Assembly (NCBI GenBank): GCA_900197615.1
Contig: FZLR01000024.1
Coordinates: 1 to 38,448 of the forward strand
Direction of reading: 5' to 3'
DNA length: 38,448 nt
DNA from: Rhodospirillaceae bacterium Spongia-Bin9
GTDB taxonomy: Bacteria; Pseudomonadota; Alphaproteobacteria; Bin65
In this document: one piece after another, positions 1 to 38,448 of the stretch
Layout of the letters: every line of letters starts with the position of its first letter
How positions within the stretch are numbered: the stretch's first letter is position 1
Program-made: the position numbers and the translations under genes
Notes under the pieces: model-generated
Told to the model about the DNA's origin: nothing
The model's database searches: none
The model's input: only the letters and a program-made list of their open reading frames with translations

Positions 1-533
1 CGGCCGCGGATTTCTCCCAGGAGCGCCGCCTCGCCGCCCGCCAGGTGGGCGCAGCCGCCGATATCGAGCAGCAAGGCGGCTTCGGCCTCAACGGTCAGAG
101 GCGCGGCCGGGCCGTCTTCCATCGGCGCCTCCGGCGCGACCCAGGGCGTGTAGCGGGTGCACCGGCGCGCCAGATGGAGCAGCAGGCGGCTGTCGGCTGC
201 CGGATCGGCCTCGACCGCCGCCAGGGCGGGGCACAGGCTGCGCGCGTCGGCCAGGCTCTGGCCGGTCCGCACGCCGTTCCGGCGGGCCGGGCCGTTGACC
301 GCCACGGCGATGCGCCGGCCGCGCTCGTGCCGGACAACGGCGACGGGTTGCACCGCCAGCGCCGGCTGCCGCCGTGCGATACGGTCGGTCGCGAAACAGG
401 GCAGCCAGCAGTAGAGGATGCGCCTGCCGACCGGCCCGAAACCGGTCCGCCCGCCGGATCGCCCGCCGGATCGATCGCCGGATCGATCGCCGGATCGGGC
501 GCCGGATCGGGCGCCGAAAAGGTCACGCGGCAT
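1..533 (-). CDS. imuB: ImuB, Y-family polymerase-like mutasome subunit (5' part, runs off window)
   Basis: This is the N-terminal ~177 residues of an ImuB-type protein, the catalytically inactive Y-family polymerase homologue that works with ImuA and DnaE2 in SOS-induced translesion synthesis. After a short leader, the reverse strand reads RRRILYCWLPCFATDRIAR and then VAVNGPARRNGVRTGQSLAD. These match the usual ImuB opening, where a tryptophan-leucine-proline replaces the acidic catalytic start of true Y polymerases. The block LLLDIGGCAHLAGGEAALL is the equivalent of the palm segment. The first in-frame ATG (533-531) adds an unusual ~38-residue N-terminal extension. This extension is built from R-S-G-x tetrapeptides encoded by a 12-bp tandem repeat, so the true start may lie further in at an alternative codon. 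The 3' end is missing because the window begins inside the gene. The gene lies 339 bp downstream of imuA, an unusually wide gap for this pair. Confidence 0.85.
   Translation of the reverse strand, partial: MPRDLFGARSGARSGDRSGDRSGGRSGGRTGFGPVGRRILYCWLPCFATDRIARRQPALAVQPVAVVRHERGRRIAVAVNGPARRNGVRTGQSLADARSLCPALAAVEADPAADSRLLLHLARRCTRYTPWVAPEAPMEDGPAAPLTVEAEAALLLDIGGCAHLAGGEAALLGEIRG
453..512. repeat. 12-bp tandem repeat, 5 copies, in imuB leader
   Basis: Five head-to-tail copies of GCCGGATCnnnC, with the variable part ccc, atc, atc, ggg and ggg. They fall inside the N-terminal extension of imuB and are read on the minus strand as R-S-G-A/D/G tetrapeptides. The unit length keeps the frame, so copy-number change would alter protein length without a frameshift. 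Confidence 0.9.
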
Positions 534-876
534 GGCGGGCTCTCCGCCCCGGCGCGGTATCGTGTATACAGGCCGGTGAAGCCGAGGAATGCCGCCGCCG
601 CCGGGCTGCCGCGCCGTGACGCGCCGGCCGTTTCGCCGGCAGGCCCGGTAACCGGCGCAGGCCAAATTGAATTCTGTATACTGTTAGATCGGTATGCATC
701 GAACGGCCGCAACGGCTTCGATCGGAGTCCCCGCAAATCTCGAAATTGCCCCGGATGCCGGCGGCCGCGTCGAATTCCGGGACCGGGTTTTCGCCGATGG
801 CCCGCAGCCGGTCCGGTGCGAGGCGGTCGCTGCTGCGTCCCGTCATGCTGCGTCCCGTCATGCTGCGTCCCGTCAT
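523..876 (-). other. imuA-imuB gap with a possible 117-residue bridging ORF
   Basis: The 339 bp between the imuA stop and the imuB ATG hold no recognisable domain. One minus-strand frame is open across the whole gap. It starts at an ATG overlapping the imuA stop (ATGA at 876-873) and ends with a TGA at 525-523, inside the start of imuB. Its product would begin MTGRSMTGRSMTGRS, from the 15-bp repeat, and continue as an arginine-rich, low-complexity sequence. The stretch around 655-700 is AT-rich for this genome and looks more like a regulatory spacer than coding sequence. I regard this as probably non-coding. The exact fit between two translationally coupled partners is the only argument for a gene. 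Confidence 0.15.
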
Positions 877-887
877 GCTGCGTCCCG
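831..887. repeat. 15-bp tandem repeat, 3.8 copies, across the imuA stop
   Basis: Three perfect copies of TGCTGCGTCCCGTCA plus 12 bases of a fourth. On the minus strand each unit contains GCATGA, so the imuA stop codon (875-873) lies inside the repeat and each unit also offers an overlapping ATG. Loss or gain of units would move the stop-to-imuB distance in 15-bp steps. Confidence 0.92.
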
Positions 888-1799
888 GGCGATTGGCGCC
901 GGGCCGGGCGCGCGCGCCATCGGCGCCGATGTTTCGTTCCCGTCGACCGTTTCCGCCGGCTGGAACGCCCGGTGCAGCCGGTTCCAGACGACGGGCCAGC
1001 GGCCGGGCCGGCCGCCCCGGCAGCGATGCAGATGCACCGTCCACGCCGGGTCGCCGGTCCCGGTTTCGGGGCCGGCCGGATCCGGCAGCCGCGCGGTCGC
1101 GGCCCAGCGGGTGACGGCGGCGGAGGGCGCCAGAGTCAGAGCGCTGCCTTGGCCCATCCTGCGCTCCGTTGCCTTTTCCGCCCGATGCAGGGGCCGATGC
1201 GGGGGCCGACACAGGGGCCGGTGCAGGAACAGGGGCACGCCGCTCCGGTTCGCCGCGAGCTGCAAACGGCGGGTGGCCAAGAAGTCCGGCCTGCCGACGT
1301 CGCCGGCGACGGCGGCCAGCGCCGGGCAGCGCAAACCGTCCTCCATCGCCCACAGCACCTCCTCGCCGCGGGTGCAACGCACGAACAGGAAATCCGCCGG
1401 GTCGCAGCCGTAGACGGGCAGGGCCGGGACGAACAGGTCGCGCCGGCAGCTGATCCACAGGACCGGGCCGGCATGGCCGGCGGCCTTCTGCCGTCCGATC
1501 AGCGCCAGCAGAAAGGCCGTCGGCGCGCCGTCGCCCGGATCGCCGCACAGGATCTCGTGCACCGCGCCGCGCGGCAGCCCGCCCCAGGGCAGCGCGCTGT
1601 CGATCGCCGGCAGGCCCAATGGAACGATCGCGGGCGGAACGATTGCGGGTGGAACGATTGCGGGTGGAACGATTGCGGGCGGGACGCCTTCGGGCAGGGC
1701 CCCCGCCGCATCGCTGCCCGGCGCACTATGCGTCGGGCGCCCCTGTTCCAGCCGGCGGACCCGGTCGCGCAGCCGGTGCAGCGTGGCGGCGGTCGGCAT
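873..1799 (-). CDS. imuA: ImuA, RecA-like SOS mutasome protein
   Basis: The 308-residue product resembles ImuA, the RecA/SulA-related partner of ImuB and DnaE2 in damage-induced mutagenesis. The start chosen is ATG 1799-1797, giving MPTAATLHRLRDRVRRLEQG, the typical N-terminal helix. The core LGLPAIDSALPWGGLPRGAV then HEI follows, and later LWISCRRDLFVPALPVYGCD and the conserved end LHRCRGGRPGRWPVVW. The open frame extends upstream to 1967, but that part has no family match. Two insertions are low-complexity. PPAIV is repeated four times before the core, and an HRPL-rich segment sits before the conserved APSAAVTRW motif. Both come from short tandem repeats in the DNA. A candidate LexA box lies about 90 bp upstream. 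The gene probably heads a transcript that includes imuB. Confidence 0.88.
   Translation of the reverse strand: MPTAATLHRLRDRVRRLEQGRPTHSAPGSDAAGALPEGVPPAIVPPAIVPPAIVPPAIVPLGLPAIDSALPWGGLPRGAVHEILCGDPGDGAPTAFLLALIGRQKAAGHAGPVLWISCRRDLFVPALPVYGCDPADFLFVRCTRGEEVLWAMEDGLRCPALAAVAGDVGRPDFLATRRLQLAANRSGVPLFLHRPLCRPPHRPLHRAEKATERRMGQGSALTLAPSAAVTRWAATARLPDPAGPETGTGDPAWTVHLHRCRGGRPGRWPVVWNRLHRAFQPAETVDGNETSAPMARAPGPAPIARDAA
1184..1227. repeat. Imperfect 12-bp tandem repeat inside imuA
   Basis: Three diverged copies of GATGCAGGGGCC plus a partial fourth (variants gatgcgggggcc and gacacaggggcc). On the minus strand they give the HRPLCRPPHRPLHR segment of ImuA, which looks like an insertion between two conserved ImuA blocks. 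Confidence 0.75.
1621..1680. repeat. 15-bp tandem repeat, 4 copies, coding PPAIV in imuA
   Basis: Four copies of GGAACGATTGCGGGT with two single-base variants, followed by a decayed fifth start. Read on the minus strand they encode four PPAIV pentapeptides in the linker between the N-terminal helix and the RecA-like core of ImuA. Confidence 0.93.
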
Positions 1800-1889
1800 C
1801 GGCGGCGGTTTCCTCCTCCGGCTGTCAAGCGGCCGAAGCACATGGCTTGGGCACAGCGCTTCGCGAAAGAACGAACAGGGGCATTTATA

Positions 1890-1904
1890 GAACAATACAG
1901 GAAT
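1890..1904 (-). promoter_or_regulatory. Candidate LexA (SOS) box upstream of imuA
   Basis: GAAC-AATACAG-GAAT on the plus strand, equal to ATTC-N7-GTTC on the minus strand. It differs by one base from the alphaproteobacterial LexA consensus GTTC-N7-GTTC. A TATAAA, a possible -10 of the imuA promoter, abuts it at 1889-1884, so LexA bound here would block RNA polymerase. A further GAACGAAC lies at 1869-1876 but without the 7-base spacing. The imuA/imuB/dnaE2 operon is a classic LexA target, which supports the call. Confidence 0.5.
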
Positions 1905-1993
1905 AAATAATGCAAGTCGATTCGAAAGCCGCCGCCCGATTTGAAAATCGGTATCGGAGGGGCTCATGTGCGGAACCGTGCCGGCACAGGACC

Positions 1994-2022
1994 GTAGGTG
2001 AGGGTTTCAAACCCTTCCCTAC
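1994..2022. repeat. 29-bp dispersed palindrome, copy 1
   Basis: An inverted repeat with arms GTAGGTGAGGGTTT and AAACCCTTCCCTAC around one central base, with one mismatch between the arms. A near-identical element lies at 19163-19191. The rest of the 1800-2135 gap holds the imuA promoter region on the left and nothing else I recognise. The palindrome lies between divergent imuA and the carbonic anhydrase homologue. Confidence 0.88.
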
Positions 2023-2135
2023 GAAGCCGGCCTCCCTGCAAAGTCGGTCTGCGGGACTTGCCGCCGCCAGCCAGCCGACGTAACACGACCGGCGCCACAG
2101 GACCGCCGCTCCCGACCGCCAATCCCGAACCGGAT

Positions 2136-2675
2136 ATGAACCAGCCCCTCATCCTGCCGTTTCGCGGCGTCGCGCCGGACATCGCGGACACCGCCTTCAT
2201 CGCGCACAACGCCGCGGTCATCGGCGATGTCCGGATCGGGCCGGGCAGCAGCATCTGGTACGGCTGCACGGTGCGCGGCGACGTCAACAGGATTCGGATC
2301 GGCCGCGGCAGCAACCTGCAGGACAACAGCACGATCCATGTCGACAGCAAGCGATACCCGACGATTATCGGCGACGAGGTGCTGATCGGCCATCAATGCA
2401 CGATCCACGGCTGCACCGTCGGCGACCGCGCGACGATCGGGATGCAGAGCTGCGTCATGGACGGGGTTACGATCGAACCGGGCGCGATGGTGGCGGCCGG
2501 TTCGCTGGTGACGCCCGGCAAGACGATCCCGAGCGGGCAGCTCTGGTCCGGCCGGCCGGCGAAATTCATGCGCGAGCTGGACGAAGAAACCCTGGAAGCC
2601 CTGCTCGAAGGCGCGCGCCACTATGCGCGCCTGGCACAAGAGCACAAAGCGATCCAGGCTGACGGAAAGGTTTGA
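2136..2675 (+). CDS. Gamma-class carbonic anhydrase family protein
   Basis: The 179-residue protein is a left-handed beta-helix of hexapeptide repeats, the gamma carbonic anhydrase/YrdA fold, active as a cytoplasmic trimer. Conserved features are WYGCTVRGDVNRIRIG with the RGD signature at 48-50, QDNSTIH with zinc ligand His68, and IGHQCTIHGC with His86 and His91. It ends in a short helix typical of the family. Start ATG 2136 is used because the upstream in-frame extension contains the palindromic repeat and has no homology. The stop is 2 bp before the ATG of the following SDR, so the two are probably co-transcribed. Many members of this family lack measurable carbonic anhydrase activity, so catalysis is not assured even though the three zinc ligands are present. 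Confidence 0.93.
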   Translation: MNQPLILPFRGVAPDIADTAFIAHNAAVIGDVRIGPGSSIWYGCTVRGDVNRIRIGRGSNLQDNSTIHVDSKRYPTIIGDEVLIGHQCTIHGCTVGDRATIGMQSCVMDGVTIEPGAMVAAGSLVTPGKTIPSGQLWSGRPAKFMRELDEETLEALLEGARHYARLAQEHKAIQADGKV

Positions 2676-2677
2676 CG

Positions 2678-3502
2678 ATGACGCTCCCGACCCCCGATTT
2701 CTCCCGTCTGGCGCCGCCCGCCGGCTATCGCCTGGCCATCACCGGCGGCTGCGGCGGGATCGGCACGCGGCTGACCGAAGTGGCGGTTGCCGAGGGAATG
2801 AAGGTCGCTGTCATCGACCTGCCGGGGTCGCTGGAGCGCCACACGCTACCCGAAGGCGTCGTGACGCTGCCCTACGACGCCCGCGACGACGACGGCGCCG
2901 CGCAGGCCTTCGCCGGTCTTGCCGAAGCCTGGGACGGCGCGCTCGACGGGCTGGTCCATCTGCCGGGCTACATGTCGCCGCCGCGGCCGATCGAGGATCT
3001 GACGGCCGGCGAGATCGACGAGGCGCTGTCGGTCAACCTCCGCTCGGCCTTCCTGGCGGTCAAGGCGGCCTTGCCGATGCTGCGCAAGGGCGCGGGAGAG
3101 ACCGGCAATGCGTCGGGCATGGTATTCGCGGCCTCGGGCCTTGCGACCCTGGTGGAGAAGAGCACCGGCACCTATTCGGCGGCCAAGGCCGGCCTGATCG
3201 CGCTCGCCAAGGGCCTGGCGAAGGAGAATGCGCCGGACATCCGGGCCAACTGCATCGGCCCCGGCGCGGTCGATACGGCCTTCCTGCGCGGCGGCACCGG
3301 GCGCGGCGGCGACGCGGCGCCGAAGAACGAGCAGGATTTTCCGGCCGGCATGGATAACCGCGCCATGCTGGCGACGATCCCGCTCGGCCGCATCGCCGTG
3401 ACCGACGATATCGTCGGCCCGATCCTGTTCCTGCTGTCGGAAAAGGCCCGCTTCATGACCGGCCAGACCCTCTACATCAACGGCGGCCGGCTGATGGTGT
3501 GA
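2678..3502 (+). CDS. SDR family oxidoreductase
   Basis: A 274-residue classical short-chain dehydrogenase. The dinucleotide-binding motif TGGCGGIG is at residues 22-29, the catalytic triad is Ser153, Tyr166 and Lys170 (TYSAAKAG), and the C-terminal substrate loop ends in TGQTLYINGGRLMV. The usual NNAG after strand beta4 is replaced by HLPGYM, an atypical feature. The sequence does not show the substrate. A TTG at 2672 is also in frame, but ATG 2678 is preferred. It follows the gamma carbonic anhydrase homologue by 2 bp, so they likely form a two-gene transcript. It is convergent with phaC, with a 63-bp gap in which I see no clear terminator. Confidence 0.9.
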   Translation: MTLPTPDFSRLAPPAGYRLAITGGCGGIGTRLTEVAVAEGMKVAVIDLPGSLERHTLPEGVVTLPYDARDDDGAAQAFAGLAEAWDGALDGLVHLPGYMSPPRPIEDLTAGEIDEALSVNLRSAFLAVKAALPMLRKGAGETGNASGMVFAASGLATLVEKSTGTYSAAKAGLIALAKGLAKENAPDIRANCIGPGAVDTAFLRGGTGRGGDAAPKNEQDFPAGMDNRAMLATIPLGRIAVTDDIVGPILFLLSEKARFMTGQTLYINGGRLMV

Positions 3503-3565
3503 GGGGCTGTCAGCGTACTGGCCGGAACGAAAAAATCCTTCAGAAGAATTAGTTATCGCCGGAAT

Positions 3566-5365
3566 TTAATCCGTCGCGCGGACCTTGACGTAGCGGCCGG
3601 GGGCCGGCTCGACGACCGCCAGCGCGCCGTCGCCGGGTTCGCGCGCCGGCACTTTCGGGCCCGCCTTTCGGGCGATCCAGCGCTGCCATTCCGGCCACCA
3701 GGAACCCTCGTGCTGCTTCGCGCCGGCGAACCATTTGTCGGGGTCGGCCGGGTTCCGGGTATTCGTCCAGTAGCCGTATTTCTCCGAGCCTTCCGGGTTG
3801 ACCACGCCGGCGATATGGCCGGAGCCGCTAAGGCAGAATTTCACCGGGCCGCCATAGAGCTGCGTTCCCGAATAGGTCGCCTTCCAGGGCGCGATATGGT
3901 CGTCCTTCGTCGACAGGATGAAGGTCGGCGTCTCGACCGCGCCGAGGTCGATCGGCGTGCCGAGCAGGTCGATGGCGCCCGGTTCGACCAGCAGGTTCCG
4001 CTGATACATGTTGCGCAGATAGAACATGTGCATGGCCGACGGCATGCGCGTCGAATCCGAGTTCCAGTACAGCAGGTCGAACGGGAAGGGGTCCTTGCCG
4101 AGCAGGTAGTTGTTGATGACGAACGACCAGATCAGGTCGTTGGCCCGCAGCATGTTGAAGGTGTTGGCCATGTCCTTGCCTTCGAGATAGCCGTGCCTGG
4201 CCATCCGCTGCTCCAGGCCCTTCAACTGCTCGTCGTCGATGAAGACGCACAGGTCTCCGGCGTTCTCGAAATCGACCAGGGTGGTGAAATAAGTCACGCT
4301 CTTCACCCGGTCCGCCCGGCCGCCGTTCGCCAGATGGGCCATCGTGCAGGCCGTCAACGTGCCGCCCAGGCAGTAGCCGATCAGGTCGATCTGCCGCTCG
4401 CCGGTCGCCTGTTCGATGGCGTCCATCGCGGCCAGCGGGCCCTCGGTCAGATAATCCTCGAAGGTCTTGTTCGCGAGTTCCGAATCCGGGTTGACCCAGG
4501 AGACGACGAAGACCGTGTGGCCCTTCGAGACCGCCCATCGGATAAACGAGTTCGATTCGCGCAAGTCGAGGATGTAGAACTTGTTGATCCACGGCGGGAC
4601 GATCAGCAGCGGCGCCTTGTAGACCTTCTCGGTCGCCGGCGTGTACTGGATGAGCTGCATCAGATCGTTTTCGTAGACGACCGCACCCTTCGAGGCGGCG
4701 ACATTCCCGCCGACCTCGAATTTCGAATCGTCGGTCATGCGGATGGCGAGCTTGCCCTTGCCGCGCTCCAGGTCGGTCAACAGGTTGTTCAGACCGTTGA
4801 CCAGGTTCTCGCCCTTGGATTCGAAGGTTGCGCGCAGGACCTCCGGATTGGTCGCGGCGAAATTGGTCGGCGCCATCGCGTCGACCCATTGTTTGGTGAA
4901 GAATTCCACCTTGTGGGCGGTGTGGTCGTCCAGACCTTCGGTTTCGGCGACCGATTTCCGGATGTGGTGCGACGCCAGCAGGTAGGACTGCTTGATGAAT
5001 TCGAAAGCGGCGTTGTCGGTCCAGGCCGCGTCCTTGAAGCGGCGGTCGCCGGCCTCGGGCGCGATTTCCGGTTTCGGCGCTTCGCCGCCGGCCATGCGTT
5101 GCGCCGCGCCGGTCCACAGATCGGTATAGTCGGACCAGAACCGGGTCTGCATCTCCCACAGCCGGGCGGGATCGGCCATCATCTGCCGGGTCAGTTCCAT
5201 GAACGCGCCGCCGACCTTCAGCGGGTCCGGGTCCTGCAGGCCCTCTTGCTTCTGCGACGCCAGAAAATCCTCGACGATCTTCTGGCTGCGCTCGGCGATA
5301 GAGGAGAATTGCTCCGCGGCGGCGGCCATGTCTGGCGGTGCGGCGTCGGAATGCGGTTCGGTCAT
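3566..5365 (-). CDS. phaC: Class I poly(3-hydroxyalkanoate) synthase PhaC
   Basis: The 599-residue enzyme polymerises (R)-3-hydroxyacyl-CoA into PHA granules. The N-terminal PhaC domain (about 90-270) includes FATNPEVLRATFES-like sequence. It is followed by the alpha/beta-hydrolase domain with the modified lipase box GYCLGG at 330-335. The catalytic triad is Cys332, Asp489 (KDDHIAPW) and His517 (SGSGHIAG), with spacing close to that of the well-studied class I enzymes. The length of about 600 residues and the absence of a phaE neighbour indicate class I. Start ATG 5365 gives MTEPHSDAAPP. There is no phaA, phaB, phaR or phasin gene nearby, so the synthase stands alone here. The nearby SDR at 2678 lies on the other strand and does not look like PhaB. 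Confidence 0.96.
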   Translation of the reverse strand: MTEPHSDAAPPDMAAAAEQFSSIAERSQKIVEDFLASQKQEGLQDPDPLKVGGAFMELTRQMMADPARLWEMQTRFWSDYTDLWTGAAQRMAGGEAPKPEIAPEAGDRRFKDAAWTDNAAFEFIKQSYLLASHHIRKSVAETEGLDDHTAHKVEFFTKQWVDAMAPTNFAATNPEVLRATFESKGENLVNGLNNLLTDLERGKGKLAIRMTDDSKFEVGGNVAASKGAVVYENDLMQLIQYTPATEKVYKAPLLIVPPWINKFYILDLRESNSFIRWAVSKGHTVFVVSWVNPDSELANKTFEDYLTEGPLAAMDAIEQATGERQIDLIGYCLGGTLTACTMAHLANGGRADRVKSVTYFTTLVDFENAGDLCVFIDDEQLKGLEQRMARHGYLEGKDMANTFNMLRANDLIWSFVINNYLLGKDPFPFDLLYWNSDSTRMPSAMHMFYLRNMYQRNLLVEPGAIDLLGTPIDLGAVETPTFILSTKDDHIAPWKATYSGTQLYGGPVKFCLSGSGHIAGVVNPEGSEKYGYWTNTRNPADPDKWFAGAKQHEGSWWPEWQRWIARKAGPKVPAREPGDGALAVVEPAPGRYVKVRATD

Positions 5366-5586
5366 AGTGCAGACACTTTCGGCTCGGGGCGACCCCGGTT
5401 AGATAGAGTGCCTGTACGCAGCGGCAGCATGGCCGGTTGTCCGCCCGGCGGCGACGGGTTGACGCACAATGCCGCGCGGCGGGCGACATCTCTGGCGGTT
5501 GGCGTGCAGCGGGCAGGATATGCTACCAGTTTCTCGGCCGGGCCGGCATGCGGTTTGCCGAGCGGCCTGCAACGGGAGTCCCGACC

Positions 5587-6261
5587 ATGATTGTCGCCGA
5601 GCCGAAAATGCCGCTTCCGCGCAGGATGAAGATTGCGGTGCTGATTGCGGCGGTCGCCGCTCTGGGCGCGTGCTCGAGCGCGGAAAAGGACAAGGTTCCG
5701 GGCGCCGACAAACCGTTCCCGAAACTGGCGTCGGTGCCCGACAAGCCCGAGGCGGAGAGCCAGCGGCAGCGCATGAAAATCCAGGAGGGCCTTTTCGCCG
5801 ACCGCCGCAATGCCCGCTATCTCGAAGGCGGCGGGCCGACAGCCGGGTACGGCAAGGCGGCGGACAAGGTGACGGAGAGCGACGTCCGCGCCGAGATTTT
5901 CCGGCCGGGCAGCGCGAAGGCCGAAGCCAAGGTCAAAGTGGTCGATGGCGTGCGCATCGTCCGCTCCGGTTTCGTTGCTGCCGTCGCGTTCGAGTCCGAG
6001 GCCACAGCCTTGCCGCCGGGCAGCGGCCGCAAGATCGTGCGCCTCGCGCAGATTCAGAACCTGCTCAAGAGCACGCTGACCCTGATCGGCCGGGCCGGCA
6101 AGGGCGAAGCCGCGGAGATCGCCCTGGCCCGCGCGCGCGCCGTGGCGAACGGTCTGGTCACGCTGGGCGTGCCGTCCGGCAAGATCCGCGTCCGCAAGGG
6201 CGGCGGTTCGGCGTCGCGGGTCGATATCTACATGTCCGGCGGACAAGCGCCGAAACAATAA
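5587..6261 (+). CDS. Putative lipoprotein with degenerate OmpA-like C-terminus
   Basis: A protein of up to 224 residues of unknown function. The N-terminus carries a lipoprotein signal, MKIAVLIAAVAALGAC, with lipobox Leu26-Gly27-Ala28-Cys29 counted from ATG 5587. An internal ATG at 5626 would give a compact canonical signal peptide and is a good alternative start. A charged linker rich in Lys, Glu and Pro follows. The last ~90 residues (VAFESEATALPPGSGRKIVR onward, including ARARAVANGLVTLGVPSGKI) resemble the order of OmpA/MotB peptidoglycan-binding domains: a beta strand, a helix that tracks residues, then A-R-A-xx-V. The typical Asp and Arg diaminopimelate contacts are not clear. It is divergent from phaC and 36 bp upstream of the aminotransferase. 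Confidence 0.7.
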   Translation: MIVAEPKMPLPRRMKIAVLIAAVAALGACSSAEKDKVPGADKPFPKLASVPDKPEAESQRQRMKIQEGLFADRRNARYLEGGGPTAGYGKAADKVTESDVRAEIFRPGSAKAEAKVKVVDGVRIVRSGFVAAVAFESEATALPPGSGRKIVRLAQIQNLLKSTLTLIGRAGKGEAAEIALARARAVANGLVTLGVPSGKIRVRKGGGSASRVDIYMSGGQAPKQ

Positions 6262-6297
6262 TCCTGCCCTTCAGCGCTGGCACAGGACAGCCGACCG

Positions 6298-7494
6298 GTG
6301 ACGCAAGCCGAACCGTTCTACCGACTCAAGCGCCTGCCGCCCTACCTGTTCGCCGAAGTGAACGCGATGAAACATCGCGCGCGCAGCGCAGGCGAGGACA
6401 TTATCGATTTCGGCATGGGCAATCCGGATAGCCCGACGCCGCCGCATATCGTCGAGAAGCTGATCGAGACGGTGCGCAACCCGCGGACGCATCGCTATTC
6501 GACTTCGCGCGGCATCCCCGGCCTGCGCCGGGCGATCTCGGCCTACTACGAACGGCGGCACAACGTGGCGGTCGATCCTGAGCGGGAAGTCGTGGTCAAC
6601 CTCGGCTCGAAGGAGGGTTTCGTCAATCTGGCCCAGGCCATCGTGGCGCCGGGCGACATGATCGTTGCGCCGAACCCGACCTACCCGATCCACAGCTACG
6701 CCTTCATCATCGCCGGGGCCTCGATCCGCCATCTGCCGCTGACCCCGGCCCACGACTATCTCCGCGAACTGGAGCGCGCGGTGCGCCATTCGGTGCCGCC
6801 GCCGACGGCCCTGATCCTGAACTTTCCCTCGAACCCGACGGCGCAGGTGGTCGATCTCGACTTCTACCGGGAAGTGGTCGACTTCTGCCGGCGCAACGAA
6901 CTGCTGATCGTTTCCGATCTCGCGTATGCGGAAATATTTTTCGATGGCAACCCGCCGCCGTCGATCCTCGAAGTGCCGGGCGCGAAGGACATCGCCATCG
7001 AGTTCCAGTCCCTCAGCAAGACCTATTCGATGCCGGGCTGGCGCGTCGGCTTTGCGGTCGGCAACGAGCGGCTGGTCCAGGCGCTCGCCCATGTAAAATC
7101 CTATGTCGACTACGGCGCCTTCACGCCGGTCCAGGTCGCGGCCACGGCGGCGCTGAACGGCCCGCAGGACTGCGTCGCCGAGTTCCGGGAACTCTACCGA
7201 AAGCGGCGCGACGTTCTGGTCGAAGGGCTGGCGGCGGCCGGATGGGACGTGCCGAGCCCGCCGGCGACCATGTTCGCCTGGGTGCCGCTGCCGCCGCGCT
7301 TTGCCGACATGGGCTCGATGGAGTTTGCCAAATTACTGCTCAACGAGGCAAAAGTCGCGGTATCGCCGGGTATCGGATTCGGCGAATATGGCGAGGGTTA
7401 TCTCCGGGTCGCGCTGGTCGAGAACCGGCAGCGCATCCGGCAGGCGACCCGCAATATCAAGGCTTTCCTTTCCGGCGATGCGGTCGGCGCGTGA
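6298..7494 (+). CDS. alaC: Class I/II aminotransferase, AlaC/DapL-like
   Basis: A 398-residue PLP-dependent fold-type I aminotransferase. It is closest in style to the AlaC (glutamate-pyruvate) transaminases, which are often annotated as LL-diaminopimelate aminotransferase in alphaproteobacteria. Active-site residues visible are Asn179 (NFPSNPTA), Asp207 (SDLAYAEI), the Schiff-base Lys241 (SLSKTYSMPGWRVGF) and Arg249, with FGMGNPDSPTP near residue 40. It starts at GTG 6298. The next gene is homoserine dehydrogenase, 42 bp downstream. This pairing with hom, glpX and recJ recurs in Rhodospirillales-type genomes (recalled, not searched) and argues for a role in alanine or aspartate-family amino-acid metabolism. 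The precise amino-donor preference cannot be read from the sequence. Confidence 0.85.
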   Translation: MTQAEPFYRLKRLPPYLFAEVNAMKHRARSAGEDIIDFGMGNPDSPTPPHIVEKLIETVRNPRTHRYSTSRGIPGLRRAISAYYERRHNVAVDPEREVVVNLGSKEGFVNLAQAIVAPGDMIVAPNPTYPIHSYAFIIAGASIRHLPLTPAHDYLRELERAVRHSVPPPTALILNFPSNPTAQVVDLDFYREVVDFCRRNELLIVSDLAYAEIFFDGNPPPSILEVPGAKDIAIEFQSLSKTYSMPGWRVGFAVGNERLVQALAHVKSYVDYGAFTPVQVAATAALNGPQDCVAEFRELYRKRRDVLVEGLAAAGWDVPSPPATMFAWVPLPPRFADMGSMEFAKLLLNEAKVAVSPGIGFGEYGEGYLRVALVENRQRIRQATRNIKAFLSGDAVGA

Positions 7495-7536
7495 CCGGCC
7501 GGTTTTTCGAGACGGTGTTCCCCAAAGCGGTCTGAT

Positions 7537-8829
7537 GTGAGCGACGAGATCAAACTTGCCGTAGCCGGCCTCGGAACGGTCGGCGCCGGCGTTGTGGACC
7601 TGCTGCACCGCAACGGCGATCCGATCGCCGAGCGCGCCGGCCGCCGTTTGACCGTCGCGGCGGTCTGCGCGCGCGACCCGGCCAAGGATCGCGGCATCGA
7701 TCTCACCGGCGCGGTCTGGCACGACGATCCGGTGGCCATGGCCCGCGCCGGCGGCCACGACGTGTTCGTCGAACTGATCGGCGGGGCCGACGGGCCGGCC
7801 GGGCAGGCCGTCGAGGCTGCGCTCGCCGCCGGCACGCATGTCGTGACCGCCAACAAGGCGCTGATCGCCGAGCATGGCGCCGCGCTGGCGGGCAAGGCCG
7901 ACGCCGCCGGCGTCGCGCTTTCGTTCGAGGCCGGGGGCGCCGGCGGCATCCCGATCGTCAAGGCGATGCGCGAGGGCCTGGCCGGCAACCGGATCGGCCG
8001 GGTCGTCGGCATCCTGAACGGCACCTGCAACTATATCCTCACCGATATGCGCCGCAGCGGCCGGCCGTTCGAAGAGGTGCTCGAAGAAGCCCAGGCGCTC
8101 GGCTATGCCGAAGCCGACCCCCGTTTCGATGTCGACGGGATCGACGCTGCCCACAAGCTCGCCATCCTGACCAGCCTGGCCTTCGGCGTGGCAGTCGATT
8201 TCGCCGGCGTGTCGATCGCCGGGATTCGCAAGGTCACGCCGGTCGACATCCAGTTTGCCGAGGATCTGGACTATCGCATCAAGCTGCTCGGCATCGGCGC
8301 CCTGACGGACAGCGGGATCGAACAGCATGTCGAGCCTTGCATGGTCCGGCGCGGCTCGCCGCTCGGCGCGGTCGACGGGGTCTACAACGCCGTCATGGTG
8401 CAATCCGACGCCGCGGACGATACGACCTACGAGGGCAGGGGCGCCGGAGCGGGGCCGACCGCCTCGGCCGTCGTCGCCGATATCGTCGATATCGCGCGCG
8501 GCCGCGCCCTGCCGGCTTTCGGCATCCCGGCCGCTGCGCTGAAGCCGCAACGGCGTGCGGATGCGGAGGCCCGGCGCGGCGCTTTCTATGTCCGGCTGAT
8601 CGTGCGCGACCGGCCCGGCGTGATGGCCGACATCGCCGCTGCGTTGCGGGACGAGCAGGTGTCGCTGGAGAACGTGTTTCAGCGCGGCCGGGCGCCGAAC
8701 GATCCGGTGCCGGTGGTGCTGACGACCCATGAGAGCGGCGAGGCGGCGTTGAAACGCGCGCTGGTCCGGATCGGCGGGCTGGGAACGGTGCTGGAAGAGC
8801 CCTGCCTGATCCGTATCGAAGACTCGTGA
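7537..8829 (+). CDS. hom: Homoserine dehydrogenase with C-terminal ACT domain
   Basis: The 430-residue enzyme reduces aspartate-4-semialdehyde to homoserine in the threonine/methionine branch. The NAD(P) Rossmann motif GLGTVGAG is at 11-18. VTANKALIAEHG and GILNGTCNYILTDM follow, the latter being the conserved catalytic-region signature. The last ~80 residues (FYVRLIVRDRPGVMADIAAA onward) form an ACT domain that normally senses threonine, so feedback inhibition is likely. It starts at GTG 7537. An ATG at 7535 is out of frame. It lies downstream of the aminotransferase and 27 bp upstream of glpX in the same direction, so a shared transcript is probable. Confidence 0.96.
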   Translation: MSDEIKLAVAGLGTVGAGVVDLLHRNGDPIAERAGRRLTVAAVCARDPAKDRGIDLTGAVWHDDPVAMARAGGHDVFVELIGGADGPAGQAVEAALAAGTHVVTANKALIAEHGAALAGKADAAGVALSFEAGGAGGIPIVKAMREGLAGNRIGRVVGILNGTCNYILTDMRRSGRPFEEVLEEAQALGYAEADPRFDVDGIDAAHKLAILTSLAFGVAVDFAGVSIAGIRKVTPVDIQFAEDLDYRIKLLGIGALTDSGIEQHVEPCMVRRGSPLGAVDGVYNAVMVQSDAADDTTYEGRGAGAGPTASAVVADIVDIARGRALPAFGIPAAALKPQRRADAEARRGAFYVRLIVRDRPGVMADIAAALRDEQVSLENVFQRGRAPNDPVPVVLTTHESGEAALKRALVRIGGLGTVLEEPCLIRIEDS

Positions 8830-8856
8830 ACGAGGGCAAGAGGACGAGGGGGGAGC

Positions 8857-9834
8857 ATGGCTGAAGGGAACGTGCTGGAACGCAACCTGGCCCTGGAGGC
8901 GGTTCGCGTGACGGAAGCGGCGGCGCTGGCGGCCTCGCGCCTGATGGGACGGGGCGACGAGAAAGCGGCCGACCAGGCCGCGGTCGACGCCATGCGCAGG
9001 GCGCTGAACGTGCTGGCGATCGACGGCGTCGTCGTGATCGGCGAGGGCGAGCGCGACGAGGCGCCGATGCTGTTCATCGGCGAAAAGGTCGGCGCCGGCG
9101 GCCCCAAGGTCGATATCGCGCTCGATCCGCTGGAGGGCACGACGATCACCGCCAAGGGGACCGAACACGCGCTGGCCGTCATCGCCATGGCGGAAGCGGG
9201 CGGGTTCCTGCACGCGCCCGATGTCTATATGGACAAGATCGCGGTCGGCGGCGGCCTGCCGGCCGGCCTGATCGATATCGACGCCGCACCGGCGGCCAAC
9301 CTGAAAGCGCTCGCCGCGGCCAAGGGCGTCGAGGTGCAGGATCTGGTTGCCTGCATCCTGGACCGGCCGCGCCACGCCGAACTGATCGCCAGGGTCCGCG
9401 AGGCCGGCGCGCGGATCAAGCTGATCTCCGACGGCGACGTCAGCGGCGTCATCGCCACATCGAAGCCGGAAAGCGGCACCGATATCTACCTCGGCACCGG
9501 CGGCGCGCCGGAAGGGGTGCTGGCGGCAGCGGCGCTGCGCTGCATCGGCGGCCAGATGCAGGGCCGGCTGCTGTTCCGCAACGCGGACGAACGCCACCGC
9601 GGGCGTCAGGCCGGGATCGAGGACCAGAACCGGGTCTACAGTCTCGACGATATGGCCCACGGCGACGTCATGTTCGCGGCCACCGGCGTCACCGACGGTT
9701 CCATGGTGCGCGGCGTGCGCCGATGGGGCGCCGGCGCAGCGACCCATTCCATCGTCATGCGCTCGAAATCCGGCACCGTCCGGACGATCGAGGCGACCCA
9801 CAATTTCAAGCGCAAGGCGGCTCCGGATCTATAG
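8857..9834 (+). CDS. glpX: Class II fructose-1,6-bisphosphatase GlpX
   Basis: The 325-residue enzyme hydrolyses fructose-1,6-bisphosphate for gluconeogenesis and, in autotrophs, may also act on sedoheptulose-1,7-bisphosphate. Signature blocks are VVIGEGERDEAPML with metal-binding acidic residues, DPLEGTTITAKG (Asp90 to Thr95) with the Li-sensitive phosphatase metal site, KLISDGDVSG, and GTGGAPEGVLAAAALRC near residue 215. A strong purine-rich ribosome site (GGGGGGAG) precedes ATG 8857. It sits between hom and recJ with short gaps. The only other fructose-bisphosphatase type would be class I, and none is in this window. Confidence 0.96.
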   Translation: MAEGNVLERNLALEAVRVTEAAALAASRLMGRGDEKAADQAAVDAMRRALNVLAIDGVVVIGEGERDEAPMLFIGEKVGAGGPKVDIALDPLEGTTITAKGTEHALAVIAMAEAGGFLHAPDVYMDKIAVGGGLPAGLIDIDAAPAANLKALAAAKGVEVQDLVACILDRPRHAELIARVREAGARIKLISDGDVSGVIATSKPESGTDIYLGTGGAPEGVLAAAALRCIGGQMQGRLLFRNADERHRGRQAGIEDQNRVYSLDDMAHGDVMFAATGVTDGSMVRGVRRWGAGAATHSIVMRSKSGTVRTIEATHNFKRKAAPDL

Positions 9835-9857
9835 CCCCCCGATCGAATTGGGCGCCG

Positions 9858-11672
9858 ATGCCTGACGGCGCGATCCTGCCCGCGATCCTGGGAGTCGAGC
9901 GCTCGCTCGGCGGGCGGCGCTGGCAGGCGCGCACGTCCGGTTTGCCGGGCGGGTCGCCGGAGGCGGACGAACGCATGGGCATGGCGCTGGCGCAGCGCCT
10001 CGGCCTGCCGGAAATCGTCGGGCGGCTGCTGGCGAACCGCGGGATCGTGCCGGAAACCGCCGGGGACTTTCTCGAACCCAGCCTGAAGGCGTCGCTGCCG
10101 GACCCGTCGCATCTGAAGGATATGGATGCCGCGGTCGCCCGGATCGTTACCGCCCTGGAAAGCCGCGAGCCGATGGCCGTGTTCGGCGATTACGATGTCG
10201 ACGGTGCGACCTCGGCGGCCCTGCTGCACCGTTATTTCGCCGCCCTCGGCGTCCCTCTGCGCCTCTATGTGCCGGACCGGATCGCCGAGGGCTACGGCCC
10301 CAATAGCGAAGCCCTGCTGCGCCTGCACGGCGAGGGCATCCGCCTGGTCCTGACCGTCGATTGCGGAATTTCCGCGCACGAGCCGCTGGCGGCGGCGCAG
10401 GCGGCCGGTCTCGATGTCGTCGTGCTCGACCATCACGTCGCCGAACCGGCCCTGCCGCCGGCCGTCGCGGTCGTCAATCCGAACCGGCTGGACGAGGACA
10501 GCCCTCACAAGACGCTCGCCGCCGTCGGCGTGACCTTCCTGCTGCTCGTCGCTCTGAACCGCGCGTTGCGGGAACGCGGCCGGTTCGGCGACCGGCCCGA
10601 GCCGGACCTGATGGCATTGCTCGATCTGGTCGCGCTCGGAACGGTCTGCGATGTCGTGCCGTTGCTGGGCCTCAACCGGGTGCTGGTCGCCCAGGGCCTC
10701 AGGATCATGGCGCGGCGGCGCAATTCCGGGCTGGCGGCGCTGGCGGATGTCGCGCGGGTGGCGACGGCGCCGGGCGCCTACCATGCCGGCTTCCTGCTCG
10801 GGCCGCGGGTCAACGCCGGCGGGCGGGTCGGCCGGGCCGATCTCGGTGCGCGGCTGTTGACCTCGGAGGATGCGGGCGAGGCCCGTCGGCTGGCCGAAGA
10901 ACTCGACCGTTTCAACACCGAACGCAAGGCCATCGAACAGGGGGTGCTGGCCGCCGCGCTCGAACGGGCGGAGATGCAGGCGGCCGAAGGCCTGCCGCTG
11001 ATTCTGGTCGCGGGCGAGGGCTGGCATCCCGGCGTCATCGGCATCGTCGCGTCCCGGATCGTCGAACGGACCGCCCGGCCGGCCTGCGTCGTCGGGGTCG
11101 CGGACGGGACCGGCAAGGGCTCCTGCCGCTCGATCGCCGGCGTCGATCTGGGCGCCGCGGTGATCGCCGCCCGGCAGGCCGGTCTGCTGCTGAACGGCGG
11201 TGGCCACAAGATGGCGGCGGGCTTGACCGTCGAGGCCGGCACGGTCGAGGCGCTGCACGCTTTCCTGTGCGAACGGGTCGGGGACGCGGTGGCGCAGGCG
11301 GGCGCGGTCCGCACCCTCGGGATCGACGGCGTTCTGACGCCGGCCGGCGCCACCCGCGCGATTCAGGAGCAGATCGAGCGGGTCGGGCCGTTCGGGGCCG
11401 GCAACCCGGAGCCGCGTTTCGCGCTCAGCGGCGTGCGGATCGCCAAAGCGGACATCGTCGGCGAAAACCATGTCCGCTGTTTCCTCGCCGATGCGCAGGG
11501 CGGGCGCCTCAAGGCCATCGCCTTCCGCAGCCTCGGCGAGCCGCTCGGCGACGCGCTGCTCAAGGCCGGCGGCGGCGCCCTGCACCTCGCCGGCAAACTG
11601 CGCGCCGACGACTGGAAAGGCCGGGAAGACGTGCAGTTCCCGATCGACGACGGGGCGGCGGCTGCAGGGTGA
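9858..11672 (+). CDS. recJ: Single-stranded-DNA-specific 5'-3' exonuclease RecJ
   Basis: The 604-residue RecJ acts in recombinational repair (RecF pathway), mismatch repair and fork processing. DHH-superfamily metal motifs are clear: VFGDYDVDGATS with Asp111, Asp113 and Asp115, then VDCGIS at about 167-172, then LDHHVAEP with Asp191-His192-His193. The DHHA1 motif NGGGHKMAAGL follows near residue 440. A C-terminal OB-like domain contains GPFGAGNPEPRFAL and the VRCFLADAQGGRLKAIAF block. Start ATG 9858 is chosen because the longer in-frame extension overlaps glpX and has no homology. The gene is 23 bp after glpX. It closes the housekeeping run, and accessory genes begin right after it. Confidence 0.96.
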   Translation: MPDGAILPAILGVERSLGGRRWQARTSGLPGGSPEADERMGMALAQRLGLPEIVGRLLANRGIVPETAGDFLEPSLKASLPDPSHLKDMDAAVARIVTALESREPMAVFGDYDVDGATSAALLHRYFAALGVPLRLYVPDRIAEGYGPNSEALLRLHGEGIRLVLTVDCGISAHEPLAAAQAAGLDVVVLDHHVAEPALPPAVAVVNPNRLDEDSPHKTLAAVGVTFLLLVALNRALRERGRFGDRPEPDLMALLDLVALGTVCDVVPLLGLNRVLVAQGLRIMARRRNSGLAALADVARVATAPGAYHAGFLLGPRVNAGGRVGRADLGARLLTSEDAGEARRLAEELDRFNTERKAIEQGVLAAALERAEMQAAEGLPLILVAGEGWHPGVIGIVASRIVERTARPACVVGVADGTGKGSCRSIAGVDLGAAVIAARQAGLLLNGGGHKMAAGLTVEAGTVEALHAFLCERVGDAVAQAGAVRTLGIDGVLTPAGATRAIQEQIERVGPFGAGNPEPRFALSGVRIAKADIVGENHVRCFLADAQGGRLKAIAFRSLGEPLGDALLKAGGGALHLAGKLRADDWKGREDVQFPIDDGAAAAG

Positions 11673-11942
11673 CGCCGGCTGCAACAGCGCAGGAACAGGA
11701 AGTGAATTCCTGCCCTGCAAAACGTGCCGCCCGGGTTCGATCGGGCGCCCCGGAGAGGCCGGAAAACCTTACCCGGCGACTCCGGACTCCGTGGATCCCG
11801 GCACCCCCGCGGTGCACTCCTCTCGAACCGGCTTACACAGACTCCCATATGTCACCGGGCCGAGGCGAGCTTGCCAAGGTCTCGCATTCCCTCGAAACTG
11901 TGCCCTGCCGGTCCGGCGGTTGGCGCACGGGAGTTCCTCTCT
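11673..11942. other. Intergenic gap between recJ and the ATPase gene
   Basis: The 270 bp hold no gene I can support. A short inverted repeat GCCCG...CGGGC lies around 11730, and an AGGAACAGGAAGTGAATTCC stretch lies near 11690. No integrase site, tRNA remnant or clear promoter was found. A GGGAG ribosome site lies 8 bp before the ATPase ATG. This gap marks the switch from housekeeping to accessory content. Confidence 0.5.
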
Positions 11943-13076
11943 ATGTCGCAAACGACAATGCTCAAGTCGGTTCGGATTCGCGGATTCAGGTCTCTTGCGG
12001 ATGTCGAACTATCGAATTTGGGATCGACAAGCGTTCTGATCGGACCAAACGGCTCGGGCAAATCCAACTTTATGCATTTTTTCGATATGCTGAGTTGGAT
12101 GCTCAAATCCCGGCGCCTCAGCGAGTATGTCGAGCGCTACGGCGGGGCCGACGACCAGTTGTACGGCGGCAGCGGAACCACGCCGGTCATGCAGGCCGAG
12201 ATTGGCCTGGACACCGCAGGGGGTCGGAACGAGTACCGCTTCACCCTTGCGCACGCCCATCCCGACCGGCTGATGTTCACCGAGGAGGCCTTTCGTTTCA
12301 GCCGAAACTTGTCTGACAAGGCTCCTTGGACCCATCTCGGCGGCGATGGACACCGGGAAGCGCGCATTGTCGAGGCGGCGCAATCTCCACCCCGGCCGGA
12401 GGTCAACCAGAAAACCGCGCGAACCATCGCCTTTCTGCTTCGCAACTGCGCCGTCTATCAGTTCCACGATACCTCGGACAACTCCGATTTCAAAAAACGC
12501 TGGGACTTGGATGACAATAATGCGCTGCGTTCCCACGGAGGAAACTTATCGGCGATTCTTTACAGGTTGGAACAGGAAGATAATCGCCGGTTCGAGTCTA
12601 TCTGTCGGCATATCGCGCGAATTCTCCCTGTATTCGACCGATTTCAGGTCGAAGACAGCTACGGAAAAACCATCTTGAGGTGGAAGGCGAAGGGCACGAA
12701 AAAGACATTCGGCGCGCATCTTACTTCCGACGGATCGCTTCGCTTCTTCGCGCTTGTTACCTTGTTGAATCTTCCCCGGGAAATGCTTCCAGACATCGTT
12801 CTTCTGGACGAACCCGAGCTCGGCTTACATCCGGCGGCCGTTGCGCTGATCGGTGACATGGTCAAGTCCCGCTCCCATGACGTGCAGATTATCGTTGCAA
12901 CCCAGTCGCCGCTCCTCGTCGACGCTTTCGATCTCGAAGAGGTCGTCGTTCTGGATCTTGAGGATGGCCGCACGGCGGTTCGCCGTCTCGATGTCGACGA
13001 TTATCGCTGCTGGCTCGACGATAACTTTACGCTTGGAGAGCTATGGCAGAAGAATCTTGTCGGGGGACGTCCATGA
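11943..13076 (+). CDS. AAA ATPase of the OLD/RecF/COG4637 type
   Basis: A 377-residue SMC/ABC-like ATPase without a nuclease domain of its own. It opens MLKSVRIRGFRSLADVELSN, a typical RecF/OLD first strand. Walker A GPNGSGKSN is at 34-42, an ABC-signature-like SDGSLRFFALVTLL at 262-275, and Walker B DIVLLDEPELGLHP at 284-297 with Asp289 and catalytic Glu290. The switch segment VATQSPLLVDAF follows. Its stop overlaps the start of the DUF4276 gene by 4 bp, so the two are translationally coupled. Codon use is visibly less GC-biased than in recJ or the following operon, consistent with recent acquisition. ATPase plus DUF4276 pairs resemble two-gene versions of OLD nucleases and the PARIS layout (AriA ATPase plus AriB TOPRIM). 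A defence role is inferred, not shown. Confidence 0.88.
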   Translation: MSQTTMLKSVRIRGFRSLADVELSNLGSTSVLIGPNGSGKSNFMHFFDMLSWMLKSRRLSEYVERYGGADDQLYGGSGTTPVMQAEIGLDTAGGRNEYRFTLAHAHPDRLMFTEEAFRFSRNLSDKAPWTHLGGDGHREARIVEAAQSPPRPEVNQKTARTIAFLLRNCAVYQFHDTSDNSDFKKRWDLDDNNALRSHGGNLSAILYRLEQEDNRRFESICRHIARILPVFDRFQVEDSYGKTILRWKAKGTKKTFGAHLTSDGSLRFFALVTLLNLPREMLPDIVLLDEPELGLHPAAVALIGDMVKSRSHDVQIIVATQSPLLVDAFDLEEVVVLDLEDGRTAVRRLDVDDYRCWLDDNFTLGELWQKNLVGGRP

Positions 13077-13723
13077 TCCGGCTTGCAGTATCGGTGGAAG
13101 GACAGACGGAAGAAGAGTTCGTTAAGAAAGTGCTGGCCGCACACTTATCGCAATGTGCGGTCGCCGTTTATCCCATCCTACTTGGTCGGGCACGAAATGG
13201 CTGCGCCGGCGGCGGCAACGTCACGGTGGAACGACTCGTTTTAGAGATGTCGCATCTCTGTTATTCATTCGACGCCGTTACCTCGCTCGTCGATTTCTAC
13301 GGCTTCAAGGGTAAGGGGGACGCCACAAACGATGAATTGCAAGAAGCGGTGCGTCATGGCGTCGAGAGTAAAACCGGCAGAAACGGAATCAGAATCATAC
13401 CCTATGTCCAGAGGCACGAATTCGAAAGTTTGCTGTTTTCCGATATTTGCGCCTTTCCGGCTACCATCGAAATATCGCCAGAAGCAATCGAAACGCTCAA
13501 GGGCATTCGGTTGGGCTTCCCGACGCCGGAGGACATCAACGATAATGCGGCCACGGCTCCGAGCCGACGCATTACGAACGCGGCGCCGCAATATCGGAAG
13601 CGTCTTCACGGACCGTTGATCGCCGAGGAAGCCGGCATGGATAAAATCCGGGCCGAATGTCCTCGCTTCAACGCCTGGGTCGGAATGCTGGAAACCCTTC
13701 AGGACCGCCTCAAACACCGATGA
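13073..13723 (+). CDS. DUF4276 family protein (TOPRIM-like partner of the ATPase)
   Basis: The 216-residue protein carries the DUF4276 hallmarks: SVEGQTEEEFVKK with Glu9 near the N-terminus, SLVDFYGFKGKGD with Asp74, and YVQRHEFESLLFSD with His115, Glu116 and Glu118. The early Glu followed by an acidic DxY element resembles a TOPRIM metal site, as in OLD-family nucleases. That relationship is my inference from the motif layout. It starts at ATG 13073 within an ATGA overlap with the upstream ATPase. A longer frame begins at 13043, but the overlap start is preferred. The protein probably acts as nuclease or effector under control of the ATPase. GC bias is low, like its partner. Confidence 0.85.
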   Translation: MIRLAVSVEGQTEEEFVKKVLAAHLSQCAVAVYPILLGRARNGCAGGGNVTVERLVLEMSHLCYSFDAVTSLVDFYGFKGKGDATNDELQEAVRHGVESKTGRNGIRIIPYVQRHEFESLLFSDICAFPATIEISPEAIETLKGIRLGFPTPEDINDNAATAPSRRITNAAPQYRKRLHGPLIAEEAGMDKIRAECPRFNAWVGMLETLQDRLKHR

Positions 13724-13773
13724 CCCGCCGGAAATAGCGAACGGCGGTCGCGCAAGCCGGCGCGGCGCTTCCG

Positions 13774-13797
13774 CCATTCCCGTTGCGGCGGGAATGG
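13774..13797. repeat. Perfect 9-bp inverted repeat (CATTCCCG family)
   Basis: CCATTCCCG and CGGGAATGG flank a 6-base loop 50 bp after the DUF4276 stop. There is no T-run on either side, so it is not a simple terminator. It resembles the dispersed 'ATTCCCG' palindromes common in proteobacterial intergenic DNA. Confidence 0.6.
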
Positions 13798-13855
13798 GCA
13801 CCGTATGCCCGTAAAGATATATGGCTCCCCACATCCTGGAGAACGGGAGGACGGC

Positions 13856-14101
13856 ATGAAATCCACGATGGAAATTTCCGACGGTCTCGCCGAAGAGGTG
13901 AAGGCCTATATGGCGCAGGAGGGCGTCACCTTCCGTTCGCTCGTCGAACGGGGGCCGATCGAGCTCTTGCGCGCCGGGCAGGCGCCGACGCCATTTAACC
14001 TGCGCGAGGCCAGCGTCGGCGGCCGGGGCTTGCAGGCTGCGTTTCGCGAGGCCAACTGGGACGGGATCCGCGACGCCGCCTATGCCGGGCGCGGAAGTTG
14101 A
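13856..14101 (+). CDS. VapB-type (DUF2191) antitoxin, apparently orphan
   Basis: The 81-residue product begins MKSTMEISDGLAEEVKAYMA, the usual ribbon-helix-helix-like start of this VapB antitoxin family. It ends with the toxin-binding segment FNLREASVGGRGLQAAFREA then NWDGIRDAAYAGRGS. Family members normally have a vapC (PIN RNase) gene overlapping their stop. Here the sequence after the stop reads as a few codons reminiscent of a PIN start (I-V-x-V-D-A in a shifted frame) and then runs into 25-bp repeats with no PIN domain. The toxin is therefore missing or destroyed. An upstream in-frame ATG at 13805 has no homology. RBS GGGAGG lies 8 bp before the chosen ATG. Position 97 of most homologues would continue into vapC overlap. 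Confidence 0.78.
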   Translation: MKSTMEISDGLAEEVKAYMAQEGVTFRSLVERGPIELLRAGQAPTPFNLREASVGGRGLQAAFREANWDGIRDAAYAGRGS

Positions 14102-14167
14102 TCGTGTGTGGACGCCTTCCTGGATGCGAGCGGGTTTTGGGCGGTTCGGGTCCGGCGCGTATCGAAA

Positions 14168-14242
14168 GCCTGCCCTGAAGGAAGCCGAAGGAGCCTGCCC
14201 TGAGCGAGGTCGAAGGAGCCTGCCCTGAGTGAGGTCGAAGGA
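14168..14242. repeat. 25-bp tandem repeat, 3 copies
   Basis: Three head-to-tail units beginning GCCTGCCCTGA and ending GTCGAAGGA, with the first copy diverged (gaagccgaagga). There are no spacers, so this is not CRISPR. The unit matches the widely dispersed 'CCTGAGCGAGGTCGAAGG' class of intergenic repeat. Confidence 0.9.
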
Positions 14243-14297
14243 GGGAGCGGAGCGTTCGGAAAAATCTAATAAATTACCCATTACTTCGCTTTTTTTC

Positions 14298-14326
14298 TTG
14301 ACATACAGATTTTTGTCTCCTATATT
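14298..14326 (+). promoter_or_regulatory. Strong sigma-70-like promoter without a downstream ORF
   Basis: TTGACA (14298-14303), a 17-bp spacer and TATATT (14321-14326) form the best sigma-70-like match in the window. Transcription would start near 14333. No plus-strand gene follows, and the next gene, at 14961, lies on the other strand. Confidence 0.65.
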
Positions 14327-14349
14327 GGTTCCTGTCAACGCCCGAAATG

Positions 14350-14377
14350 CGCCCGGAGCCCCGCGCGGGCGTCTTTT
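14350..14377 (+). terminator. Terminator-like hairpin just after the 14298 promoter
   Basis: CGCCCG (14350-14355) pairs with CGGGCG (14366-14371) across a 10-base loop and is followed by TCTTTT. It lies only ~17 bases past the predicted start site, so it would give a transcript of about 45 nt or act as a leader attenuator. Confidence 0.45.
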
Positions 14378-14459
14378 ACATCCGATCCCGACCGCCGATT
14401 TCCTCTCTGCCCACGGAAGCGCCGCGGTCTCAATCGCTGCGACCGGAATTGCTGCGAAA

Positions 14460-14600
14460 CGGCCGTTCCGGCAAACTACCTGCAAAACGGGGGACGCTCC
14501 GTCCGGATCGGCAAAACCCGCCAACTCCCTGTTTTTCCCGCCCAATCGCCGGAAACGGGTCGCGGAACGCCGTGCAAAAGCACAAGGAATAATATCCTTT
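14460..14600. repeat. ~120-bp imperfect direct repeat, unit 1
   Basis: Starts CGGCCGTTCCGGCA and later shows CCTGTTTTTCCCGCCCAAT, CGCCGGAAACGGGTC, GGAACGCCGTGCAA and AATATCC. The same ordered blocks recur about 242 bp downstream. The repeat is not coding in a shared frame. It contains small hairpins (CCCTGTTTTTCC/GGAAACGGG). Confidence 0.7.
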
Positions 14601-14703
14601 TATGCGGGATTTTGTGTTACAATCGGCAAGGCGCTCCGGACCGCCGCTGTCCCGAAAAGCCAGCCAGTACAAGGCGTTGCCCGCAGCGCCGCAGCGCCCC
14701 GGC

Positions 14704-14838
14704 CGGCCGTTCCGGCATTTTTTTCAAATACGGAACGATCTGTCCAGTTGAGGGAAACGGGTCAAGGTCCTGTTTTTTGGCCCCATTTGCCGGAATCGGA
14801 TATTGAACGACCGTGCAAGAACGAAGGGTGGATATCCG
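14704..14838. repeat. ~120-bp imperfect direct repeat, unit 2
   Basis: Starts with the identical CGGCCGTTCCGGCA, then CCTGTTTTTTGGCCCCATT, TGCCGGAATCGGA, TGAACGACCGTGCAA and GATATCC, in the same order as the unit at 14460. Similarity is strongest over the last ~70 bases. Confidence 0.7.
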
Positions 14839-14960
14839 GCAGCATCCCGCTGCGGCGCAGCGCACCCCCATCGCCTGCGCTTCGCTCCGGCACTTCCCCC
14901 GCTGAAGCGGGGTAGGGACGGTACCGGCAGTTGCGGCGCGCCCCATCCGGGCGCCGCCGC

Positions 14961-16250
14961 CTACCGGTTATCCTGAAACCGCGGCGCCTTGACCGCGCCC
15001 TCGAATTCCCGGGCGAGGGTGCCGAGGTCGAGCCGGACCAGTTCGGGGCGCAGTTCGAAGACGGTGCGGATCTTCTCGGCCAGCTCGGCGGCGAGCGCCC
15101 CGGCATCTGCCTCCTGCCGCGCCTCGTAGGAGACGCGCAGCACGTCGAGCGCGTCGGGGCCGGCGAGCGCCTCGCACTTGAAATCCTGGACGCCGGCCAT
15201 CCGGAACATGAAATCCTCGAAATCCCCGTGGGTGACGTTGACGCCGCGGACCTTGAAGAAGCCGGCCGTGCGATGGGCGTGTTTGAGGCGCGGAAAGATA
15301 CCGTAGCCGTCGCCTTCCGGCTCGGTCGAGCGCCAGACCACCAGGTCGCCGGAATTCCAGCGGATGAACGGCGTGGCGTTGACGTTCCACAGCGCGGTGG
15401 AGACCAGCACGCCTTCCTCGCCGGGGCCGGCCGGCTCATGGGTCTCCGGGTCGAGGACCTCCAGATGGAACATGTCGGTCCACATGCGGAAGCCGTCGTG
15501 CCTATCGTCCTCGGCGCCCATCATGCACATCTCGGTCATGCCGAAGCCGTCGAAGACGGTCGCGCCCCACATGCTCTCGATCTTGGCGCGCTTAGCGTCG
15601 GAAAGCGGCTCGGCGCAGCACAGGATTTTCTGCACCGGGGAATTCTTCAGGTCGAAGCCCGTGGCTTCGGCGAGGTTGGCCAGATGGAGCGCATAGCCGG
15701 GCATGCCCATCCACACGGTCGGTTGCATCTGGTCGATCAGCTCGACCTGGACCGCCGACGGCGTATTGGCGCCGGCGCCGGCCCAGTTCACGCCCACGCC
15801 CATCTGCTGGCAGACCCGGGCGCTGACATGGCCGACCGGATGGATGCCGAGCGGGTAGGAGATATGCGCCGTATCGCCTTCCCGGACGCCGGCGAGCCGG
15901 ATGCCGCGCCGGAAGCCTTCGAACATGAATTCCATGTCCCGGAAGGTGCGCGGGTAGAACACCGGCTTGCCGGTCGAGCCGCCGGAGCGCCAGTATTCCT
16001 GGATGTCCTCGCGCGGCGCGATGTTGAAATCGGCCATGAATTCGCGCGGGGAGAGGGCGCGCAATTCGTCCTTGCCGAGGATCGGGATGCGCCGCCATTC
16101 CTCCGGCTCGTGGATGCGGTCGAGGTCCAGGTCGGCCGGCAGGCGCTTGCGGTGGAACGGTGCGGTGAGCGCGGCCTCCGCGGCGGCGCGCATCCGCTCC
16201 CGCTGGATGGCGTCGATCCCGGCGTGCGATGTCGGGAAAGGCAGGGTCAT
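14961..16250 (-). CDS. PaaK-like adenylate-forming acyl-CoA ligase
   Basis: The 429-residue member of the phenylacetate-CoA ligase family activates a carboxylate through an acyl-adenylate and usually passes it to CoA. Visible motifs are the P-loop-like YWRSGGSTGKPVFYPRT near residue 95, FDGFGMTEMCMMG (aromatic-Gly-x-T-E) near 215, FIRWNSGDLVVWR with the adenylate-binding Asp, and a C-terminal domain containing GFFKVRGVNVTHGDFED. Start ATG 16250 gives MTLPFPTSHAGIDAIQRERM. It overlaps the upstream Fe-S protein stop by 4 bp, so it is the last gene of a coupled four-gene operon. The substrate is unknown. The genes around it give no aromatic-degradation signature, so phenylacetate is not implied. 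Confidence 0.88.
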   Translation of the reverse strand: MTLPFPTSHAGIDAIQRERMRAAAEAALTAPFHRKRLPADLDLDRIHEPEEWRRIPILGKDELRALSPREFMADFNIAPREDIQEYWRSGGSTGKPVFYPRTFRDMEFMFEGFRRGIRLAGVREGDTAHISYPLGIHPVGHVSARVCQQMGVGVNWAGAGANTPSAVQVELIDQMQPTVWMGMPGYALHLANLAEATGFDLKNSPVQKILCCAEPLSDAKRAKIESMWGATVFDGFGMTEMCMMGAEDDRHDGFRMWTDMFHLEVLDPETHEPAGPGEEGVLVSTALWNVNATPFIRWNSGDLVVWRSTEPEGDGYGIFPRLKHAHRTAGFFKVRGVNVTHGDFEDFMFRMAGVQDFKCEALAGPDALDVLRVSYEARQEADAGALAAELAEKIRTVFELRPELVRLDLGTLAREFEGAVKAPRFQDNR

Positions 16251-17233
16251 CCGAAGCGGCCGATCCAGCGCTTCTGCGCCGCGAAGCCTTCCGGCATTTC
16301 GCCCGCCGCCTCGGCCCCGGCATAATCGGCAAGCCGTGCCCGTTTGGCATCGCTGTCCTCGGGCATGTCGTCGAGCGAATCGCCGATCATGCGCTCGAAG
16401 TCGGCACCGACCGGGCAGACATCCTGGCAGCGGCGGCAGCCGGTGATCGCGCCGGCGCCGCGCAGGATCGACTGCCACAGGTTGAACGTGTCTTCCGAGC
16501 GCAGCATGGATTTCTGCTGCGCCGGATCGGCCTCCAGCATCCGGTCCATGAAGCCGGTCAGATGGTGGAAGCCGTGAGGCGCCCGGAACTTGTCGCAGCC
16601 GGCCCAGTCGCGCGCCCAGTGGCCGACCACGTCGCCCGGGCAGGTGCGCAGGCAGCGCCCGCATTCCGGCCCCTTGCACAGCGCCGCTTCCATCCGGCTG
16701 TCGCAATCGACCGGCGCCGAACAGAGCACGCCGGCCAGCATGACCCGCGGGCCGTATTCCGGCGTCAGCAGTTGCAGGTTGAGGCCCAGCGTGCCGAGCC
16801 CGGCCTCGACGGCGCAATGGTCGAGGGAGAGCAGCGGCTTCATCGGCTCGTCGGGATCGCCGCGATAGCGCCACGGATCGACATGGGTCGGCGGCACGAT
16901 CAGGGCCGGCCAGCCCCTGGCCTCCAGCCATAGCACCAGCTCGAGGGCGGTCTCCTCGAGACCCGTCATGGTCAGTTCGTCGTTGTAGTATTTGTGGCGC
17001 TCGTCCCAGCGCGGGATGCGGGTGACGCCGGCCGACAGGCGCTTCGCCAGAACGATGACCCGGTCGGCGTCGTAGTCCGAGATATCGGCCGGAATCCGCG
17101 GATCGGCCGGATCGGGCGGGTTGGCGTTGATCTCGGCGCTGTCGGCGATGCCGACCAGGTCGGCGCCGAGCTCCCGCGCCTTCGCCTTGATATCTGCGGC
17201 GTCAAGGGTTTCCTGAAAGGCGGTGACGGCCAC
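16247..17233 (-). CDS. QueG/reductive-dehalogenase-like Fe-S protein (paralogue 2)
   Basis: The 328-residue cytoplasmic protein has the fold pattern of epoxyqueuosine reductase and reductive dehalogenases. These enzymes use a corrinoid and two 4Fe-4S clusters. The N-terminal KARELGADLVGIADSAEI and the segment AVEAGLGTLGLNLQLLTPEY resemble the corrinoid-binding part of QueG. Cluster motifs are CKGPECGRCLRTCPGD (C-x4-C-x2-C-x3-CP) and GCRRCQDVCPVG. There is no Tat signal, unlike respiratory RdhA, and no HEAT domain as in full QueG. It is clearly homologous along its whole length to the upstream neighbour and follows it by 3 bp. It overlaps the ligase gene by 4 bp. The reaction is unknown. A reductive step on a CoA- or adenylate-linked substrate is speculation. 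Confidence 0.85.
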   Translation of the reverse strand: MAVTAFQETLDAADIKAKARELGADLVGIADSAEINANPPDPADPRIPADISDYDADRVIVLAKRLSAGVTRIPRWDERHKYYNDELTMTGLEETALELVLWLEARGWPALIVPPTHVDPWRYRGDPDEPMKPLLSLDHCAVEAGLGTLGLNLQLLTPEYGPRVMLAGVLCSAPVDCDSRMEAALCKGPECGRCLRTCPGDVVGHWARDWAGCDKFRAPHGFHHLTGFMDRMLEADPAQQKSMLRSEDTFNLWQSILRGAGAITGCRRCQDVCPVGADFERMIGDSLDDMPEDSDAKRARLADYAGAEAAGEMPEGFAAQKRWIGRFG

Positions 17234-17236
17234 AGC

Positions 17237-18283
17237 CTATTCCTCCGCGCCGGCTGCTGCGGACTCGCGCTCGCGCTGCGCCTTCTTGAAGGCCTGGACC
17301 TGGCGCGCCACCATGCCCTTGTAGCCGTCCGGGCCGACCCAGCGCTCGTTCCAGTCGTTCAGCCCGTCGATGTCGGCGCCGTCCTTGCGCGCCTGCTTGA
17401 AAGCCTTGGCTTTCTCAACCTTCTGCGGCGTCTTCTCCGGGATGAACTTCTGCACGTCGGCGAGATAGGCGTGATAGTCGTTGCCGACCGGGCAGACCGC
17501 GAGGCAGCGCGGGCAATCGCCGAACGAGCCGACGACGCGCAACAGCCCCTGCCAGAAGCCGAACACGCCACGGCTCTTGTTGAAGGTCCGTTTCTGCTCC
17601 CGGTCGAGGCCGATATAGCGGTCGAAGAAGCCGGTGATCTGGGCGTAGCCGAATTCCTGGGCCTCGGTCGCGCAGTTGCGCTTGTCGATGCCGAAATGGC
17701 GCACGGCGTCGGACGGGCAGGAATACAGGCACCGCGAACAGCTTTCGCCAATACAGACCTGCTCGGTCAGGATATCGTCGGGCTCCAGCTCGGCCTCGGT
17801 AAGGATGCCGGTGAGATAGACCCGCGGCCCGTATTCCGGCGTCAGGATGTTGACCTCCAGCCCGAAGGTGCCGAGCCCGGCCTCGATGCCGAGATGGCGG
17901 GTCGAGAGCCGGCCGTAGCTGGCCCGCTTGAGGTTCCAGTCGGTCTCCTGCGCCGCCGTGACGAAGGAGGGATGGCCGGCGTCTTCCAGCGCCTCGGCGA
18001 TCCGGAAGGCGATCCGGTCCATCCGGCGCAGCACCAGCATGTCGATATACTGGACCGCGATGTTGGTCTTGGCCCGGAAGGCGGCGACCGGGATGTGCTG
18101 GACGATCGCGACCACGGATTTGACATGGGGCGAAACCCGGTCCGGCGTCTGGGGCCAGCGCGGGTCGGGCGGGAAGGCGTTCAGCGTCTCGGCGCTGGCG
18201 ATGCCGACCAGGTCGGCGCCGAGGTCCGCGGCCAGGGCCTTGACCCCGGCAGCGGACATCGGAGCGGCAGCCCCGTCCGGCAC
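17237..18283 (-). CDS. QueG/reductive-dehalogenase-like Fe-S protein (paralogue 1)
   Basis: A ~348-residue paralogue of the downstream gene. Shared landmarks are ALAADLGADLVGIASAETLN, GIEAGLGTFGLEVNILTPEY, cluster motif CIGESCSRCLYSCPSDAV (C-x4-C-x2-C-x3-CP) and DCPRCLAVCPVGNDYHAYLA. A longer, charged C-terminal tail (KKAQRERESAAAGAEE) distinguishes it. The chosen start is GTG 18283, 2 bp after the transglutaminase stop and preceded by AAGGCGG. ATG 18259 is a shorter alternative with a weaker ribosome site. Two such paralogues side by side suggest a heteromeric enzyme or two sequential reductions. No Tat signal or membrane segment is visible. Confidence 0.83.
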   Translation of the reverse strand: MPDGAAAPMSAAGVKALAADLGADLVGIASAETLNAFPPDPRWPQTPDRVSPHVKSVVAIVQHIPVAAFRAKTNIAVQYIDMLVLRRMDRIAFRIAEALEDAGHPSFVTAAQETDWNLKRASYGRLSTRHLGIEAGLGTFGLEVNILTPEYGPRVYLTGILTEAELEPDDILTEQVCIGESCSRCLYSCPSDAVRHFGIDKRNCATEAQEFGYAQITGFFDRYIGLDREQKRTFNKSRGVFGFWQGLLRVVGSFGDCPRCLAVCPVGNDYHAYLADVQKFIPEKTPQKVEKAKAFKQARKDGADIDGLNDWNERWVGPDGYKGMVARQVQAFKKAQRERESAAAGAEE

Positions 18284-18285
18284 GG

Positions 18286-19050
18286 TCAGGCCGCCTTGCC
18301 GGCGCCGGTGTCCGGCTGTTCCTCCCGGGCGGCATCCTCGGCAAAGGCTTCGGGGTCGGAATCCGCCAGGTCCCACTGTTCTTCGCGGTATTTCGGATAG
18401 CGCCAGGCGAAATCGGTCATGATTTCATGGAACGGTATATCGCTGTAGATGCCGCGGTCCTGAAGATATTCCATGTGGCGGCGGCCGGCCGCGTCGTATT
18501 CCTGGAACAGGGCGTCGCCGCGGCCGTCGAATTCCTGGGGCTTGACCTTCGCCTTCTCGCACAGGGTGCGGTTGAACACCGGCGTCGCCTTCACCCACTG
18601 TCCCTCCAGCCAGATATCGGCATAGCCGTGGTAGGAGAAGATGTCGGTGCCCATGGCGTCGCGCAATTTGGGCGTCGTCAGATGGTTCTTGACGTCGGCA
18701 TAGCCGACCCGGGACGGGATGCCGAGATGCCGACAGCAGGCGACCATCGCCAGCGATTTCTGCACGCACCAGCCGCTGCCGCGCCCGATCAGCGCGCTGG
18801 CCCGGTACTCCGCCCGGTCGATCGGGATGGCGTAGGGCGAATAGAAAAAATCGTCCCGGATGGCGTAGAACAGGTTCACCGCCTTGCCGAGGTCGTCCGC
18901 GGCGTCGCCGGCGTTGCGTTCGGAATATTCCTGCACGGCGGGATCGTCGAAATCCATATACCAGGTCGGCTCCAGAAAAGCCGACGGCTCGGCGTCGGCG
19001 ACCGGCACGCCGTCCTGCGGTTCCTTCTCGAAAACAAGCGGTTCGGTCAC
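18286..19050 (-). CDS. Transglutaminase-like (papain-fold) protein
   Basis: The 254-residue protein has a transglutaminase-core segment: GRGSGWCVQKSLAMVACCRH with the putative nucleophile Cys95, then SYHGYADIWLEGQWVKATP with His141. The usual third residue of the triad, an Asp in 'W-x-x-x-D-P', appears to be Thr156 here, so catalysis may be altered. The N-terminal PTWYMDFDDPAVQEYS and the C-terminal FHEIMTDFAWRYPKYRE have no motif I recognise. It starts at GTG 19050 with a good GGGAGAGGG ribosome site; the frame is open well upstream without homology. It is the first gene of the coupled operon with the two Fe-S proteins and the ligase. Such proteins can act as proteases, amidases or isopeptidases; which applies here is unknown. 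Confidence 0.82.
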   Translation of the reverse strand: MTEPLVFEKEPQDGVPVADAEPSAFLEPTWYMDFDDPAVQEYSERNAGDAADDLGKAVNLFYAIRDDFFYSPYAIPIDRAEYRASALIGRGSGWCVQKSLAMVACCRHLGIPSRVGYADVKNHLTTPKLRDAMGTDIFSYHGYADIWLEGQWVKATPVFNRTLCEKAKVKPQEFDGRGDALFQEYDAAGRRHMEYLQDRGIYSDIPFHEIMTDFAWRYPKYREEQWDLADSDPEAFAEDAAREEQPDTGAGKAA

Positions 19051-19162
19051 GCCCTCTCCCTCCGGCGGTTGAAACAGGGGAAACCTAACGCCTCGGCGCG
19101 GTGCGTCAAACGAAACAGGCGCGCGGCGCAATTTCCCGTACGGCCGGCTGTTCGGCGGCTTT

Positions 19163-19191
19163 GTAGGGGAGGGTTTTAAACCCTCCCCTAC
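19163..19191. repeat. 29-bp dispersed palindrome, copy 2 (perfect)
   Basis: Perfect inverted repeat with 14-base arms, GTAGGGGAGGGTTT and its complement, around a single T. It lies between the HAD gene and the transglutaminase operon. Same family as 1994-2022. Confidence 0.93.
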
Positions 19192-19289
19192 GGATTTTCG
19201 TCCGCACAGAATTTCGATTGCTGCGCTAGAAATTCCCAGACCGGCTTGCACACGTCGGATACCGCAAAAAACAGACCCCGAAATACGAG

Positions 19290-20015
19290 CTACCCCGCCG
19301 CCCGCTCCGCCTTGTGTGCCGCGACGAAGTCGGCGAGGGAATGGAAGGTGAAATCGGTGCGCGGCCGGTCGGCGAGCGCCATGGTCGCGCCGGAGCCCTC
19401 GCTGTCGTGCCGGCGGTAAATCCAGCAGTTCGCCAGGCCGAAATCGTTGGCCGGGCCGTGATCGTGGAACAGGCTTTCGGCGGTGTGGAGGATATCGTCC
19501 TTGCCGATGCCGTGGCGGGCGAGCTGTTCGAGCATGTAGTCGAAATTGCGCGGCGCCGGCTTGTAGGAGCCGATGTCGGCGGCGGTGTAGATCGCGTCGA
19601 ACTCCACCTCCAGCTTGCGGTTGGAGTGGGCGAAGCTGGCGTTGTCGACATTGGAGAGCACGACCAGCCTGTAGTGCTGCTTGAGATAGTGCAGCGAGGC
19701 CACGCTGTCGACGAAGGCCGGCCAGTCCTTCACCGAGGCTCCGTAAGCCAGGCATTCGTCCCAGCTCGCCGGTGCGCCCCATTCCTCGGCCAGGCGCTTG
19801 TACACGAGGGCAAGGAGTTCCGGATAGGGTGTCGCCGGGCTGGTCCGCTGCGCCGTCGACTCCTGGAAGGCGTGGGCTTCCAGAATGTCGTCCCGGCTCA
19901 ACGGTCTGTCGACCCGGTCGGTCAGCGGCTTCAGGCCTGCGACCATGCCGGATTCCCAGTCGATCAGGGTGCCGTAGCAATCGAAGGTGAGGGCTTTGAA
20001 ATCGGTCAGGCGCAT
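19290..20015 (-). CDS. HAD-superfamily hydrolase, haloacid dehalogenase type II-like
   Basis: A 241-residue haloacid-dehalogenase-fold hydrolase. Motif I FDCYGTLID has nucleophile Asp12 followed by x-Tyr instead of x-Asp, the pattern of L-2-haloacid dehalogenases rather than phosphatases. Motif II is VVLSNVDNASF, motif III GSYKPAPRNF with the conserved Lys, and motif IV ESLFHDHGPANDFG. The substrate could be a 2-haloacid, but many members annotated this way are uncharacterised. It lies on the same strand upstream of the transglutaminase operon, separated by 239 bp with a palindrome, so it may or may not share transcription. It is divergent from the TauD gene with a 124-bp shared promoter region. 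Confidence 0.88.
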   Translation of the reverse strand: MRLTDFKALTFDCYGTLIDWESGMVAGLKPLTDRVDRPLSRDDILEAHAFQESTAQRTSPATPYPELLALVYKRLAEEWGAPASWDECLAYGASVKDWPAFVDSVASLHYLKQHYRLVVLSNVDNASFAHSNRKLEVEFDAIYTAADIGSYKPAPRNFDYMLEQLARHGIGKDDILHTAESLFHDHGPANDFGLANCWIYRRHDSEGSGATMALADRPRTDFTFHSLADFVAAHKAERAAG

Positions 20016-20139
20016 GGCGGGGCTCGTTCGCAGGTCTCGTTATGCAAGTCTGGGCCGGGCATGTGCCGTGCGCCGGCCGGCGTTGCAAGCCGATTTCTGA
20101 CGCTGTACTGAACCGGCAGGCCGCTTGCGAGGCACGAAC

Positions 20140-21207
20140 ATGACTGTCGTAACCGCCGCTGACGGACGCTCCGTTGCCGTCTGCGGGCAGCCGGTTGCCG
20201 ATCCGGCGGACTGGACCGGGGCGGAGCTGCTTGCCCGCACCGACTGGCGATTCGCGGCAACCGCCGCCGAGAGCGCCCATCTGGCCGATATGGCACGCGC
20301 CGCGGCCGGCCGGCTGAACGGCGATCCGAACCGGCTGCTCAAAGCCTCGGCATCCGACTTCGACCTCGGCCCTTTTGCCGGCACGCTCGCTGCTCTGCTG
20401 GACCAGCTACGCGACGGTACGGGCATTGCGCTGTACCGCGGCCTGCCGCTCGACGACCTGTCGCCGCTGGAGGCCATGACCGCCTACTGGGCGATGGGCC
20501 TGCATATGGGCGCTGCCCAGTCCAACAATCCCGAAGGCGACATGATCGGCCATGTGCTGAACACCGGGCGCGACTACAACGATCCCCGGCACCGGGGCTA
20601 CCAGACCGGCGCGACCATGGACTATCACTGCGACCAGACCGATGCGGTCGGCCTGCTGTGCATCCGCACCGCGAAGTCCGGCGGCCGGTCCAAGATCGTC
20701 AGCTCGGTCCGGCTCTATAACGAGGTGCTGCGCCGGCGCCCGGACCTGCTCGACGTGCTGACCGAGCCCTATTGCTGGACCAAGCACGGCGAGAAGGACA
20801 CGGACGAACGGCCGTACTACGAGAGCCCGGCGTTCAACTTCCTGGACGGCAGGCTGTGCACCGCCTTCGGGCCGCAGCACATGATCAAGGGCCATGCTAT
20901 CCCGGAAGCGCCGGACATGACGGCCCGGCAGCGCGAAGCCATCGACGCGGTCGAGGGTCTGGCCGAAGAGCACCATGCCGCCATGGCGTTCGAACGCGGC
21001 GACATCCAGTTCCTCAACAATTACACGGCGCTGCACACACGGACCGCCTTCGAGGACTGGCCGGAACAGGAGCGCAAGCGCGTGCTGTGGCGCCTCTGGC
21101 TGCGCATCCCGGATTTCCGCCCGGCGACGCCCTATTCGGCGCAGTGGGCGGGCGGCGTCAGCCTCAGCGAGACCCGGAAACAAATCCGGCTGGTCTACCC
21201 CAGTTAG
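20140..21207 (+). CDS. TauD/TfdA-family Fe(II)/2-oxoglutarate dioxygenase
   Basis: The 355-residue dioxygenase uses Fe(II) and 2-oxoglutarate to hydroxylate or cleave an organic substrate. The facial triad is His163 and Asp165 (DYHCDQTDAVG) and His299 (YTALHTRTAFEDW), followed by the 2-oxoglutarate-binding Arg in the ERKRVLWRLWLR region. The N-terminal ~90 residues include a dehydrogenase-like helical leader often seen in this subgroup. Start ATG 20140 (MTVVTAADGRSVAV) is chosen over an upstream TTG. Neighbours (HAD dehalogenase-like protein, OYE-like oxidoreductase) fit xenobiotic or natural-product catabolism, but the substrate is not predictable. Confidence 0.9.
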   Translation: MTVVTAADGRSVAVCGQPVADPADWTGAELLARTDWRFAATAAESAHLADMARAAAGRLNGDPNRLLKASASDFDLGPFAGTLAALLDQLRDGTGIALYRGLPLDDLSPLEAMTAYWAMGLHMGAAQSNNPEGDMIGHVLNTGRDYNDPRHRGYQTGATMDYHCDQTDAVGLLCIRTAKSGGRSKIVSSVRLYNEVLRRRPDLLDVLTEPYCWTKHGEKDTDERPYYESPAFNFLDGRLCTAFGPQHMIKGHAIPEAPDMTARQREAIDAVEGLAEEHHAAMAFERGDIQFLNNYTALHTRTAFEDWPEQERKRVLWRLWLRIPDFRPATPYSAQWAGGVSLSETRKQIRLVYPS

Positions 21208-21383
21208 GGTAGAATCCCAAAAATGGCGGTCCGGGATTCTTCGATGGTCCCGGTCTCCGTCCACAGGCGATCGGTTTGAAGTGGTGGCAGGGCGCGAGAT
21301 CGAAACACAAGAGCCAAGGATAACCGGTCGATCCGAAAACTCCGGAAAGCCGGACAAGAAGAACTGAAACGGGTAGGCGAACC

Positions 21384-22607
21384 TTGGAGCGCGATACCTC
21401 AAATCGCAATGATGTTCTTCGAAGCTCCCTGGAGCTTCCTTGCGGCGCGATCCTGAAGAATCGACTGGCAAAGTCGGCTATGTCGGATTCGCTTGGGAAC
21501 GGTAAAGGCGATCCCACCGAAGCCCAGATTCGACTCTACGAAAGATGGGCGGAGGGCGGCGCAGCGGTGTCGATCATCGGTGAAGTTCAAGGCGATCCCC
21601 GGTATCCGGAGAAACCCGGGAATCTGGTATTCGGGGCGCATACCGATCGGCAGGCCATAAAGTCACTGATCGACCGTGCCGCGATCGAGGGCGCTCATCT
21701 ATGGCCGCAACTCGGCCATGCCGGCGCTCTTTCTCACCGGCCGATCGGTCGGCCGAAGGGCCCGTCTGCGCTGGATATCGACGGTCTTCAGTGTGCAGAA
21801 ATGTCAGCAAGAGACATCCGCGAACTGCCTGAAATGTATGCAAGAACCGCAGCATACGCAAAAGATGCAGGATTTGGCGGCGTTCACATTCATGCCGGGC
21901 ACGGGTTTCTGCTCAGCCAATTCCTGTCTCCATTGTTCAACCGCCGGGACGATGCCTACGGCGGTTCGATCGAAGCACGATGCCGGATAATTCTCGAAGC
22001 GATCCACGCAGTACGGCGCGCGGTCGGTCCGTCGTTTCCCGTGGGAATCAAGATCAATTCGACGGACAAACTGGAAGGCGGATTGACAGAGAACGATGCT
22101 TTGGAGGCGGTTCGCCTTCTCGATCGAACATCGGTCGATCTGATCGATATCAGCGGCGGGACCTATTTCCCCGGAGCGAAGGCAAGCTCGGAGGGGTCGT
22201 CGGATGGCGGACCGTACTTTCTCGAATTTGCCAGGCGCGCCAAAGGGGTAACCGATGTACCGCTGATGTTGACGGGTGGCTTCGAGAGGCGTGAGCAGGC
22301 AGCGGATGCAGTGGCTGGCGGTGCTGTCGACATGGTGAGCCTGGCGCGGGCCATGGTTCTCAATCCACGGCTTGCGGACGACTGGTTGACCGGGGAGGGC
22401 GGCAATCCTGCGTTTCCGAAATTCGAATCCCCGCCTAGAGGCGGGGTAACGGCCTGGTATACCATGCGATTGACGGCATTGGGTGAGGACAGGGAGAACA
22501 CGTTCACGCTGGACCCGCAGTCTGCCTTGCGCGCTTATGAAGAACGCGATGCGCAGCGTTGTATCGAATGGCGGCAGAGGTATTCGCACCTGACAGAATC
22601 GGATTGA
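21384..22607 (+). CDS. Old Yellow Enzyme-like NADH:flavin oxidoreductase
   Basis: The 407-residue FMN TIM barrel belongs to the OYE family. Recognisable segments are GNLVFGAHTDRQA, LWPQLGHAGALSHRP, HIHAGHGFLLSQFLSPLFNR followed by DDAYGGSIEARCRI, and MLTGGFERREQAADAVAGGA then DMVSLARAMV for the phosphate-binding end. It stops after the barrel, so it lacks the Fe-S and second flavin domains of 2,4-dienoyl-CoA reductase. The only suitable start in frame is TTG 21384, since no ATG or GTG lies between it and conserved sequence. The preceding 176 bp hold no other gene. Codon use is less GC-biased than in flanking genes, hinting at transfer. It is convergent with the MFS gene. The substrate is unknown. 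Confidence 0.88.
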   Translation: MERDTSNRNDVLRSSLELPCGAILKNRLAKSAMSDSLGNGKGDPTEAQIRLYERWAEGGAAVSIIGEVQGDPRYPEKPGNLVFGAHTDRQAIKSLIDRAAIEGAHLWPQLGHAGALSHRPIGRPKGPSALDIDGLQCAEMSARDIRELPEMYARTAAYAKDAGFGGVHIHAGHGFLLSQFLSPLFNRRDDAYGGSIEARCRIILEAIHAVRRAVGPSFPVGIKINSTDKLEGGLTENDALEAVRLLDRTSVDLIDISGGTYFPGAKASSEGSSDGGPYFLEFARRAKGVTDVPLMLTGGFERREQAADAVAGGAVDMVSLARAMVLNPRLADDWLTGEGGNPAFPKFESPPRGGVTAWYTMRLTALGEDRENTFTLDPQSALRAYEERDAQRCIEWRQRYSHLTESD

Positions 22608-22702
22608 AGACCGGGATAAGTCGGTTTCGTGCCATCATTAATGTGACGGTCGAACGAAGTTTCCCAACACCGCTCCATCGCTTTTTCGGCAGGAACACTA
22701 CA

Positions 22703-24154
22703 CTAGCCCGTCTCCCGGCCGTCTGCGATCCGGTTGCTGAAGCGCCACGCGATCAGGCAGCCGAGCAGGGCCGGCGGTACGAAGCCGGCGAACAGCCAGA
22801 AGGCGGCGATCCTGTATTCCTCCGGCTGCGTCATTTGCTCGAAGCCGAGCCCGTTGGCGATGATGCCGGTCAGCGCCGCGCCGAGCGCAAAGCCGGTCTG
22901 CTGGGCGCTCGGCAGGAACGATCCGGCGCGTTCGCGGTCGCCGTCGTCGGCATTCGCGATCACCAGCTTGATGATGTAGCCCCACATCATGCCGAATCCG
23001 GCCGTGCCGAAGAAGGCCGCGACGACGATGAGCCAGAGCGGGCCGTAGGGCATGAACCAGGCCAGCGCCGCGATCCCGGCCAGCAGCAGGGCGCTGCCGC
23101 TCCGGACCAGCCGGCTCTCCTGGGCCGGGGCGAGGCCGGACAGGAAGAACGCGCCGGCGGTCCAGCCGAGCGATTCGCTGACCACGACGAGGCCGGCTTC
23201 GAGCGCCGTCAGACCGTAGAGTCGGATCAGCAGGATCGGCCCGTAGACCAGGAACGACATCATGCACAGGCAGAGCAGGAAGGTCATCGCGATGCCGGAG
23301 CCGACCGGATGGCCGAGATCGGTCGCGTGGGCCGGCAGGAGCCGGGAGCGCGCGTCGGCTACGGAATCGCGCCTGACGAACAGCACGAGGCAGGCGCATC
23401 CCGAGAGCAGGAGCGCCGCGGCCGGGACCATGCCGTTCACCGTCCCCGCAAACGAAATCCCGATGATCGCCACGGCGACGAGGCCGAGCCGCACGGCGGG
23501 AACCGGCCGCGCCTGCACCGCCGGGCCGGCCCCGGCCCTGGCCAACAGCGGATACACCGCCACCGCGAGCAGCAGACCCTGCAGCGCGAACGACCAGAAG
23601 GCGAAGCGCCATATCCCGGCGGTGGCGAACGCGCCGCCGATCAGCGGCCCGGACAGCGCCGACGCCATCCACACCACCGAGAGGATGGCCATGATCCGCG
23701 GCACCAGCCGGCTCGGGAAGAAGCGGTCCTGGCCGATATAGACCAGCGCGATCAATGCGCCGCCGCCGAGCCCCTGCACCGTCCGCCCGGCAAGCAGCAC
23801 CGGCATCGTCGGCGCGGCGGCGCAGATGACGGTTCCGACGGTGTAGAGCAGGGTCGCGGCCAGCATGGTGCGGCGCAGGCCATGATTGGCGACGAAGGCG
23901 CTGACCGCCGTCGCGGCGACGATCGAGCCCATCAGGTACAGGGCGAAGGCCCAGCTGATGAGCCGCAGGCCGCCGATGTCGCCGACCGCCGCCGGCATGG
24001 TCGTCGCCGTCAGCATCGAATTGGCCGCGTGCAGCCAGATCGCGAGGCACAAGACGAGCAGCCGGGGCAGATGCTCCCGGGCCAGGACCTCGCGCCAGCC
24101 GATATGATGCGTCGCCGGGCCTTCGGGCCGTATCCGTAGAAATCGTTTCACCAT
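22703..24154 (-). CDS. MFS transporter, DHA2-like drug exporter family
   Basis: A 483-residue integral inner-membrane protein of the major facilitator superfamily with about 14 hydrophobic helices, in the style of proton-driven multidrug exporters. After a 35-residue cytoplasmic leader the first helix runs LLVLCLAIWLHAANSML. The loop 2-3 region shows ANHGLRRTMLAATLL, and the antiporter-type motif C region reads VVWMASALSGPLIGGAF. Start ATG 24154 (MVKRFLRIRPEGPA) is chosen because the longer open frame upstream has no hydrophobic or conserved content. It is convergent with the OYE gene and divergent from the acyl-CoA dehydrogenase at 24421. The substrate cannot be inferred. Confidence 0.9.
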   Translation of the reverse strand: MVKRFLRIRPEGPATHHIGWREVLAREHLPRLLVLCLAIWLHAANSMLTATTMPAAVGDIGGLRLISWAFALYLMGSIVAATAVSAFVANHGLRRTMLAATLLYTVGTVICAAAPTMPVLLAGRTVQGLGGGALIALVYIGQDRFFPSRLVPRIMAILSVVWMASALSGPLIGGAFATAGIWRFAFWSFALQGLLLAVAVYPLLARAGAGPAVQARPVPAVRLGLVAVAIIGISFAGTVNGMVPAAALLLSGCACLVLFVRRDSVADARSRLLPAHATDLGHPVGSGIAMTFLLCLCMMSFLVYGPILLIRLYGLTALEAGLVVVSESLGWTAGAFFLSGLAPAQESRLVRSGSALLLAGIAALAWFMPYGPLWLIVVAAFFGTAGFGMMWGYIIKLVIANADDGDRERAGSFLPSAQQTGFALGAALTGIIANGLGFEQMTQPEEYRIAAFWLFAGFVPPALLGCLIAWRFSNRIADGRETG

Positions 24155-24420
24155 CTTCGATTCTGGCGGTTGCGGGCGTGGATTGAACGATCTCCGGCAT
24201 TGCGGCCCGGTCGGCGGCACCGGGCGACGGGATATTGCGTTGTCCGGCGCGCCGAGCAACCCGGCACCCCGCCCAAAGTCAGCAGAGGACACGCCTGTCG
24301 CGCGGCTTTTTTGTCCGCCCGGACCGGGCCGCCCGCGCGCCCTTGCCGCTGGCCATCGTTCGGCCCGGACGATAGGGTCCGCGCAAATTCGAGACACGGG
24401 AAAGCCGGAGGAAAGCGCCC

Positions 24421-25626
24421 ATGCTTCGCGACGTGACGCCGCGCGCTCAGGAACTGAAGGACAATCTGCTCGATTACATGGACCGCCATGTCTACCCGAG
24501 CGAGGCGGTCTACGAAGAGCAGCACAATGCCGGCGACCGCTGGGACGCGCCGCCGGTCCTGGAGGAGCTGAAGGCCGAGGCGAAGAAGCGGGGCCTGTGG
24601 AACCTGTTCCTGCCCGAGAGCAACCTGGGCGCCGGACTGACCAACCTGGAATACGCCCATCTGTGCGAAATCCTCGGCCGCTCGCCGCATCTGGCGCCGG
24701 AATCCTGCAACTGTTCCGCGCCGGATACTGGCAACATGGAGGTGTTCACCCGCTACGGCACCGAAGAGCAGAAGGAGAAATGGCTCAAGCCGCTGCTCGC
24801 CGGCGAGATCCGCTCCGCCTTCTGCATGACCGAGCCGGACGTCGCCTCCTCGGACGCGACCAATATCCAGACCGCAATCCGGCGCGACGGCGACGAGTAT
24901 GTCATAAACGGCCGCAAATGGTGGGCCTCCGGCGCCGGCGACAAGCGCACGAAGATCTGGATCGTGATGGGCAAGTCCGATCCCGAGGCGCCGCGCTACA
25001 ACCAGCAGTCGCAGATCCTGGTCGAGCCGGGTACGCCGGGCATTACGATCCACCGCTTCCTGCCGGTCATGGGCTTCGACGACGCGCCGGAAGGCCATTG
25101 GGAGGTGACCTTCGACAATGTCCGCGTGCCGGCCTCCAACATGCTGCTCGGCGAGGGCCGCGGCTTCGAGATCGCGCAAGGCCGCCTCGGCCCCGGCCGC
25201 ATTCACCATTGCATGCGCATGATCGGCATGGCCGAACGCGCGCTTGAGTTGATGATCCGGCGCGCCGCGGGCCGCACGACCTTCGGCGTCAAGGTGATCG
25301 ACCAGGGCCTGATCCGCGACTGGATCGCCGAGAGCCGGATCGACATCGACCAGGCCCGGCTGCTCACGCTTAACGCCGCCCATATGATGGACACGGTGGG
25401 CAACAAGGCGGCGCGGCTGGAGATCGCCGCGATCAAGGTGGCAGGCCCGAACATGCTGCTGCGGGTCGCCGACCGCGCCATGCAGGTCCACGGCGCCTGC
25501 GGCCTGACCGAAGACACCATCCTGCCCAAGCTGTGGGCGGCCGGCCGGATTCTCCGTTTTGCCGACGGTCCGGACGAAGTCCACAAGGCCCAGATCGCCC
25601 GCATGGAGATCGGCAAGCATATGTAG
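24421..25626 (+). CDS. Acyl-CoA dehydrogenase, ACAD10/11-like
   Basis: A 401-residue FAD-dependent acyl-CoA dehydrogenase. Landmarks are [18 protein letters not shown] (FAD and substrate loop), [30 protein letters not shown] and [17 protein letters not shown]. The position of the catalytic base of medium-chain dehydrogenase is occupied by Asp382 in [15 protein letters not shown], a hallmark of the ACAD10/11 branch. That branch acts on branched or long-chain, sometimes 4-hydroxy, acyl-CoAs. A GGAGGAAAG ribosome site precedes ATG 24421. It is followed, after a repeat element, by the fused hydratase/dehydrogenase gene, so both probably serve one beta-oxidation-like route. The 266 bp upstream, shared with the divergent MFS gene, show no clear operator. 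Confidence 0.93.
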
Positions 25627-25652
25627 GTGTGTGTTTCCGACCGTAACCCCTT

Positions 25653-25778
25653 CCCGTCATTTCGACCGAGCGCAGCGAGCGGAGAAATCTGTCCCTCGCG
25701 GTGCTCCGGGCCCCGTTCAGCGCAGGAAAGATATCTCCACTCCGCGGCCGAACGGGCCGCTCCGGTCGATATGACGGT
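25653..25778. repeat. 126-bp inverted-repeat element (REP/MITE-like)
   Basis: Termini CCGTCATTTCGACCG and CGGTCGATATGACGG are complementary at 14 of 15 positions. Inside them GCGGAGAAATCT faces AGATATCTCCACTCCGC, so most of the element could fold into one long imperfect hairpin. It fills the gap between the acyl-CoA dehydrogenase and the FadB-like gene. A related half-element is at 38377. Confidence 0.8.
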
Positions 25779-25818
25779 AAGGGATGCGCCTGACCTGCCC
25801 TAAACTGAGACCGAACCC

Positions 25819-27942
<2,124 letters not shown>

Positions 27943-28002
27943 GTTCGCCGGGCCCCGCCGTTTCCGGGAAGCCGTTCGGGCGGCGGTCGACGGAGGACGG
28001 TA

Positions 28003-29160
28003 ATGTCGGCAATTCCGCGCGAGGAATTCGAGAGCCGGACCCGGCACGCCCGCCGGATCATGCGCGAGCGCGGCATCGACGGCCTGATCGTCACCGACCC
28101 GATAAGCTACTATTATTTCAGCGGCCAGCGGGCGCCCGCCGCGTTGCGGCTCCGGCCCAACATTTTCCTCCTGCCGCTCGACGGCGAGCCGGCGATCGTG
28201 AGCTGGTCCGGGCCGGAAATGTTCGCCCGCGTCTACAACCGGCCGTTCCCGTCCTGGGTCGAAGACCGGCGGATCTATCCGGAAGTTCCCTTTACGACCG
28301 AAGAGGCGGTCGACTGGGGCCTCAGGGACGCGATCGTCGACCGGGATCTGGACAGTTCCGTCCTCGCCATCGAACTCGGCCGGGAAACGGTGCTGAGCCT
28401 GCCGCTCCGCGATTTCGAGCGCTTGCGCCGGGATCTGCCGAAGGTGCAGTTCGTCGATTCCGGCCCCGTCGTCTGGGGCTGCCGGATGATCAAGTCGGCC
28501 TGGGAGATCGACTGCGCCCGGCGGGCCTGCGACATCGGCGGGCGCGCCTGGCGGCAGACGCTCGACGAACTCGAACCGGGCGTGACGGTCCGCGAAATCC
28601 AAACCCGGATCATGCAACGCTACAACGAGGCCGGCTCCGATCTGGATTCCGGTCCCCCGACCGTGCTCGGCGCAACCGGCGAGGGCGGCGCATTCCGGAA
28701 AGGCGACGTGCTCTATCTGGACGGCGGCCCCGCTTACCTGGGCTACCGGATGGATTTCACCCGGCGGGCGGTTTTCGGCAAGCCGACCGCACGGCAGCTC
28801 CACGAACACAACGGCATGTGGGACCTGCTGTTCCAGGTCATGGACCGGATGAAGCCGGGCGTCGCGTTGCGCGATATCTTCGAATACTCGCAGTCGCTCA
28901 TGGCCGGACATCCTGAATGGCGGAATTATTCCGATCATCCGGCCAAGCGGATCGGCCACGGCATCGGCCTGGGCAACGAGCCGCCGTCGATCAACGCCTT
29001 CGACGAGCGGGTGTTGCAGGAGGGCATGATGCTGACCCCGGAACCCAAGATCGAGAGCGTCGACGGCCTGGTGAACCCGGAGGAGCATATCGTTATGACG
29101 GCGACCGGTTGGGAGCAGCTCTCCAATATCCCCGGCTGGGAGCTTCGCATTATCGAATGA
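28003..29160 (+). CDS. M24 (pita-bread) metallohydrolase, Xaa-Pro peptidase-like
   Basis: A 385-residue two-domain M24 protein. The N-terminal creatinase-like domain starts IPREEFESRTRHARRIMRER and contains VTDPISYYYFSGQR. The C-terminal pita-bread domain shows all five metal ligands: Asp240 (LYLDGGP), Asp251 (YRMDFTRR), His319 (IGHGIGLGNEP), Glu347 (TPEPKIE) and Glu360 (NPEEHIVMT). The family includes prolidase, creatinase and ectoine hydrolase. The specificity is not obvious here. A GGAGG ribosome site precedes ATG 28003. The next gene, 40 bp downstream, is an ornithine-cyclodeaminase-family protein. Such M24-OCD pairing is reminiscent of ectoine-breakdown loci (DoeA with EutC), but the other ectoine genes are absent. 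Confidence 0.9.
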   Translation: MSAIPREEFESRTRHARRIMRERGIDGLIVTDPISYYYFSGQRAPAALRLRPNIFLLPLDGEPAIVSWSGPEMFARVYNRPFPSWVEDRRIYPEVPFTTEEAVDWGLRDAIVDRDLDSSVLAIELGRETVLSLPLRDFERLRRDLPKVQFVDSGPVVWGCRMIKSAWEIDCARRACDIGGRAWRQTLDELEPGVTVREIQTRIMQRYNEAGSDLDSGPPTVLGATGEGGAFRKGDVLYLDGGPAYLGYRMDFTRRAVFGKPTARQLHEHNGMWDLLFQVMDRMKPGVALRDIFEYSQSLMAGHPEWRNYSDHPAKRIGHGIGLGNEPPSINAFDERVLQEGMMLTPEPKIESVDGLVNPEEHIVMTATGWEQLSNIPGWELRIIE

Positions 29161-29200
29161 AGGCCGGGGCGGCGCCCGCCCGCCGATAAGGAATTCGCCA

Positions 29201-30199
29201 GTGGCCCAGCACGAACTCAGTCTGCTGTTTCTCGATCAGGACGCGGTCGAGGCCGCTGCGCCGCCGCTGGCCGAAACGATCGATATCGTCGAGGATACGT
29301 TCCGGCTGGACGGCGAAGGCCGGGTCGACGTGCCGGTCAAGATCGGCGTCCGCCCGGACTATCCGCGCAGCTTCCTGCACGCCATGCCGGCCTGGGTCGA
29401 CGGCCGACGCGCCCTCGGCGCCAAGGCGGTCACCTACTATCCGGGAAATTTCGACCGGGGGCTGCACGATTCCTCGGCCGTGATCCTGGTCTACGACGCC
29501 GATACCGGCCAGCCGGCCTGCTTCATGGAAGGGCTGTGGATCACCTTCGTGCGCACCGCGGCCTGCGCGGCGGTCGCGGCAAGGTATCTGGCGGGGCCGG
29601 AGCCGAAACGGCTCGGCCTGGTCGGCTGCGGCGGCCTCGGGCACTGGAGCCTCAAGACGATGGCGGAAGCGTTTCCGAGCCTGGAGGAAGTCCATGTCGC
29701 GTCGCGGACACCGGAATCGCGCGAGGCGTTCTGCGCCCGGATGGCAGGGCAGGGCCAATGGCGGCTCCATCCGGCTGCCGACAACCGCGATGCGGTCGCC
29801 GGGATGGACATCGTGGTCTCGTCAACGCCTCATCGACCGGAGCCGCGTCTCTTTTCCGACTGGCTGTCGCCGGGAACCACCGCGATATCCTTCGATTATC
29901 CCTATTGCTGGGACGATGAAACCTATCGGTCGGTCGACCGTTTCGCGACCGACAGCGACGCCGCCATCCAGCGCGCCGCACGGATCGCCCGTGAATCGGG
30001 CGGCCGGCCGGATTTTGCGCTGCCGGCCGAACGGGTCGAGCTGGGCAGCCTCGTTCACGCGGGCCGGCAGGAGAAGCCGCCCGGCGAGCGTGTGCTCGTC
30101 ACCGTCACGGGCCTTGCCAGTACCGACGTTGCCCTTGCATCGGAAATCTACCGCCGCGCGCAGGACCGGCAGCTCGGCAAGCGCCTGCGGCTGCGCTGA
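29201..30199 (+). CDS. Ornithine cyclodeaminase / mu-crystallin family protein
   Basis: A 332-residue NAD(P)-dependent OCD-family enzyme. Members act as ornithine or lysine cyclodeaminase, alanine dehydrogenase, ketimine reductase or ectoine-catabolic EutC. Landmarks are ALGAKAVTYYPGNFDRGLHD (substrate-carboxylate region with the conserved Lys), FVRTAACAAVAARYL (Arg-Thr-Ala motif) and the Rossmann segment LGLVGCGGLGHWSLKTM. The C-terminal VTVTGLASTDVALASEIYRR includes the conserved Gly-x-x-x-x-Asp. It starts at GTG 29201 with an AAGGAA ribosome site. It probably shares a transcript with the M24 hydrolase. Convergent ilvE follows closely. The substrate is not determined. Confidence 0.9.
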   Translation: MAQHELSLLFLDQDAVEAAAPPLAETIDIVEDTFRLDGEGRVDVPVKIGVRPDYPRSFLHAMPAWVDGRRALGAKAVTYYPGNFDRGLHDSSAVILVYDADTGQPACFMEGLWITFVRTAACAAVAARYLAGPEPKRLGLVGCGGLGHWSLKTMAEAFPSLEEVHVASRTPESREAFCARMAGQGQWRLHPAADNRDAVAGMDIVVSSTPHRPEPRLFSDWLSPGTTAISFDYPYCWDDETYRSVDRFATDSDAAIQRAARIARESGGRPDFALPAERVELGSLVHAGRQEKPPGERVLVTVTGLASTDVALASEIYRRAQDRQLGKRLRLR

Positions 30200-30223
30200 T
30201 CCAAAGGGTTGCCGGCCGGGCGG

Positions 30224-31300
30224 TCAGCCGGTTTCGACGATTTCGGTCCAGCCGTGCGGATCGGCGATCCGCCCGAACTGGATTCCGGTCAATTCCTCGT
30301 ACAGCGCTCCGGTCAGGGGCCCCGGTGCGGCCTCCCGGGGCGCGATGGCCTCGCCGCGCCAGGGGAGATTGCCGATCGGCGCCACCACGGCGGCGGTCGC
30401 GGAGGCGAACATCTCCTCGAGCGTGCCGGCGCGGGCGGCGGCAAGCACCTCGTCGATGGCGATGCGTTGCTCCTCGACCGGGACGCCGCGGTCGCGCAGC
30501 AGGGTTATCAGGCTGTCGCGGGTAACGCCGGGAAGGATGCTGTCGCCGATCGGCGGCGTGACCGTCCGCCCGCCGATCTTGAAGAAGACGTTCATCAGCC
30601 CGGCTTCCTCGACATAGCGGCGTTCGCGGCCGTCCAGCCAGAGCACCTGGTCGAAGCCCTCGCGCCGGGCGCCTTCCGAAGACAGGATCGTTCCGGCGTA
30701 GTTCGCCGCGGCCTTGGAAGCGCCGAGGCCGCCTTCGGCGGGGCTGCGGGTGTAGTATTCCTCGACCTTGAGCGACAGTCCGCCGCCGCCGGTGAAATAC
30801 CGGCCGACCGGCGCGGTTACGACGATGAAGCGATAGCGCCGGGAGGGCCGGACCTCGATATGGTCTTCGGCCGAAAACACAACCGGGCGGATATAGAGCG
30901 CACAGCCGGGCAGCGCCGGCACCCAGTCCGCGTCTACGGCGATCAGCGCCTTGAGGGCGTCGACGAAGACCTGCTCGCCGATCGGCGGGATGCAGAGCCG
31001 CTCGCAGGAGGCACGCAGGCGCGCGGCGTTCCGGTAGGGCCGGAACAGGCGGAGAGTCCCATCCGCGCCGCGGTAGGCCTTCATGCCCTCGAAAACGGCC
31101 TGTGCATAGTTGAGCGCGATACTGGCCGGCGACAGCGGCACCGGGCCGTAGGGCACGATTTCCGGGCTGCCCCAGCGGCCGTTCTGATAGACCATGGAGA
31201 ACATGTGATCGGAGAAAACCTCTCCGAAAACCGTGTTTTCCATGTCCAGATCCGCCAGCCGGCTCGACCGGACGCGAACGATTTTCGGGTTCAGGGCCAT
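30224..31300 (-). CDS. ilvE: Branched-chain amino-acid aminotransferase (class IV)
   Basis: The 358-residue PLP fold-type IV enzyme resembles the eukaryote-like BCAT group. It transfers the amino group between branched-chain amino acids and 2-oxoglutarate. Visible features are ALNYAQAVFEGMKAYRGADG, RPYRNAARLRASCERLCIPP, YIRPVVFSAED and the Schiff-base Lys in GGLGASKAAANYAGT. DQVLWLDGRERRYVEEAGLM with FFKIG follows, then a C-terminal EEMFASATAAVVAPIGNLPW. Start ATG 31300 (MALNPKIVRVRSSRLADLD) is chosen; the frame is open further upstream but overlaps the DUF1194 gene without homology. It is convergent with the OCD gene, with 24 bp between stops. Confidence 0.94.
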   Translation of the reverse strand: MALNPKIVRVRSSRLADLDMENTVFGEVFSDHMFSMVYQNGRWGSPEIVPYGPVPLSPASIALNYAQAVFEGMKAYRGADGTLRLFRPYRNAARLRASCERLCIPPIGEQVFVDALKALIAVDADWVPALPGCALYIRPVVFSAEDHIEVRPSRRYRFIVVTAPVGRYFTGGGGLSLKVEEYYTRSPAEGGLGASKAAANYAGTILSSEGARREGFDQVLWLDGRERRYVEEAGLMNVFFKIGGRTVTPPIGDSILPGVTRDSLITLLRDRGVPVEEQRIAIDEVLAAARAGTLEEMFASATAAVVAPIGNLPWRGEAIAPREAAPGPLTGALYEELTGIQFGRIADPHGWTEIVETG

Positions 31301-31487
31301 CTTGCCGTAGGTTGCGAAATGCGGTTTCGGCGCGCCGGGAGACGCGGTCCGTGCGGGTTTCAATAGGCAACAATCCGGCGCTTTGCAAAGCCGGGGCAGC
31401 GCCGCCCGGACTGCAAGCGCCGGTTGCCGTCGGAGCGGATCGCCGATTTCGGCGTGCCGACCGGCCAATCCGTGGTATTTTCCCCGG

Positions 31488-32198
31488 ATGAAGCCGTTCG
31501 TTCTGCTATTGGCATTCTGCCTCGCCGCCTTTGCCGCTGCACCCGCAATTTCGGCGGAAAAGGTCGATGTCGAGCTGGTGCTGGCGGTCGATGGGTCGGG
31601 CTCGATCGACGATATCGAGTTCGCCCTGCAGCGGAAGGGGTATGCGCGGGCGATTGCACACCCACTGGTGCTCAACGCGATCCGCGGCGGCGAATTCCGG
31701 AAAATCGCCGTGCTGTTCGTCGAATGGGGCGCGCCGGAATCGGTCGAGACCATCGTCGACTGGACGGTGATAAGCGACCCGGCCTCGGCGAAGGCATTCG
31801 CCAAACGGCTGGTCGCGGCGCCGCGCGAGGTGTTCGGCTACAATTCGATCAGCGCGGCGATCGCCTATTCGACGAAGCAGATCCTGTCCAACGCCTATGA
31901 CGGCAAGCAGAAGATCATCGACATTTCCGGCGACGGCCCGCAGATCAACGGGCCGCCGCTGCAGGCTGTGCGCGCGGCGGCGCTCAAGGCCGGGATCACC
32001 ATCAACGGCCTGGCGATCAAGACCCGCACCGGCACCAGCTTCCGCAGCAGTTTCGGCGTGCCGCTGGAGGTGCACTACAGGCAGGAGGTGATCGGCGGCC
32101 CCGGCGCCTTCGTCATGACGGCGGACGAGGAGACGCCGTTCGAGGAAGTCATCCTGAGCAAGCTGGTGCGCGAGATTGCGATGCTGCCGGGCCGATGA
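31488..32198 (+). CDS. DUF1194 (von Willebrand A-like) secreted protein
   Basis: A 236-residue exported protein. A Sec signal peptide MKPFVLLLAFCLAAFAAAPA with probable cleavage after AISA precedes the mature domain. That domain begins VDVELVLAVDGSGSID and carries the MIDAS metal motif Asp35-x-Ser-x-Ser39. Later blocks KIIDISGDGPQINGPP and INGLAIKTRTG are typical of DUF1194, a vWA-like family of unknown role that is common in alphaproteobacteria. Start ATG 31488 gives the signal peptide; the frame upstream has none. It is divergent from ilvE. It most likely acts in the periplasm as a metal-dependent protein-binding domain. Confidence 0.88.
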   Translation: MKPFVLLLAFCLAAFAAAPAISAEKVDVELVLAVDGSGSIDDIEFALQRKGYARAIAHPLVLNAIRGGEFRKIAVLFVEWGAPESVETIVDWTVISDPASAKAFAKRLVAAPREVFGYNSISAAIAYSTKQILSNAYDGKQKIIDISGDGPQINGPPLQAVRAAALKAGITINGLAIKTRTGTSFRSSFGVPLEVHYRQEVIGGPGAFVMTADEETPFEEVILSKLVREIAMLPGR

Positions 32199-32457
32199 TG
32201 TTGACCATGTTCCGATCCTGTTGTAATTCGCTGCACTCGCTCTGTGTTTCCTTCTGTCGCGTTGTGGCATGACACAAACGTAAGAGAGGGCAATAGCAGA
32301 GGGGTCGGAAGGCCAATCCGAACTACGCTTATAGTGGTATACGGTTTTTTCGTCCGCTGAATTTGCCGTTGTCCCAACCGTCCTTGCTCCCTGATACACC
32401 GTTCCAGTTTGACAGACTACGTTTTTTCCAATAGTCGAATCGATTGCCGGAACAGGT
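32199..32457. other. AT-rich intergenic gap with possible lyase promoter
   Basis: The 259 bp have clearly lower GC than their left neighbour. A TTGACA at 32409-32414, followed 17 bp later by the weak -10 TAGTCG, ends 20 bp before the lyase ATG. GGAACAGGT serves as its ribosome site. No ORF or repeat is evident otherwise. Confidence 0.4.
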
Positions 32458-33240
32458 ATGCAATTTGTGAACCGAATTTTTCATTTTCTTGTAGTGTGTG
32501 CAATCGCTACGCCTGCCCAAGCGTTTGATACCTGGATTTTCAGGAAATCGTCCGAGCCGGGCCATAAACCTTGGGGCTATACCAACACTGAAGCTCCGCA
32601 TCCCGTCAGGTACGGCAAATATTCTGATCGGTTCGAAGTCAGGGCCGGCGATTGCGGGTGGAATAACAATTTTACTTGGAACGATTGTGAAAATGAGAGA
32701 GAAAGACACGAATTAACCTCACACGGCACTAGCACCCGTACCGGGACTATTGGAGATCTATTTTGGTATAGATTTTCTCTATATATTCCGAAGGAAAATA
32801 AAAGACTATCCGGCATAGACATCAATTTTGTACAAATTTATGCGCAGACGGGAAGAAAAAGATGTGGACCGGTATTGCAAATTACTCAAGTCCCGAGTGG
32901 TGAGATATACGTTAAAGGAATTCCTGTTCCTGTAGAATTCGACACATCATTAGTTGATAATGGAAGGCAGTCTAAGGGAAAGTGGTATGATATCGTCATA
33001 AATGCACTGTGGACAACCGAGCAATTTGGTTATGTGCAAATTTTCGTTAATGGCAAAAGAAAGATAACGGCCTTCGGTCCTACCTTGGTTCACGGTTGCA
33101 CGGAGTATGTATATTTTAAGTATGGAATCTACCGTCACTACATTCCGAAGGGTGCAAAATTACCTACAACGGTAGCTTACTTTGACGGTTTGCGCCGCGG
33201 CCGTACCGAAGATGGAATGTTCGACGTGCTGGACGAATAA
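32458..33240 (+). CDS. Secreted polysaccharide lyase, heparin-lyase-I-like
   Basis: The 260-residue protein resembles the Polysacc_lyase (heparin lyase I-like, beta-jelly-roll) family that cleaves uronic-acid polysaccharides by beta-elimination. A signal peptide MQFVNRIFHFLVVCAIATPA with cleavage after AQA is followed by FDTWIFRKSSEPGHKPWG. Family-like blocks are RHELTSHGTSTRTGTIGDLF, WYRFSLYIPKE, GKWYDIVINALWTTEQFGYV, QIFVNGKRKI and VYFKYGIYRHYIPKG. The protein probably acts in the periplasm or outside the cell. Base composition is strikingly AT-rich against the ~two-thirds GC of its neighbours, with many A/T-ending codons, so it was probably acquired laterally. It has no partner transporter, sulfatase or regulator nearby. 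Confidence 0.8.
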   Translation: MQFVNRIFHFLVVCAIATPAQAFDTWIFRKSSEPGHKPWGYTNTEAPHPVRYGKYSDRFEVRAGDCGWNNNFTWNDCENERERHELTSHGTSTRTGTIGDLFWYRFSLYIPKENKRLSGIDINFVQIYAQTGRKRCGPVLQITQVPSGEIYVKGIPVPVEFDTSLVDNGRQSKGKWYDIVINALWTTEQFGYVQIFVNGKRKITAFGPTLVHGCTEYVYFKYGIYRHYIPKGAKLPTTVAYFDGLRRGRTEDGMFDVLDE

Positions 33241-33543
33241 TCGATCCGGCGCCAATTCGCTCAATGCCCCGTATCTCTGTTGTTGCGCCACGGTTGCGTC
33301 AGCACGACTCCGGAAATATCTCCGGAGCGCCCGATCATCGCCTGGCGGCAGCAGCGGAATCCGGAGGGTCCGTAGCGTCCGCCGCGCAGGATGCGGGCCG
33401 GCCCTACGATACACCGTTTCGCGGCTACTCGGGGCGCGGGAGAAAGCGCTAATTTTCCCCCTCATCCCGAGGTGCCCCTCGGCTTCGCTCGGGAGAGGCT
33501 CCGCGCCGTATCGAGGGAGCCGTTCCGAGGGTGGGGCATTCGC
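33241..33543. other. Intergenic gap with hairpin and repeat between lyase and SDR
   Basis: The 303 bp contain no gene. A hairpin CTCCGG-N8-CCGGAG lies at 33308-33327 without a T-run and may end the lyase transcript. A dispersed repeat occupies 33459-33537. Composition returns to GC-rich within ~20 bp of the lyase stop, marking a sharp right edge of the foreign segment. Confidence 0.5.
33459..33537. repeat. Dispersed 'CCTCATCCCGAGG' repeat element
   Basis: An ~80-bp element starting CCTCATCCCGAGGTGC and ending CCGAGGGTGGGGC, whose ends are partly complementary, with GCTTCGCTCGG and GGCTCCGCGCC between. It resembles the CCTCATCCTGAGG-type intergenic repeats frequent in alphaproteobacteria. It ends just before the SDR stop. 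Confidence 0.6.
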
Positions 33544-34323
33544 CTAGAACTCCCCGCTGATCGTCGCGCCGCCGTCGACGACAAGGGTGTGGCCGGTGGT
33601 GAAGTTGCCGGCCTTCGAGGCCAGGAAAACCGCAGCGCCGGCAACCTCTTCGACATAGCCGATTCGCTTGAGCGCGTAATGCTTCACCGCGGCGTTGTAG
33701 ATTTCCTCGTTCTCCCACAGGGCGCGGGCCATATCCGTCTTGATGATCGAGGGCGCGATAGCGTTCACCCGCACGTTCCGGTCGCCCCATTCGACCGACA
33801 GGTTGCGCGCCAGCGCCGAATCGGCCGCCTTGGTAATACCGTAGATGCCGAGATAGCGGGTGCCTTTCAGGCCGCCGACCGAGGAGATGATAATGACGGC
33901 GCCGTCCTTGCGGTCGGCCATTTGCGGGATCGCCATCTGGCATAGCCAGATGTTGGAGCGCAGGTTGGCGCCGGTCGTCTTCTCGTAAGCCTCGTCCGGC
34001 AGGTCCTGCAAGGTGCCGAAATAAGGGTTGACCGCGGCATTGCAGACCAGGATGTCGATCCGGCCGTAATGGGCGTTGGCCCGGTCGACCAGCTCCTGCA
34101 ACTGCTCCTTGTGGGAGATGTTGCAGGCGATGGCGACGGCTTCGCCGCCCTCGTCGCGGATGCCCTGGGCGACATCCTCGCACTTGTCCAGCTTGCGGCT
34201 GGAGATGACGACCTTCGCGCCCTGCGCCGCCATGGCCTCCGCCGTTGCCCGGCCGATGCCTTTGGAAGAGCCGGTAATCAGGGCCACCTTGCCGTCGAGG
34301 CGGAACAGGTCGTCGTATTTCAT
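33544..34323 (-). CDS. SDR family oxidoreductase
   Basis: A 259-residue classical SDR. The cofactor motif TGSSKGIGRA starts near residue 18, and NNAG is present as VCNAAVNPYF. The catalytic Ser is in IIISSVGGLKGT, and Tyr and Lys are in YLGIYGITKAA. The C-terminus ends TTGHTLVVDGGATISGEF. SRK after strand beta2 (VVISSRKLDK) suggests NADP preference, as in many FabG-like members. ATG 34323 gives MKYDDLFRLDGKVALITG. It is divergent from the acyl-CoA dehydrogenase pair with a 184-bp shared promoter region, and may act on the 3-hydroxyacyl intermediates of that pathway. The substrate is not visible in the sequence. Confidence 0.93.
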   Translation of the reverse strand: MKYDDLFRLDGKVALITGSSKGIGRATAEAMAAQGAKVVISSRKLDKCEDVAQGIRDEGGEAVAIACNISHKEQLQELVDRANAHYGRIDILVCNAAVNPYFGTLQDLPDEAYEKTTGANLRSNIWLCQMAIPQMADRKDGAVIIISSVGGLKGTRYLGIYGITKAADSALARNLSVEWGDRNVRVNAIAPSIIKTDMARALWENEEIYNAAVKHYALKRIGYVEEVAGAAVFLASKAGNFTTGHTLVVDGGATISGEF

Positions 34324-34507
34324 CGGGGGTCGTCCGGTCTCTCGAAAGGGCGTCGAACCGGCCCGGCCCGGCAGGGGCCAAAGGGTCCGGTTGCAACGAT
34401 CTGGCGCTTCCTATAATCCGGTGACAGGCGAATCAATTGGTCCTTTTCGGCCAAGGTCCGGGCCCGGCCGTTGCCGGCCCGGTCTTTCAGCGCCCAGGGA
34501 GGAATGC

Positions 34508-35704
34508 ATGGACCTCGACATCGGCAGCGAAGACCAGGCCTTCCGCGACGAAGTCAGGGCCTTCATCGACAAGAGCCTGCCGTCGGACACGCGCGATAAA
34601 ATGCGCCGCGGCCTGAAGCTCACCAAGGACGACATGATCGGCTGGCACCGGATCCTGCACGCCAACGGCTGGGGCGCGCCGGGCTGGCCGGTCGAATACG
34701 GCGGGCCGGACTGGACGCCGATGCAGCGCCATATCTTCGAGGAGGAAACCGGCCGCAACCACTGCCCGCGCCTGATGCCTTTCGGCCTGAAGATGGTCGG
34801 GCCGGTGATCCAGGCGTTCGGCAGCGACGAGCAGAAGGCGCAGCATCTGCCGAAGATCGCGAGCGCCGAGATCCAGTGGTGCCAGGGCTATTCCGAACCC
34901 GGATCGGGGTCCGATCTGGCGTCGCTCAAGACCAGGGCGGTGCGCGACGGCGACACCTACATCGTCAACGGCCAGAAGACCTGGACGACGGCGGCCCATT
35001 GGGCGGACTGGATCTTCTGCCTCGTGCGCACCGACGACACGGTCAAGAAGCAGGAAGGCATCTCCTTCCTGCTGATCGACATGGCGACGCCCGGCATCGA
35101 GGTGAAGCCGATCGTCACCATGGAGGGCGGCCACGAGGTCAACGAGGTTTTCTTCGACGACGTCGCGGTGCCGGTCTCCAACCGGGTCGGCGCCGAGAAC
35201 AAGGGCTGGACCATCGCCAAGTTCCTGCTCGGCCACGAGCGCACCAGCATCGCCGAGATCGGTCGTTCCAAGGCGCAGCTCGAAAAGCTCACAGAGATCG
35301 CCGCAGCCGAGCAGAAGAACGGCGCGCCGCTGCTCGACGATCCGCGCTTCCGCGAGAAGATCGCCCGGGCCGAAATCGACCTGATGGCGCTCGAAATGAC
35401 GCTGCTGCGCGTCGTCTCGGCCGAGAGCGCCGGCGGGGCGCCGGGCCCGGAAGCCTCGCTGCTCAAGATTCGCGCGACCGAACTGCAGCAGGAATTGAGC
35501 GAACTGCTGATGGAGGCGATCGGCTACTACAGCCATCCCGACACGCCGGAAGCGCTCGAATTCGGCTGGAACGAGCCGTCGGTCGGGCCGGATTATGCGG
35601 CCAGCCTGGCGCCGGTTTATTTCAACCTGCGCAAGACCTCGATCTACGGCGGCTCCAACGAGGTCCAGCGCGGCATCATCTCCAAGATGGTGCTGGGCTT
35701 CTAG
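34508..35704 (+). CDS. Acyl-CoA dehydrogenase, PimC-like large subunit
   Basis: A 398-residue acyl-CoA dehydrogenase. Key segments are MQRHIFEEETGRNHCPRLMP, CQGYSEPGSGSDLASLKTRA (FAD and acyl-CoA loop), NGQKTWTTAAHWADW and KTSIYGGSNEVQRGIISKM. The residue that aligns with the catalytic Glu of medium-chain dehydrogenase is Gly381 (IYGGSNE). This is typical of the pimeloyl-CoA/FadE-type subunits that form heterotetramers with a partner. That partner is the next gene, 93 bp downstream. ATG 34508 follows an AGGGAGGA ribosome site. An out-of-frame ATG lies at 34504. The likely role is oxidation of dicarboxylyl-, branched or ring-containing acyl-CoAs. Confidence 0.9.
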   Translation: MDLDIGSEDQAFRDEVRAFIDKSLPSDTRDKMRRGLKLTKDDMIGWHRILHANGWGAPGWPVEYGGPDWTPMQRHIFEEETGRNHCPRLMPFGLKMVGPVIQAFGSDEQKAQHLPKIASAEIQWCQGYSEPGSGSDLASLKTRAVRDGDTYIVNGQKTWTTAAHWADWIFCLVRTDDTVKKQEGISFLLIDMATPGIEVKPIVTMEGGHEVNEVFFDDVAVPVSNRVGAENKGWTIAKFLLGHERTSIAEIGRSKAQLEKLTEIAAAEQKNGAPLLDDPRFREKIARAEIDLMALEMTLLRVVSAESAGGAPGPEASLLKIRATELQQELSELLMEAIGYYSHPDTPEALEFGWNEPSVGPDYAASLAPVYFNLRKTSIYGGSNEVQRGIISKMVLGF

Positions 35705-35797
35705 ACGCTCGGGTTCGTTGGGCGTTCGCGGCCATCGCCTGCCCGGTCGTGCGGTTTCGAGTCGCCGCTGCCTGACTATCGCTGACGGGATGCATCC

Positions 35798-36934
35798 ATG
35801 CCCTTTGCCCTGACCGACGAACAGAAGCTGCTCCAGGAAAGCGTCGACCGCTTTGTCGAGCGGGACTACGGCTTCGACATCCGCACCCGGCTGGCCGAAA
35901 GCGAGACCGGCTGGAGCGCGGAGAACTGGGCGATATTCGCCGAACTGGGCTGGCTGGGCGTGCCGTTTCCGGAAGCGGCCGGCGGTCACGGCGGCGGGCC
36001 GGTCGAGGCCGGCCTGATTTCGGAGGCGCTGGGCAAGGGGCTGGCGGTCGAGCCCTATCTCTGGACGGTCGTGCTCGGCGGCGGCCTGCTGGCCCGGGCC
36101 GGCCGCACCGATCTGCTGGAAGCGCTGATCGCCGGCAAGCTGCAACTCGCAACGGGTTTCGCCGAACCGCAGGGGCGCTATGCGCTCAACGATGTTGCGA
36201 CAATGGCGGAGAAGAGCGGCGGCGACCTGTCGATAAGCGGCCGCAAAGCCGTCGTCTTCAACGCGCCGTCGGCCGACTTTCTGATCGTTCCGGCCCGCAC
36301 TGCGGGCGCACGGACCGACGCGCGCGGCATCACCCTGTTCCTGCTGCCCGCCGATGCCGACGGTGTCGAGCTGCGGCCCTACAGGACCATGGACGACAGC
36401 CGGGCGGCGGAAGCGACCCTTTCGGGGGTCCGGGCCGGCGGCGATGCGGTGCTCGGAGAGATCGACGACGGCTTGGCGCTGCTCGAACCCGCTGTCGATG
36501 TCGCGACGGCAGTCCTGTGCTGCGAAGCCGCCGGCGTCATGCAGGCTCTGGTGAGCCAGACCCAGGATTATATCAAGAACCGCAAGCAGTTCGGCGTACC
36601 GCTCTCGTCCTTCCAGGTGCTGCAGCACCGGATGGCGGAGATGTTCATTCACATGGAGCAGACCCAGTCCATGGCCTATATGGCGGTCGTCCGGGGCGCG
36701 GCCGGCGGCGGGCGCGAGGTGTCCCGGGCGGCATCGGCGGCCAAGGCCTATGCGGGCGAGAAGGGCAAGCTGGTCGGCCAGGATGCGATCCAGATGCACG
36801 GCGGTATGGGCATGACGAAGGAAATGCCGATCAGCTCCTATTTCAAGCGCATCACCGCGATCGGCAGCCTGTTCGGCGATGCGGACTATCATCTCGACCG
36901 CTTCGCGGACCTGGCCGGCGGCGGAGCCGGCTGA
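35798..36934 (+). CDS. Acyl-CoA dehydrogenase, PimD-like small subunit
   Basis: A 378-residue, more diverged acyl-CoA dehydrogenase. Landmarks are FALTDEQKLLQESVDRFVER, ELGWLGVPFPEAAGGHGG, DYIKNRKQFGVPLSSFQVLQ and QDAIQMHGGMGMTKEMPISS, with the ending FGDADYHLDRFADL. The middle FAD-loop (ATGFAEPQGRYALNDV) is shortened relative to the large subunit. The pair is laid out like alpha2-beta2 acyl-CoA dehydrogenases such as PimC/PimD, where the two chains share one set of active sites. It is followed 13 bp later by a VOC-family gene and then a DMT transporter in the same direction, which probably form one transcript. Confidence 0.9.
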   Translation: MPFALTDEQKLLQESVDRFVERDYGFDIRTRLAESETGWSAENWAIFAELGWLGVPFPEAAGGHGGGPVEAGLISEALGKGLAVEPYLWTVVLGGGLLARAGRTDLLEALIAGKLQLATGFAEPQGRYALNDVATMAEKSGGDLSISGRKAVVFNAPSADFLIVPARTAGARTDARGITLFLLPADADGVELRPYRTMDDSRAAEATLSGVRAGGDAVLGEIDDGLALLEPAVDVATAVLCCEAAGVMQALVSQTQDYIKNRKQFGVPLSSFQVLQHRMAEMFIHMEQTQSMAYMAVVRGAAGGGREVSRAASAAKAYAGEKGKLVGQDAIQMHGGMGMTKEMPISSYFKRITAIGSLFGDADYHLDRFADLAGGGAG

Positions 36935-36947
36935 AAGAGGGCGCCGG

Positions 36948-37364
36948 ATGGCCGAAAATCCAATACCGATCAAGGGGCTGGACCATATCGTCCTGCGCGT
37001 GCGGGATATCGATGGGATGCTCCGCTATTATGGGGAGGTGCTCGGCTGCACGCTCGAAAAGGTTCAGGAAGACCTCGGCCTCTGGCAGATGCGCGCCGGC
37101 GATGCGCTGATCGACTTCGCGACCGTCGACGGCCCGATCGGCCGGGAGAAAGGGCCGGCGCCGGGCCGGGAGGCCCACAACCAGGACCATTTCTGCCTGC
37201 TGGTCGATCCATGGGACGAAGACGCGATCCGTAGCGCGCTCGAAGCGCACGGCCTGCAGGTTGAGGAGTCCGCCATCCGCTACGGCGCGACCGGCTACGG
37301 CCCGTCGATCTACCTGACCGACCCGGAGGGCAACACGGTCGAGCTGAAAGGCCCTTCGACCTGA
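36948..37364 (+). CDS. VOC family (glyoxalase/dioxygenase-fold) protein
   Basis: A 138-residue single VOC unit with paired beta-alpha-beta-beta-beta motifs. Probable metal ligands are His in GLDHIVLRVRD near the N-terminus, His in NQDHFCLLVD and Glu in NTVELKGPST at the end. VOC proteins include glyoxalase I, methylmalonyl-CoA epimerase, extradiol dioxygenases and fosfomycin-type resistance proteins; none is clearly indicated. Start ATG 36948 follows AGAGGG. It is 13 bp after the PimD-like gene, suggesting a role in the same acyl-CoA route, for example as an epimerase. That is inference only. Confidence 0.87.
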   Translation: MAENPIPIKGLDHIVLRVRDIDGMLRYYGEVLGCTLEKVQEDLGLWQMRAGDALIDFATVDGPIGREKGPAPGREAHNQDHFCLLVDPWDEDAIRSALEAHGLQVEESAIRYGATGYGPSIYLTDPEGNTVELKGPST

Positions 37365-37376
37365 CCGTTCCCTGTC

Positions 37377-38288
37377 GTGGCTGAGCCTTCCGTGGCAGTC
37401 GCGCCGGACCGGCGCCTGCAATCCGCCCTGTGGATGACGCTCGCGGTCACGCTGTGGACCCTTGTCGCGGTCTGCGTACGTATGCTCGAGGGCCGGGTGC
37501 CGATCTCCGACCTGTCCTTCTACCGCGCGCTCCTGTCCGTTGCGGTGATGATGCCGCTGATCCGGCGCGCGGGCCGGATGGGGCACGGCGGGCCCCTGCG
37601 CAAGGCCATGCCCTGGTTCGTCCTGCGCGGCCTGTTTATCTTCACCGCCCAGACCTGCTTCTATTTCGCCCTGACCTGGATGCCGATGGCCGAAGCGACC
37701 GTGCTCAGCGGGACGACGCCGATCTTCCTCGCCCTGCTTGCCGGCATGTTCCTCGGCGAAAAGGTGTCGCCGGTCCGTTGGGCCGCGATCGGCCTGGGCT
37801 TCGCCGGCATCGTCGTGATCCTCAGGCCGGGAGCGGCGGTCGTCCAGATCGCCGCACTGACTGCGCTGGCCTCGGCGGTGCTCTTCGCCACCAGTTCGGC
37901 GATCAACAAGCATCTCTCGCGCACGGAGCCGGCGAGCCGGATCGTCGGCTGGACCAACCTGATGATCGGCGCCGCCGCGGCAATACCGTTCGTCTACAAT
38001 TCGTACGCCCCGCAATGGAACGACCTGTACTGGATCGCGGCGATCGCCGTCCTCGGCACCGGGGCGCAATACGGCCTGGCGCGCGCCATCGCTGCGGCCG
38101 ACGCCAGCTTCTCCGGGCCGTTCGATTTCCTGCGCATGCCCTTCGCGGCGCTCGCCGGGCTGATCCTGTTCGCCGAATGGCCGGACATCTGGGTCTGGGT
38201 CGGTACCGGCATCGTCTTCGCCAGCATCTTCGGCCTGACCCGCGACCGCGCCCTGTTCCGCCACCGGACGGGGGCGTCATCGGGGTAA
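37377..38288 (+). CDS. DMT superfamily (EamA) transporter
   Basis: A 303-residue inner-membrane protein with ten hydrophobic helices in two EamA repeats. Repeat 1 includes LWMTLAVTLWTLVAVCVRML, FYRALLSVAVMM and the conserved EATVLSGTTPIFLALLAGMF followed by LGEKVS. Repeat 2 includes ALASAVLFATSSAINKHL and PFDFLRMPFAALAGLILFAE. Such proteins export or exchange amino acids and small metabolites. It starts at GTG 37377, 12 bp after the VOC stop, so it is probably in the acyl-CoA dehydrogenase transcript. The substrate is unknown. Confidence 0.9.
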   Translation: MAEPSVAVAPDRRLQSALWMTLAVTLWTLVAVCVRMLEGRVPISDLSFYRALLSVAVMMPLIRRAGRMGHGGPLRKAMPWFVLRGLFIFTAQTCFYFALTWMPMAEATVLSGTTPIFLALLAGMFLGEKVSPVRWAAIGLGFAGIVVILRPGAAVVQIAALTALASAVLFATSSAINKHLSRTEPASRIVGWTNLMIGAAAAIPFVYNSYAPQWNDLYWIAAIAVLGTGAQYGLARAIAAADASFSGPFDFLRMPFAALAGLILFAEWPDIWVWVGTGIVFASIFGLTRDRALFRHRTGASSG

Positions 38289-38376
38289 CATGAGTAACCC
38301 CGCACAAGACGTTTTCTTCGGACTTCCGGGGCAGCACGATGGATTGCAGGTTCGACAGAATGCCCGAACCTCTTCC

Positions 38377-38421
38377 CGTCATTCCGACCGGAGCCGCCCG
38401 GCGGGCGGCGGAGTGGAGCGA
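38377..38421. repeat. 'CGTCATTCCGACCG' dispersed repeat, half-element
   Basis: Begins CGTCATTCCGACCGGAGC and continues through the perfect palindrome CCGCCCG-GCGGGCGG-like core to GCGGAGTGGAGCGACTG. It shares both its start and its GCGGAGTGGAG block with the inverted-repeat element at 25653. It lies downstream of the DMT transporter. The rest of 38289-38448 shows no gene and is cut by the window end. Confidence 0.7.
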
Positions 38422-38448
38422 CTGTCTTGTTAGTCAAGCGTTTTGCCA

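Follow-up and report, generated by a model that had tools for sequence, protein, structure and literature searches.

Two neighbouring genes in the window (the whole 38,448-nucleotide stretch of DNA analysed here) encode the Fe-S proteins FS1 and FS2, which are an obligate gene pair and form the core of a block that also encodes a CoA ligase (LIG). Judged from its sequences, the FS1-FS2-ligase arrangement suggests a two-part reductase, so far undescribed, that acts on CoA-activated compounds. Our preferred reading, to which we assign a probability of roughly 45%, is that FS1 and FS2 make up a two-subunit class III-type reductase of the CoA thioester made by LIG, plausibly anthraniloyl-CoA.

The block lies on the reverse strand and begins with TGL (18286..19050, GTG start, 254 residues), a transglutaminase-core protein. 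This is followed by FS1 (17237..18283, GTG start, 348 residues), a class III cobalamin-fold protein with two [4Fe-4S] motifs and the putative first reductase subunit; by its sister paralogue FS2 (16247..17233, GTG start, 328 residues), the putative second subunit; and by LIG (14961..16250, 429 residues), a PaaK-like AMP-forming acyl/aryl-CoA ligase. An alternative ATG start for FS1 at 18259 agrees with the orthologues. The short gaps reported in the first-pass annotation hold, with 2 bp between TGL and FS1, 3 bp between FS1 and FS2, and a 4-bp overlap (a shared ATGA) between FS2 and LIG. Co-occurrence elsewhere had been named beforehand as the refutation test for the set. All four genes were found together in two bacterial families, and the three-gene core of FS1, FS2 and a ligase recurs across the Alpha-, Beta- and Gammaproteobacteria. 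As it is conserved far beyond the window's genome, the four-gene set is not a product of chance.

Neighbouring genes around the loci were called with a codon-usage gene caller before clustering. FS1 and FS2 proved to be adjacent and co-oriented in 58 of the 59 FS1-bearing loci, spread over the same three proteobacterial classes and mostly with less than 60 nt between them. This is in line with the paired Fe-S arrangement proposed earlier, which is probably heteromeric. One of the loci (L041) is from Amorphus coralli DSM 19760, the single clearly cultured strain noted among them. The family is sparse, as only one of 398 genomes in a phylum-wide sample carried it, namely the window's own. A plasmid collection gave no match to FS1 or FS2, and a phage collection none to FS1.

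Both proteins carry the C-x4-C-x2-C-x3-CP and C-x2-C-x3-CP motifs already noted in the first pass, and an extra cysteine (C204 in FS1, C213 in FS2) completes two four-cysteine sets per protein. These residues are invariant in our alignments, at positions 177, 182, 185, 189, 204, 257, 260 and 264 of FS1 (n = 41 sequences) and 186, 191, 194, 198, 213, 266, 269 and 273 of FS2 (n = 39 sequences). All eight align with the cluster ligands of QueG, and two [4Fe-4S] clusters per protein are predicted. The QueG/RdhA-like fold suggested for both proteins is likewise borne out by structural and sequence matches. The AF2 model of FS2 (pLDDT 89.6, pTM 0.89) has NpRdhA (1e-8), PceA and QueG as its top Foldseek matches, followed by MMACHC (2e-3). 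The FS1 model is poor (pLDDT 60), with QueG and PceA still its best fold matches; by sequence, FS1 matches the PDB entries for QueG (1e-9) and PceA (3e-6). Based on fold and cysteine ligands, FS1 and FS2 match the class III cobalamin/[4Fe-4S] enzymes at superfamily level. In the tree they are sister paralogues, each forming its own clade apart from the QueG and RDH families. The fold makes cobalamin binding plausible, and both proteins show strong conservation of the N-terminal cobalamin-type domain, with many invariant residues outside the clusters. CobN is encoded in the genome, consistent with cobalamin synthesis. The possibility that the pair is a duplicate QueG was also considered and is ruled out by score, by clade and by the true QueG, over cut-off, found elsewhere in 9 of 11 relatives' genomes.

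The adenylate-forming, PaaK-like nature of the ligase partner is upheld by a match to PF00501 (49.6 bits), by near full-length similarity to the PaaK structure 2y27 (E=8e-33) and by an SGG-x-TG-x-P loop that is invariant in the alignment. Unlike PaaK itself, LIG scores well below the equivalog cut-offs of 646-700 (178 bits against PaaK_haloarch and 140 bits against PA_CoA_ligase; the phenylacetate-CoA ligase model TIGR02155 gives 140 bits, cut-off 646), and we describe it as a putative acyl/aryl-CoA ligase. LuxE (PF04443) had no match in the window's own genome. An acyl-CoA ligase lies within 5.5 kb of FS1-FS2 in 42 of the 48 loci with enough flank, against an expectation of about 13% derived from 43 AMP-binding genes in 4.06 Mb, although the loci cannot be counted as independent. 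At least four changes of ligase type are needed on the FS1 tree, which implies that different ligases have been paired with the same FS1-FS2. Since some loci carry other ligases, or acyl-CoA dehydrogenase or thiolase genes, the substrate of FS1-FS2 may vary.

A kynureninase gene scoring over the TIGR01814 cut-off lies next to the block in five loci (L087/G009, L088/G008, L089/G017, L090/G007 and L082). The L089 copy shares 4 bp with the ligase gene, and this locus also encodes the benzoate transporter BenE; in the window's genus kynureninase sits on another contig rather than beside the block. Adjoining FS1-FS2 in L082 is a protein of the salicylyl-CoA 5-hydroxylase / 2-aminobenzoyl-CoA monooxygenase-reductase family (1285 bits, cut-off 1078). 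Anthranilate could take another route in the window's host, which also encodes an aminobenzoyl-CoA monooxygenase/reductase (G000:C296). The same genome has a second FS1-FS2 pair, which adjoins a benzoate-CoA-ligase-family protein (513 bits, cut-off 375) together with MaoC, thiolase, ALDH and PaaA/PaaE-like genes. PaaA-family genes lie beside or near FS1-FS2 in L057, L062, L066, L067 and L086. BoxB is present in all 11 FS1-FS2-bearing relatives and in 5 of 50 without the pair, a comparison confounded by 10 of the 11 genomes belonging to one family. The kynureninase, aminobenzoyl-CoA monooxygenase/reductase, BenE and PaaA/BoxB-type neighbours point to an ordinary aromatic acid as the likely substrate, with anthranilate the best candidate; the idea of a halogenated substrate gained no specific support.

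Based on this context, LIG would activate a carboxylic acid, most likely an aromatic one such as anthranilate from kynureninase, to an aryl-CoA. This would be the substrate of an FS1-FS2 complex that we infer to be a heterodimer holding cobalamin and two [4Fe-4S] clusters per subunit. Low-potential electrons would enter through the clusters, convert cobalamin to its Co(I) state in one subunit or both, and power a reductive step on the aryl-CoA. Most economically, the ring substituent would be lost, converting anthraniloyl-CoA to benzoyl-CoA and ammonia, with the benzoyl-CoA passing into the Box pathway. Reductive deamination is our guess at one among several possible reactions, and we know of no case in which Co(I) deaminates an aryl compound reductively. 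For Desulfatiglans anilini, the protein proposed to carry out reductive deamination is of the molybdenum type, resembling hydroxybenzoyl-CoA reductase, and is not a cobalamin enzyme (PMC7500099). Counting against our reading are the lack of a B12 riboswitch at the 19 loci searched, the replaced QueG aspartate, the variable active-site Tyr segment, the poor FS1 model, the host's alternative anthranilate route and the distant kynureninase in the window's genus. The fullest version is a long shot. In it, FS1-FS2 would be the first class III cobalamin enzyme with two subunits, as well as the first to act on CoA thioesters, turning anthraniloyl-CoA into benzoyl-CoA in aerobes and leading tryptophan (kynurenine) breakdown into the Box pathway; more widely, class III cobalamin reductases working with CoA ligases would then make up a whole undescribed branch of aromatic and acyl-CoA metabolism.

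FS1-FS2 could instead be a reductive dehalogenase for haloaryl-CoA, such as bromo- or chloro-anthraniloyl-CoA, and a CoA-dependent relative of the catabolic RDHs of aerobes. The NpRdhA structures are the best fold matches of FS2, the same genome encodes true RDH-family proteins over the TIGR02486 cut-off, one of them beside CoA ligases (L113), and an RDH-family gene directly follows FS1-FS2 in L070 and L073. A type II haloacid dehalogenase gene (HAD; 19290..20015, reverse strand; TIGR01428, 150 bits, cut-off 125) also adjoins the block in the window, but it is not conserved with it. Against TIGR02486 itself, however, FS1 scores 31.7 bits and FS2 17.1, both far below the subfamily cut-off of 160, and FS1 does not keep the Arg305 of PceA (column 156 is Tyr, Asn or Gln). 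The loci come, judging from record titles, from soil, groundwater, freshwater and marine bins, and no halogen-specific gene recurs among them. We regard dehalogenation as unlikely.

Cobalamin and two [4Fe-4S] clusters are what QueG uses to reduce an epoxide (PMC4646009). In a similar way, FS1-FS2 might take the oxygen off an aryl-CoA whose ring carries an epoxide or hydroxyl, acting alongside PaaA/BoxB-type epoxidases as their partner or safety valve. The PaaA-family neighbours and the occurrence of BoxB with FS1 in relatives would suit such a role, yet an epoxidase is absent beside most FS1-FS2-LIG loci. The catalytic aspartate of QueG (Asp130/134) is moreover replaced by Ser or Thr in FS1, and FS2 has no matching residue, leaving this a rather improbable function.

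Equally doubtful is a role without a catalytic corrinoid, in which FS1-FS2 would be an Fe-S electron carrier or reactivator serving an oxygenase, ligase pathway or RDH encoded nearby. The active-site residues of QueG are not common to the pair: the DYH motif is absent from both proteins, in a segment whose alignment is uncertain by a few columns. The active-site Tyr segment has Tyr in 32 of 41 FS1 and 35 of 39 FS2 sequences and is invariant in neither. An Rfam search found no cobalamin riboswitch at any of the 19 loci searched, and an RDH-family gene follows the pair in L070 and L073. A carrier would not, however, need a cobalamin-type domain so strongly conserved in both subunits, and there is no single recurrent redox partner.

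TGL matches PF01841 with 48.2 bits (cut-off 23). Its Cys95 and His141 are invariant, and the triad aspartate suspected of being lost is indeed Thr156 in 9 of 9 orthologues. The first-pass annotation had counted TGL as a core part, but the gene is limited to one family and one other genome, and is best read as a lineage-specific accessory of the block. HAD and a divergent TauD/TfdA-family dioxygenase (20125..21207, forward strand; PF02668, 115 bits), proposed as an extension of the pathway, lie outside the conserved block. Both are confined to the window and its two closest loci (L031 and L032) and are ruled out as pathway members by this distribution. The scheme that combined them, in which TGL performs amide release, LIG activates the carboxylate, FS1-FS2 carries out a corrinoid-type reduction, and HAD and the dioxygenase extend the pathway toward halogenated substrates, draws on the position of TGL directly upstream of FS1 and its presence with FS1-FS2-LIG in several genera, but is very improbable given that TGL is missing from most FS1-FS2-LIG loci, has no triad aspartate in any orthologue, and is accompanied by HAD and TauD in the nearest relatives alone.

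Compared with known systems, FS1-FS2 shares with QueG the class III cobalamin fold, the eight-cysteine layout for two [4Fe-4S] clusters and a similar size. It differs in scoring below the equivalog cut-off of 200 for TIGR00276 (49.9 bits for FS1, 31.9 for FS2), in lacking the catalytic aspartate and DYH, in its apparent two subunits and in its CoA-ligase context. The RDHs (NpRdhA, PceA) are alike in the order of Fe-S and cobalamin domains, whereas FS1-FS2 falls in a clade separate from the RDH-family proteins of the same genomes, is encoded as a pair and sits in a CoA-ester context. The aminobenzoyl-CoA monooxygenase/reductase pathway also proceeds by CoA activation of anthranilate followed by reduction, but its reductase is a flavoenzyme (PMC4539516), whereas in the window a PaaK-like ligase comes after genes for Fe-S proteins of class III type. 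As the first pass had supposed, no described pathway with this gene set was found; our literature search yielded nothing relevant on a ligase with a QueG/RDH-like pair. The authors of a QueG structure raised the possibility of additional B12- and [4Fe-4S]-dependent families still to be characterised, with no distinct sequence motif to reveal them (PMC4646009), and FS1-FS2 is a candidate for such a family, with its conserved subunits and conserved CoA-activation context. As we found no assigned gene for 2-aminobenzoyl-CoA reductase in the open papers, the pair is also a concrete candidate for that activity. If confirmed, our reading would carry cobalamin-dependent reduction beyond organohalides and one tRNA base into central aromatic catabolism.

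Further along the window lies an Old-yellow-enzyme-type (OYE) oxidoreductase gene (21384..22607, forward strand; PF00724, 149 bits), a neighbour of uncertain relevance. FS1-FS2-LIG likewise has distant OYE genes at its flanks in L038, L045, L046 and L047, and in L082 an OYE domain is part of the monooxygenase/reductase protein. In L090, a DSBA-like gene occupies positions 4854-5504 and a cyclase-family gene positions 6897-7532.

The genes for a transglutaminase-core protein (TGL), two sister Fe-S proteins (FS1 and FS2) and a PaaK-like ligase (LIG) lie in that order on the minus strand (19050-14961), with 2 bp between TGL and FS1, 3 bp between FS1 and FS2, and ATGA shared by FS2 and LIG, which bears out the tight packing claimed in the first-pass annotation. 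Its suggestion that TGL lacks the triad Asp also holds: in an alignment of nine orthologues Thr occupies this position, with Cys95 and His141 invariant. The contig (C198) belongs to a 4.06-Mb draft genome whose closest named relatives are Rhodospirillaceae/Alphaproteobacteria metagenome bins. Elsewhere in the window, at 12072-13723 (+), an AAA ATPase gene (AAA_21) overlaps a DUF4276 gene, and the two strongly match the candidate defence system HEC-01 (PADLOC: HEC-01A 329 bits, HEC-01B 205 bits).

By Pfam, FS1 and FS2 carry ferredoxin-type motifs only, and their PDB sequence matches are QueG and PceA. Both score far under the cut-offs of the NCBIfam models for QueG (49.9 bits for FS1 and 31.9 for FS2; cut-off 200) and reductive dehalogenase (RDase; 31.7 and 17.1 bits; cut-off 160). 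FS2 is modelled well by AlphaFold2 (pLDDT 89.6, pTM 0.89), and the structures closest to this model are those of NpRdhA, a catabolic reductive dehalogenase, followed by PceA and QueG, with the B12 chaperone MMACHC weaker; the model of FS1 is poor (pLDDT 60) and gives the same matches. Each protein has eight invariant cysteines laid out as in QueG, for which cluster ligands have been assigned (PMC4646009). By homology, the first three cysteines of the C-x4-C-x2-C-x3-C set and the last cysteine would hold the distal cluster, and the remaining four the proximal one. In a tree made by a quick method, with one QueG row only and some long branches, FS1 and FS2 form separate clades that group together, and the RDase-family proteins and QueG from related genomes branch elsewhere; the FS side also takes in two remote FS-like sequences encoded on other contigs. 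The catalytic Asp of QueG is Ser/Thr in FS1 and lacks a counterpart in FS2, and an active-site Tyr segment is found in both proteins and is invariant in neither. Based on the scores, the clades and these residues, FS1 and FS2 can be ruled out as QueG or, by score, as RDases. They are in the same fold class as both, and from this fold and the gene pairing we infer that they bind cobalamin and form a heterodimer.

A search with one genome per species gave 55 loci, and our counts take these together with loci of relatives. In 58 of 59 loci FS1 has FS2 next downstream in the same orientation, as a rule no more than 60 nt away. Of the 48 loci with enough downstream sequence, 42 have a CoA ligase at a distance of up to 5.5 kb, against a chance expectation of about 13% (from 43 AMP-binding genes per 4.06 Mb); these loci are kin, so a formal probability carries no meaning. 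The ligases comprise the PaaK-like LIG, two unrelated long ligases and another PaaK-like protein, and at least four changes of type are needed on the FS1 tree. As the ligase type has been swapped this often, the pattern is hard to explain unless CoA activation is functionally linked to FS1-FS2. TGL is limited to one family (f1) and one further genome, and the neighbouring HAD (19290-20015) and TauD dioxygenase (20125-21207) genes to the window plus the two loci most closely related to it.

Kynureninase, the product of which is anthranilate, scores over its curated cut-off and adjoins the block in G007, G008, G009 and G017, four genomes of the group, as well as in a betaproteobacterium (locus L082); at locus L089 the genes for kynureninase and the ligase share 4 bp, and a BenE benzoate transporter is present. 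L082 also encodes a full-length member of the salicylyl-CoA 5-hydroxylase/2-aminobenzoyl-CoA monooxygenase-reductase family (1285 bits; cut-off 1078); the matched model is named for salicylyl-CoA 5-hydroxylase, and the family also takes in 2-aminobenzoyl-CoA monooxygenase-reductases. At L057, FS1-FS2 is followed by genes for a PaaA-like protein and a ligase of the PaaK type. The second FS1-FS2 operon of the window's genome (contig C156, L086:8300-17944), with a benzoate-CoA-ligase-family protein, TetR, two MaoC, thiolase, ALDH, and PaaA-like and PaaE-like reductase genes, is a possible complete aryl-CoA degradation cluster. Among 61 relatives, BoxB occurs in 11/11 genomes with the pair versus 5/50 without, and the monooxygenase/reductase family in 11/11 versus 9/50, with G019 (remote FS1 match only) placed among those without and both counts confounded by common ancestry. 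Hosts of FS1-FS2 also encode oxygen-using ring-attack enzymes. The context of the pair is best described as aromatic acyl-CoA metabolism, with anthranilate the best candidate.

In the mechanism that we consider most likely, LIG would form an aryl-CoA, electrons would pass through the Fe-S clusters of FS1-FS2 to cobalamin, and the thioester would then be reduced. The simplest reaction would remove a ring substituent to give benzoyl-CoA, feeding the Box pathway, and we hypothesize that this step is a deamination. Dehalogenation and deoxygenation of an aryl-CoA by FS1-FS2 are both live rivals to it. In anaerobic Azoarcus evansii, a ligase and a 2-aminobenzoyl-CoA reductase are reported to turn anthranilate into benzoyl-CoA (PMC4539516). 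Our search of open papers found no gene for this reductase. 4-Hydroxybenzoyl-CoA reductase belongs to a molybdenum-enzyme family. The candidate for the para-isomer in Desulfatiglans anilini is annotated under that name (PMC7500099).

Genomes bearing FS1-FS2 contain up to some ten or more QueG/RDase-like matches each, several of which exceed the RDase cut-off. RDase-like genes directly adjoin acyl-CoA ligases on contigs C292 (L113:107-5866) and C116 (L115:4864-7438) of the window's genome, and RDase-like proteins are also found next to such ligases at G009:C140 (L117:4271-8382), G008:C371 (L126) and G009:C97 (L127), some of this set being over the cut-off. At the last two, a nearby gene belongs to the monooxygenase-reductase family described for L082. 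In a marine Rhodospirillales variant, FS1-FS2 is followed at once by a third, RDase-family protein over the cut-off and then an acyl-CoA synthetase (L070:5947-12898, 181 bits, also with SDR and thiolase; L073:5989-10839, 170 bits). Since several RDase-like genes exceed the cut-off and several adjoin CoA ligases, combinations of class III reductases and CoA ligases may recur more widely in this lineage as a theme so far undescribed. FS1-FS2 share the fold and predicted clusters of class III cobalamin/[4Fe-4S] enzymes; what is new is the joining of two class III-type proteins in one gene pair that is tied to CoA activation, and our searches of the open PubMed Central literature found no description of such a pair. 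DsbA-like (thioredoxin-fold) genes immediately precede FS1 or follow kynureninase at L039:486-998, L047:5546-5989, L050:5446-5949 and L090:4854-5504, the last with homologues in L035 and L087.
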